From assembly GCF_036785885.1 (NCBI RefSeq), contig NC_092312.1, forward strand, positions 16,262,001 to 16,326,000: DNA of 64,000 nt, given 5' to 3'. Of this stretch, positions 1 to 64,000 are shown in pieces. How positions within the stretch are numbered: position 1 is the stretch's first letter; each line of letters starts with the position of its first letter. The position numbers were made by a program, and so were the translations under genes. The notes beneath the pieces were generated by a model. It made no database searches. It saw only the letters and a program-made list of their open reading frames with translations, and had not been told where the DNA came from. Origin of the DNA: Coffea arabica (taxonomy: Eukaryota; Streptophyta; Magnoliopsida; Gentianales; Rubiaceae).

Positions 1-289
1 CTTGCGGGAGTTATTAGTGGTAAGAGTATTATATTGGATAAGAAAAATGGTAACTTTGATTAAGGGTCACATTTGGCTGTCTCCACTCGTTAATTAGCAC
101 ATAGTACTAGAATCTTTATGTGATTTATACTTTACTTGGTTACTTAGATTGCTTCTGTCACTTTACTGGGACTAGAGATAGCTCTCTTGCTTCTTCACCT
201 GTGATCCTTCTTACTAATTTTTTCTTTTGGGTTCAATCGCAAGCTACTGATTCGAGTAATTCTGGGTTGGTTGTGGTAGTGAGACAAGC
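1..289 (+). promoter_or_regulatory. Leader/promoter side of the AGPase gene
   Basis: This is the upstream side of the first gene. It is AT-rich with short pyrimidine tracts and has no reading frame that resembles a protein. The window starts inside it, so the true promoter may lie outside. A splice acceptor in the 5' leader is possible but I could not fix one. Confidence 0.4.
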
Positions 290-3200
290 ATGGTGATGGA
301 TACTGGCTTTGCAACAATGAAAGCCACTGCCCACTTGGCAACAGTAAATGGAGAAAATGGAATTTGGGGGGAGAGGGTCAAAGGCAGCCTAAATGGCAAT
401 TTTTGGGTTAATCAGTTGGCAAAAAGCTTAAAACTTGACTACGAAAAGAAACAGAAATTTAAACCTGGGGCTGCTTTCTCGGTCATCACCAGAGAAACTG
501 GAAAAGAGACTCTGGTAAGTTCATTTTAGAGAATTTGTTTTTGGAGATTTTTGCTTGTTGATCCATCAGCCTTGAAGAATAAGTGAATAACTAGGTTCAA
601 ATGGTTCTAGTAAACTTGGAAGCGCTGCATGATATGTTTTTTGATGTTACCACAGTTTCGTTGATGTGCTGTTATAATTTTCTTGATATGCCTGTTGGAT
701 CTGTGATTCAGACCATAGAAGCACCACGTTTTGAGAGACGGAGGGCGGACCCTAAGAATGTGGCTGCTATCATACTAGGAGGAGGTGCTGGGACTCAACT
801 TTTCCCTCTGACGAGCAGAACTGCAACTCCTGCTGTAAGATCATAATTCTGGTCTCTTGTGCCTGTTTAAGTATCTGGTTTTCTAGTTATTTGATAAAAA
901 TAGATTTACCTTGCAATTTGTGTTATACTGTTCTTTTCAGAATGTATTAATTTTGTTATGTCACGTTGGTTTCAGGTCCCAGTTGGAGGATGCTATAGAC
1001 TTATAGACATTCCAATGAGTAACTGCATCAATAGTGGCATTAACAAGATTTTCGTGCTGACTCAATTCAACTCTGCTTCACTGAATCGTCATATCGCTCG
1101 AACCTATCATGGAAATGGTGTGAACTTTGGAGATGGATTTGTAGAGGTAGGAATCTGTTATTGTTGTATTCCTTTGTCATTTATTAAACTAAGTTCCAAT
1201 ATAGTAATTGAACTTTGATGCAATAATTGAAAAGAAACTAAGGCCTTGATAATTGAGGTACAAGAGAAGCTAGAGTGAAATAGGGACGGGACTCAAAACT
1301 CTCTGTAAGATAATTGTTTAGATCCGCTGAATTAGTATGCAGAAAGAAAGAAAAGGTTATACCTCTTCCTTCAAAACGTGTTTTTTTATATAGAACTTAA
1401 TGTGGAGTGGAGTATTTGGTAACTTTGTATCAAACAGGTTCTGGCAGCAACACAAACTTCAGGGGAAGCAGGAATGAAGTGGTTCCAAGGAACTGCAGAC
1501 GCTGTTCGCCAATTTCTATGGATGTTTGAGGTCAGTGCTTCTTTTTGCAGGTCCAGGATGCTATTTCACTTTGATCCATATAAGATCTAACTCAATAGTA
1601 TCTCAGCAAATCATCTACTCTGCTTTTATCGGCTTCATATTGTTATTAGTTTACATGGATATCTACTATTTTCTATCATAATTTTATAATACTAGAAATG
1701 CTTTTTCATTTACTTAAATTTAAATCTCATAGGATGCAAGGAACAAGGACATTGATAACATACTCATTTTGTCTGGAGATCAACTTTACCGGATGGACTA
1801 CATGGACTTTGTGCAGGTCTGTTCATCGTAAACTATTGTTTTTGGATACTTGTGTACCTAATATTTAAATGTGTCATTAATGCTTCAGATCCTTTGACAG
1901 AATCATGTTGATCGGAATGCTGATATCACACTTTCATGTGTCCCAGTTGGTGAGAGGTCTGTTAGAAAGCTTTACTTGTCAATCAACAACTCGCTTTAAA
2001 TCATGTTCTACCTGCTACTTGCTATTTCAGTTGTTCTTACTATTGGATTCCTTTACCAAAATTGAGAGAAACTTCCTATTGGATTTCATGAATGCCGGTT
2101 TTCAATGTGATGGGAGAGGGAGGAGTCAACAATTGACGAGAAATTTTCTTTTAGATATTTTGTAGATTCAAATGTATTTTTGGGTTGTAATTAGATTTGA
2201 AAATCTTATCTATTTCACATCAAATGGTTTTGCTTGGCAGCCGTGCTTCAGAATTTGGACTTGTGAAGATTGACAGCAGAGGCAAAGTGGTCCAGTTTTC
2301 TGAAAAACCCAAAGGTTCTGATCTGAAGGCAATGGTGAGCATGTGAATTGATAAACCTGCTTTCTGATCTGAAATTTCTTTTTTCTTTTGCAAAAGGTTG
2401 TTTTTCAAGTTCAAGCCTAATTCTTTGTGAAATTTATCTGCCAGTTCTGCAGCTACTAATCCAAACATCATAGCTAAAAGAGACTTTTTGTTTGCAACTT
2501 ACCCCTTGTATTTTTAGATACGCCGCAAAAGCTGCTGCTTACTTTAGTAGCTATTATACATGGGTAACTATTATTTCCTTAACTCATTTTTTTGGAGGCA
2601 CTCGAGGTTTCAAAAGCTAAATTAAAAGATGTGAAAAGTATAAGATACACACCTCTGTTCGTGAAAGCCGTCAATTCAAATTGTCAGGCTATTTCAATAT
2701 ACAACTGTTTTTTAATTTTTTGTCTTTCACTGCAGCATGTGGATACTACCATCCTGGGTTTGTCTCCACAAGAAGCATTCAAATCTCCTTATATTGCTTC
2801 GATGGGAGTTTATGTATTTAAGACAGAGGTACTGCTGCAGCTTTTGAAATGGAGGTATCCTACATCGAATGACTTTGGATCTGAAATCATACCTTCAGTT
2901 GTTAAGGAGCGTAATGTCAGAGTAAGCCAACTAACTTCAAATTTTGCTCTCTGCATATAAGTAACCAACCACGTTTGACTTTTTGTCTTCAGAAAAATAC
3001 CCATCCATGACAATGGGCATCATTTTTACAGGCTTATATATTCAGAGACTACTGGGAGGATATAGGAACAATTAAATCTTTCTATGAATCTAACTTAGCC
3101 CTGACAGATGAGGTTTGTCTGTTTGTCTTTCTCTTGCCTCTTTCACAAGTATTTAAGTCATTTTGAAATCTAAATTTCTGTTTGTGATTTCAATGTTTTG

Positions 3201-4193
3201 ATACATCCCAAAATATTTGTTTGAAGAGATTGAATTCATGCCTGGGCCCAAATGGAAATCGGAAATTAGCTCTTCATATGTCTTTGCATATGCTTCTGAA
3301 AGATTTAAGAAAATGTTTCAATTGCAGTCCGCGAAGTTTCAATTTTATGACCCAAAGACACCTTTCTTCACATCTCCCCGATTCTTGCCTCCAACCAAGA
3401 TAGATAAATGCCAGGTAATCTTGTGTATTTGAGCATGACTAACTATAGTTTATGACTTTATGCATCTGGTATCTGATAACTCAAAAACATTTCGCAGATT
3501 ATGGATTCAATAATCTCACATGGATGCTTCTTGAGAGAGTGTACTGTTGAACATTCTATTGTGGGTGAAAGATCGCGTTTAGATTATGGTGTGGAACTGA
3601 AGGTTTGATTAATGCTCAGCTACTATGATCATGATGCTTATTCATGGCAAACTGGTGACAACAAATATAGACTGGTTTGGTACTTGGTAATAAATCATCA
3701 TTTCAACTGCCTTTTACAGGATACCTTCATGATGGGGGCTGACTATTACCAAACTGAGTCAGAAATAGCTTCTCTCCTTGCCGAAGGGAAAGTACCCATC
3801 GGTATTGGACAGAATACAAAAATCAGGTATGTTGACATTTTGTAAGTTCAGTTACTATCATGACATAATTCCTCGCTCAATCCTGACACATCTTACTCGG
3901 CAAACATGCATGCAGGAATTGCATAATTGACAAGAATGCAAAGATTGGGAAGGATGTGGCCATCCTGAATAAAGATGTAAGCTTAAGCATCTTTTGCTTG
4001 CTGGACTAAGTATCAATTCCCAATTTTTGGTATAATAATAAAAATAGACTAATCCAAGGAAATATCATCTACGCATTCTACGAATCCTCAGGGTGTTCAA
4101 GAAGCAGACCGACCTGAAGAAGGGTTCTACATTCGGGCAGGCATCACTGTAATACTGGAGAAAGCAACAATTAATGATCGTACGGTGATATGA
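290..4193 (+). CDS. APL3: ADP-glucose pyrophosphorylase large (modulatory) subunit, plastid
   Basis: Large subunit of the plastid heterotetramer that makes ADP-glucose from glucose-1-phosphate and ATP, the committed step of starch synthesis. I place 14 coding exons: 290-514, 712-834, 976-1146, 1438-1530, 1733-1816, 1901-1956, 2241-2334, 2736-2921, 3032-3112, 3328-3414, 3498-3602, 3720-3826, 3916-3976 and 4092-4193. They sum to 1575 nt (524 aa), the family length, and stay in frame. Residues 1-75 look like a transit peptide. The nucleotidyltransferase core runs from [11 protein letters not shown] (98-108) to the C-terminal left-handed beta helix, ending in DRTVI. Residues Q104 and T114 stand where catalytic subunits have Arg and Lys, so this is the APL3/APL4 or potato-LS modulatory class. 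A second ATG at 296 (MDTG) matches the usual family start as well. Exon 6 has an earlier AG at 1887-1888 that would bring in a stop, so the AG at 1899-1900 is the productive acceptor. Confidence 0.95.
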
Positions 4194-5753
4194 TATGATC
4201 TCTTGCATCTATGGGGTGCTTGGAAGTTGGTGATGGGCAAGAACCTAGAGATATGACGATTGAACCACCCTTTTTGCGGTGATACCCATTGCAACCGGTG
4301 GTTCCAGTAAGGAGCTCCAGGGAGCATGAATCGCAACATCTATAGCCTATGTCTAAGGAGCCGATGCTTTGTTAGTGTGTTAGTCCATAATAAAACTGGG
4401 CTGAGCTTTCCAGTTGCCGCCTCCTGTTTTGCTCGTAGTTTTGCTTATTATACGTAGGATTAATCAATCACTCTTCTTCTGTAACATATCAACACGACGG
4501 TAACTGCGCAATCATCTCTTGTGCGATTACCTTTTTTGGGTGCGAGAATACAGTTATGGATCCATGTACATACCCTGAACCACGCCAGAGTTACGCTTAT
4601 AAAGTTTCATTTATCTGAGAAAAGAAATACTCAAAGACTCGAGAGACTTGCAAGAACTGTCATAGTGCTGTAAAAATTTCTTAATCTGTAAGAAGTTCTG
4701 CTCGTTAAAATCAGTCATGAGGCCAGGACAGGGCATCACCAGAAGCATCCCGCGGCACTTTTACAACAAATGGGCTGGGAAATTACATGATCTTTAACGT
4801 GAGCAACTCGGAAAATTAGAAAGGAAGGCAGAATACGTGAGCTACCAATAGATAAAATACCCACAAACGGAAGGGAAGATCACGATAGATATGCAAAGCA
4901 GCAAAACGTCAAATTGTGCGCCAGTGCAAGTCAAAAAGGTTGTAGTTTAGCTTTTAATGAAACTTATCTTAATATTCCCCTCTTTCCATTTTAATTATTA
5001 GTCGCGGTTTCAATTTTTATCCATCCCAGAACCCAACCTGTAGGGGAAAACAGACGCAAAAGCAAATTTCAAACGATATAAACAAATCCTTTGATGCGTA
5101 TATGACGAAGGAAATTTCAAGAATCAGCCATGAAGTCGAAACCCATTCTTCAATGTCAATATCTAGGTGGCAAACAAGAAGAAAAGTTGATATGAGAAAT
5201 ATAAATAAGGCGGTTAAAGATTCAAATAGCGTACTAGTGGAGAAGAGAGAAGCCTGCTGCAGAAACTTTGGCCAGTGCTGATAATGATCCCAGATCGTCC
5301 CTTTGATTCAGCCAGGGGCCTCCCCAACTCTTTCTTTCATCACATTCCCATCAACTCCATCTCAGAAATAATCGCCACCAAAGTTCCATTCCGGGTACTA
5401 CATTGCCAACGAATTTCTATCCCACCTTTTCTGCAAGAATTGTTTCGTTCAGTTCTGCTCTATAACTTGTGTCTTGCATGGATAGATGTTACACCATTAA
5501 AAATAATACGTTACTTTACAAAACAACCGCCAGTACTAAAGCTTCTCCTTTCTTATTCTACATACCAGCGAAGTACAAAAGAGGAAATTTTAATAAAAAA
5601 AAAAAATTATAGAGACAAAAATGTACTCACTAATGCCATAATCAGGCTTCCAAACACCACAAGCACCAAAAATTGGACTTGATCAAGAGTAGTAGCTTTC
5701 TAGCTATCTCTTCCTCTTCAAAGAAGGACACAGTCCTTTTTGGATGAATACTT
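4194..5753. other. 3' UTRs and spacer between convergent genes
   Basis: This holds the 3' UTR of the AGPase gene and, from the other side, the 3' UTR of the minus-strand PCH1-like gene. A plus-strand open frame of 135 codons at 5275-5682 has no recognisable domain and sits in this convergent spacer. I see no RNA gene or repeat. Confidence 0.5.
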
Positions 5754-8700
5754 TCATAAGCCCCTCGTGTTCCAAACTATAAAAGATCCCCTCCTCCGGA
5801 ATTCACATGTTTGAAAACCATTCATGGCCTTTCCCATCAGGGCCATAGCAGCAATGCTCGGGCATTGCTTGTCTTGACGGTCCTCAGATGCCAATTTTGA
5901 ACTCTGTGGCTCAAAAACCACCATTGCATCAGTCTTCTTTTGTGGCATTCCAGATTGATTATGATACCACCTCCGTATCCAAGACAGCGAGGTCAATGTA
6001 TCCTTGCCTTTCTTCGCTGCATCCGTGGAGGATGACTCACCATACCTTCTTAAGGCAGTCGCATCATCTAACACCATCAATTCTTTACCAGGTAGTCTAC
6101 TAACAGTCAGCTCCGAGTTAACCACACTGCCTTTGAGAATTTTTCCTGAAGACAAATTGCTTTTCTCATGGCGACTTTCCTTACCCATATTTGAGCTCCT
6201 TGTACCTAAACTAAAAGATTCTGAAGCACTCAATCTAAGACGCTTAATCCATCGGTTGCTTGGCTCTGGTTTCGAAGAACCACCAGCATAGCAGTCTGAT
6301 TCAGATTGACTTGGCTGCTCTGCATGGGCAAGGAGTGTTTCCATGTCCAAGCTTTGAGTTCTTGATGAGCTTGGATCCACATTATCTCCAGAAGGTAAAG
6401 CAGGCAGCTCCAAGTTGATATCAGGTAGTTTGATACTATGCCGTCTGTGTCCAGCTTCCCCCGTTGAACCGATAATAACTTGAGGTGTTATTAAGCCCAT
6501 TCTGAAGTCCTGCATAAGCAAAAATTATCACTGTTATAGTGAACGACCTCTGCACCATAGTCCTATCTCCACTTTGTTTCAATTTTGTATGTTGGAGGGG
6601 GAACCAGAAAAAGCATGGAAGATGAAAGCAGAGGAAGAAAGAAAGAGAGGTGGAAGAGAGGAAGACAAGCGCGACAAACTTGAATAAAATAGAAAACAAC
6701 TACTTTAGAGGGGAGGGGTGGGTAGAAAGAAGAAAAGAAGTCAGTTTATGTAAAAGGCTAGACGCTTGGGAGTAAAACAAGAACTTTCTGTCCACTATTT
6801 ATTGAAAATGCATACACTATAGATCTTCCATGCTTGACGACTACGGTGGTCGTACATTATTGCACACAATAACCTCCTCAAGTTAAATTCTACTAGCAAC
6901 GGTGATTGAAAGGATTGACTGAGGCCACGTAACTCCATATCAGCTTTTGGTTGGTTCATTATGCTTTCACGTAATCTCCGCAGCAGATTACATTCATTTT
7001 GGTAGACAGTAAATGTGGACCAACAGTACCAATTCAATTTAGGTACAACTTAAAGAAGTTGTTAAGACCTCTAACTACCAAGAGAAAGCATATGTTTTGC
7101 CACTAAATCCCACATGAAGCAGATGTATTTTGGTATTAACTAATTTGTGAAAAATCCAGATGACTAAGTAGTGATCATCATTCACACTACATAAACTTCC
7201 TATTAAGTGTATGCAGAAAAGATCTCTCATCTACATGTCAAAATTAACTTTGTTGACAAAAACAAATACAGTGACACGTTTCATGATTAAAAAAGAGGAC
7301 TTTTTTTTGGGAGAAATGATGGTGGATATTCAGTTTATCTAGCCATTCAAAATGAACAAGAAAATCACTTCATATAGTTTTCCCTTAATCTTGAAGACCA
7401 TTGCAATCAAGTTCTAAATTTATCACTTACAACCTTACTTCCTTCCAATGGCATGGAAGCACCATCAATTTACTTCAAATTTCTCTGACAAATTATTTTT
7501 TGGAAGAAGAAGACAGATCGATCAGCTTTCAAAGTAGCACAAAACAGCTGAAGAATAGATTGAAAGGAAACAATCTAAAGGCTTGTTTGTCAGAAGAGTC
7601 AAATATGTCGAAGATGTACCTTATTTGGTGGAGAAGAGTTTGCACCTGGAACAGTGAAGAAGAGAAATAAACTCAGACGGTAAAAATACATAAGCCTAGT
7701 TAGCAATACAACTTCAGACAAACACAATGCTTTAGCTCTCCAGAAAAGCTTCCGATATATATCTATTAATATGATTATCAAAAAATTTCAACATTAACTA
7801 AATGTCATTATTTAAAGGTAATACATACTGAAAAGCTGGTTCTTCTCCTTTAACTCATCCAGATCCATGGTGTCTGTTTCAGCTGATGATTCATTTTTTA
7901 GGTTAGAGCCATCTACAACCTTTTTCCCTCCTCTTTTCATGGAATTGCCCAAAGCCTTCAAATCTTCAGCATAAAAGAATCTACCTGAAGTATTCACATC
8001 TCCAACATTTTCTTTCCCTTCAGTATCAGTAGATTCACCAAGGGACTGAATCTTTACCCCTTGTTGACTAGAGAATGGAGATAGACTTTGGAAATTAAAG
8101 AATGTATTTCCATTCAATCCAGTGCATTCTCTTGAACTTGTGAACGTTTGTTTTTCTTTAAATGAGTTAAGGTCAGTCTTCTTTGTTATCAACCAACTTT
8201 GAGTTGTCTGAGAAAATCTGGGATGATCTCCATGCAGCGGGACTACAGAGTCCACAGTAGTGCAGATTCTCATGGTCTCGACATCCTGAAGTGACTGTGA
8301 AAATTTCCGTAGTGAGTTAGAGCCATGATATAACCTCTGTGGGCTGGTTGGCTCCTGAAGATTGGACCGATTCTGCAAAAGACTGATACCAGATAAATTC
8401 TGCATCCTCCGGAATTGTTCTCCACCAAATATTGGCAAGTGATTGTTGCTTGCCCGGGGATCCATTTGGAACAGCGATGCCTTATTTTGCCGCATAAATG
8501 AAGTTAAAGATCTCGCAGATTTTGAGTGCCTTTCAACTTTTTCTTCACAAACCAAAAACGTTGACTGTCTCTGATAATCAAAGTTTTCACGCTCAAAAAC
8601 ACTCACATTGGTAGGTGACAATCGCTCTTCAGAAGTTGGCAAAGGCTTGCCCCTTGCCAGTGGAAGCACAGGTATTCTGTCATCCCCATTTTCAATTCCA

Positions 8701-9377
8701 CACTGCACCATGTGATTTGATGATCTAGGAAGTTCTTCTAGAAAAGGCCTTGAAATCACAAAGCTGCTATCTCTAAACACCCGACTAGTTTCTCCAGGTT
8801 CTTTGTTAATCTGCAACAGTTCATCAGACCCAGAATCACACTCTCTAGATGGAATTTTGTTAACATCTGGAGTTACTGTGAGAGGCGGGAGCATATAGCT
8901 GCTCCCAAGAGATAGTGTAGGCGTATTGGAGTCAAGGTTGCTAGTTATCCATGGCCTTAATGCTTTCATATCACAAATTTCTTTGCTATTCTTTACAGCT
9001 GAAACATTCTCGGCAACTGTGCCTGGACCATCTGTTGGGAAAGATTGAAATGCTAGCTTTTTAGTTCCCAAGGTTGTTGAAGTCGTTCTGAAATTCTCAT
9101 TTATGAAATTGAAATTTCCAGTTTCAATTCCTCTGGTTTCTTTAGCTGGCGAGTAACTGTTGGACTCTATCGCTTTCTCTCTACTCAACAGATAATCGTT
9201 GGCAGCATAACAATTTTGTTTGTTTCCAAAAGAAGTAGATGAAATATTATGATTCGGTGTAACACTATCACAACTTCTTCGTGTCCAATGAGACATCCAA
9301 ACAGAATGGTAAGTGTGTAAAGCTTCACCAGATTTTCCATCACAACCGTTGCATACATGAACTAAATGATCTGACAT
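5754..9377 (-). CDS. PCH1: PCH1-like phytochrome B-interacting protein ('F-box protein At2g16365' family)
   Basis: I recognise this as the plant family annotated 'F-box protein At2g16365', known in Arabidopsis as PCH1/PCHL. These proteins bind phytochrome B and stabilise its active state in photobodies. Three coding exons: 9377-7829, a 26-nt microexon 7645-7620, and 6509-5754. Together they make 2331 nt, 776 aa, in frame with GT-AG introns. The start MSDHLVHVC and the nearby HSVWMSHWT motif, then the C-terminal RWIKRLR, LSWIRRWYHN, PSIAAMALMGKAMNG and FRRRG blocks, are what I take as family marks. Between them is a long Ser-rich stretch of low complexity. I see no F-box motif despite the database name. 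The identification rests on memory of conserved ends, so an alignment is needed to be certain. Confidence 0.68.
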
Positions 9378-10915
9378 GATGAGTCAACTCACCAACCTGT
9401 AAGTACCCCTCAAGAGGTCATGAGGTGTTTACCTAATCAAGACCAGGCAAAGAGAATTGTCAGGCCATCACGAGAAGGTAAGGTTCTAAAACAAACATCT
9501 CACATGATCATCATACTTAAGTTAATGCAGATGACTCTACAGAAGTGATAAAGCCACATGTATCAGATGGTGGCTGATTTTCCCCTTGCCACCTCCACTT
9601 GGCCCCAAACACACATAAAAACAATTGGGAAGAAAAAAAATATTAAAAAAGAAGGGACAGTCTCAGATGCGTTACAGGAATTTTAGACCTTCCTAAAAAG
9701 TCGCCATAGATGCATAACCAAAATGTAGAGCTCATGCGGGCATCTCTGTGATAAGATGCTAAAATGAGGTGATAGCTTTCCCTACTGAAAACCTTCTTTA
9801 ACACAAGCTTGAATTTTGGTACTGAAGTCTGAAACCAAAGGCAACTCTTACTGCATCTCAATTTGTATACTTATTCTTTTATTACTTTTGGTTGCAAAGA
9901 GATAGAAGGTTCTAAAACCATTGCTATAGGCTAAATAAATATTAGTGCTATTTCCCAAAAACTCCTGATTGTTGACCTGGTTCTAGAATATGGAAAACTA
10001 CTTCAGATATAACATGGATTTTGTCACATGTAATCATACCACGATTAGTAGCATAGTTTAGCAGTGAGGGTTATGGCGACCAAGAGGTCGTATCATTTAC
10101 CGCAAGTTCATACATAAGAAGTAGCGTAGTTTTGTGTTGAAGCGCTAGATCAAACAATCAAGTGTGCATCAACTACTTCCGTGATCTGCAAGGACGATTA
10201 GAACTGATCAAGTTGAGCATATGGGAGAAGTATTTGAATAACAACTACCAGCAAGTGAATATTGGAATGACTTGGCCCGTTCTGCACTGGCAACATCCTT
10301 GTTACACGACTTTAAAAAATACAAAACAGAGCAAAATGATGCCTGCATTTATGCTACTTACATAATGAGAAATATTAAAACCTACAATTAGCTAAGTGAG
10401 TTTAGCTGATTGTTAGCGTGGAAAAAGATTTGCTCTTTTTAACACTGATAAGAATGCGTACAGCCCCTAAAACGCCATCTATAGAAATTCCCAGGTAACC
10501 CACAAAATTTTGCAAGCCAAGCTGGAGCAAAGATTTTTCCCATATATTACTTTCCACAATCTTCATGTAACGTTCTGGGATATGGGTTTGACTCGAAAGA
10601 AGTAAACTCACCTTCGATTTTAGCAGAAGAAATCAAAAGATCCGTTGAACCACCAAGGCTGCAGATTAAGCACGATGAAAGAAAGTTCAAATCCATGAAA
10701 GATACAAGAAAAGGAGCTCAAAGATACTGGCAAACAGATCGGAGTTGAAAGGAGTGGTTGTTTCTTGAATTTTGTACTACATAAAGGATAAAACTCAAAA
10801 GAAAGGACTGAGGAGTAAGGAGGAGAGACGAGAGAGTTATGTGGCCAGGGGAAGAAGCAACCAAAAACCAAGGAGTCAAAGTTACTGCTCGCAGTACTAC
10901 AAATGGTGTGAACAT
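9378..10915 (-). other. 5' leader with intron of the PCH1-like gene
   Basis: The stretch upstream of the start codon shows no coding potential. A strong minus-strand donor (GAAG then GTGAGT) lies at 10612/10611. This suggests a non-coding first exon around 10612-10900 and a leader intron of about 1.2 kb before the start exon. The exact transcription start and the acceptor near 9380-9400 are not resolved. Confidence 0.45.
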
Positions 10916-12050
10916 AAAGCGGAGGAAGGATTAACTATACGCTGCTGGGGACAAGGCCGCGCCAAACGCGAGAGTTTTAACCTGTGGTAAAATATTTATT
11001 CTAATGAATTTATAAAAGATGCAATAGAATTAGAACTGTATAGTAATAGATTTCATTGAATCGGTTGAAAGTTGCTATCAGTAAATTGGTCAGATCAACA
11101 AATTTGTATGGCAATGGGATTCATGTGTTTGTATTGTAAATTATTTGAGATAATTTTGTGACAAAATTACTGTAGCACTTTTTTGATATGATATATATGA
11201 GATAAAAATGTGATTGAAAAATATATTGATGATGCAAGTCAGCGTGTGTAAATAAGGTGTAAATAAAATGTACCTTTTTCCAATCGGATTGAAGTGCTTG
11301 AAATTACAAGTAAATTTGTCAAATCAATAAATTTATGCATGATGGTTCAACTATTTAAATTACCTCTAAACAGTAACAATTCCAATGAATAAATGCAAGT
11401 TCAAACAAATGGAAACAAAGTAAATTATCAAATGAATGATTTTTTCAATTAGAGTAAAACGGGCATAATAAAGAACAAGACACATGCCAAACATCGTAAT
11501 CATTGATATCAAATCTGCATATGCTTATATCAAAATATGTGTTCTTGTAATAAAAACTGGTATTCACTAAAAAAAATGCTGACGTTTTCGATACACAATT
11601 TTGGGGGGGGGGGGGGGGGTGGGGGGGGGAGAACAACAATTCAAACAAATTCAAGGAAAATATATGCAAATAAAATCTGCTAAAGTTTTACAAACCAATT
11701 GAATTCCACTTTTTTGGTGCAAACTAAATTTACAACAAATTATTTTTTCTCGTTAAAGAAACAATCCAAAATTGTCTTAAACAACAATAAATCAACAATT
11801 GACATGTATCAACTGTGAGGCAAAAATTATATCCTACATTAATCATGAAATTGCGATGGGCATATAACCATTTGCTTAAATTTTAACCACCTATAACAAC
11901 GAACATCAAATTTTGTAAATACAGATAAAAGATGTAAGAAAAATCCTATGATTATACAATAGCTCCTAAGAAAATATTACAATAGAAAATTCACAATTTT
12001 TTACTGTATCAAATAAACACCAAAAACTGCAAAAATAGAGAAAACAAATA
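10916..12050. other. AT-rich spacer with a decayed MITE and a poly-G run
   Basis: Upstream spacer of the PCH1-like gene. Around 11122-11240 is a decayed piece of the same MITE family as the copies at 12262-12428 and 29972-30149. It carries the shared motif for 'tactgtagcac' plus 'tttgagataat'. An almost pure G run (about 26 bases, broken by one T) lies at 11604-11630. I see no gene. Confidence 0.45.
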
Positions 12051-12052
12051 AG

Positions 12053-12204
12053 TGCCCTTCCAAGGCAGTCGAGCTGATCTCACTAAAGGTTAGTACATCC
12101 GAGATCCAGTGTTCGAGTATTGTAACAAAAATGAGGAATAACCCAACAACCGGAATAAGGGTTAGGGTCTGAAGTGGGGTCAGGTCCTTTTTCGTTTGTC
12201 AAAA
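12053..12204 (+). mobile_element. tRNA-derived SINE-like retroposon
   Basis: A plus-strand retroposon. The head contains a B-box-like GTTCGAGTATT and an A-box-like segment upstream. The body ends in TTTGTCAAAAAAA. A short repeat 'aaataag' occurs just before the head (about 12045) and just after the A tail (about 12206), which fits a target-site duplication. The tail resembles the TTTCGACA-An type seen at 57734, but the similarity is weak and the duplication is short. Confidence 0.45.
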
Positions 12205-12261
12205 AAATAAGCATATCTGTCCAACTACTTGTAACGAAATATAGAGCACAAGCACTTGAAC

Positions 12262-12428
12262 GGTTTGTTTGGATAGAGATTTATTAGCCAAAATTTATTT
12301 GCTTACATCATCATTACAATTTCCAACGCACCTTTTCATCTTCCCAATTACCTTTTTATCTCATAGACATCACATCACAAAAAGTGCTACAGTAAAAATA
12401 TCTCAAATAATTTACAATCCAAACAGAG
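12262..12428. mobile_element. hAT-like MITE, GTTTGGAT family
   Basis: Non-coding element with inverted ends. The left end reads GTTTGTTTGGAT and the right end ATCCAAACAGAGC, complementary over about 12 bases. The interior has 'gtgctacagtaa' and 'tctcaaataattt', which also occur in the copy at 29972-30149 and, inverted and decayed, near 11122-11240. Target duplications are not clear, so the exact edges are uncertain by a few bases. Confidence 0.6.
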
Positions 12429-13240
12429 CATTAATTCTTATTAAAAGCCTCTATTATTGCAAAGAAACTTAATAGCACAACAATTATACTTGTAGCGGAT
12501 TGGAAATAAATTCTTCACCTGTTGCACATTAAATCTATTGAACATAAATCAATTTTTAGAGTTGAATGGACATAACTCTCTAAACAGCCACAGCAAAATA
12601 TGAATATTAAGAGCTTTTTTGAACCAATCATATATTCAACATTAAGAGCCTCCATTAATGCACTTAAAAAGCTGCCCAACAATTAAGTATAAATGAAAAG
12701 GAAAAGGACTGCAATTGGACTTGTGCGTGGTTGCAATGTACGCGTTAAAACTGCTTTAAACATGACTCAATTACTAAATTCAATGCGGCCCATTGGTTAC
12801 AGAAGCTGAATTGCATATTGTAAGTCTCCAGTGGTTTGCAATCTAATGAACTTTATATTTGTATTAATTAATGCTAAAATTAACTGTTAGTTTAAAGGAT
12901 AAATTGGTTATTGTACATTCACTTAAAATCCCGATAATCATATAAAGACACAATATTCAAATTCTACTCAACTACACATCACAGCATTATACACTTAGTT
13001 TTATCACTTGCACTTGCCTTTTTCTCTACTTAAAATACCCAAAAGGATGGCACATGAAAATTTTTCAATAAACACCTTTTTATATATGTACAGGACTCGG
13101 TAGTAAGTATTGGAGCACTGCTACGTGCAAAGAAGAAAAAATAATTAATAGAAAAAAAAAAAAAAGAGTGAAAGCATCTAAAGCAGCCGAGGGCAGAAGA
13201 GAAAAGGCCGAGACGGGGAGTCGTATTATGGTAGTAGTAG
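12429..13240. other. AT-rich spacer
   Basis: I see no gene, RNA or convincing repeat structure here. There are short A tracts and nothing with a conserved reading frame. Confidence 0.4.
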
Positions 13241-13253
13241 ATAGATCATAGAT

Positions 13254-13454
13254 GAACCACCAGCTCTTGGCTGGTGGCGACCACCGAACCCTTAAGGCTT
13301 TGGTGGTTCTGCTTCAAATTTAGATAGGTGTATAGTGCATCCGTTTGATCCGGTGATAGTTCTATTTTCATCGATTTTTCGTAGGTTCAATTAAGTTTTT
13401 TTCGTAATTAGAGTAAGAATAGAAATATGAATGATAATTGAAAAAAAAAAAAAA
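13254..13454 (+). mobile_element. Short poly(A) retroposon with 13-bp target duplication
   Basis: About 200 bp that ends in an A tract of about 15 and is flanked by a perfect 13-bp direct repeat, atagatcatagat, at 13241-13253 and 13455-13467. This is the hallmark of LINE-machinery insertion. The head 'ggtggcgaccacc...ggtggttctgc' resembles the GC-rich patch at 23075-23115. I see no clear Pol III A/B boxes, so it may be a 5'-truncated LINE end or an unfamiliar SINE. Confidence 0.65.
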
Positions 13455-13467
13455 ATAGATCATAGAT

Positions 13468-13933
13468 AGAGCCGCTGTGTTTTGTCTGTTTCCAGCCAAA
13501 TTCAGCTGACACGAATGCCATTGCTATGTTGAGCCGGGAAGATGAAAAGAAATTCATTTATCCATTTAGACAACAGAAAAGAAATGAGACCCCGGCCCTA
13601 CCTCCTGTGCACTTTTGGCTTTCTGTCGGCCAGCGGGCCAGGAGAAAATGAACGTGGTTGTATTTGTTGTCTTTTTATTCTTTTTTTTATTATTTTTTTC
13701 CCCTACTATGTCCATATTGCTGTCTTTATTATTATTTATTATTATTAGTAATAAGAAAATGTTCCGTTTTTTGGTCGTCAATATTTTAGAAAATTTATTG
13801 ATGTGTATATATGTCTAGATAGGGGACGTTCCTAGTCCCCACCTACTATCAGAAAAGAAAGAAAAGAGAAGAAGGTTAAAAATGGGAAAAAAAAAGAGTT
13901 TCTATGCATGAGATAGTAAATATGATTAAAAGC
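13468..13933. other. Spacer before the LINE
   Basis: A low-complexity stretch with T- and TTA-rich runs (13670-13750). Short overlapping frames on both strands come from the repeats and resemble no protein. Confidence 0.4.
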
Positions 13934-13995
13934 GAAACCTAGTGTATTTTTTTTTTTTTTTTGTCGAAACTACAACATTGTATTAATAAGGAAAA

Positions 13996-16900
13996 TTACA
14001 GAGTAATTGGGCAACTGCCCGTACAATCTGCTTGGGCTAATTCAAGCAGCCAAACTGGGAAGTTTTCCTTCCATTCAGTATCGTTCTCCAAAGTAACAGC
14101 TATTTTAGCTATCTTGTGACTAACAAAGTTGTTCACCCTTTTTGTTAGGGTGAAACAACATTCATCAAATTTTGATTTAAGAATCCTAACATCATGTACA
14201 ATTGTTGCTATAGCAGCGTCCTCCTCCTCGCTACTCACTGCCTTAACCACCTGACTACAGTCCGTTTCAAACTCAACCCTTCGCCAACCTTGCTTGCGGG
14301 CAACTATCATAGCTTCCCTTAACGCCTTTGCTTCCTCCACCTTTGGGCTAGCACAACTCAGACTAGGAACAGCCCAAGCCCCCCGCAAACGTCCCAGCCA
14401 GTCCCGCGCCACCAGCCCCCATCCTGCCCTATCAGCTTCCTGATGTAGAGCTGCATCTGAATTCACCTTAACCCAACCAGCCCTTGGCTTCCCCCACCCT
14501 GAAACTGTTTTCTCTTTATCCTTCTGACCCTCATCAGTATTCCTCACTCCTTCCAGCAGATCCTGATACTCCCTCCATTCCCTCAATGCCTTCTCTACCA
14601 CCACCCTTGGATCATCACGATTCTCACCAAACTGTCTCGCATTCCTGGACTTCCATATTTGCCACAGTAGGTTGACAGTTAGAGTGATGCGTTCCCTCCC
14701 ATTATCCTCTTTTGCCGCCCCCTTTAATTCCTCCCACCAATGCCAGAAACTGCCTGATAACCTCTCTAAACCATCCCAATTCAGTGGCGCAAGCTTCCAT
14801 ATCACCCTGGCATAGTGACATTGAAACAAGCAGTGTTCAATAGTCTCCACCTTCTCCCCACAGCTTACACACACTGGATCACCTTTCGAGCACCTTCCTC
14901 TGATCACTGCATTCACTGGCAGCACCCCATGCAAGCATTTCCAAACGAAATGCTTCAGCTTTTGCTTCATGCTCAAGCCCCACAAAAAGGTCCAGCTCGG
15001 ATGAGTTCCCATCTTTGTACAACTAGAACTAGCATTTGCTGTGCTCTGCAGCCTCCTCCTTTTCCTTTTCTTGGCCAATCTATAGCCTGATTTAACTGTA
15101 TACTGACCTGTAGCAGAGAAGTTCCAATATATTCTATCCTTTAGTGGTTGTATCCCAAGCGGAATTCTCAATATCTCCCTCCCTTCCTCCTCCTCAAAAA
15201 CTTGCTTGACCAACTCCCTATCCCACTTCCCATCCCTAATTAGTTCACACACTTTCTGTACCTTCACCCCCTCCCTTCTCCTTGATTTGATCCTTCCATC
15301 CTCAGCACAAGGGAGCCACCGATCCAACCAAATGTTAATAGATTTCCCATCCCCAATCCTCTTCCTAGTTCCTTCTTCCAAAAGATCTTTTGCACTAAGA
15401 AGACTTTTCCAACACCATGAATCACCACTGGCTGCCTTTGTATCCCAAATGGACCTTCCTTTAAAGTATCTTGCCTTCATTACCCTGCTCACCAGAAGAT
15501 TTGGCCTAGTCAAAAGTCTCCAAAGCTGTTTCGCCAGCAATGCTAAATTGAACTCACTCAACTCCCTGAACCCCAAACCACCATCTGCCTTAACCTCAGT
15601 CAGCTTTCCCCACTTGAGCCAATGAATCCTTTGTTCAGCTTCCTTCTGACCCCACCAGAACCTGGCCATCTCAGAGCATATCTCCCTGCACAAGGACTGT
15701 GGCAGTAAGCAGCAAGACATGACATAGGTAGGTAGAGCCATTACCACTGACTTCAGCAATATCTCTTTCCCAGCATGACTCAATAGCTTCTCTTTCCACC
15801 CCGTAAGCCTTGCAGTTGTTTTTTGACGTATAAATTCGAAAACCTGCCTTTTAGACCTCCCAATAACCAGCGGTAAGCCCAAGTATTTGCTCTGTAACAC
15901 TTGCCTCATTCCCTGTAGCTCAGCCAGCACTCTTCTTTTATGCACCTCCTTTACGTTCCTACTAAAAAATATTGAGGATTTCTCTATATTGATCTTCTGA
16001 CCAGAAGCTCGTTCATAAGCTTCTAGAATCATCCTCAGCTGACCAGCTTCCTCTCCATTAGCCTTGCAGAAAATCAGTGAATCATCTGCAAAAAACAAAT
16101 GCGACAACCTGGGAGCACCTCTTGCAAGCTTCAATCCTGACAACCTCCCTCGATCATTAGCTTGCTTTAATAGAGAGGTAAAACCTTCAGCACATATCAA
16201 GAACAAAAATGGGGACAAAGGATCCCCTTGTCTCAATCCTCTAGTAGGTCTAATGAAACCAGTCTTTTCCCCATTAAAATTCACAGCATAGGAGACACTA
16301 GTCACACAGTTCATAATCCAATTGATCCACCTAGGACAGAAACCCATCCTAAACATCACCTTGGCCAAAAATTCCCACTCAACCCTGTCATATGCCTTGG
16401 ACATATCTAGTTTGAGAGCCATGTACCCCTCTTTCCCATTCCTTTTATTTTTTAGGAAATGCACACATTCGTGAGCTACAAGAACATTATCCAAGATCTG
16501 TCTTCCCGGGACAAACGCAGACTGAGACTCACTGATACAACTACTAAGAACAGTTTTGAATCTATTGGTCAGAACTTTGGAAATGATTTTATAAAGCACA
16601 TTACATAGGCTAATTGGTCTGAAATCAGTCATTCTACAAGGAGCTTCAGTTTTGGGAATCAAGCTAATCAAAGTTTCATTGATAGACTTTAGCAAATAAC
16701 CAGAGTGGAAAAAGCTATGCACCGCCCTGATAACATCAGATTTAATAATATGCCAAAACTTTTGAAAAAAGGCAGGCGACATACCATCTGGACCTGGGGA
16801 CTTGTTCGGATGCATTGAGAATACAGCTCGACTTATTTCCTGCTCAGTAACTGGCCTGATTAGTCTCCTACTCATAGCAGCAGTTATAGTTTGTGGAACT

Positions 16901-18153
16901 CCTTGCAATAGTCCTGCAAAATCCCCAGGCTTATCTGAGGAGAAAATTTGTGAAAAATAATCCAAGATTTCCTTGCAGGTCTCCTCCTCTCCCTCACACC
17001 ATTCCCCACTCCCCTTCTGCAGAACACTAATTCTATTTCTTTTTCTCCTACCAGCCACCAAAGCATGAAAATAGCCCGTGTTTTTATCCCCCTCCTTAAG
17101 CCACTGCACCCTAGCCTTTTGACTCCAGTAAATTTCTTCTCTCTTGTAAGCCTCAGCCAATTGTTTCTTCATTTTGATCAACTGTGCCCGAGAACCTCCA
17201 TCCACTTTTTCCTTCATTTCCTGTATCTGTTTTTTCAGCAAATCAATCTGTTTACGAGAATTTCCTGCACATCCTCTATTCCATTTCAACAAATCCATTC
17301 TAACCTGTCTAATTCTACACTGTACTTTGTATAAACTGGAACCCTGCTGCCTCTCCCCCCATGCCTTCCTTACCACTTCCCCTATACCCTCTTGTTGTAG
17401 CCACCTTGAATCAAACATAAACCTTTTTTTCCCCCTCCGCCTTAATGGTCTTGTATCCAAGATTAACATACAATGATCAGAAGCCTCAGTATCCACCTGT
17501 AAACACTTAGCTTTCCCCATCCGATCTACCCAATCCTTGGAACCTAGAATCCTATCTAATCTCTCTTTCACCTCCCCTGCATTCCCCCAATTATTGCTCC
17601 AAGTCCATGGTTTGCCTTCATATCCAATATCCACCAGTTCATTGTCATTGATAAAAGATCTGAAGTCTCGCAACCTCCTTTCTGACCGCAGGTTCCCACC
17701 CCACTTTTCGCCATTGGAAACGATGTCATTCATATCCCCCATAATAGCCCAATATTTTCCCCACAATATCTTCCTCCTGGACACAACCTCCCACTGTGCC
17801 TTTCTAACTTCCGCATCCGTACTAGCATAAACACATATACACCACCACTCACATTTTGCTTCACTATCTTCTATTAAAATCTCAATGGTAAAGCTAGTAA
17901 ACAAAGTCTTTTTAACCGCCAATTCCTTTCTCCATAATACAGCCAAACCCCCTGCAATACCAACTGGATCCACCACAAAAACATTATCAAACTTAATCCA
18001 CTGCTTCACCTTATTTAAGTAACTTTTCTTTTTTTTTGTTTCTGACAAAAAAACTAAGTCTGGAGAGTGGAGTCTCACGACCTCCCTCAACTGGGGAACT
18101 GTCAAGGGGCTCCCCACACCACGACAGTTCCACACCAGAGCCTTCATGAACAC
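13996..18153 (-). CDS. LINE ORF2: endonuclease, reverse transcriptase, RNase H
   Basis: One open frame of 1385 aa. The apurinic-like endonuclease is at about 1-230 (WNCRG 8-12, E38, GDMND 139-143, SDH 225-227). The reverse transcriptase is at about 440-720: KSPGPDG 451-457, FVPGR 547-551, DMSKAYDRV 583-591, GLRQGDPLSP 639-648 and the catalytic FADDSLIF 688-695. A zf-RVT zinc-binding segment has C1095, C1098, H1107 and C1112. A C-terminal RNase H domain (about 1225-1365) has D1233, E1273/E1274, D1298 and H1346. All core catalytic residues I can check are present. The start ATG at 18153 overlaps the end of ORF1 by 10 bases, a layout found in plant L1 elements. Length and domain order are normal for plant L1 ORF2 with RNase H. 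Confidence 0.95.
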   Translation of the reverse strand: MFMKALVWNCRGVGSPLTVPQLREVVRLHSPDLVFLSETKKKKSYLNKVKQWIKFDNVFVVDPVGIAGGLAVLWRKELAVKKTLFTSFTIEILIEDSEAKCEWWCICVYASTDAEVRKAQWEVVSRRKILWGKYWAIMGDMNDIVSNGEKWGGNLRSERRLRDFRSFINDNELVDIGYEGKPWTWSNNWGNAGEVKERLDRILGSKDWVDRMGKAKCLQVDTEASDHCMLILDTRPLRRRGKKRFMFDSRWLQQEGIGEVVRKAWGERQQGSSLYKVQCRIRQVRMDLLKWNRGCAGNSRKQIDLLKKQIQEMKEKVDGGSRAQLIKMKKQLAEAYKREEIYWSQKARVQWLKEGDKNTGYFHALVAGRRKRNRISVLQKGSGEWCEGEEETCKEILDYFSQIFSSDKPGDFAGLLQGVPQTITAAMSRRLIRPVTEQEISRAVFSMHPNKSPGPDGMSPAFFQKFWHIIKSDVIRAVHSFFHSGYLLKSINETLISLIPKTEAPCRMTDFRPISLCNVLYKIISKVLTNRFKTVLSSCISESQSAFVPGRQILDNVLVAHECVHFLKNKRNGKEGYMALKLDMSKAYDRVEWEFLAKVMFRMGFCPRWINWIMNCVTSVSYAVNFNGEKTGFIRPTRGLRQGDPLSPFLFLICAEGFTSLLKQANDRGRLSGLKLARGAPRLSHLFFADDSLIFCKANGEEAGQLRMILEAYERASGQKINIEKSSIFFSRNVKEVHKRRVLAELQGMRQVLQSKYLGLPLVIGRSKRQVFEFIRQKTTARLTGWKEKLLSHAGKEILLKSVVMALPTYVMSCCLLPQSLCREICSEMARFWWGQKEAEQRIHWLKWGKLTEVKADGGLGFRELSEFNLALLAKQLWRLLTRPNLLVSRVMKARYFKGRSIWDTKAASGDSWCWKSLLSAKDLLEEGTRKRIGDGKSINIWLDRWLPCAEDGRIKSRRREGVKVQKVCELIRDGKWDRELVKQVFEEEEGREILRIPLGIQPLKDRIYWNFSATGQYTVKSGYRLAKKRKRRRLQSTANASSSCTKMGTHPSWTFLWGLSMKQKLKHFVWKCLHGVLPVNAVIRGRCSKGDPVCVSCGEKVETIEHCLFQCHYARVIWKLAPLNWDGLERLSGSFWHWWEELKGAAKEDNGRERITLTVNLLWQIWKSRNARQFGENRDDPRVVVEKALREWREYQDLLEGVRNTDEGQKDKEKTVSGWGKPRAGWVKVNSDAALHQEADRAGWGLVARDWLGRLRGAWAVPSLSCASPKVEEAKALREAMIVARKQGWRRVEFETDCSQVVKAVSSEEEDAAIATIVHDVRILKSKFDECCFTLTKRVNNFVSHKIAKIAVTLENDTEWKENFPVWLLELAQADCTGSCPITL

Positions 18154-18341
18154 CTTGGAGCCCCTTCTAGGGTGGGCTCCAAACCCTCAGACAGATCCAT
18201 ACATTCGCAAACCTCAATCCCAGTTCTAGCCTTCTTCCAATTTTCCTTGCCTACTCCCCCCACGCTCCCCTCCCTCTCTCCAACCACCAGCTTCCTTTTC
18301 CCATTCCCAGCTCCACTCAGCTCTACATTCACCTCCCCCAA
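18144..18341 (-). pseudogene. LINE ORF1 C-terminal remnant
   Basis: The last 65 codons of the element's ORF1 (nucleic-acid-binding protein), ending GAPRCS just inside the ORF2 start. It is basic (KRK, KKAR). The rest of ORF1 is missing because the insertion is 5'-truncated at 18341, right at the target duplication. On its own this copy could not supply ORF1 protein. Confidence 0.7.
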
Positions 18342-18356
18342 GAAACCTAGTGTATT

Positions 18357-19840
18357 AACTCTTCATTTTTAGCCTTTTTTGGATTGTATTTTTTATAAAA
18401 AAAAATTACTGTAATAATTTAATAAATAAAAAAATGTGTTTACGAATGGCGGAATTGCTGTCCAAAACCAAACTAATAAAGGGCAACAGAGCAACGGACT
18501 CCGTTAACAGTCGCAATAAGCCAATGAATTTGTTGGTGGTGGTGCGGTGTTTCAGAAGAAAGAGAGTAGGGTTAAATTAAACCAATCGATAAGGACGACG
18601 ACTATTTAGAGGATGAGACAGGGCCGGGAGATTTCAGATTAGTACGGAGCTGGCGAGGAGGCCCAATAATTAGAAAAAGAACATATAAAAAATTGCTTGG
18701 CTGTTTTGATTGCCACGAACTCACTTCTTATACCAGACACGTCCTCAATTGCTCATATGGCTCCTTCATTGTCCACGTCATTCTCTCCTGTTACTCTATT
18801 ATTATTATTATATGTCTATTAATTATATTTGTTCTGCCAAGGCGCCATTAATTACAGTTTAATCCACAAAACTTGAATTAGCGGGAGTATATTGCAAAGA
18901 GACAGCTTAATTTGCTCGGTTTGAAAAGACTTTTACCTGCTCTTGGGGACTTGCGCCCGTCGTCCCTTTGTATGGAACCTAATGAGCGGAAATCACGCCA
19001 AAAAAAATTTTACAAACCACTTTTTAATTAATCTTTTTGTCTTTTTTTTTATTTTTTAAAACTCGTGTGCATCCCATCATTCAAAATGTTTTCATAATTA
19101 TCTCAAATAATTTTCCATCTATTGAAAAAAATACCAAAATTAAATAAGAAAACGTAACCAAAGTAAGAAATTTAATAAAAGTAAGCATCTGGCCTATTAA
19201 GTTAAATGCATTTGCTGGAGCACTTAATAGCAAAATCCCTACGTAATGGCTTTCAATTATCCATTAACCGATAAAGCAATCAATATAGGATGAATAGCAA
19301 AAAAATCCGATGAGCTATTACACCAATTGCATTTTATACCCTAGGGTAATTTAATAGGTAGATTGCACGAATTCGGTGTCTATGGTAATCATTTGGTTTT
19401 GAAAAACAAAATGTACTTTTAGTTAGGGTGACGTATTTATATTTGTAGAAATTTGTCAATTTACGAGTGTAGTTCAAGAATTGTGGCCTTTTGTTTTGAA
19501 AAAAAAAAGTCGTGATGTTTAATTATAACTCGAAGTAAAAAGTTTTTAACTAAATTTCTATTTTTCGTCGTTGGATTATTTTAACAAAACAACAACAAAA
19601 GTTAAGTGAATGAAACATAATAAGTACATAATATAATTTTTATTAAATCAAAACATTCATTAATACGTTATAAGACAACTATTCATTTATCTATATTCTC
19701 GTCTTTGCAACTGTAAAGATTTAAAAATTATTTTTTATTTTTTATTTTTTCTTTGAATACGTTTTTCATTATTTTACTTTATTTATTTTAATTTTTTAGA
19801 TACTTTTATAAGAGAGTTAAGATTTTTATCGTTTTTGTTT
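18357..19840. other. AT-rich spacer
   Basis: I see no gene here. The stretch has short A/T tracts and several trinucleotide runs such as 'ttattattatta' near 18800. No inverted or direct repeat pair with target duplication stands out. Confidence 0.4.
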
Positions 19841-22600
19841 TATATGTTAGTGCATGTTAAGTTCGTAATACATTAGAGAAGTTGGACCCAATAGTGAAGT
19901 ATGTGCCATAAATTTTGAAGATTTGAAAGAGTTTTGTGCAAAGGGATATTATTTTATAAGGTGTTAAGAGATAATTAGAGGTTGACTAGATATTTTAGTA
20001 CTTGAAAGACAATTAAATGATGATTACCTCTTGGAGTGCCATTTGTTAAAAAATCATGGAACCTTAATCTTGACCAAAATCATTCTTAGTCTTTATTTTA
20101 AAAAAATTGACCAAAAAACCTCTCATTTTTCTTTCTCCTTGCCCAAACCTCCTAGCAAGAAAAGAGAGGAAAAAAACTCCAAATTCTAACTTGATTCCTT
20201 ACTTAAATTCTAGAGAAATTCATCTTAAAATCCTAATCCAATCCTTGGAAAATTATATCAAAAAAGGGAGGAGATCTTGTGTGGAGAAATTTGGGGGAAA
20301 AGGAAGCTCTTGGTTGCATTTCCTCATAAGGTTTAAAGGTATTTATGTCCATAAACCATATTTTCTTCTTTATTTTGCACATGAACAGATTTAAGATTTG
20401 GTTATGGTAGATTCTATGGAAAATTTTAATAGTGCGTGTAGTAAATTGAAATTTCCAACTTTGATTTAGAAATTTCAGTTTTGATATGTTAATTTCAATT
20501 TTGCTATGTCCTTATTGTCTTGTCATGAGAATTTTGTAGTTTTTGTATGCACTTTTGGTTTAACTATAGGAATTTTCAACTTTATTTTGTAAATTTCGGC
20601 GTAGGGTTTAATTTCAAAATTTGGTATGATAGTATAATAGCTAGTTTTATGTCTAATTTAATTAGTTTTGTGGCCTAAAATAAGTACCTCTTATAACTTA
20701 TAACTTGTGGTCTTGATTAAGGTTGGTTTGCCATGTAGTTAAGCCTTGAATTTGGAGGAAAATTTAAGGAGAAATAGGGGAAATGCTGTCCGATTTGGAA
20801 TCATCTTGGTTTCCTTTGATTCTTGAGTGATTTTGTGGTAAATTTGTTTAAGATACTTTGTGAACCTCTAAGTTTTACTTATATACTGAATTTTGGTTGA
20901 AATGAAGAAATTTCATTGATGTTTCCCTATAATTTTGTTGGTTGCAAATTTGCTTGTTGGCCAATCTAATAGTGATGCATTTCACTTTGTTTTTCAACAT
21001 TTTCATGCTGAGTTTCGGTCAAATCTTGGTCTAATCACTTGTTAAGATTCTTATGGGTTGAACTTGAGTGAAAATCATGAATTTTGGAAGGTGAAAACCT
21101 CATATTGTGCTTGTTTCTTTTCTAAAAATTCTGTTTGGATGGCAGCTTAGTTGCCTTGCTGTTTTAGTCTTAAAGTCCCCTTATTCGGTGGTCTTTTGAA
21201 CTCAATCTTACTCATATTACTTGCTAAAATCTTGAACTACAAAGGTGTGCTGAATTGGAATAAATCCAATAACTTTAAAAGGGTGAACTGCCTTGATTTC
21301 TTCACTATTTTGCTACTGAAAATTTCCAGCAACGAAATGAAATGTGGAATTCTTTGGTTGCTCGTGTTTCTTGGATTCATATGCTCTCATTCCACTCCAA
21401 AATCATACTTGAATCTTTACCCTAACATCTATTTGGATTTTCTTTGGTTCACCAAAGTTTTGAACGGTTGAACCATGATATTTTGTCTTGGTTACTTTTA
21501 GGGTTTGACGGTGAATACGAGAATCACCGAGGGACAAACGTTTAGCGTTGCTCTACTTTGAAACAGTAAGTGTACCATTTACATGACTTATTGCTTAAGT
21601 GAACTACTTTGTAATTCAGATTTATGATTTGTATGACTATGGTTTTGGTTTAATATGAACTGGACAAGTGTGTACTTTATGACACTCGGTCCCACTTGAC
21701 TATTTGATTGGTCTACTGTTTATTTGAAATATGGTACTTGTGCATAAATTTGACGTTGTTTGGAATATCATATCCAACGACCACACTGTGAATTTGGACC
21801 TGAATGTCATTAGTAGTTAATCGAATCGAACCAACAAGAATTTGGTTGAGATAGATTGACGGGTCATGAGGAAAACTGTCACTGATTCACTAAGTATTGA
21901 ATTCTTTTGATATTTGGTATATTCGAGTAGTACCACCACTGTTGCTATTTGGTATTCGGGTCCGATAAGGGGTATGATTGGTGAACGGAAACTATGATAA
22001 AGTGGGGATCTACGGTCAATGTTAATGCTTCTCTAAATGTTGACAGAATGTCAACGGATTTGGATCAAATTACTGCGACTGGGAATTTGGCTTTTGAGAT
22101 CCAATTGTATCCTTTTACCTCAATCACTTTGTGTTAGTTGTGGTGTTTACTTATCTCCCTAGCTGGTGCTTAGATTTGATAGTTTAAAGTTCGAACTATG
22201 TGATTTTGACTATGTGACCCTATGGTACCTCATTGAGCAAAACCTCATTCTGTTATCCTTATTTTTCTTTCAAGGGCGAAAACTTGGGCCGAAAATTTTG
22301 GGAAGAGTTTGAGCTAGCACTAGTCTTTAAGCGTTTTTTTTTAAACTCCTTTGTATTAGCAAATCTTGTATGTATTCGCATAAGATTGAACATTTTGACT
22401 TATACTCTAAGTTTGAATCGTTAATGACTCTATTGTATATAGTTGGGTAGAAATGTTTTGATGTTACTTGTTCATATTAGTGTTTTTTAAGAATATTTGG
22501 ATTATTGAATTCTGGTGAGAGTTGGACAGATAGTCCGCTAACTCTTGGGATATGTTCTAGGAGAAAGTGCAGCTGTCATAGCAACCCTCAAGGAAAAATG
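19840..22600. mobile_element. Possible LTR-retroelement fossil (Ty3/gypsy-like LTR)
   Basis: A 2.7-kb non-coding block whose style matches old plant Ty3/gypsy LTRs. It contains a promoter-like mRNA start and leader region and GC-poor LTR sequence, and I can see no gag-pol body. No paired LTR is seen, so it may be a solo LTR or an isolated piece. The edges are guesses and the family call is tentative. It looks broken and old. Confidence 0.35.
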
Positions 22601-23887
22601 TACAACTTGACCATTCCATAGTTCAAACTTTGAAAAACAATCACACATAGTGCAAAATAGAAGTAGAAAAATAACATTGCTAATTAGATATAAATCTTGA
22701 TTTTATATATTTGTGAAGAGAATTTTAAAATTATATGAATTTTATCAGTTTGTATTATATACAAAAGATCATACATACAGTATGTAGAACCAAAAACTTA
22801 AATATTAAAGTTGAAAGATCAAGAACTTAAAAATTCAAAGAAATTTTTGTTGACATAATAGATTGATTTTTAATAACTTAATATGTCATGCTAAAAAAGA
22901 TAATAACAAGTTAAATTTTATAAATAAATTAACTAAATAGCAAGATCACAAGTATTGAAGTATGAGTTCAAAATTAGGTAGAGAAGGAATTGAATTTTTG
23001 GAAAGAAGACTTTCAATGTAAAATTTCAAAATTATCTAGGGGCCATGAGGTATATGTCAAAACTGGGGGGGGGGGGTGGCCGCCACCCTGTCCTCTGGTG
23101 GTTCCGCCGATGCAGACAAGTATATTTGTTTAGCTCATAGATTATGTCGCAAAGTTACAATGGCGGTATATCTCAATTCTCAACTAAGGCGCTATTGAAA
23201 TTATGATTGTAGTCTCATAATGATATTAATTTTAAACCCTCGTGGTTGAAATGTTGTCTATTTTAAACTGAATTTGTTCTGAATCCGATGTATATGAAAA
23301 CACAAAAGGAAGCTGGTGAATCTCTTAGCAAGGAAAAGTCATCATCTTATTCCTCTGTGGGGAACAAATCACAACCTCAAAATTCTTCAAAAATACTAGA
23401 ACAAAAGAGGCTGCGATACTTGCGAGCTTGGACAAGTAGAGGCTTCCTATTTGTGTAGGATAACATCAAACTCGCAGGTCCAACTAGGCTACAGGGGGAT
23501 AGCGTTGGGCCTTCACTTGTCAACATTACTATTCCAACATCATGGGCCTAAATTTGGAGCGATCAAATAAGTATTGCCCGAAACTGATGACCATCCATCA
23601 TCACAATTTACAAACTCTCACCCCCACCAACTGGCAGCGCAAACCTTGAGGCGGGTCATAACAAAAATCCCAACTCAAATGCCCTGATATTTGCCCAACT
23701 TCATCACCAATTTCCTTTTTTTTTTTTGGCCCGCATTGTAACTATGAATTTGTGAAACTATTAATATCAAAACACTTGCTAATTGCTACGGCGGGATGGC
23801 TCAATTCGAGCTTGACGTGAGTTTTTTTTTTTTTGTTATTTAATAGTAGTACTTAACTTTCTTGATTTTCAAATATATTTTTTTAAC
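22600..23887. other. Spacer with a GC-rich repeat patch
   Basis: Mostly AT-rich. At 23065-23115 a G run is followed by a GC-rich patch (gtggccgccaccc, then ctggtggttccgcc) of a kind common at transposon ends. It resembles the head of the retroposon at 13254. No gene is seen. Confidence 0.4.
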
Positions 23888-24221
23888 GTTAAATCCACTT
23901 TGCACCATTTTACTATATTTGAATTCTCACTTTGATCCTTAAAACTTCAAAATGGAACACTTTAGTTCCTAAATTATAAAATTTATTGTACTTAAGTTCC
24001 TAAAATATATAATTTATATATTTTAATCCCTAATGTATAAAACTTGTTCCAATTCAGTTCCTAAAGAATATCACTCTGGCATAAAATTTGTCTCACTTTT
24101 TTAATAAATGTTATTTAAGTGGGATAAATTTTATAATGTAGGGATTAAAGTGTCCCATTTTTAAATTTAAGGATTAAAGTAAAAATTTAGATATAATTAA
24201 AGGGTGTAAAGTGGAATTAAC
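23888..24221. mobile_element. MULE-type MITE with long inverted ends
   Basis: The left end, GTTAAATCCACTTTGCACC followed by a 'ctttgatcct' block, is the imperfect reverse complement of the right end, 'aggattaaag' through GGGTGTAAAGTGGAATTAAC. The inverted ends span roughly 50 bases. Long imperfect inverted repeats with no coding capacity fit a Mutator-like MITE. I could not settle the 9-bp target duplication. Confidence 0.6.
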
Positions 24222-24260
24222 TATATTATTGACCCCCTCTCTCTTTTCCACTAGGCATTT

Positions 24261-24431
24261 TTTTTTTGGTGTCAACACAGGGTGTCCGGGTCAATACTCG
24301 AAAGTGGGCCCGACTTAATCCCCCCTGGAGTACAGCGCCACCCCAACCGCACCCAAGCGTTAAGTGAGGTTCGATCCCACGACCTGCGAGTGCCGGAAGC
24401 AGCCACAGACCGCGTGATCTAGCCGCGGGGG
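24261..24431 (-). mobile_element. tRNA-derived SINE, 18-bp target duplication
   Basis: A 171-bp minus-strand SINE. The perfect direct repeat cttttccactaggcattt flanks it at 24243-24260 and 24432-24449. Read on the minus strand, the head carries an A-box-like TAGATCACGCGG and a B box GGGATCGAACC, and the body ends GTTGACACC followed by poly(A). The same body type forms the second half of the composite SINE at 31677-32016. Confidence 0.88.
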
Positions 24432-24449
24432 CTTTTCCACTAGGCATTT

Positions 24450-25391
24450 GCCGGTTACTGAGAAGTGAAGCGAGTTACAATGAACAGAAAAAGAAAAAGG
24501 AAATGCGAAAAAGCTTATTGGGTGAAAACATGTTGGCGAATAATTTGTCAAACTTGTGTGTTAATTTGCCCTATTGCTTACTGGCCATGACTCAATAATA
24601 TTAGGAAGGCTTGCCAAACTTTTATTGAAAATTTTTTTTTGCCTTGTTTTAATTTTGAAACTGTTACTGGCACACACAATAAGGGGCGAGGCCACATGGG
24701 AGTTAGAGCCCTCATATTTGATAAAATTATACAATGACCTAGAAATATTTTAAGATTTTTTAGTATGTACAACATTTACTTAAAATTCTCTCATTTTAGT
24801 TGCATTGTCCCCTTAGGTTTAAGAAAATTCCTTTTTCTTATACATTATTCTCCTAAGTTTTATACATTCCCTCCTCAATTTAGATTGACACCCTAAAAAC
24901 TAAGTTTTTTTTTATTGCCCTTAATAAAAAATTTGAGCCTATTTTAAATTAAACATTGATGACACTTTAATGGGAAAAAAGAATTTGACCTTTTAAATTG
25001 AAGGATGTAGAATATTTCTTAACTATTGCACCACTTTTTTTTTTTTTTTTTTAAATTTTAGAACGAACTATTGCACCACTTCACAGTAGGAACATAATAT
25101 ATAATACTGGGAAAAAATTAGTCAAATGTTTAAAAAAAAAATGGCCCAAAAAAAATAAAAGGGAAAAACCAGCTGAAGAAGAATGACAAAAATGTACAAC
25201 GAGCAAAGCATATTCTCTACGTCGTCGGGTGACGTACAGTAGTGTGATTCGTAGTTTTGTTTCTCACCATCTGCCGACTCGCCCGGTAACCAAAGCATAT
25301 GATAATATAGCCAGCCAAAGCACATCCAATCCAAATTCTTAAAACACGGCCAAAATTAAATTACAAAATCTGCCAAAGATCAGGTCCTCGC
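24450..25391. other. Spacer and RER1 promoter side
   Basis: An AT-rich spacer with T-rich runs, including two tracts near 25040. Repeated 'ctcccctaag'-like phrases at 24790-24900 hint at another old inverted-repeat element, but I cannot define its ends. The last 250 bases are the likely RER1 promoter. Confidence 0.35.
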
Positions 25392-26809
25392 TCCATTGCG
25401 CCCCCCACCAAACAGATCCCTTCCTTGATTTCGCGTCCGCCGCCTGTTCAAATTTTCGCTAGTTTTACGGCCACCGAAGGTAAAACTCACCCACCCCCGC
25501 CCTTTATTTTTCCCTGATTTTGGTAGCTAAATTTGTCGCACGGACTCTTTCCTATTGTGATAACATGCTTTTATATATACGTCATGATCCTTTTTTAGTT
25601 CACGATTAGGGTTTTGGGGATTAGTTTCTTCCAGATCTGCTTGTACTTGGTCTTCGATTCTTACATTAGGGTTTTGTTCATGTTTATGATCATATGAATT
25701 TGATGGAGGACCGGGGAATAAGTGGTCGGTGAAAAAGTCATTGACTCGACTCGAATTTTATAAGCTATTATCCCTTTGACCTACAAACCACATTGGAGGC
25801 TTGGGTGGACTATACTGTTGCTTCAGAGTTATTATTTGGAAGTGCTTGGTTAATTGTATAAAAATGGGAGTAGAAGGTGGGCAAAATCAAGGATGAATCT
25901 TTGTTTGTCATTTCCCTTTTAATTCCAGTCATTATTTTGTTGATGAAAAATGTATCTGTTTCTTGTTAATTGGAATTAGTTTTATGCTTTATCTCTCAAA
26001 ATTCATGATTCAATGCATTTTTCCGAGTACTTTATTGATAATGAAACTAGTCGAGTTTCTGCCAATATTTCTTATTTCGTGAGGAAAGAGGAATCTTTGA
26101 AAATAATACTTCTGTGGCAACGTATTAATGAGAAATCTCTGATAATTGTTTGGGGAAAGTTTACTTTTGTGCATTAGGTTCTGTTATATGGATGCACATT
26201 TCATCAAAGGAGAAATAAACAAATAAGAAAATGCGGTTAAATGTATGAAAGGTCTGAGTAAAATTGCATGAAGTGCTAGGATGGGGTGAGATCATGTATT
26301 TCCTTATCCAGAATGGTGTCTCAGTCTAGGAGTTCAGAAATTTAATGACTTCTGTAGGTTGAGTAATGCTTTTGGCTTAGGTGTATGGTAATAAATGCAT
26401 GTAATTAAGGAAGTATTTAAAATTGTTTGGAATCATCTGATACACATGATGCACGTGCAGGAATAGATGCTTAAATTAAATACACATTTATAATTGTGGG
26501 AAATGGGACAAGTCACTTTGGAATGACAGTTTTTAAGGTATCTAGGTTTTGTTTTTGTGTTTTTAAGGCATCCAGTTTTTTGTTTTTGTGTTTTTAACAA
26601 GTCTGACATCCTTTCTATCTGTTTGCTATGAGGATTGGAAACATGCTTAATGATGTGTGTATGTGATGGTTAGAGTATGTGCATATGTGGGTAACACGTG
26701 GGCATTTGGAGGCCTGGGATTGCGAAGGTTCATTCTTTTTTGGAACTATAGCTGGTTGACCTCTTTGGCATCTTCTGTTGGATTTGTAGGATCACAAAGG
26801 TGAATAATC
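25392..26809 (+). other. RER1 5' leader with a 1.3-kb leader intron
   Basis: A non-coding first exon ends at 25479 (GAAG then GTAAAA). A leader intron follows to the acceptor TTTGTAG at 26783-26789, and 20 more leader bases precede the start codon. Leader introns of this size are common in constitutive plant genes and often raise expression; that is inference here. Confidence 0.6.
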
Positions 26810-28976
26810 ATGGAGGGTGTTGGAGGCGATGGTGTCTCAGGTGCAGCTGCATCGCTGAATCAAAGGGGTCATGAAGTATGGAAACTTTTCCAGTATTACC
26901 TGGACAAATCTACTCCGCATGCAGTTTATAGATGGATTGGAACTTGTGTTCTATTAGTTCTTTATGCTCTGCGAGTTTATTACGTTCAAGGCTTCTACAT
27001 TGTTACCTATGGTTTGGGAATCTATATCCTGAATTTGCTCATAGGATTTTTGTCACCCCTTGTTGACCCCGAGATGGAGCCTTCTGATGGGCCTTTGTTA
27101 CCAACAAAGGGTTCTGATGAGTTCAAGCCATTTATTCGCCGTCTTCCAGAGTTTAAGTTCTGGTACTTTTCCTTTCATTAATTGGATTAATTTCCTCTGT
27201 TATTTTTTCCAAGGGTTTGTTGCTTTGGATTCTTTACAAGGTTTGCAAATGCATTTTGCAAAAGTTTAATTGTGTTGATGATTTCGAAAGATATCAAATG
27301 TTAGTGTATTTCTAATCACAATACAAAACTTCCTTTCTTTCTTGAACAGACAACCAAATGACTGGATATTAATTCAGCTGACTTGAATGGTGTATTATCA
27401 TCGTACTTGCACATTGTTGTTGTTAAATTTTTCCCCCTTCTCTTTTTCTTTATCAGTTAGATGCTATTGCCAATTTTTATTGATCTTGCAGTTAGAAAAT
27501 CGTTTTTTCAAGGTTTCTAGTAACTTATATTTTATTTGGTTATAATGAAGAAAGCTAGCTTCAGTTACTTGGACAGTTGCAAGCTAAAGTGTTTGTGTGA
27601 CTATTTACGAAATGATTCTCTGGTAGTTTTTCATGTGTTTAACATGTGATTTAAATCATTTGTTGATTGGAAAATATTTTGATACATGTTACTTTACTAA
27701 GATTATTTTCAGACATTTTGATACAAGAAGCAGTCTTTGAAAAGATGGTTGTATTCAAACTTCAATAGGTATTTTTGTCTAACTGTTCTAATAATTCAGA
27801 CTGCAGTATTCTTGAGTTTTTAGAAGCACATTGTTATTTCATATTGTTCCATTTAATTCAATTGATCCCAGAACGTGTCATTGTTGTGACCTACTGAAAT
27901 TGAGAAGCTTCTTTCTATTATTCAACCAGAATATAAGGAGCTTAGAGATGTTCTGGTGACACCATAAGTCTCTGCAATTGGCGTAATGGTCAGTTGTTGA
28001 TCTTTATATTGCGGTGGATACTGACCAATAGATCTTTTCCTTCTTCATCCTCTGGTTTATAAGTTCCTTCATGTTTTATGGTTACATCCTCTTTGTATTT
28101 GAGCACATCGACCATGTTTAAAACCTAGCAACTTAGTCCTACCCCTGTTTGATAACCTGGTATATATTCATCACAAGGGGGATTGTTTATATAGAATCAA
28201 ATTGATGAAAAGATTCTGAGTTAGATTTACTTTATTTTTTGACATTTATGAGCTTATTTAGTTTTAATTGCTCCCATTCTATAGTGGTCTTTGCTATTTC
28301 TATATCTGACGTAATCCTTGCCAAATGGCACATGGTTGAGCGTGCCCAACCTTTTAATGCTTCATACAGAGCTAAAAGTTGACCATATATACCATTTTAA
28401 AGCTGTATTTCTGGTTGATGGTTCACTATTGTATGGAAACTTAATGCATTTTATGATAATGTACAGATAAGGTCATAGTGCGCATCTGATGTGAATCGAG
28501 ATAGGGGCTTTATTCGTACGAAGTTTTATTAATCATCAGTTGACTACTTTTTTCTGTGACATAACCATGGAGTTAACTTTTCCAATGTGTGTTTGTGCTG
28601 CCAGGTATGCAATCACCAAGGCTTTTTGCGTGGCATTTGTCATGACCTTTTTCTCCATATTTGATGTCCCTGTCTTTTGGCCCATACTGTTGTGCTACTG
28701 GCTTGTACTTTTTGTCCTGACGATGAAGCGCCAAATCATGCACATGATAAAATACAAATACATCCCATTTAACATCGGGAAGCAGGTGATTTGTATCTTT
28801 TTATCTAAATAACATCTTTATTGCATTTATCTGAAAAATCCAAATTAGAGAAACTTGTCTTCTGCTGATAGATTTTGGGCTTTCTTGTATTAATACCCAA
28901 ATTGGTTGTGGTTTTTGTATCTCAGAAATACACGGGAAAGAAACCTGTTAGTGGCAGTAGTCCCCGGGCTGACTGA
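26810..28976 (+). CDS. RER1: RER1, Golgi receptor that returns ER membrane proteins
   Basis: RER1 sits in the cis-Golgi and recognises polar residues in membrane segments of ER proteins that have escaped, returning them in COPI vesicles. Three coding exons: 26810-27162, 28605-28785 and 28926-28976. They make 585 nt, 194 aa, in frame. The hydrophobic pairs [20 protein letters not shown] and the following [20 protein letters not shown], then [14 protein letters not shown] and [20 protein letters not shown], give the four-span W-shape of the family. The tail is [20 protein letters not shown], close to other plant RER1s. The first two introns are large; the second coding exon starts by completing the W codon of exon 1. 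From memory, the AGPase gene is its neighbour in Arabidopsis too. Confidence 0.95.
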
Positions 28977-29970
28977 AGTTGTCTGGTTCCTCTGCTACGG
29001 GTTAGTGGATTTTACAGAGAAGGAATCTGCAGGACTAGGAGGGAGGCAGTAAAGGAGAAAAAGTACAAGAAGGAGAAGGACCAAAAAAAAAAAAAGAAAA
29101 AAAAGGAAGATTGGTACTGATATTTTACTAAATGCGATTTGTATTGACATTAAAAATTGGACATGAATTTGAAAATGTAGATTTTATTTCTGCCTGGTTA
29201 CTTGATGATATTAGCAGCCATAATGTTTCTTGCGCCCTTTCATTTTGGTCCAATGGAGCAATCTTCTGCTTAAAGTTAATTAGCTGTGCTTTTTGTACTG
29301 GCATGGGGGTGTAAAACCAAGTGATTTTGTACCGACTGAAAGTATCATCTGCTTAGCGTAGTGATTGATATGTTGTTATTTGTAGTCGCATTGCAGTATT
29401 TATTATTCAGAAAACTTCATATTCTGGCTTTTGTCTGAGCGCTCTAGATGAATGAAAAGGTGAAACTTGGCAAGATTTTGTGTCTCTACAGAACAAGGAG
29501 AAGACAGATGTCTCCAGCAAAGGGGGAAGGGTGTTCTCTATTTTATCGCAGCATAAAATTCCTTCACTTCTATTATAGTCTTTCTTTTACCCGATTTCCA
29601 TCGTAGCTTCCTCTTGCTATTCGTCGTAACCCTACGACATCTATTCTCTCTTCCACATCTAGCACCCTGTCAAAGCTTCGTGACAGAAATTTTAAGATCC
29701 GTTAGTTAATATGAAACCGTCGATTTGAGGATGCTAATGAGTTTGTAATAAGAGCTATCGAGTGGAGTGTTCCATGTTGCCTATTTTGGGTTGAACTGGT
29801 CTGTTTTGCTAAGAGCAGTAGCTTTGTAGCTACTCCTCAGTTCACGGTTTGGCTTCCTGAACAGCTAGTTTCAATCAAAATTCGAAAGAGAATTTACGAA
29901 CTCAATTCCCATTCTTGTTTTCTTTGTTGAGCAAATTATTCGGGTAGGCACTAAAATTTTCAAATAATTA
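28977..29970. other. RER1 3' UTR and spacer
   Basis: The first few hundred bases are 3' UTR, with an A-rich patch at 29080-29106. No further gene is seen. Confidence 0.4.
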
Positions 29971-29971
29971 T

Positions 29972-30149
29972 AGTGTGTTTAGATTGCTGAATTATTTCAT
30001 ATAATATTTCGCTTGTATCATAAACATATTTCTTAATCCATTTTTTAATATTTACAATTATCTTTTATCTCACATATACCACATTACAAAAAAATGCTAC
30101 AGTAATTGTTCTAAATAATATTTTAAATAATACTCTATCCAAACACACT
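29972..30149. mobile_element. hAT-like MITE, second copy of the GTTTGGAT family
   Basis: Inverted ends TAGTGTGTTTAGATT and TATCCAAACACACTG. The interior has 'atgctacagtaat' followed by 'tctaaataat', shared with the copy at 12262-12428. Non-coding. Divergence between copies means both are old. Confidence 0.6.
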
Positions 30150-30153
30150 GTTT

Positions 30154-30384
30154 TGGTCACTCAATTTTTAGGAGTATGTATTTAGTCACTAAATTATCAA
30201 AAGTGTAAATTTTGGACTGTTCTATTGGTTCCACTGTTAAGTCTGTTAAATTTGGTTGTTTTATGACTAGTGTGACCCTTAGATTTGGCACACTTAACGG
30301 TGAAAATATATTAAATGGTTTAAAATTTACACTTTTAATAGTTTAGTGAGTAAACACGTACTCATAAAAGTTAAGTTGTCAAAA
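30154..30384. mobile_element. MITE with about 60-bp inverted ends
   Basis: The left arm (tttggtcactcaatttttag through tcaaaagtgtaaattt) matches the reverse complement of the right arm (aaatttacacttttaatag through ttgtcaaaac). Long imperfect inverted repeats with no coding frame suggest a MULE-type MITE. It directly abuts the hAT-like MITE to its left. Confidence 0.55.
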
Positions 30385-30520
30385 CTCTACTATTCGAAAA
30401 GTTTAGTAGTTTTTCGAGTAATTTGATCCTATTTGTTTGTTTGGGTATCACATTTAACTTATATGGTTTCCAGGATTACATTTCACTCTTTACAATTCTT
30501 GAACTGGGAAGTTTGGGGTA

Positions 30521-30832
30521 AGCCCGTTTGATAATTCAATTCAACATTTAAAATTAATGGATTCAAATCTTTTCATGTTTCAATGCATTTGATAACCAAA
30601 AAATAGAACATTTGAATTAATTAAATGATATTGAATTTTTTAGGTAAAACTTGCTTCCAAAATTAATTTAATGTGATATACACTAAAATCGTATTGAATG
30701 TGATATACATTTTAATGGTATTGAATGTGATATACACTAAAATGTATCAAATTTAATATTTCTCAATTCAATAATTTAATAGATTTAGACTTCAGATTTT
30801 AGAATTCAAATTTCAGTTTTATCAAACGCATA
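30521..30832. mobile_element. MITE with internal 28-bp tandem units
   Basis: The ends CCCGTTTGATAA and TTATCAAACGC are inverted. About three tandem units of roughly 28 bp lie inside at 30667-30752, each containing gaatgtgatatacact or a close variant. The end sequence resembles the element at 46643-46877, so both may belong to one family. Confidence 0.5.
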
Positions 30833-31126
30833 CTTACTTTTTAGAAATTATGAACGCTGCAGAAATTCCCTGCTTTAAAATTTTTATTATAGGACCAAAA
30901 AAAAAAAATCCGTGAGCCCGTGTAACATTAACCGAATGAATTTTGGCTCGCCAACTTTCTGGTGGTGTAGGAGGAGGAGAAAGAGGTGATTATGTGGTGT
31001 TGGTGTGTTTATTTTTGGGTTTTTCTTTGAGGTTATTGTAGATTTTGTTGAAGAAAAAAAAACTAATTTTTTAATAAACTTCCGATCTAAATGCAACCGG
31101 TGTTTTGACGTAATGGCAAGTTAATA

Positions 31127-31546
31127 CTCCCTCCATCCCAAAATAAGGGACGTTTTTGGGGATTCTAACTTATTATGCACAGTTCAATCAATTTGAATGT
31201 GAGACATTTTTTTCCAATCGTGCCCCTTTGATCGATATCAAATCTTAATTGCTGTCAATGGTGATGTGAAAAGAATCTGTGGGTCCATGTAAAATGTAAA
31301 CTCTTTTTCATGCTGTTGTCAAGCACACGCCTATTTATGGCCATCAAAATTTTTGGTGCTGTCCATGCACCTTTTTTTTAGATGTCTATTTATTGCTTTT
31401 GTGGGTTCCATCATACTTGTTTTTTATTTTATCAATGTCTCTTTTGAGGCTACAAATGGAATGTTAGAGAAAAAAATTGTAGTGTGACTCAAATTTTGGG
31501 ACATGAAAAAAGGTGAACTATGACAATAACAATGGGACGGAGGGAG
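31127..31546. mobile_element. Stowaway-like (Tc1/mariner) MITE, TA target
   Basis: The ends are CTCCCTCCATCCCAAAATAA and, at the right, GGGACGGAGGGAG. TA dinucleotides border it at 31125-31126 and 31547-31548. The CTCCCTCCGTCCC end is the well-known plant Stowaway signature. Length 420 bp, non-coding. Confidence 0.85.
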
Positions 31547-31676
31547 TATTAATTAATTAATCAACATTTTGGATGTTTTGATCATCAGTCAAGTACATGA
31601 CAAGACCAAAGGCAAATACAAACTTCAAGAGCAGTTACCTGTGCAAACGGAGTTCCATGAATGGAATCGTTTATTT

Positions 31677-32016
31677 ATTTTTTATTATATTAATATAGGG
31701 GTGTCCGGATCAATTCTTACGGGACTCGACTAATCCCCTGCGGTCCAAAAGAGGAGGCCCCACTCCACACCGAGCACGTTAACAACGGGATTCGAACCTT
31801 GGACAAGTCAAGAAGATCGTCATACCCTATGGAGGGAAAACAGACCGCTCAAGTTATTCCGTGGGGCAGAAGACCAGCCACATAAAGTGACAAGTTTGTG
31901 GGAGGTAGGGATTGAACCTCTGACCTTCAACATCACCAAAATCCAAAGATGGTGATGACCACTGGATCAAATAACCAGTGGCTGGTCTTTGACCAAATGG
32001 CCATTGGACCAAAGAG
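31677..32016 (-). mobile_element. Composite SINE with two tRNA-like heads, 19-bp target duplication
   Basis: A 340-bp minus-strand unit flanked by the perfect repeat tgaatggaatcgtttattt at 31658-31676 and 32017-32035. Read on the minus strand, the first head (TTGATCCAGTGG, then GGTTCAATCCC) matches the SINE at 57734-57950. A second head follows (GCGGTCTGTTTTCC, then AAGGTTCGAATCCC) whose body, ending GATCCGGACACCCC, matches the SINE at 24261-24431. A single target duplication surrounds both parts, so the unit inserted as one piece. Confidence 0.85.
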
Positions 32017-32300
32017 TGAATGGAATCGTTTATTTGATTGTGTAAAATTTCAACAAAATTAGGAGAAAATTTTTTCCATAACCATTATAGGGACAGATTA
32101 TCAAGACGTGAAATAATTCTGAAACAATAAAAATTTGGATAGATTTAATCCAATGATTCAAAAATTGTGACATCATTTCATCCACTCAAACATTAAATAC
32201 ATAATGAAAATATGATAAAATTTGGGCCACCAACCCAAGTTTGTGAAACATTTAGCATTAAGCATTGCAGCCAAGGTATATAGGGTATTATTATTATATA

Positions 32301-32664
32301 CTTCCTCCCTCTTTTTATAACTGACGTTTAAGAAATTTGCTCTAATGTATTTTTATCTGTCATTTTATTATCTCCATACAGTATTAATTATTTTTTCATA
32401 ATTTTACCTTTTTATCTCTCTTTTTCAATACATGGTTCTTAATTATTACTCCTAGTAATTGTTGCTTGGTGGGAGTTAGTTTGCATTGCTTTTGACCTAA
32501 TAATGAAACAGTACCATTTAGTATTCTAGTGAGAGAAAATATGGGCGAATTGGATAATTAATGAGGGTATAAAAGGAAAATAGTGTACAGATTTAAGCAA
32601 TGAAAAACTTTTCTTAATTGGTGTGTAAAACGTTAAACGTAAGTTATAAAAAAAAAGAGGGAGT
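32301..32664. mobile_element. Stowaway-like MITE upstream of SPB1
   Basis: The left end, CTCCCTCTTTTTATAACTGACG, is mirrored at the right by CGTAAGTTATAAAAAAAAAG and AGGGAG. The element ends about 170 bp before the SPB1 start codon, so it may lie in that gene's promoter. Edges are good to a few bases; the TA target is likely but the right side is imperfect. Confidence 0.7.
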
Positions 32665-32837
32665 CTATATAAACCAGCCGATGTTGTAAATTTCCCAAAG
32701 CACTCTGCCTAACTGGTTCAACCTTGTCCAGATGTCCCTCACTAAAACCCTAATAAGATAATCACAAACTAACTCATTCTGAAAGTTCCGCTTCTCCTCC
32801 AGCCATAAAACCCTAACTCCAGAAGCGAGATACAGAA

Positions 32838-35800
32838 ATGGGGAAAGTAAAAGGAAAGCATCGTTTGGACAAATACTATCACTTAGCCAAAGAACACGGC
32901 TACAGATCCCGAGCCGCATGGAAATTAGTTCAGCTCGACTCCAAATTCGGCTTCCTCCGCTCAGCTCGTTCTGTTCTAGACCTCTGTGCCGCTCCTGGAG
33001 GTTGGATGCAAGTTGCAGTCGAACGTGTCCCTGTCGGCAGCTTCGTTATCGGCGTCGACCTCGACCCCATCCGCCCTATCCGTGGCGCAATTGCAATTCA
33101 GGAGGACATCACTACTCCCAAGTGTAGAGCTGCCGTTAAGAATCTAATGGCCGAGAACGGCTGTAAGGCGTTTGATTTGGTGCTTCACGATGGTTCGCCC
33201 AACGTTGGTGGTGCTTGGGCCAAGGAAGCTACTGGTCAGAATGCTTTGGTTATTGACTCTGTTAAGCTCGCCGCTGAGCTTTTAGCTCCTAAAGGAACAT
33301 TTGTCACCAAGGTATTAAAATGCAAAGCAATTTTTCTATGATTTTTGATGAATTTATGTTAAATGAACAATTGTTCTGCTTTTGTAGGTTTTCAGGTCTC
33401 AAGATTACAGTGCTGTTGTTTATTGTCTTAAGCAGGTTGGAGTTTTCATCCTTTGTTTGTTCTGTAAGTTTTTCCATTTTTTCCCCCTCGGACTGTGGAT
33501 AAATCGTTCTTTTCATTTTGGAATGTTTGGGCAGCTTTTTGAGAAAGTTGAGGTGGATAAGCCTCTGGCTAGTCGTTCAGCATCTGCAGAAATTTATGTT
33601 TTAGGATTTAGGTATAAGGCTCCTGCTAAGATTGATCCTCGTCTTCTTGATGTAAAGCATCTTTTTGAAAGAGGCAAAGATCCGCCTAAGGTAATTTGAT
33701 TTCTTGACCATGGAGATGCTTCTGGTTTGATATGATATGGTTATAGATTCAGATTTTCTCTGTGGTGTTGATGTAGGTTGTCGATGTACTTAGGGGAACA
33801 AAGCAAAAGAGACATCGCGATGGGTAAAAGCACTTTTCTCACCTCAACTCTCATTATTTGATGAAATTGGTGATAACTTTGTCTGCAACAGAGTGAAATT
33901 TGACCCACTACTTCCATTAGACTAGACAACCCTACATTTCCATGCTTTTCAATTGCTATGCTCTTAAAAATATGCATTGTGAGAATATTTTAAGGTTACA
34001 ACCATGAGGCAGCAGCAACAAATTTTACTCAGTGTGTCCATTGGGTTTGGAAAGGTCACTTCAACTGAAACCTGAAAGGCAATCATCTTTCCGGTTTTGT
34101 TGATAAAGCACCAAAACAAGCGTATGATGAACACCAATTTGATACACATAATGACAAGAATTCATACATTTGATTATTCTTTTTCTTTAAATTTTCTTGC
34201 TAAAGTACATGGTAGTGGAAGTCTTTGCATTTGTATTTTGTTTCATGATTTTGCCTTGAAGTTTCTCAAGTTTTGATTCAAAATGCATTTCAATTACATG
34301 AGGCTAAAGGAATTTTATATTCATCTCTGAGGAAGTTTTGTTGTGCAGCTATGAAGATGGGGACACAACATTGAGGAAAGTATCATCAGCTGCGGATTTT
34401 ATTTGGTCTGAGGCTCCTCTCGAGATCCTTGGTTCAGTTACTACCATAACTTTTGAGGACCCTGCCTCTTTGCCAATAAAGGATCACAATATGACCACTG
34501 AGGAGGTACAAGTTTCTTCTGTTATTTTCTTCTTGCATTAGCAATTTGATTCTCCTTTTTCTTTAACTGGAGGTCTTCCACTTAATTTCATTGCCTTTGC
34601 TTCAATTGATGATGGGCCAGGTTAAGGCATTGTGTGATGACTTACGTGTTCTAGGGAAGCAAGACTTCAAGCACCTGTTAAAGTAAGCATTACTTTGCTT
34701 CCCAGTGTTGTCAAATTAGCTACCTTAGATATGCTTCAGTTACTGGACATTTTTTCATTGGAATGTGTAGTTGTTACATTCTCAAATCCACCCATTCACT
34801 TTTTCTCTTGATTATTGGCAGCATAATGCATGCATACTAGACGTTACACTGTTAAATCTGCTCATTCACTTAATTTCATTTCCTCCATTTTGATTTCACA
34901 TATAGATGGCGTATGCATATAAGAAAGGCATTGTCTCCTTCACAAAAGTCTACTACTGCATCCAAAGAAACTGGAGATGAGATGGAAGAGGATGAAGATC
35001 AGAAAGTTCTTACTGAAATGGAGGAGTTGACATATGCCATGGAGCGGAAGAAAAAAAGAGCAAAAAAACTTCTGGCAAAGAGGAGAGCCAAGGTCAACTA
35101 CTGATTTCTTTCCACCTTGTTTTCTCCCATATTTGTGAAAATGCATGTTAAATGTAATTCAACAGTTAAAAATGATAGGCATTTTGAGAGACAAATTATC
35201 CTACTGGGGAAAAAAAGACTAAGGACAAACTTGTGCTATGAACATCAATTGGATAATTTAAGAAGGAAAAAACCGGCGGTGTTGATGGTATAAATGTTTC
35301 ATGAAGTAAAGATCTATGTTGTATGTGGAAGATGAGGGTAGAAAGTTTCCAAAATGACGGTGGCCATAGAGATGGGAATGTGCAGACACCTGTCCCGTGG
35401 GGGTTCAATAGGGCAGTGGTGGGGGAAGTTTTTCTTTCACTGCCTTTAATCTAGGCAAAGTAGAATAATATCTTGATTGCTGGAGACAAGATTTCACTAA
35501 TCTAGGGGAAATAGAACAATGGAAGCTTGGAACAGAACTAGCAAAATATCTTGATTGCTGGAGTTTGAAGTATGTTGAAGTCATGGAATTTCTTGAGGAT
35601 GAAATTACTTAGATCGTGACAGCTGAAAATCTTCTTCTGCGCACTTGCTGTCATCCATATTCTAGTTTGTAAATATGTTGAGGCCTGTGCTAGTCAGTGT
35701 CTATATTTGTTCTCTTCATGCTTTTTTTTTGGACACCTGTTTGGTCTTGCTGTTGTAGCATGTCCTTGAATAGAAATTTTTTGGGCCTTACCGATAATTC

Positions 35801-38800
35801 ATTTCGACCTCTCCTGTTATCTCATACTTTACCCCTTTTCCCCCTTTTTTTGTACTTAATGATTCTCAATATGAGCTGGAAAGGTGGTGTTTTTCTATGA
35901 TATTTACTTCACTTGATGCTTGCAACTGCAGGACAAAGCACGAAAGGCTCTAGGAATGCAAGTAGATGCAACAGTGGATGGCTATACTGATCAGGAGCTG
36001 TTTTCTTTATCTTCGATTAAGGTATCTTCTTGGTTTTTTCCCATTTAATTAGTTACCACTTTCAAGCAACACAAGTAAATTGATTCATTTCTGGATTTTT
36101 TTCCTGGGTAATTCATTTGTGGATGGTTATATATGATATATCTGATTATTAGTGTTTTGATGTTTCGCTTGACATCTCGGGAACTGTCTGTTTACGTATG
36201 CTTAATTAGTCTTAACTGCTTGGTCTCTAGTCATGACTTGTGCCTGGGAAATGATGTCTATAGGATACTGGAGCTTAGCAAGGTGCTGCATTGTAAAAAT
36301 TGGCTTCAGATGAAAATGAAGCTTTGGCTGTATTTCTCAATCAAATGTGGTTCTTTTATTTGTATGATGATTAGTTTCTTCCAGACTATGTTATTTTGTC
36401 ATTTCAATTACTTTTCTTGTCCGTATACTTGTGGTGCAGTTTGGTTATGCAGTTGTGGATGAGCTGTTCTTGTTCAGTCATTTTACCTGATGCCATTTGT
36501 TTGTTGACATTCAGGGAAAGAAAGATCTAGTTGCTGTTGATAACAATGAGTATGATGATGAAGCTGGTGAGGCAGGAACGAGTGACAATGAAGAAAGCCA
36601 TGATGAAGCTTATGATGGTACATCTAGTGATGCAGATTCTGATGAAGAACGGAGGCGGTACTTTTCATCTCTTTTCTTGATACGAGTTTATATCTGTTGG
36701 TTTTTGCATAAGCATTTACCTGAATGATCAAGTCTATTTGTAGATATGACGAGCAAGTGGAACAATTACTTGATGAAGCTTATGAACAGTTTGTCGTGAA
36801 AAAGGAAGGAAAAGCGAAACAGAGAAAGCGGGCAAAACAGAATCAAGATGATCAACTTTTTGAAGTATGGACTTCTTTTTGAATTTTCTACTATTTTTCT
36901 CTAATTTGAATGCCAGAGCTTTGCTCCATCAGTGTTTATCTAACAGGTGTCTGTTGCACGACTTTTTCCCTTGTTCTTGTGTGTCTTCTGTTCTGTTGGA
37001 ATCCTTGTTTTGTATTACTGGAAAGGAATACACTCATTTGATTAGAAGTTGGTCGGTGCATTTAATTGGTTGCTTAAATCAACTGATTTTAGTTCTCTAT
37101 TGTTGAAGCAATTGTGGATGTTCTGATAGTTTGGTTGTGCTCTTTACCATTGTCTTGTTTTGAGGTCAAGAAAAATTGATTCTAAAAAGCAGCTCTGAGG
37201 TGCTTCTGAAAATTGCTATTGGTTTTTCAAAACATCGAAAGTAACAAATATGCTTTCAATTTCTTGAACAGTATTTTGACAGGTCAAGCTCTTGGGCCGA
37301 TTTTCTCAGAAATACTTTTGGCTTTCTAACTGGAATTGAACTTTTGTATAAGTGGTTCTTGTATTTCTCTGAGCACTTGAGTTGTAGCTCAATTTACCTA
37401 TCACAGCCATATTGTCAGTCATTCCGAAATCTGAAACGTAAGGTATTGTTGGCGCCTTTGTGACCACAAAGTTGTCTCTTTTTCAGTGTTAACAGATGAA
37501 AGTTGTGGATCATTAGTGTAATTTGTCATTACGTTGTGATAATCAATTGTATCACTCATCTTATATGAGATGTCTCGGAGCCACACATGGCAGGGAACTG
37601 TTGTGTTTGGGATGGGGGATGCAGGAAAGTAAAGAACAGGAGCGTGAATAATTTTTTTAGTTGTTTAGCTCTTGCTTTTAATCATTCATGTATTATGTCA
37701 TTGTTCATTTATTTAAAGTTTGCATAGTTGTATTCGGCCTCTTATGTGAATCTGCATGAAATCCATCTTTGATTTCATTCTGTAGTTGCTTATGATGAAA
37801 TCACCTCTTTCACTGTTCATTTATGGATATATTATTCCCTGTTTGGATAGGACGGCAATGATGATGATGCAATTCATTCCGACCAAGACTCGGATAATGA
37901 TCGTGGAGTTCGGGAAGTAAACCCTCTTGTTGTCCCACTTGTGGAGGACATGCCAACCCAGGAAGAGATTGCAGCGAAGTGGTTTAGTCAAGATGTTTTT
38001 GCAAGGGATGATGAGGAGGAAGATTTGGGGATGGTTGACAGTGATGATGAAATGCAGCTCGATGGTCCTGGAGAATCTCTAAAGAGGAAAGCGGATGATG
38101 GACTTAAAGAACAGCTCAGGGGTCCTGAAAAGAAAGCAGCAAGCACTTTGCAGCATGCCCAAGTTTCCAAGTCAAATGAAGATTTTGAAATAGTTCCTGC
38201 TCCAGCAACAGATTCGAGTGACTCATCATCATCAGATGACTCGGATGAAGATGAGATAGAAACAAAAGCTGAGATATTGGCTTATGCCAAAAAGATGCTG
38301 AGAAAGAAGCAGAGGGAAGAAATACTTGATGATGCATACAACAAATACATGTTTCATGATGTTGGGTTGCCAAAGTGGTTTGTTGATGAAGAAAAGAAGC
38401 ACTACCAGCCAATCAAACCTGTCACAAAAGAAGAGGTTGCTGCAATGAGAGCTCAATTCAAGGAAATTGATGCTCGACCTGCAAAGAAAGTTGCAGAGGC
38501 CAAGGCCCGAAAGAAACGTGCTACATTTAGGAAGTTGGAGAAAGTCAGGAAGAAGGCAAACTCTATATCCGACCAGGCAGACATCTCTGATCGTTCAAAG
38601 AGAAAAATGATAGAACAACTTTACAGTAAGGCAACACCTAAAAGACCTAAGAAGGAATATGTGGTATCTAAGAAAGGGGTTCAAGTTAAGGCTGGTAAAG
38701 GTAAAGTCCTTGTTGATAGACGAATGAAAAAGGACGGGAGGTCACATGGAATGAGCAAGCAGGGCAAAGGGAAGAAGGGAATACAGAAAGGTAAAGGGTC

Positions 38801-38843
38801 TGCTGGTAAACGAGGAAAGGTTGGTAGAAAAGAGAGTAGATAG
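32838..38843 (+). CDS. SPB1: SPB1-type AdoMet-dependent 27S pre-rRNA 2'-O-methyltransferase
   Basis: A nucleolar enzyme that 2'-O-methylates the peptidyl-transferase A loop of large-subunit rRNA during 60S assembly. Eleven coding exons: 32838-33311, 33388-33435, 33535-33690, 33777-33823, 34349-34505, 34621-34682, 34906-35092, 35932-36021, 36515-36657, 36744-36864 and 37851-38843. They give 2478 nt, 825 aa, in frame and of family length. The N-terminal FtsJ domain has DLCAAPGGWMQ (48-58) and the K29-D118-K158-E193 catalytic tetrad. A central DUF3381 region follows, then an acidic stretch (EDDEEEDLG-like) and the Spb1 C-terminal domain, ending in a Lys/Arg/Gly-rich tail (GKGKKGIQKGKG) typical of nucleolar proteins. 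Intron 7 is long (839 bp) and holds no recognisable gene. Confidence 0.96.
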
Positions 38844-39560
38844 GAGGGAGGTGTTTTAGGGCACACCTGATTAATTGTTTGAGTACAGCAAAGAGCGGCG
38901 AAGATTTTGCCTTGGACGTTTTGTTTCCTCGCGTTTTATTTGATTTTTGAGGCCTTTAACCTGTGCCCAGGTTCTGGCTATGGAATTAGCAGTAGGATGG
39001 AGCCTGAGCGCTTCAATTTCACTAGTGAGATGCTAGGAAGGCTAAATTATAGTGGCAGCAGACGTTCGTGCAGTTTCCGAGTAATTGTTGCTAATTACAA
39101 TGATGTCTTGAAAAAGAAACTGCTGCGAACGAAATTGGTCGAACTTGTCTCAACTTCAGTAACACATGAGTCTTCTGTTTTTATTTTATAGGTTGGGGTG
39201 CAGATATAATGAAATGCAATGAATTAACACATGATTACATTTAATAATTACGCCACGGTGACTAGTAACTAGGCAAGGCTCTAGGCCAGCCTTAAATGGA
39301 AGGCCGTCTATGACAGCCTTAAAAAATTCTATCCTTGTGACCTGTGGCCATCATGCATTAATCATAGCAAGCATTACAAACTTGGAGAAAAATTTTAAAA
39401 AAAGAAACAAGATTTATCATAGCAAGCTTCTTAGATTGGATTGACTACTAAAACTGGAGGGAATAATGGTCCGGTAAGATTACCACGTGAAATTGGTCAT
39501 CATCATAGCTTGGAAAGCGTCGAGAAGGGGTCGCAGTGGACAGGGAACAAGCAAGTAATT
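38844..39560. other. 3' UTRs between convergent SPB1 and PCBER genes
   Basis: Spacer between two genes that point at each other. A 94-codon plus-strand frame at 38907-39191 lies in the SPB1 3' UTR and resembles no protein. No RNA gene or repeat seen. Confidence 0.45.
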
Positions 39561-41800
39561 TCAGACTAATTGGTCAAGCATCTCATCCACAGTAGCGTAT
39601 TTGACATCAGGGAAATGTTCAGAAGCCTCTGCTCCCAATGAACTATCTATCTCGAAATTGGTATGATCTCCCTTCACATATGCTGCGTGCAAGATTGACA
39701 ATATCGCATTCATCGGGAAAGAAGCTTCTGCAAGAAAAATAAAACAGAGGTTGATATCTAGTCGGCAGAAAGATTTTTAAGTGCTGCCTGTAGGAGGGTT
39801 CTACAAAATAATAGTGATGACAGCATTTAGGCTTCTGAAATACCCAGAGCCAAGAATAGAAACTAATTCTCTGACCTTGAATATTCCTCAGCAGTTGCTC
39901 CTCAGAAATATACGTTCTTTCCAGTGTTTTACCAATTTTTTTCTCCCACAAAGATACAAGCTCGTTTAGTGAAATAGTATTTTGAGGTGGTCTCACATAG
40001 AGAACCTTATTCAAGGTCTGCGGATCATCAACAGCTTTGATAGTGTAGATAGCAACATCTTCCTCCTTACAGTAAATAGCTGCATTAAAGAACAAAGCTG
40101 GATGATGTGCTTACTCAAAAATGAACGTCCCTAAGATTTTCATGTGGATCTAGCATTGCGGAGGATAACAGAATGAACAAGCTACCTGAGTCATGCATTG
40201 ACCACACGGTGCTGTGAAATTTGACTTTTAAAGATAAGGAGTACACGGAATGACAGTGTTACATATATATATATATGGAGGCTCTGGTGATTTACCTTTT
40301 GGATTCCCATCCCCGAAGATAACAACTTTATCTCTTGGGGGAGCAGTAGCACCGGGTTGTGACAGTGTTCGTAGAAAATAACCAGCGAAAAAATTGTTTA
40401 CAACATAAGTAAAGGGAATTCCTTCAGCCTCAACCATGCGGCGAATTCGAACTTTGGCATCATACATTGTTTTTGCAGGCTGGACAGGATGGACACGGTC
40501 CGCATCATTCCCAAACTCGGAAGGGAAAAATCTCTACGGAAATGAAATGTTTTGGGCACTACGTTAATAACAATATAAATTCATCAAAGACCTGTATAGA
40601 AACATCTATCCTTGTATGTGCTCTGTAATACAAGGCAAAGGTTCCTTTATGGATCAAGAGAGACTCCAAAGGGAAAATGAAGGGCTTAGAGTAGAACCAA
40701 GAACCTCATAATCACTTTTTCCTTTTTCTTCAAATAAAAGAGGAGACAAATAGCTGAATCTTACCTATTTTGTCATGAATCAACGGATTGAGTTTGGACT
40801 CGGGCAGTCAACCAACACAAATATCAAATCAAGAAAACAATAACAAAACAATATCTACCATTCACGTCAGGATAGGCCTTGAAAAGGAAACATAAAATTA
40901 GAAATCTAACACAAAGATCCTATAAGCAATGTCTCATTTCTATCTTTTGTCATATTAGCATATTTGTCTCCTATTTCCACTTGGATGTTTTCTGACAAAT
41001 TACAATTGATAAGCTCTGGGACAGAAATGTGCAAGTGTTCGAACAAAATTTCTGCATCTCCTAGTGCTTTCTGCAGTTCGGGCTACATTCATTGTCGCAC
41101 ATGATTTGTTGAATTGTTTTATATAAACTTGGCTAGAGTGGATCATGACATTGGCCAGTGTTCCTCCACCTGTCTTAATTATCTTATAGCAGCATCGAAG
41201 GGTAGCTCTGATCATCATTGGAGAACCTCAATTAAAGATCATAAAGCACATCCACCTGATGACAAGGTTAAGTGAAATAGAAAATCACCTTGACATTACC
41301 AGCTTCCTTAATAGCAGCAATGATGTTGGTCTGATCAGCCAACTGCTCACGGCTAACGGTAGAGATTACCACGTCCACCTGCTTTATGGCGTTTACTAAG
41401 CTTGCATGATCATAGATATCTCCCTGTCTCCGGTCAAGGAGCAAAGGGCAAACAAAAAGAAACAAGTAAAGTAAATCATTAGCATTTATATTACACTTAC
41501 TTGATTGTTTAGCGACCTTAAATTAAATGCGCATAGGATTTTGTTAGTGTATAGACTAAATTGGTAAAGAAATGGCTGAAAACTTAAGTGCACGTTAATA
41601 ACTATAATAATACAAACATAGAGTAGAGTGACGCCGGAGTTCCTGAAGTTCTGGACGATTTGGGACTTGGAAGGATTAGAGAGGGTGGATTCTCTGATTA
41701 GAGCAAAGGTCGGATGACCCATTTTGGCGCTGGTATCCACTATGAATTTTCCGATGTACCCAGTGCCACCAATTATCAGAATCTTGCTCTTTCCCGCCAT
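39561..41800 (-). CDS. PCBER: Phenylcoumaran benzylic ether reductase (isoflavone-reductase-like)
   Basis: NADPH-dependent cytosolic reductase of the PIP family that reduces phenylcoumaran lignans such as dehydrodiconiferyl alcohol. Five coding exons: 41800-41618, 41423-41289, 40533-40296, 40079-39876 and 39727-39561. They sum to 927 nt, 308 aa, exactly the family length. GGTGYIG (11-17) is the NADPH-binding loop. The catalytic lysine is K133 in DAKVRIRR. RFFPSEFG, the PPRDKV block and the C-terminal FEIDSSLGAEASEHFPDVKY block are typical. An in-frame ATG at 41824 would add eight residues (MTSPENQE); I prefer 41800 because it gives MAGKSKIL, the family start. Its neighbour at 43.6-45.9 kb has identical exon lengths for exons 2-5 and is a diverged paralogue. 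Confidence 0.9.
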
Positions 41801-41824
41801 TTCTTGATTTTCCGGCGAAGTCAA

Positions 41825-43595
41825 AGATGAAATAATACGTAGCCCGGTTGTAGCGGAGAGAATTAGCTGAGCGAGTCGGCAAAATAAATTATGCCTGCAA
41901 ATGTCGGCAAAATGAATTTAAAAACCTATCTGGCCATTGGATTCGCATCTTCTACTTTTGGCACAAAACAAATTTAATTTACAAATCACTCAATCAACTT
42001 CTAAAGTGTACTACATATTCCACAAGCTATTTTAAATTTGCAAATCACACAATTAAGTTCTAAAATGTAGGGTTCCACGTTGAAATTTAAAATGAAACTA
42101 TGAAAGCTAATGTAACCACCTAAAGAGTAGCAATTAAAGCTGAGTAGGTGATTTAATGTAAAATCATTTAATAGATATGAAATATGTAGTGACCATACCA
42201 TATTGTTTGCCTTAAAATTTTTTTTCTTGTTATGTGTTGAGAGATTAGGAGCACAATGATATAATAATAGTTTAAATATAAAATGATCGTTTTTATCTTT
42301 TTTGGAGTGTCATAAAAGCAAACAAGAAAACCACGTATAGCAAGAAATTGGTAAGAGTAAACGGCCAAAAAAAAAAAAAAAAGTCAATCAACTATTTAAA
42401 ATTGCACCATTTGGGAATCAAACTTTTCCATTGATTTAAAAGGGTCATTGAACTTGTAAAAGTGTAGTTGTTTTTTGGCCATTTCATTAAATTCCATGAT
42501 AGCCAAAAATGCATCCATGTGAGCAATACGCTTGAGTTTTCAGGGACAAAAATGTCTCACAACCCTTTATGCATATTTAAAAAAGATTAAGAATCTTTTG
42601 ATTTTTCGAATTTCACTAATTTTCTCTAGATCTTAACCAAAATTTTTAGGCCCTGTTAATGATTAAATTCGTAATCTAGAAAGAATTGATAAAGTTTGAA
42701 AACTAAGAAGATTCTTAACTTTTTCTCAATGCGTGCCAAAGATTGTAAAATATTTTTGTTGTTGAAAATCTAAGCATATTGATCATATGCTTGCATTTTT
42801 GACTATTTTAACACTAGAATTCGAGAAAATGACCACAAAAAGATACACTTTAACCAATTTGATGATCTTTTTGGCAAAAAAATTTTTAGTAATGTAATTT
42901 TAAATAATTGAATAACTTTTTTTTTTTTTTTTTTTTTTAACAATTTAGAAGGAGAAGATCCCACTTCTAGACCAAAGGAGTCGGTACTGACGTTTGAACA
43001 ATACGTACGTACGTATGATTCTTAGTTCATAAAAAATTGGAAAAAAACATGTCATCCTCTGTACAAACTTATGAAGAAAATATAAAATTATAGCTCTTCT
43101 CAGACATTTTTTTGATGAAATAAAAAATTTGAAAGTCAAAAGGAAAAATTGTCCAACTAAGGATCAGAAAATGGCTTGTGTACCTCCCTCTAACGCATTT
43201 CCAGAATCTTAACACGCATAATTGGGCATCAATCAGCGTGAAATTCCCCCAGTGTGCTTGTGAAAAGCTATTTCCCAGTTCGCGATAGGATAAGCCTTGC
43301 CCAAAGTTAGCTCACCAAGACGACCTCAAGAATGTTGGATACTTGGAAACGGTCCTCTAGCCACGACTCACAAATTCAACGTAAGCCCGAAAACCACAGA
43401 AACATAGAAATAAATAGAAAGTCGCTCAAAAATGGAACCTAAAAAGAAAGGGATAATTTCAGAAACCTCCCTTGAAAGTGTGTGACAGTATCACTTAGCA
43501 CCCCTTAAACTTTAAAAAAAATATCACTTAGCACCCCTTAACTTTTAAAGACGTGCATTTCTTAGAATGAAACAGCAATACGGCAGCAAGCAAAT
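41825..43595. other. Spacer with a probable inverted-repeat element
   Basis: An AT-rich spacer between two minus-strand paralogues. From about 42361 to 42876 the two ends (ggccaaaa, then caatcaactatttaaaattg, against the reverse complement of caccaatttgatgatctttt near 42860) look like long inverted repeats of a MITE; this is tentative. T tracts sit near 42930, and a repeated 'tatcacttagcacccctt' lies at 43490-43540. Confidence 0.35.
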
Positions 43596-45929
43596 TCATA
43601 GTAAGGTATCTAAATAGTCGCTTATTGTAGTGTACGTGACTTGCGGATACAGTTGTGACCCTTCAACTCCATTTGAGGACTCGATGTCGTAGTATGTCTG
43701 ATCCCCCTTTACAAAAGCAGAATATATGAAAACCATCTCCATGCAATCCGGGTATGGGGTTTCTGCACATTGCTACTTCATGTCAATAAATGCCCTCGAA
43801 AAGAATCACGTAAAGCCAGTTAGTAATTGATTTAGAGAAGGATAATACGAGCACACAATCTTGTTGCTTGAGCCAACTACCCTATTGTTGTATCTTCTAA
43901 ATCAAGAGAAACAAACATTTCTGTATAGTTGCAAAACTCTTACAGGGTTTGTTTCCGGTCATTTCTGTAATACCAAATTTTTGTTGCTTTCTCCAAACTC
44001 TTTTCATGGCATTGTCTTCAGAGCAGTCGGACATTTTTGTGTTAAAAGTTTTCATTCTGTTTTTGGACTAAAGCAAAAAATTTACCTTCAGATGATTGAC
44101 CGAAATCTTAAACTAACTGCAATAAGTAGCTTTACCTCTTTGTGCGTCAGCAAACCATCAATAAACTCATGTAGCTTTCATTTTCTCAAGTAGCTCTTGT
44201 TCTGTGATGCAAGTCTTCTGAAGTTCCTTGCCAATTTTAGTCTCCCAAATCTCCATCAACTCATTCATGGAGTAAACGTTCCCTGGAGGTCGCAGATATA
44301 GTGCCTTATTTAATGATCGTGGATCATCCACAGTGCAAACAGTGAATGCCGCAACATCACTTTCCTTCACAAAAACACCTGGAGAAGATGAAACTACTTA
44401 GTGTTGAGAGTACAACCAAAATAAATTAATCAAAAGAAACTAAATACAGAGGCCAGATCATATATAACATACAAAATTTCCAAGATAAAAGGAGATCAAG
44501 AGGCAATAGAACAGGCACTCCAGCCTACCTTTAATAGTTCCATCTCCGTATATAGTGGCTTTGTCTCTTGGAGGAGATTTTAAGCCTGGTTGCACGAGCG
44601 AGGGAAGCAAGAACCTCATAAAGAAGTTGCAACAAATATAGGTGTAAGGGATGTGTTCAGCCTCTATAAGACGCCGAATTTCAGCCTTTTTTGAATAGAA
44701 GCTGTAGTCCAGGTCGGCTACTTGAGTTTTGTCAGGGTCTAAACCAAACTCGGATGGAATGAACCTCTGCAATAGTTCATATTTTGTTGATATAGCACTG
44801 AACAAAAGCAGTCATCCTGCAGGATAACAATACTTCAATTTGGACAAGGAGATACAGCATGACCAATTATCAGACCCTATTCACCAAGATTTCTAGTTCA
44901 TTCAATTTATAGGTGTCTCTACCGTGCATGTAAGCTAACCTATCACACTACTTAGTGCCGTCTACGGTTTTGGGAATTCGCGTTTGCCACCGTAAACCTG
45001 AATTTTCGACCAAGCTAAAATGGTGCTACAAATAAAGGTTATCCTAGATAAATCATAATGATGTATTTTTTAAACTATTGTCTAGTTGGGAAGAGTACTC
45101 TTGGTCCTGAACAAACCTAAATAGGCTAAATCGACCAAGGCTTCACAGGATTGTGGCCAATATTAACCTTTTTGTCTTCTTAGCCATAATTTTGACAAGC
45201 TTAGCTTCTTTTTGTTTTAACAGCAAAGGAACTTGCCTAGCAGTCTATTCAACTGTTAAAACTGCCAAAATTCATTTACACTATGTTTTAATCACGGATT
45301 AGCGAACTGAAAATTTCCAAATATATGTGAGAACCTTAAAGCAAATACTACTACATCACATCACTTGAAACCATATACATAATTGGGCGTTTACAAGACC
45401 AAAAAAAAAGGAAGTAGATGCAAAAGCCAAAACTATTCACTTGGGGGCAACAAAAAAGAAAAACCTTGATGCAACCAGCAAGCTTGATAGCTTGGATGAG
45501 GAGCTTCTGATCGAGGACATGCTGGGACGGAATCGAACAAATGACCACATCGACTTTCTTGATTGCTTCAATGAGGCTGTCTTCGTCTTGCAAAGAGCCC
45601 TACATTTCATTTAAGGTTTTTAACAGTGCATTTTGAGCCAAATCAAAATAACAAAAAAAAAAGGATGATCAAGTAAACTACTAGTGTCTTCTACTGCTAG
45701 ATAGGAGGAGAAATGGGGGAACCTTGAGTAGGGTAACGCCGGCATTGGAGAGGAATTGGAGCTTCTCGGACTTGTTTGGATCAGAGAAAGCGGAATCTCT
45801 GACGAGGCCAAAAGTGGGATGAGAGGCACCGACGCTGGCTTTAGCGAGGTCAAAACCTAGGCTACCAGTGACCCCGATTATCAGTATTTTGCTCTTCTTG
45901 CTGCTGTTGTTGGTCATCTTCGTCTCCAC
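43596..45929 (-). CDS. NmrA/isoflavone-reductase-like protein (At4g34540-like), last intron with non-GT donor
   Basis: A PIP-family NAD(P)H reductase-like protein of the At4g34540 subgroup; its substrate is not known to me. Exons: 45929-45723, 45599-45465, 44766-44529, 44378-44175 and 43762-43596, 951 nt, 316 aa if all are joined. The nucleotide-binding loop is GVTGSLG, RFIPSEFG follows, and YSKKAEIRR carries the usual lysine. Exons 2-5 match the paralogue at 39.6 kb in length (135, 238, 204, 167). The donor after exon 4 reads CTACAT at 44174-44169, not GT. Without that splice the frame stops two codons on, at 263 aa, losing about 55 C-terminal residues. It may be a pseudogene-in-the-making, a rare non-canonical intron or an assembly error. 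Confidence 0.82.
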
Positions 45930-47645
45930 CCCGCCGGAGGTTTCCCTTTTTTTTTTTTTTTCAACTTCTTAGGGTCGTCGTACGACTTCGTTTTTTATTA
46001 AGGTAATTGATCCACGTGAAAGATGAATCGCATCGCATGTGGAAAGGCAGCGTCAAATCGTGCGTGCGCAGCACAAATGTACAATCAAAATCAACAATCG
46101 TCCATCATGGGGTCAACTTTGGACAAGAATTTCATGCAAAAATGGCCAGAGTACCGTACGTGTTTGGATGGAAGGTTAATTGGAAATTATTTTGAATAAT
46201 CATTATCATATACTTTTTTTTACATAAAATGAAAAAGGTGATTAAATTGATAAAAATATAATAATTACAAAATATGTTTGCGATGCAATCATATTTTCAA
46301 TCAATTACCAATGTGATAGTACTTGATCACATGGTTCTAGTCCTACTTGAGAATGAGGTGATCAGCGAGTCCCCCTTTTTTTCTTTTTATTTTCGTCTTT
46401 TTTTTTTTAAAAAAAAATAATTCTTTTAGTGACACAAAGGTGGGATTTTAAGAAAAGGAAAAGGAGAAAGGAGTATTAAATATAAGTTCTCTAATTTTTG
46501 GAATCTTAATCTTGATTATGTTGAATCTTCTTTTCTCCTGAACCTTTTGCTCTTAAAAACGAAAAAGAATATTACTAAATCTCATAAATTTCTAAGAATT
46601 TCAAAACCCACATTACAACTTTGTGTTTGACTTTACACTTGGGGTGCATTTGATAAAATCGAATTTTAAAAATTGAAACTTGAAATGTAAATTTTGAATC
46701 TATTAAGTATAAAATCATATCATCTGCGCATATTTTACACTAAGTGATAAATGAATAGTTTATCACTCACTTTTGAAATTACGTTTGGCCTCTTAGATGC
46801 TCTATTTTCTGTCAAATATATTTGAATATGTTACCATTTGAATTAATTAAGTGTTGAATTAAATTATCAAACATATCTTTAGTTAGAATGGTCAAGTAGC
46901 AAAATTTGCACGAGAGCTTTTAGGAAGATGAGAGCTACTTTGGATTTGTCATTCTCCCAATGTTGTTGGGCTTAATTTGAGCATCAGAAACATTTTTGGG
47001 TCAATATTGGGCTTGAGAAACCCCATAGCCAAAGAGGCCTCAATATACCTCCCCCTGGCTTCCTCGCGCTTTTAAATTTCAAAAAAAAATCCAACGGAAG
47101 AACCACCGCCATAAAATACCTGAGTCTCCCCCAATCCCCTTCCTCTTCCTCTTCCTCGCTGCTATCTGGCTTTTGCTAGTAGTAGTCTGTAAGATCACTG
47201 ATTTCTACCCTCCTTTCCTCATTGGGCTTTTCAACCTGAAATCTTTGTTTGTCTTCCGCTGTCGTTGAGCAACAACTGTCTTGCAGTTGCCGATATTAAG
47301 AAAGCGCTTCAGTTCTTCATGGTCCACTTCGTCCCTTGTCATTCTTTCCTGGTTGATTCTTGGAATTCAAGTCCCAAACTGTTTTTCGTAAGATGAAATA
47401 CCTGTTCTTCGTGTAGTAATCTTCTTTAGTCACGTGATTTTCTAGAACATAATGGAATTTTCTTTCTTTGTTTCAGATCCTTGCTTGAAGATTTCGAGTA
47501 CCCTAGAAAACAGGGTTCTAGAATTGAAACAGCCCAACAATCCCCTTTTCCAATTTTATCTCGGGTAAGTTTTTATCATTTTGTTTAATTTCCTGCTTTT
47601 AACACTCTATGAAACTGACGGGGTTTGTTTCTTTGTGGGTGGTAG
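45930..47645. other. Spacer, MITE and SYP112 leader
   Basis: Divergent promoter region between the IFR-like gene (minus) and SYP112 (plus). It carries T and A tracts at 45948-45962 and 46378-46420. The SYP112 leader starts around 47120-47190 and holds a non-coding exon at 47477-47564 (acceptor TTTCAG, donor GTAAGT), with a second acceptor, GGTAG, at 47641-47645. Confidence 0.45.
46643..46877. mobile_element. MITE related to the 30521-30832 element
   Basis: Inverted ends GCATTTGATAAAAT and ATTATCAAACATAT enclose about 235 non-coding bases. The 'tttgataa' end is shared with the element at 30521-30832. Target duplication not resolved. Confidence 0.45.
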
Positions 47646-47657
47646 AATTGGGAAAAG

Positions 47658-48548
47658 ATGAATGATCTCATGACAAGATCGTTTCTAAGTTACGTGGAAT
47701 TAAAGAAACAAGCCATGAAGGACCTTGAAGCAGAGCCTGATATTGAGATGGGGCAACTTGACCCTGTTGATGAAAAAAACCTCTCCCAGTTCTTCGAAGA
47801 AGTAGGTGCTATCAAGGCAGATATGGAAGAGATCACCAATCTGCTTCTTGACCTCAAAGATCTCAATGAAGACACTAAATCCATTCACAGCGCCAAAATC
47901 CTTCGAGGCGTTCGAGACCGAATTAATTCTGATATGGTTACTATCCTCAGGAAGGCAAAGATTATCAAAGGGAGGTTGGAATTGCTTGATACATCGAATG
48001 CAGAAAATCGTGGTGTGTCCGATGCTTATAAAGCAGGAAGCCCTGTTGAACGAACAAGAGTTTCAGTAACAAATGGCTTGAGGATGAAATTGAGGGATTT
48101 GATGAATGAATTCCAGGGCTTGAGAGAAAGAATTGTTGCTGATCACAGGGAAGGTCTCAAGAGGAGATATTACAGTGCTACTGGAGAGGAACCAAGTGAG
48201 GAATTGCTTGAAAAGATGATTACAGGGAATGCGAAGGAGAGAGTTTTTGAGGGCAAGGCAGATTTGCTGCTGGAGAATCAAGAAAGGCATGAGGCTCTGA
48301 AGGAGATTCAGAAAAGCTTGACAGAGCTCCATCAAGTCTTTCTGGACATGGCAGTGATGATTGATAATCAGGGTGACCAGATAAATAACATTGAACAAAA
48401 TGTGGCCAATGCCAAATCATTCATCACTGGCGGCGCAAAAGATCTTAATCGGGCAAAAAAGTTGAAGAAGAGGTCTACTTTGGCTTGTTGGGTCAGCGTA
48501 GTGGTGCTGGTGTTTGTACTGGTGTGCCTTATGGCAATTCTGTTCTGA
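47658..48548 (+). CDS. SYP112: Syntaxin SYP112 (Qa-SNARE)
   Basis: A plasma-membrane Qa-SNARE close to the cytokinesis syntaxin KNOLLE (SYP111). Intronless coding region, 296 aa. The start MNDLMTRSFLSYVELKKQA and the ILRGVRDR block match Arabidopsis SYP112 as I recall it more closely than SYP111. The N-terminal Habc three-helix domain is about 35-165. The SNARE helix at about 205-265 contains ALKEIQKSLTELHQVFLDMA with the Q zero-layer in DNQGDQ. A basic stretch (KKLKKR) precedes one C-terminal membrane anchor (about 275-295). The leader is spliced, which is common for single-exon syntaxins. The SYP111/112 group acts at the cell plate or plasma membrane; a role specific to SYP112 is less well known. 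Confidence 0.93.
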   Translation: MNDLMTRSFLSYVELKKQAMKDLEAEPDIEMGQLDPVDEKNLSQFFEEVGAIKADMEEITNLLLDLKDLNEDTKSIHSAKILRGVRDRINSDMVTILRKAKIIKGRLELLDTSNAENRGVSDAYKAGSPVERTRVSVTNGLRMKLRDLMNEFQGLRERIVADHREGLKRRYYSATGEEPSEELLEKMITGNAKERVFEGKADLLLENQERHEALKEIQKSLTELHQVFLDMAVMIDNQGDQINNIEQNVANAKSFITGGAKDLNRAKKLKKRSTLACWVSVVVLVFVLVCLMAILF

Positions 48549-49498
48549 ATCTGAGATGACAAGAATAGTATAGCTTGGATTTTATAAGAGCTTCATTGAA
48601 GAGGCTTTTTCCAGGATTCAATTAAGCTTGAAGTTCTTGTCTGGGAAACGTTTTTTACTTTGTCTGATGTTCTGATTGTAAAACTGCACCTGTGATGATA
48701 TCTATCCATCACTGTCTGCTTACTGTAATTTGAGCACAGAAACTATAGGATCCTTGAGATTCATATGGTGTAATGTTGGTGTTTCTTCTTTTCCTTGAAA
48801 TGTTTTTCAGACGACATACTTTATCAGTATCAATTAAGTAGCCATTGGTTAAAGTTATGCTTGTCATTTCTGCATTGGATACAAGGTAAAACGTTATTGG
48901 GAAGAACTGGGGCCTGGAAAACAACAGTGTAACAATTGTCAGGATCTTATTTAGTTTGCCTCAGATATCTTAATCGAATAAGAGACAATGAAACTCCATA
49001 ATTGCAGGTTAGCAAAGAATTGATTCTCGATGTTTGACTCTTGGGTAAAAGAGAAGGAAGAGCTCGATTCTCCATCATGAGTGGCAATGATGTTAAGCTA
49101 AAAAACAGATTAAATTTTTGTTTGCATGTGCATGATTATTTAGAGCGCAATATACATTTGATTCAACTTAAATACATCATTGGTGGTGATGTTAATATGA
49201 GGGCAATTGATTGATGTATGTATTAGGGATGTGATGAACAGATCTTAAGGGTAAAGCAGAGGAGATGAGCAAACAGGGTCTGCTGTTATGCGTTATATCA
49301 GAATGCAGATCTGGAATTTTATTCCTCAGAATTGGTCTGAGCTTACATTTCAAAGAATGAAGGGATACAAAACAATTTCTTTGAACTTCTCATAATATAA
49401 CACCCTTTCTTCCTGCATTTTGCAGGAAGGTTCACAATCAACTGTCAATTAATTAACTTTCCCCCATTTTGAAAAATAATCAAATCAATCAGGATCAC
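48549..49498. other. 3' UTRs between convergent SYP112 and laccase genes
   Basis: SYP112 3' UTR on one side and laccase 3' UTR on the other. Short frames here resemble no protein, and I see no repeat. Confidence 0.45.
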
Positions 49499-51732
49499 CT
49501 AACAAGAGGGAAGATCTTTGGGTGGAGGTAATATAGTTTGATCTGGGCCTGGACCATTTTCTACCACAAAAGCTGTCTTGAGTCCCCAGCTTGTATGGAG
49601 CTCTAGGTGACAGTGCATGAACCAAACCCCTGATGAGAATAGAATTGTAGAATGTTTCATGTGAGTATTACATACATAACGATCTGGAAATAAAAATAAT
49701 GTGTTCACCAAAATCTGATAGTTATTAATGTTACTGCATTGAGTTTACCTGGATTATCAGCCCTAAACCTTATAGCAGTCCAACCACCTGTAGGAACTCC
49801 AATTGTGTTTCTTTCTGGAGGATCAACCAAATTGTATTTTGCTGGGTCTTTCTTAGGATCAAAGTTCCCAATTCCAGTACCCACGACAAAGAAGTTGTAA
49901 CCATGGAGATGAATTGGATGAGACTCCACACGGAGAAGATTGGTATCTTGTAGCACCAACTCGACCGTTGAATTAAATGCAATCCTACTAAGACGTGGCC
50001 TGGTGCTTCGCACAGTTCTTAGGTTGGCTGTAAGTGGTGCACCAGTGTAGTTGAATGGAGTTGGCGGACGATCTGGAAAATCTGTTGTAAAGACCCCTGT
50101 AAGGTTAAAATAATGTGCCTGGAGCAGACCAATTTGAGGCATTATAAAAGTGATATTGTTCAAGGAAGCAGTGAGTCGCGTCCCATTTTGGCAGGTAGGA
50201 CATGGATTCATTCCCAAACCTATAGTGTAAAACAGATGCCTATCAACTTTAAGGGGCACATTTGCTGGGAATTGTGGTGAATTTAGACTTCTAAGCTTAG
50301 CGCTGTAGCTCAGTGCAAAGGAAGTGTCATTAGGAGCTGGTAAATTAGGAAGGCTAGGCAATACGTTATTTGGGACTCCTTTATACTGCAGAATAGCAGT
50401 AGCAGTTTTGTTATCAATGGGAAGCGGTGCATCCATGAAAGGCCTTGCAGCCATGAAATATCTACTCGAGATTTTATTGGCATGAACAAGAACATTGGTT
50501 GTCTGGCCAGGCGCTATCAGAATTGCATCAGTTGAAAAAGGTTTTGTATAGACTGCATCGACTTCTACCACAGTCATGTTATGTCCAGCAATTGCAAAGA
50601 AAAGCTCATCGTTGAGTGCCGCATTGATGATTCTGAAGAGATATTTTTTCCCCTGTTCAACTTCCACAGCGTATGTGTCTGTGCAAGATAGAAAACGGGA
50701 ACTCAATCCAAGGAGTCATACACCATCAATATGCAGCTACCACAAAGCAGACATGCAAACAATGTACGTAGTAGCACATACGTTTTTCAGAACACGGGAA
50801 AAGTGGCCCTGGTTTGCCATTTATGGTGTGTGCATCCGACATCCTTGGAGGCAGTCCCAGCTTGTTACCTTGTTTAACCACCTCTTCAACATCATCATTC
50901 CACCATTCTCCTGCATTTTAAGCAAACTGTAAGTTCAGAACAACCGGTGATGTGCAATTAACGCAAATTCGCGAACTCAACACAGTTTCTTTCGCTGATC
51001 ATAAACTTACCTAAGACTAAATTGAATTCGAAATCGGGCTGAGGGAAAGGATATGCCATCCCTTGTTTAGGCATTATGACAATAGCCCCGTAAACTGTGG
51101 CTCTCAGCCAGAAAATGTGTGCATGCCACCATAGCGTACCTCTCTGCCCTGTCACATTGAAATCGTACGTGTAACTTTGCCCCGTCTGGATTGGACATTG
51201 TGTTACATAAGCTGGTCCATCTGCCCATCCGTTGCGGTATTGCTTTAAACCATGCCTGTATCCACCATTAATCAGTTTTGCATCATTGGTACGAAGAACA
51301 AGCCTTCTAGTATGGTATTACTATAATTTAGGCAGTTAGATTATCTCAATCAAGTGCTAATTAGTGAAATTATCCTACCAATGGATGGACATATTGTACT
51401 GTGCGTAGTTTGTAACATTAATTTGAACTCTATCTCCTTCTCTGGCATATATAGTTGGTCCAGGAAACATTCCGTTCACTGTCACAATAGGCTTCGCGTG
51501 GCACAACCTACTAACATTCTTCACCTGAATCTGAAAATATTCGAAGGTGCAAGAATCAGCCCAAAAGTGCGCATTATATGTAAACATTGTTTTTCTAATG
51601 AAAATTCGAATTTCTTACATCAAACTGGTACTGCTTTAGAGCGGCATTGACAGGAGGAAGAGAAATCCACCCAATGGAACACATGAATAAAAAAGCACAA
51701 TTCAAGTAAAAACTGCAGTGACGTCTCCCCAT
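49499..51732 (-). CDS. Laccase, LAC4/LAC11-like multicopper oxidase
   Basis: A secreted blue copper oxidase that oxidises monolignols during lignin deposition in the cell wall. Six coding exons: 51732-51619, 51530-51379, 51255-51011, 50910-50782, 50678-49749 and 49629-49499. They give 1701 nt, 566 aa, in frame. The N-terminus ([18 protein letters not shown]) is a signal peptide. All four copper signatures are present: HWHG in exons 2/3, WWHAH in exon 3, HPIHLHG in exon 5, and [12 protein letters not shown] in exon 6, with a leucine at the type-1 axial position. Many N-x-T/S sites fit a glycoprotein. The pattern [20 protein letters not shown] puts it with the LAC4/10/11/16 side of the family, but a tree would be needed to name the orthologue. 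It lies between SYP112 and the pectinesterase. Confidence 0.93.
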
Positions 51733-52895
51733 ATTTCCCAGCCACCCAGCCAAGATCTTTTCAACTTTTGTAGGGACTATTTTGTCTTTGGTTGGTTGAA
51801 CAAGAAAGTCATGCTTTGCACGATTTTATAGGACTTAAAAAGGAGTTGGGATGAAGCCCATCAATTTGTTAAGCGGAGAATTGGTGGCCTTACTAAAAAT
51901 TAGGTAGAAAGTATGGTGTTAACACAGTAGTATAACTTACAAGCAATATAATGACGGTGACCTCTAACTGGTCGGAACCCAACAAATTAGAAGAATAAAG
52001 AAGACGCAGAAACCTCACGTTTTGGTTTAAAAAAGAGTAGATTTGAGTATGAGAGGTACATACAGCCAAACGTCGACCAAGGTCCAGTGAGCTTTATCGT
52101 TAAGGATAAGGAAAAGTTTAAGATTTCTCCCAAGTTTTTTAGCTTTAGTTTGAGTATCGTAATTCTAATTCGTTATATACTTTTACCCCAAAAGAATCCG
52201 AGTTACTCCATTTTCTCTTGTTTCCATTCTGCAATTATGAAGTGGTTTATTGACATCCATGTTCAGGGCCACAGGCACAAACTTTTTCGCATGGTTAGTA
52301 GTACTTGGCAGTACGATTTCGGTCAGAATTGAACCTGCTAAAATATTTTCAAGTATTACCTTCTTGAGTTTTCTTGGAGGTGGGTTGTGTGGACCAAGTT
52401 TTTCGTGTAAAATTGCCAAGAGAAAAAAATAGGGTTAAATTACTGGTTACAATGTTTATTGAGCCCCAGAAAGAAGAGGACAATTGATGACATTGCTTCT
52501 AAGGATTCTGGCTTTGGCATGCTGAAGTGTTTTGCTTATCAAGTTAACCTATGTAAATGCAGGAGAAAAGAATTAAAAAGAAAGAGAAAGTAGGCATTGG
52601 GAAAGTGGTATAATTTGCCAAAAGAATTTACGATAGAAGGAATTACAAGCCATACAATGTACAAGAACAACTGACTTAGCATTTACTCTGTATACAAAAA
52701 TAAACAAATCAAGATACAGCAGTTCCTCTGTCTGTATAATTACATTATTACGTATTTTGTCTGCAAATTTCTTGTGAAGCCATCCGTGATCATGAATGAA
52801 TACAATACTTGTCATTGAAGCTTTCCCTTTTCATTTCTCCAGTGGAGTGGACCAGTCATAATCAGAATTAATAACTTCATGGGGTACTTGCTATT
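51733..52895. other. Laccase promoter and pectinesterase 3' side
   Basis: Upstream spacer of laccase and 3' UTR of the pectinesterase. Short frames with no resemblance to a protein. No repeat with target duplication seen. Confidence 0.4.
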
Positions 52896-54862
52896 CTAGG
52901 TTTTCCCTTGAGCTTTCAAGGTGGAAATTGTTGAGCCAGTCTGCTGTTTGAAGTGGGTCGGGACAGGTCTCAGCCAGGCTCGCCCTCCTATCATGGTCTT
53001 GGTCAGAAACGGTGCTGCGTCGTGATTAGATAGGCTGTGATACCATTTAACCCTGTTTGACCTATTGGCACCAGGGCCGTAGCACTTGTATTCACCAAAG
53101 TAAGCCGTGCTGCAATTCCCTCAAGAAAATAAGAAAACTTAGTACAAGTACTTTGTTAGAAAGCTTGCTTAATGTTCATAATGTATAATTTCGGGATCTA
53201 TTAATTAACATAATGCATATCTCCAAGAATTAGTTTATCATTTAGCTAAGGAATGCATCTTATTGTATAATGAGGTGGTACATTAACAGGCAGAAGACAG
53301 TCACTTGAGCTTTTAGTAATTGATGGACATAAGCTGGAGCATAGGCATCTGTTTTACATCCTCAGAATCAGTGGATAGCAAAAGGTACGTAACTGTACCT
53401 TTGCTTGCGGGGATCACCCCAGTCGTTCCATCCCTCTGGCAGTATCACACTAGACATGTAGGTTAGGGCGAAAACCACCCTGGAGTAAGATCCCCATGGC
53501 CGCCCAAGAACAGTGCTCCCGGCACCAGTTATCTTACCACCCAAGAATGTAAATCCAGTATTTTCCAGAGGAGAACTTCTTTGTTGAGCTGTGATAGCTC
53601 CTTCATTTTCTGCTGTCGAGTGCAGATGGCACCTCTGCAATGCAGAGTTCCATGATTATCAGTTGTCTTAAGATAGTTGTGATATCTATATATATAGACT
53701 GTTCTTTTTTCTTTTTTTTTTTCCATTCTATATATAGATATTTGTGATATCTATATATCTCACATTTCTCTATGAAAGTACTTTCCTACATCATGCTTCT
53801 AGAAATATGTACTATAGGTACTTACTTCAAAAAGAGAAGCTCCATTTCCGCATATGAAATCGACGCCTCCTTCAATATAACAACTGCTGTAATAATGCCT
53901 TCCTGCATCATCTAGGAGAGTGTCTTGATAGGAGACAATCGCGCAACCGTAAAAAGCAGCTCTATCTCCAGATACTCTCAGTGCAACGGCCTTGCCACTT
54001 GTTCCATAGGTATTCTAGACCACCAACAAGTACTAGACGTTTCAATGAACATCCGTGTAGAATAAAACACAAGTAATTTTTGATTTTCCAGGGTCATTAT
54101 TATTGCCAATTATCGTCCTGTTTCATAGTAGTGCTAATTCGAGATATATACCTGAATTGTTAGATAGCGTCCTACAAAATCAGAAGCCAATACTGCCATT
54201 GTTGGAGAATCATATATTTCTCCAGTGTCATTCCATGCTATGATTGTTTTTGAGGCTTCTGTTCCGCTCAATGTTATGAAAGGCTTATCCGCCGGCACAA
54301 CAATTTTCTCCCTGCTAGTCAGAAATGATTGAACACTTTCCATCAAAATATACAAACATATATAGTCACGAAATACACACTACTTATCTATCTATAGAAA
54401 ACCCTTATTCCCAAAAAAAAAAAAAATTCCAATAATATGGAGTACTTAATTTGGCAAAACTTTCAGTAGCTTTCTCACTAGAAAAAGGGTTATTATACAA
54501 TAAATGCTCTTGCAAAGACCTAGGCTAGTGTTAGAACGGGCTAGGAAAATTGGATCAGGAACACATATTTGGTGAAAGACTGAGAATTGAATTTTGGAAG
54601 GCTCATAGCTAGACCTGTATACTCCTGGCTTGACCCAGATGAATACTAGTTCAGAGTTGTTAGAAGGGACAGCATTGATGGCATCCTGTATTTTGTCATA
54701 ATCTCCCATTCCTGACTGATCAACTCTAATGAGGATAGCAGTGGACATGTCCATTGGGGTGCTTGTGCTAGAAGAGGAAGCCATGAGTAAATTATCCGAA
54801 ACCAGTTTCACTAGCAATATAACGCTAGCATAAATCATGAATGATGGAGCACCCATGTGCAT
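52896..54862 (-). CDS. Pectinesterase without pro-domain (PE11-like)
   Basis: A cell-wall enzyme that removes methyl groups from pectin. Five coding exons: 54862-54615, 54311-54152, 54014-53826, 53634-53399 and 53109-52896. They make 1047 nt, 348 aa, in frame. The length and lack of an inhibitor-like pro-domain fit the short (pro-less) class. A hydrophobic N-terminus ([14 protein letters not shown]) is a signal peptide. Motifs in order: GVYREK (80-85), KAVALR (144-149), YQDTLLDD (165-172), VDFICG (187-192) and LGRPWG (242-247). The proton-donor Asp167, nucleophile Asp188 and Arg244 are present, but the QAVAL motif starts with Lys144 instead of Gln, one of the two Gln that form the anion hole. 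A second ATG at 54856 is possible. From memory PE11 is also next to RER1B in Arabidopsis. Confidence 0.88.
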
Positions 54863-56428
54863 CGGTAATACTGTTGGGTCGTCTCGATGGGGGTGCAGCG
54901 AATAAACTTTTTACTAAACAATGATAGAATGAACTATGAAGCAAAGTGAACACAGAAATTTGCCGCATGTGATGAGAATGTCAGTCCCTTAATATAAGGC
55001 TAGCCCGGCGTAGACTGTCAACGAATTGGTGGCTGATTAATATTCACATAACTGAAGTTCCAAGTTTTTGGTGAAGAACTTCACGTAAGCATGCAGAGAC
55101 AGAAAGAAAGAAGGATTGCTCTCATATGAAGCAGTTGCCAGCAGGCAGTAGTACTCAACTGGTTCTGATGTCAATGACTCGTTTGATCATATTGTCAAAT
55201 GTCATGCACCTTCGTCACATTCACTCAACGCGTTAAACATGAGCAGATGGGCTTACTGCATTAACAATTACTCAACTTCGTGACTCAACATTCGCAGCCA
55301 CACCTTAGGCTAAAAATTCAAGAAACTTCCTGCAATAATAGGAGGTCAATTTTACACAGCTCCCCCATTTTTGTTTTTTGTTTTTTGTTTTTCCCATTTT
55401 TTTCCTCCTCAAACGTACATGCAGGGATGGAGATGAGAGCCAAACTCGTGGTTGGGCTACTCAATCAAAAGCTCGTTATCGGTTTAGGAGAAAGTTTTGC
55501 ACAGAAATTGCAGCATCGGATCAATGCCTATCAATTTACTCATCATACAAGTGTCCGTGAACTAGTAGATGGAAAAAACAGCCAAATGGCAATTAGGTCT
55601 AATCTCTCCCATCTTAATTAGCATGGAATCTTGCTTTATTATGTTAATGGAATTTGAAGTTCAAACTCAAGGAATGTCTTTCTGTTTTGGTACGACTTTA
55701 TAGTTTGCGTATGTAATCCTAAATCCGTCCAAAGCGTTAGTCAAAAACAAGAATTAATGCACAAGGAATGAAGAATCAACTAATAAGAGCGGGTAGAGTA
55801 TGCTATCCATGTTTCGTAATAAACACTATCCGTTGTTTTCTTGGTGTGGAGGGATGAGATTTACCAAAAAAAAAAAAAAAAACGATAGTGATCTTAGGAC
55901 AATTTTGTCTTAGCCAGCTACTGTCCATTACTGCTGCATTTTACATTCAGTCCACGTTTTTCCATGAATGAACACCTATTTAACACGATTAACTTTGTTT
56001 ATATTCTAGGTGGTCGTATTAGCTAAGATCAACTTTCAGTATTAATGTATCAATTTGGATTACATGTACTTTATTGGCTACAAATACTTGCAAGCCATCA
56101 TTGATATCCTGACAAGTGATATCGTGTATTCATCATGCATATGTCAAGTACTTCCAAGCAGAACTCAGGTCGTAGAATGTAGTACGTGCTCATTAGCTTT
56201 AGAAAAATACTGTATATGAATAGAAAATATACAACTCTATAAAGAATTAATGGGATATAAAACAAGCTTTTTTAACTCAAATCGATTCACGAAATCTTAC
56301 GTTGTGATTTATGATTGGTCTACCTAAGATTTGAACATGGCACATAATATTTGGTAAAACCAATTCAATTGGTCCGAGAGTGAGATATTTTATGACATTT
56401 TTAAATTTCTTATAGTATTTTATGCACG
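54863..56428. other. Pectinesterase promoter and spacer
   Basis: AT-rich, with an A tract at 55865-55882. Frames at 55280-55621 do not resemble a known protein. No repeat with clear ends. Confidence 0.4.
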
Positions 56429-57090
56429 TTAATTCTATACTTCTTTAAACATTCACTTACTTGTTCAATTCGTCCTGAACTTGGGACATGTACGATTATG
56501 ATTTTCGTGCAATTATAAACTTGTTGTATTTTTTTTTCAATAAATTTGTGATGTATATTAGATGCTTTTTTTTATGCAAATAAATTTTATTTGTACACAC
56601 CAACTTAATATATGAATAGAATTATATATATAAATATACTCTAAATTCTGTCAGAAATACAATAATCGCCCGTAAACCCATCAATCTTAATCGCAACCCA
56701 TCGGTCATAGGAGCGGGTACTTGCGTTCACAAACTATGGTATTTCATCATTCTTTTCGGCGCTTTTTGGATGGTATTTGGTTGCATGGCTGGCTGGGGAA
56801 CCAAACTAATCGAAAGCAGAAGAAAGAACAACCAAATGGGATGACAAAACACAGGCAAAATTCGGTGATAAAGAAAGAGGAAAAGAAAAAGGGAAAAAAG
56901 AAAGAGAATTCGGTAAAATGTGTCACTAGCAATTCCATGATGCATGTTCACGAGGGGGTAAAGAAAGAATTAAGAAACAAAAAAAGCACTATGCGCTTCT
57001 TAGGTGCAAATGAGTTAAACTTAATCCAACAATTTGCAAGTTTGCTTAGAACAATTTGCAAGTTTGCTTAGTCAAAATTCTAGGTCAACT
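56429..57090 (+). repeat. Local duplication, copy 1 (contains the Helitron empty site)
   Basis: This unit is repeated at 57091-57275 plus 59897-60116 and 60605-60740. Shared phrases include cttaatatatga at the Helitron site, 'ctgtcagaaatacaataatcg', 'caaccaaatgggatgacaaa', and 'aattccatgatgcatgttc' at about 56930. In copy 1 the bases tagaa|tt at 56617-56623 are uninterrupted, so this copy shows the site before the Helitron came in. Confidence 0.8.
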
Positions 57091-57275
57091 TTAATTCTAT
57101 ACTTCTTTAAACATTCACTTACTTGCTCAATTTGTCCTGAACTTAGAACACATACGAACATGATTTTCGTGCAATTATAAACTTGTATTTTTTAAATAAA
57201 TTTGTGATGTATATTAGATGATTTTTTATACAAAGAAATTTTATTTGTACACACCAACTTAATATATGACTAGAA
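57091..57275 (+). repeat. Local duplication, copy 2, left part
   Basis: Matches 56429-56621 of copy 1 with scattered substitutions and small indels, and ends exactly at the Helitron's left edge. The two copies are about 85-90% alike by eye. Confidence 0.8.
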
Positions 57276-57733
57276 TCCTTATACTATATAAGAATGAGTT
57301 TGTACCAAAGAATGGTTTTGAATTTCAACCGTAAGAGTAGGGGTATTTTGGGATTGTAAGGTTGTTTTGAGTGTAGTTATAACGTTGGGTACTACTTAAG
57401 ATAGCATGTGCATTTTTATATTTACTGAAATGTTCTTGTGATTTGTTCAAAGGTTTGGGTATTTTGGGAATGTGTGATTATGTGGTTATCTTTTGTATAA
57501 TGGGTATAACCCACGATAGCTTATTTATTGGTGTAATTACTTAAATGTACTTATAGAGGCATTGATTGGCTTGTGTTAGTTAAATTATAAGTAGTATCAA
57601 TTATTACCATTGCTTTACTATTACAACTTGAAGACATTCAAATGCTATTTTCATCTCAATTAAAGCGTTTATTAAGGAATTTATGACTAAGCATCAGTTT
57701 CATCTTCATTTCTTCAAATGTCCTCTCCTTCAC

Positions 57734-57950
57734 TTTTTTTTTTTTTTGTCGAAACGATAGATGTCCTATAACCTAATCTAGCCTAGTCTAAGAGGAAGGG
57801 GAGGGGGTTCTATGTGAGTACAGATTCCATCGATGAAGGTCAATTAAGACCGCCACAAATTGTGGCAAATTTGTGGGAGGCAGGGATTGAACCCCTGACC
57901 TCCAGCATCACCTTTAATGGTGATGACCACTGGACCAAATGGCCAGTGGC
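57734..57950 (-). mobile_element. tRNA-derived SINE nested in the Helitron, 20-bp target duplication
   Basis: A 217-bp minus-strand SINE with the perfect repeat tcaaatgtcctctccttcac at 57714-57733 and 57951-57970. Read on the minus strand, the head is a clean tRNA promoter: A box TGGTCCAGTGG and B box GGGTTCAATCCC. The 3' end is GTTTCGACA followed by poly(A), the same tail as the LINE at 13949-18341. It must be younger than the Helitron it sits in. Confidence 0.92.
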
Positions 57951-59003
57951 TCAAATGTCCTCTCCTTCACATTCTTCCGTTATGTTCCTCTCATCTTCTA
58001 GTAAATACTTATTTGTACTACCTTTGTACTCTAGATTTCAATATGGTTTTATGCTAAAACTATTCTTGGTGGCTTAGCTTGAGGTGAGGTTTTATTATTT
58101 TTTTTATGGTATGATTTGCTTTGTAAAATCATAGTTTCTATTGTGAGTTAAATGCTTCTATTCCGAAATTAGATACTCTGTTAGCGTAATTTATTGTTAA
58201 TATTATTGCTTCCCACAAATTTGGTTACTGTGTACAATTTAAACAGTGTGATTTTGTTTGGAGCAACTATGAGAAAAAAGTTTTTGCAAGGAGTATTTGG
58301 AACAAGGTAAACCAAAAAACTATTGCAATTGATGCATTATGGTGTGGTTTATACTACAATTGAATTGTTTGAATGGTGTGATTTCTTATCTAATTGTTTG
58401 CTTTGGTAATAAGGTGATTCATTTATGCAATTGATTTTGGTGATAGTTAGATTCCGAGTTATTTTGAATTGGTAGTTAATACTTTGTCCTACTGATTTAT
58501 GTTTGTATCAAAGTTTATTCTTTCATGTATACGTTTGTATATTTGCTTAAGCTATTCATCAGAGTACTTGACTTGAATGTGGATGATTGGAAGGTTGAAA
58601 CCAATAAAGAATAACTACCAATAAAACTTGAAATCCCAAGTAAATCTACCTCCAATAATCAAACAAGTAGTTGGCTAAAGTCCTCTCCCCCTTAGTTGCA
58701 ATTTTCCACTGATGATCAAATTCTGAACGTTGTGATCATGTTGTCCCGTAGACCTTTATGTATATTTGGAATTCTCCTAATTTTTGGGAACTTGGTGGAA
58801 CTCCTATTATTTTAGATTGTCTGTTTAGACTATTAAATCATTGCCATGTACACAATTTTCTCATGATTATTTTCCTATTCAGTTCTTTTTCTTAGTTTCT
58901 TGTTTGGAGATGAAAGTTCCTATAGACATTTAAACAACAATATAATTTATTCTTCTGCCTTTATGACTTCATAAGTGCATTTTCTATGTAACATTTGTCC
59001 AGG

Positions 59004-59078
59004 AAAAGAGTTTCCTGAAGATGATAAAATACGAAGACTCATGCTTTATGCTGGTGCTAAACACGTTTTACATAAGGT
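59004..59078 (+). pseudogene. Possible captured exon inside the Helitron
   Basis: Between an acceptor-like TTTGTCCAG and a donor-like CATAAG then GTTTC, one frame reads GKEFPEDDKIRRLMLYAGAK followed by HVLHK. The composition looks protein-like, unlike the surrounding sequence. I do not recognise the source gene. Gene-fragment capture is usual for Helitrons, but this call is weak on sequence alone. Confidence 0.35.
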
Positions 59079-59896
59079 TTCAAATTCTAGTTTCTTTAGT
59101 GTCGAACAATGAATTCCAAACTTTCTTTGTCGTATTTGATGATTATTTCTTTTTAAATTGTACTATTATTTGTTTGTTGGTAGTAGCTTGAGAACCTTGA
59201 TTTTCACCAGTATGATTTGATTTATTCTTAGTATTATTTTATTGTGTACAAGAATCAAGTAGTACTATCCAATGTCATCTATTGTTAAGCACAATCACTT
59301 CTATGTATTATTTTTTCCTGTTAAAATACATTTTTGTTTCCTGCCTGGATAGTCTTATGCTTCTCCTTTCTAAGCTGAGGATATTTCTCTTCTGTTTGCT
59401 CAGAGTCTGCAGGAAGTTGCAATAGTCAAGTTTCATTGTTCATTGTCTGACTCATAATATCTTTTACGAAAGTGAAGGTTTTGCTCTGGGAGAAGGCAGA
59501 GAATGATTTGGACAAATTAAAATTGAGATTTTAATCTAATAACATATCTAGCAATTTTGCAGTTCTATCTACGAGATAACAAAGACAATGCAATGAAAGA
59601 TACTACTACTACAACAGACAACTACCATATGCAATACAAGCTAAATGCAACAACCTATTACTTTACTTTCATGTAAATATGAGTACTCGTTAGGGAATGA
59701 AATTTTATGGATTCCACTTTTACTCAATCTTCCATTCTTACGAAGTTTAATATATAATTATCCTTAATCTTTTCATGATTATCTTTCTATTATTAAAAAT
59801 TAGATTTCCATGCTGTTACATCAAATAAAAAATAAAAAACTATTTTATACCATATGCACCAAACTCCCGCACATTGCCCGGGCTATCTTCCTCTAG

Positions 59897-60740
59897 TTGT
59901 ATACATAAATACACACTAAATTATGTCAGAAATACAATAATCGCCTGTAAACCCATCAATCTCAATCGCAGCCCATAGGTCATAGGAGTGTGTAATTATG
60001 TTCACAAACTAATCGAAGGCAGAAGAAAGAACAACCAAATGGGATGACAAAACACATGCAAAATTCGGTGACAAAGACAGCTAAAAAAGAAAAAAAAAGA
60101 GAATTCGGTAAAAAGTGTTTGCAAATGAGTCGAGTTTAATCGAGTAATTCACGAACTTACTTGGTCAAAACTCGAGTTCAAATTCGCATTGACCAAATTC
60201 GAGCAACTCAAACTATTTGACGAGTCGAGTTTGAGCTTAATATATGAATCTCGAAAACTTATCGAACTTAATCGAGCTTTATCAAGTTTCATATATATAT
60301 ATATATATATATGTATGTATATTTTTTAAAAAAATTTTATTTATTAGTGTGAAATATCTATTTTCTACCTTGTTTAAAATTATATAAAATATAAATTTAT
60401 ATTTCTTAAGCTCGATTCGGGTCAATTAGGTTTGATTGGGCTCAATAAGTATGAGTTCGAGTTCAAACTTGAGTAATGCAAAATAAAATCGAACTCGAGT
60501 TGAACTTAATTTTCAAAAGTTTGATGAGTTCGAGTCCAAGTTTTTTAACTCAAAGTTGAACTCGAGTAGTATACTACTTGACTCGATGACACCCCTATTG
60601 TTCATGACAATTCCATGATGCATGTTCTCGAGAAGGAAAAGAAAGATTTAAAAAATGATAGATAAAGCAGTATGTGTTTTCTAAGATGCAAATGAGTTGA
60701 ATTTAATCGAGTAATCGAATAACATGCAAGTTAATTCAGT
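59897..60740 (+). repeat. Local duplication, copy 2, right part, with an insertion
   Basis: Continues copy 2 from the Helitron's right edge. About 59897-60116 matches 56622-56920, and 60606-60740 matches 56928-57060. Between them, at about 60117-60604, is an extra 490-bp block made of 'gagtttaatcgag', 'actcgagttcaa' and similar phrases, closing with GATGACACCCCTA. That ending is typical of a hAT-like non-autonomous element. It contains a TA run at 60292-60311. Confidence 0.6.
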
Positions 60741-61200
60741 CAAAATTCAAGGTCAAACTTGCATTGATCGAGTTTGAATTCAAATTCAAGCAGTTCGAGT
60801 TACTTGACAAGTCGAGCACAAGTTTAATATATGAACCTCATCGAATTTAATCGAGTTTTACATATATTTTTTTAATTTTTTATTTAGTAGTATAAATTAT
60901 CTATTTTGTCCCTTATTTAAAATTATATAAAATTTAAATTTATATTTGTTAAACTCAATTAATTTCGACTGATCTCGAATTAATCTTAATTGGACTCGCT
61001 GTGTACGGGCTTGAGTTTGAACTTGATTATTGTAAAACAAAGTGGATCTCGAGCCCGACTCAATTCGAACGCAACCTTCTACTTTCTACGACCGCAAGTG
61101 CATTGTCGATTTTAGGATAAACACGAAAATGAGACTGTCTATTGAGGACAGAACTGTAAACCTACAAGCGGCATGCAGCCTGCGGTTCAACTCCGTTGTT
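60741..61200. other. TTCGAGTT-rich spacer
   Basis: A second stretch with the same 'aatcgagtt' phrases as the inserted block at 60117-60604 continues to about 61070, then turns GC-balanced. The last part, with AAACCCTAATCC at 61226 (a telo-box-like motif), starts a likely transcript. Confidence 0.4.
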
Positions 61201-61808
61201 ATAAATTACGAAAATTAAGTCAGAAAACCCTAATCCAATCTCACTGGAGCTGCGGCGGGTCTTATAGGTGGTGAGACGAAATCTGTGAGTGTGAGATCAC
61301 CGCTGCTAGCTTTGAGCTTAATCCTTTTAAACATGGGAGTATGTATCGTTTTGTGAAATGTTGAATTTGTGTTTGTTTTGTTGAGATTTTGAAGGAGAAG
61401 GTGCTATGATGACGATGATGTCATAATATCTCGTTAATCTGATTTCAACTGAGGAAAATCCTCCAATCCATTCTTACTAGACTGAGCACCTTCTCCTCCA
61501 ATTTTTCCTGTCAAAATTCTTATTTTGTGTGTGTGTGTGGGGGTGATTTATCCGTCTTACTTCCGGACAGTGTCCTTTTCCTTTCTATTTGATCTTTTGC
61601 ATCCTTCCTTTGTTTTTTTCCCCCTTTTTTTTTTTTTTGGTTTTGGGTTCGAACAAAATCTGCTATTTCTGGTGGCTTTCAGATTGGCATTTTCAGTGGC
61701 ATTACTATTATCATTACGTCAGGTTGTGGCTGGGTTGTTAATAGCTGATTTAAACTTTCCAGCTTTTGGGAGCTTTCTTTTTCCTTTCTTATTTTGTTTT
61801 CATCCCAG
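61200..61808 (+). other. Likely transcript with an intronic snoRNA
   Basis: A telo-box-like AAACCCTAATCC at 61226, a GC-rich patch and a possible start ATGGGA with a good donor GTATGT at 61340 suggest the 5' end of a small gene. The acceptor TTCATCCCAG at 61799-61808 ends a T-rich stretch. Host genes of plant snoRNAs often carry such telo boxes. The host protein is not established. Confidence 0.35.
61394..61496 (+). ncRNA. C/D-box snoRNA, target not assigned
   Basis: A perfect 11-bp terminal stem (GGAGAAGGTGC at 61394-61404 and GCACCTTCTCC at 61486-61496) closes a box C ATGATGA (61406-61412) and a box D CTGA (61482-61485). An internal D'-like CTGA lies at 61449-61452. Stem, spacing and box order fit a C/D snoRNA with a mature size near 90 nt. 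I cannot match the guides to a known rRNA site, so the gene name and methylation target are unknown. Confidence 0.75.
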
Positions 61809-61921
61809 CCTTTCCCGGTGGAAATGAGGAAATGAAGGGTTTTAATATACCTTGTTCATACAGGGGGAAATTGAGGGATCATATCAGGATGAGGCATCCT
61901 AATTCCCCTGCAAAAATATAA
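61809..61921 (+). pseudogene. C2H2-like zinc-finger exon (gene or fragment)
   Basis: After a good acceptor, one frame runs to a stop at 61919-61921 and reads ...FNIPCSYRGKLRDHIRMRHP, ending NSPAKI. The L-x2-H-x4-H spacing looks like the second half of a C2H2 finger. The matching upstream half is not in the window, so this may be the last exon of the snoRNA host or a broken copy. I do not recognise the family. Confidence 0.35.
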
Positions 61922-62035
61922 GTGGATTGGGCTCCAACCAAAGACTTGAAGATATTTTAAGAGAGAGAGAGAGAGACAGAGAGGGGGGGGGATGTGCTTG
62001 AAATAGCCGGCAACAGGGTGGCGGTTAGATAGACG
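61922..62035. repeat. AG microsatellite and G run
   Basis: Short spacer with (GA)n at 61961-61982 and a G run at 61983-61991. No gene. Confidence 0.5.
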
Positions 62036-62047
62036 GAGCCTCCATTC

Positions 62048-62155
62048 TTCTTTTTTTTTTTAATCGATAAGAAGAGGTCCCTATTTTAGAGAGGGGAGGA
62101 GAGGACCTGAGGAGGAGGTTCAAGTAATTCAGAGAGACTGAACCACCTACCGATA
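62048..62155 (-). mobile_element. Short truncated SINE-like retroposon, 12-bp target duplication
   Basis: 108 bp with a T tract at its left (poly(A) on the minus strand). The direct repeat gagcctccattc flanks it at 62036-62047 and 62156-62167. The tail reads ATCGATTAAAAAAAA. A head with full A and B boxes is not visible, so it is probably 5'-truncated. Confidence 0.7.
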
Positions 62156-62167
62156 GAGCCTCCATTC

Positions 62168-62501
62168 AATATATTTGTTCTTCTAACTGATGGACCCAAA
62201 AACTAATCAGCCAACACAAATGGTAAATTCTGTGACTCGTTCTGTGACATATACTGATAGGGCTGAATTGCACCAAGCGGGCCCAGATTCACGCGTGTCT
62301 AATTTAAATTCGTTTATTGCACACATTTTAATGCTAATTATACGTTGTTAAAGCATAAAAAAAAGTGGCTAATTCCTCTGTTTATTGTCAACAAAAAAAA
62401 AAAAAAAAAATCGTGCAAGTATTGATCTGACAAAGAGGAAGTATTGAACTCTGCTACTAAAGCCCGCTAGGCTACCAAAATTTTTTTCAGAAAAAAATTA
62501 C
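62168..62501. other. Spacer
   Basis: AT-rich with an A run at 62393-62410. I see no gene or repeat with defined ends. Confidence 0.4.
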
Positions 62502-62995
62502 TGGCTATACAGCCCAGTAGCCTTGATCGCCGGTCATGCAAAGAGTGGGGAAGCTTCTCGCTTGTTTTCTCATAAACCTTCCAGAAATGTGATTTCTTAG
62601 ACTCGCAGAACGGTTTGAGTACGCAGATGCACTGGCGTTGTATCTGGAAATGGAGAAAGAGAAAGGAGTGAGACCCAACCAAATGACCATAGCTATACTC
62701 GGTTATAGGACCAACTGCTACTTCCGAATCTTTTCGACGGATATTCACATCTTTCCTGCCTAATCGTGATTGCTGATGCGGGGGGAAGGCATTTCACCGG
62801 ATGACATCACATTTGTTGGGGCAATCTTGGTGTGCAGGCATAAAGGACGAGAACTCTTCAAGGCAATGGAGCAATAATTTTCTCTCACTCCTAGACTGGA
62901 ACATTATATGGATGTATGATTGATCTTTTAGGTCGTGCAGTGCAGGAGACTTGCAAGAAGCTTATCATCTTATACAGAGAGTAGCATGCCCATGA
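62502..62995 (+). pseudogene. Decayed pentatricopeptide-repeat (PPR) protein copy
   Basis: The plus strand carries pieces of a PLS-class PPR protein: LIAGHAKSGEASRLF, NVIS, YADALALYLEMEKEKGVRPN and QMTIA, then GEGISPDDITFVGAILVCRH and a degenerate LEHY...MIDLLGRA, EAYHLIQR. PPR proteins bind organelle RNA. Stop codons and frame changes interrupt it at several points, and both ends are missing, so it is a dead fragment, likely copied from a gene elsewhere. Confidence 0.85.
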
Positions 62996-63011
62996 GACCT
63001 AACAGATCTCT

Positions 63012-63748
63012 AGGGTCCGTTTGGATTCCTTATTTTTGTTTCTGTTTTTGAAAAATTATTTTTCACGTTCCAAATACTATAGTAAATGTGTATTTTCAAA
63101 ACAAACTCCAAAAACATCATATCCAAACATTATATAAAAAACAACTCCATATGTATATTTCAATTATGTATATTATATATATATATATTATATTAATATA
63201 AATTGAAATATACAAATTGAAAATTATATTTATATATTATATAATATTTATATTAATACATTTATACATAATATTAATATATATTTATAATATATTAATT
63301 TATACATTTATATAATATTCATTTATAATTTATAATAATATACACTTATACATTTATAAATATATTTATATTATTATTATATATAATATAATACATTTAT
63401 AATACATTTATATAAATATATAAATATATTTATTTATAAATATTTATAAATATTTATTTATAAATATTTTTATATATTTATTTATAAATATTTATAAATG
63501 TATTATAAATGCATAAATGTATATTTATATAAAAATATAAAAATTTTAAATTATAAAAATACTCAAAAATATGTTTTAAAAATACCTCCAAAAATAATCC
63601 AAAAAATATCTACAGTAAAAGTTTTTCATATAATTTTTCAAAAATAACCCTAAAAATAACTAATCAAAACGAACTTGTATTTTAAAAATGAAATATTACA
63701 GTGCTATTTTTAAAAAATAACCCAAAAATAGCTAATCCAAACGGAGCC
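63012..63748. mobile_element. hAT-like MITE swollen by AT-rich repeat
   Basis: The ends GGGTCCGTTTGGATT and AATCCAAACGGAGCC are inverted. An 8-bp target duplication with one mismatch (agatctct at 63004-63011, agatctgt at 63749-63756) fits the hAT superfamily. The middle (about 63160-63540) is almost pure A/T made of 'tataaatatttataa' units. The inner arms near each end repeat 'ccaaaaa' and 'gttttt' phrases. Confidence 0.8.
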
Positions 63749-63756
63749 AGATCTGT

Positions 63757-64000
63757 TATTTGGGGGACAATGCAGCCTTTTGCCTTTTGGCCTTTTGATG
63801 ACGGCTGCTGGGCTTAGCCATCAGTTTAAAAAAAAAACAGATGGTGCCAAGGGTGACAACAAAATATTAAGTACTGACTGAATGAGGAAGTCGCGTCTCG
63901 TAGTAGTCATAAAATTAAGTACTGGAATCAAAGTGTGTGGTTTAAAATTCATGTGGTGTCTAAGAAGTCAAATAACAATTTCAACACGGGATCACCGTCA
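63757..64000. other. Right-edge spacer
   Basis: Mixed sequence with no gene or repeat that I can support. It may be the promoter of a gene outside the window. Confidence 0.35.

Follow-up and report, generated by a model that had tools for sequence, protein, structure and literature searches.

A non-autonomous, gene-fragment-carrying Helitron in Coffea arabica with two unfilled sites in the same genome

The analyzed stretch of Coffea arabica DNA (64,000 nucleotides, C3:16262001-16326000, hereafter the window) carries at 57276-59896, on the plus strand, what is almost certainly a plant Helitron of the non-autonomous, gene-fragment-carrying kind. It sits between an A and a T within copy 2 of a tandem duplication of ~660 bp and has no target-site duplication. 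The insert is 2621 bp long, or 2384 bp minus a nested SINE and one copy of the SINE target duplication, and has the structure A/TCCTTATACTATATAAGAATGAG...CCCGCACATTGCCCGGGCTATCTTCCTCTAG/T. The ends are as read in the initial annotation: A is at 57275 and TC begins at 57276, CTAG finishes at 59896, with T next to it at 59897. The longest stop-to-stop frame fully within the element is 96 aa. Both ends, two unfilled sites, a dispersed family, a piece in common with a host gene and a nested SINE were observed (coordinates in Table 1). All of these observations fit the established Helitron model, and the element is of a well-known type.

Table 1. Features of the Helitron and its insertion site (window positions).
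Feature	Position	Strand	Remark
Local duplicate, copy 1, unfilled at 56621/56622	56429..57090	+	Right boundary 57090 read from sequence
Copy 2, left part of filled site	57091..57275	+	Alignment to copy 1, join scan, C4 match
5' terminal motif TCCTTATACTATATAAGAATGAG	57276..57298	+	267 exact genome copies, 209 after A
SINE target-site duplication, left, 20 bp	57714..57733	.	Exact repeat
Nested SINE	57734..57950	-	Head of tRNA type and A-rich tail judged by eye; nothing aligns to it in the 17 other copies
SINE target-site duplication, right, 20 bp	57951..57970	.	Exact repeat
Putative captured piece of a host gene, with intron and exon-like parts	58641..59532	+	Sense; 82% L060, 83% L061
3' subterminal hairpin	59866..59882	+	Decayed here; relatives' majority CCCGCGC-ATT-GCGCGGG
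3' terminal CTATCTTCCTCTAG	59883..59896	+	CTAG at 59893-59896
Copy 2, right part of filled site	59897..60118	+	Copy 1 homology resumes at 60608-60708

An unfilled site had been proposed in copy 1 of the duplication, and the comparison of the two copies bears this out to one base. When copy 1 (56400-57000) was aligned with copy 2 joined over the insert, the join was gap-free. BLAST matched 56426-56633 to 57088-57291 (87.7%), of which the final 16 bases reach into the element by chance; it also matched 56622-56736 to 59897-60011 (87.8%), so that the right match starts exactly at 59897. In a join scan of 41 x 41 positions (1681 pairs), the top score was tied between 57275/59897 and 57276/59898, because T stands at both the element start and the host. 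The initial annotation had expected a single gap at 57275/59897; the copies do run through the join there, but gaps of 6, 2, 66 and 8 bases lie elsewhere in the alignment. Two related 'cgag'-type repeats (60119-60607 and 60680-60960) are 84% alike over about 100 bases. The region of these repeats is an extra stretch in copy 2 relative to copy 1, and matching sequence is found on C4.

A genome search with copy 1 gave a second, independent empty site at C4:16441976-16442326 (16.44 Mb). Positions 1077-1200 of this locus (L056) match window 57153-57276 at 92.7% and positions 1200-3101 match 59897-61781 at 83.8%; a further match covers window 54904-56031 (93.3%). The break on C4 equals the window break to within one base, a T, and the Helitron is missing at that same base. 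Also missing from the C4 locus is 56032-57152, which takes in copy 1 in its entirety and 62 bases at the start of copy 2. Around the site, C4 has copy-2-like bases and, like copy 2, is without the 66-base stretch of copy 1, and therefore the C4 site was not overwritten by copy 1. We take this to be the corresponding locus on another chromosome; the gene loci described below likewise form a C3/C4 pair. Vacant-site comparison is already an established test: vacant Helitron sites of maize were shown by PCR (PMC2267711), and paralogous and orthologous empty sites were reported in insects (PMC6544945). The earlier statement that proving the ends of a Helitron is usually difficult was to this extent somewhat overstated.

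The family was searched for in the 1.2-Gb genome (131 contigs). The first 425 bases of the element gave at least 43 genome matches (40 of 960 candidates scored), and the last 297 bases gave 26 (all 26 candidates scored). Twenty places were fetched, of which 17 belong to the window subfamily, a lower bound, and three (L052-L054) are more distant. The 17 members are 90-96% identical across the matching part of the first 425 bases, and the BLAST match runs from base 1 in 16 of them; in L047 it runs from base 3 because L047 reads TT. The window and the 17 loci represent 16 insertion events when a triplet on C17 (L039, L040, and L042) is counted once. A precedes 14 of the 16 events (L037 and L049 follow T), and T follows all ten independent copies in which the last bases are preserved (nine with CTAG, L047 with CTGG), a count from which L037, with CTAT instead of CTAG at the aligned end, was excluded. 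Together with the two empty sites, these counts uphold insertion between A and T without target duplication, as first claimed for the window copy. The canonical last bases are absent in seven of the 17 other loci: L035, L043, L045, L048, and L049 finish earlier or differently, and L039 and L040 have lost the last 19 bases of the 3' end. The C17 loci, at 3.13, 2.18, and 1.33 Mb, respectively, carry a single Helitron insertion tripled by segmental duplication, with L039 identical to L040. At L043 and at C11:53564558-53565494, element 5' ends are found in head-to-tail repetition.

Comparison of the 500-base flanks of the 18 copies (blastn, E 1e-3) showed no similarity between loci except for the C17 triplet; it started at the last matched base in the five copies without the 3' end and ~100 bases further for L039 and L040. 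Relatives with conserved sequence beyond CTAG, the observation that had been named as speaking against the element, were accordingly not seen in these flanks at this threshold, the C17 segmental copies excepted. The first 23 bases, TCCTTATACTATATAAGAATGAG, are present in 267 exact copies and the reversed control in none, so that the 23-base match is not due to chance. These copies take in related subfamilies and segmental copies, and 209 of them (78%) are preceded by A, vs. 31% A in the window. The pattern GGGCTATCTTCCTCTAG had six matches, the window and five fetched members. Only two genome matches were obtained with GCGGGCTATCTTCCTCTAG, which is too strict because many hairpins are mutated.

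A hairpin had been noted about 10 bases before CTAG. Its position is correct (stem 59866-59872 / 59876-59882, 10 bases upstream of CTAG), but the fold is weak in the window copy (-2.8 kcal/mol, z -0.93; 39/200 shuffles as good) and strong in L051 (-9.7 kcal/mol) and L041 (-8.5 kcal/mol), for each of which 0/200 shuffles were as good. The fourth copy folded out of the eleven aligned, L046, gave -4.9 kcal/mol (14/200 shuffles as good). With the 11 aligned ends taken together, pairing is kept in 86.3% of 73 cells, both sides are changed in three of the pairs, and five covariation measures were reached by 6-39 of 500 shuffles. Two of the three double changes, however, come from L044, in which the hairpin is deleted and the letters are consequently misaligned. 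When L044 is excluded, the paired share is 89.4% of 66 cells, vs. 15.7-62.1% for registers slid by 1-3 columns, and 221-373 of 500 shuffles reach the measures, so that covariation was rejected as evidence; one compensated pair is present in L041 (CCTGCGC/GCGCAGG). We concluded that the hairpin is supported by folding and register, not by covariation.

The SINE nested within the element was seen in the window copy only: none of the 17 other element copies aligns to the SINE stretch. Base 464 is joined to 676 in 14 copies, 457 to 676 in L046 and 461 to 676 in L047; in L051, base 355 is joined to 774, inside a larger gap at the SINE position. ARAGORN detected no tRNA in the nested SINE (57734-57950), whose head we take by eye to be tRNA-like. 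The SINE resembles tRNA-derived plant SINEs in its tail and 20-bp target duplication; we treat it as separate from the Helitron proper. A diverged second copy of the SINE head is present at 31870-31983 (80.7% to 57846-57951). Elsewhere in the window, long frames appear plant-like by eye, presumably laccase-like, syntaxin-like and rRNA-methyltransferase-like. An uninterrupted 1396-aa frame at 13996-18186 (minus strand) resembles, by eye, a LINE ORF2 with endonuclease, reverse transcriptase and RNase H.

Searches with the element itself were negative. Four of its frames, including the exon-like one, had nothing significant in Pfam (one chance-level match, E 8.2), Rfam gave two matches (E 0.2 and 0.86) far under the gathering scores, and a 29-residue frame had one PDB match at E 1.4. 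Inspection by eye of the termini of the window copy and its 17 relatives revealed no terminal inverted repeats.

The sense-oriented piece in the element interior matches two loci, at C4:4.76 Mb (L060) and C3:4.56 Mb (L061), which are mutually 95.3% alike across 4.6 kb. Pfam was searched with five frames of L060: HAD_2 was hit above the cut-off (4.6e-7) by a frame that lies downstream of the match and weakly (0.023) by another, and the remaining three had no hit. HAD models in NCBIfam stayed under their cut-offs in two of four frames, and a PDB match was obtained to a phosphorylated-carbohydrate phosphatase (4.3e-4). These matches suggest that the host gene at the two loci is HAD-phosphatase-like. 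An exon-like frame at 58999-59079 is present in the window, in the 17 other copies and at both gene loci; an in-frame TGA occurs in 4 of 21 rows, and the frame of L036 is split in two. We infer that a forerunner of the window subfamily took up this piece. Three other places (C15:37672594, C4:70268014, and C3:70563052) were rejected as the gene source, the captured piece being matched over only ~120 bases; C15:37672594 (L057), the one of the three inspected for frames, has not kept the exon-like frame.

An autonomous-type relative with Rep, a PIF1-type helicase and common ends was found on C7. This element of 17,389 bases (C7:48773180-48790568) starts A/TCCTTATACTATATAAGAATGAG and finishes with a hairpin and CTAG/T. 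Its uninterrupted 1118-aa stop-to-stop frame matches PF14214 (Helitron_like_N) at 2.1e-58 and PF05970 (PIF1) at 8.6e-71, and an upstream 351-aa frame and two more frames gave no Pfam match. By eye, we take 'PHAHF' in the long frame to be HUH-like and read paired tyrosines in 'YTYKYIYKG'. Similarity of the C7 element to the window element is confined to the first 82 bases (78%). The 3' end of the C7 element is similar to that of the L055 subfamily (53 bases, 89%), and the window element's 3' end found no match on the C7 element at E 0.1. The C7 end was located via the L055 match and read by eye, and its stem contains a wobble pair; when CTRG ends on C7 were scanned for perfect stems ahead of them, nothing came up, and a repeat search there gave only an unrelated palindrome. 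Judged by these likenesses, the C7 element is a relative and plausible helper of the window element. L055 (C22:62033100; 79% at the 5' end) was rejected as a helper, having no frame of >=150 aa in ~1.6 kb; it ends in its own hairpin and CTAG and is thus another non-autonomous element.

Rep (PF14214) was searched for in the genome: 150 of 763 candidate places were scored, all above the cut-off, and 0/14 control genomes were positive. When the 125 listed 5' places on C1-C10 (of 267) were compared with the 85 listed Rep places on C1-C10, neighbors within 30 kb numbered one on the same strand (the C7 element) and two on opposite strands; further helpers may be present beyond the listed places. Three equal-score Rep places on C8 (523936, 540862, and 557788) have a regular, tandem-array-like spacing of 16.9 kb. 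Equal scores and long open frames are also common among the other Rep places listed and suggest that Helitrons have been active recently. Three versions of the 3' terminator were read: the window subfamily has CTATCTTCCTCTAG, L055 has CATTTCCCTCCTAG and the C7 element has CCCTTCCCCCCTAG. It is possible, at rather less than even chances, that one RepHel lineage drives modular elements with a near-invariant 5' end and varied 3' terminators and cargo, the HAD-phosphatase piece having been amplified in one subfamily.

Similarity by itself gives no direction, and the piece shared with the loci at C3:4.56 Mb and C4:4.76 Mb might have reached them from the Helitron instead of being host-derived. We consider this very unlikely: both loci match the element interior only, with the element ends unmatched in 5 kb at E 1e-3, a HAD-domain frame with the same orientation is found downstream, and at the gene loci the exon-like frame has stayed open (143 aa). 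That the insert is no Helitron at all, and is some other insertion or a rearrangement junction whose ends read TC and CTAG by accident, is the most improbable reading considered here. It could draw on the lack of a transposase frame and on the decayed hairpin of the window copy, but scattered copies have identical ends and unlike flanks, the A/T rule is obeyed, and a RepHel element with matching ends exists.

For the Helitron, then, we propose that tandem duplication was followed by C3/C4 divergence, insertion on C3 and finally the SINE, an order that fits the presence and absence of each part. The element would have been copied by a RepHel protein in trans, e.g., from the 17.4-kb C7 element, by rolling-circle transposition in which the 3' hairpin would act as stop signal, as expected from the Helitron family. 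The K2P distance between copy 1 and copy 2 is 0.101 (299 sites), above the C3-C4 distances, which are 0.066 over 337 sites close to the insertion and 0.025 over 1068 sites upstream. The distance of the window element to the family majority is 0.043 (2370 sites; 16 rows, L041 and L045 excluded for large extra inserts), more than the one-lineage half of the C3-C4 flank distance (0.012-0.033), and this would suggest an insertion predating the C3/C4 split. An insertion before the split and/or the local duplication, with the element lost precisely from copy 1 and C4, is nevertheless less likely even than a transfer from Helitron to gene. Base-exact losses would be required, two if the insertion predated the duplication; the copy-2-like bases on C4 speak against overwriting by copy 1; and precise excision is not a known property of Helitrons. 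The somewhat high divergence of the element might be explained by more rapid decay, C>T/G>A changes making up 46 of 98 in the window copy, or by a source copy that had diverged beforehand.

Published work describes canonical features of maize Helitrons (PMC2267711), gene capture in maize vs. rice (PMC2575219), and the ends, A/T target and terminator hairpin of Helraiser (PMC4778049). Plant non-autonomous Helitrons of maize, rice and Arabidopsis, as covered in the first two papers, are like the window element in TC start, CTAG end, A/T insertion, a palindrome 10-15 bases before the end, captured gene fragments and vacant sites; the window element differs in its particular sequence, captured gene and host. 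Helibat1/Helraiser, as described in the third, likewise has 5'-TC/CTAG-3' ends and an A/T target without target duplication, and its hairpin 11 nucleotides before the end has a comparable counterpart in the window element. Helraiser, however, is an autonomous bat element whose activity was tested, whereas the window element is a degraded non-autonomous copy whose mechanism is deduced by analogy.

The window thus provides a textbook-clean case: two empty sites confirm the ends, a SINE is nested inside, the captured gene piece can be identified, and the same genome contains a candidate helper. It helps to annotate the Coffea arabica genome and leaves the general view of Helitrons unchanged. If the modular reading is true, this genome would be a good one in which to observe 3'-end exchange and gene capture.
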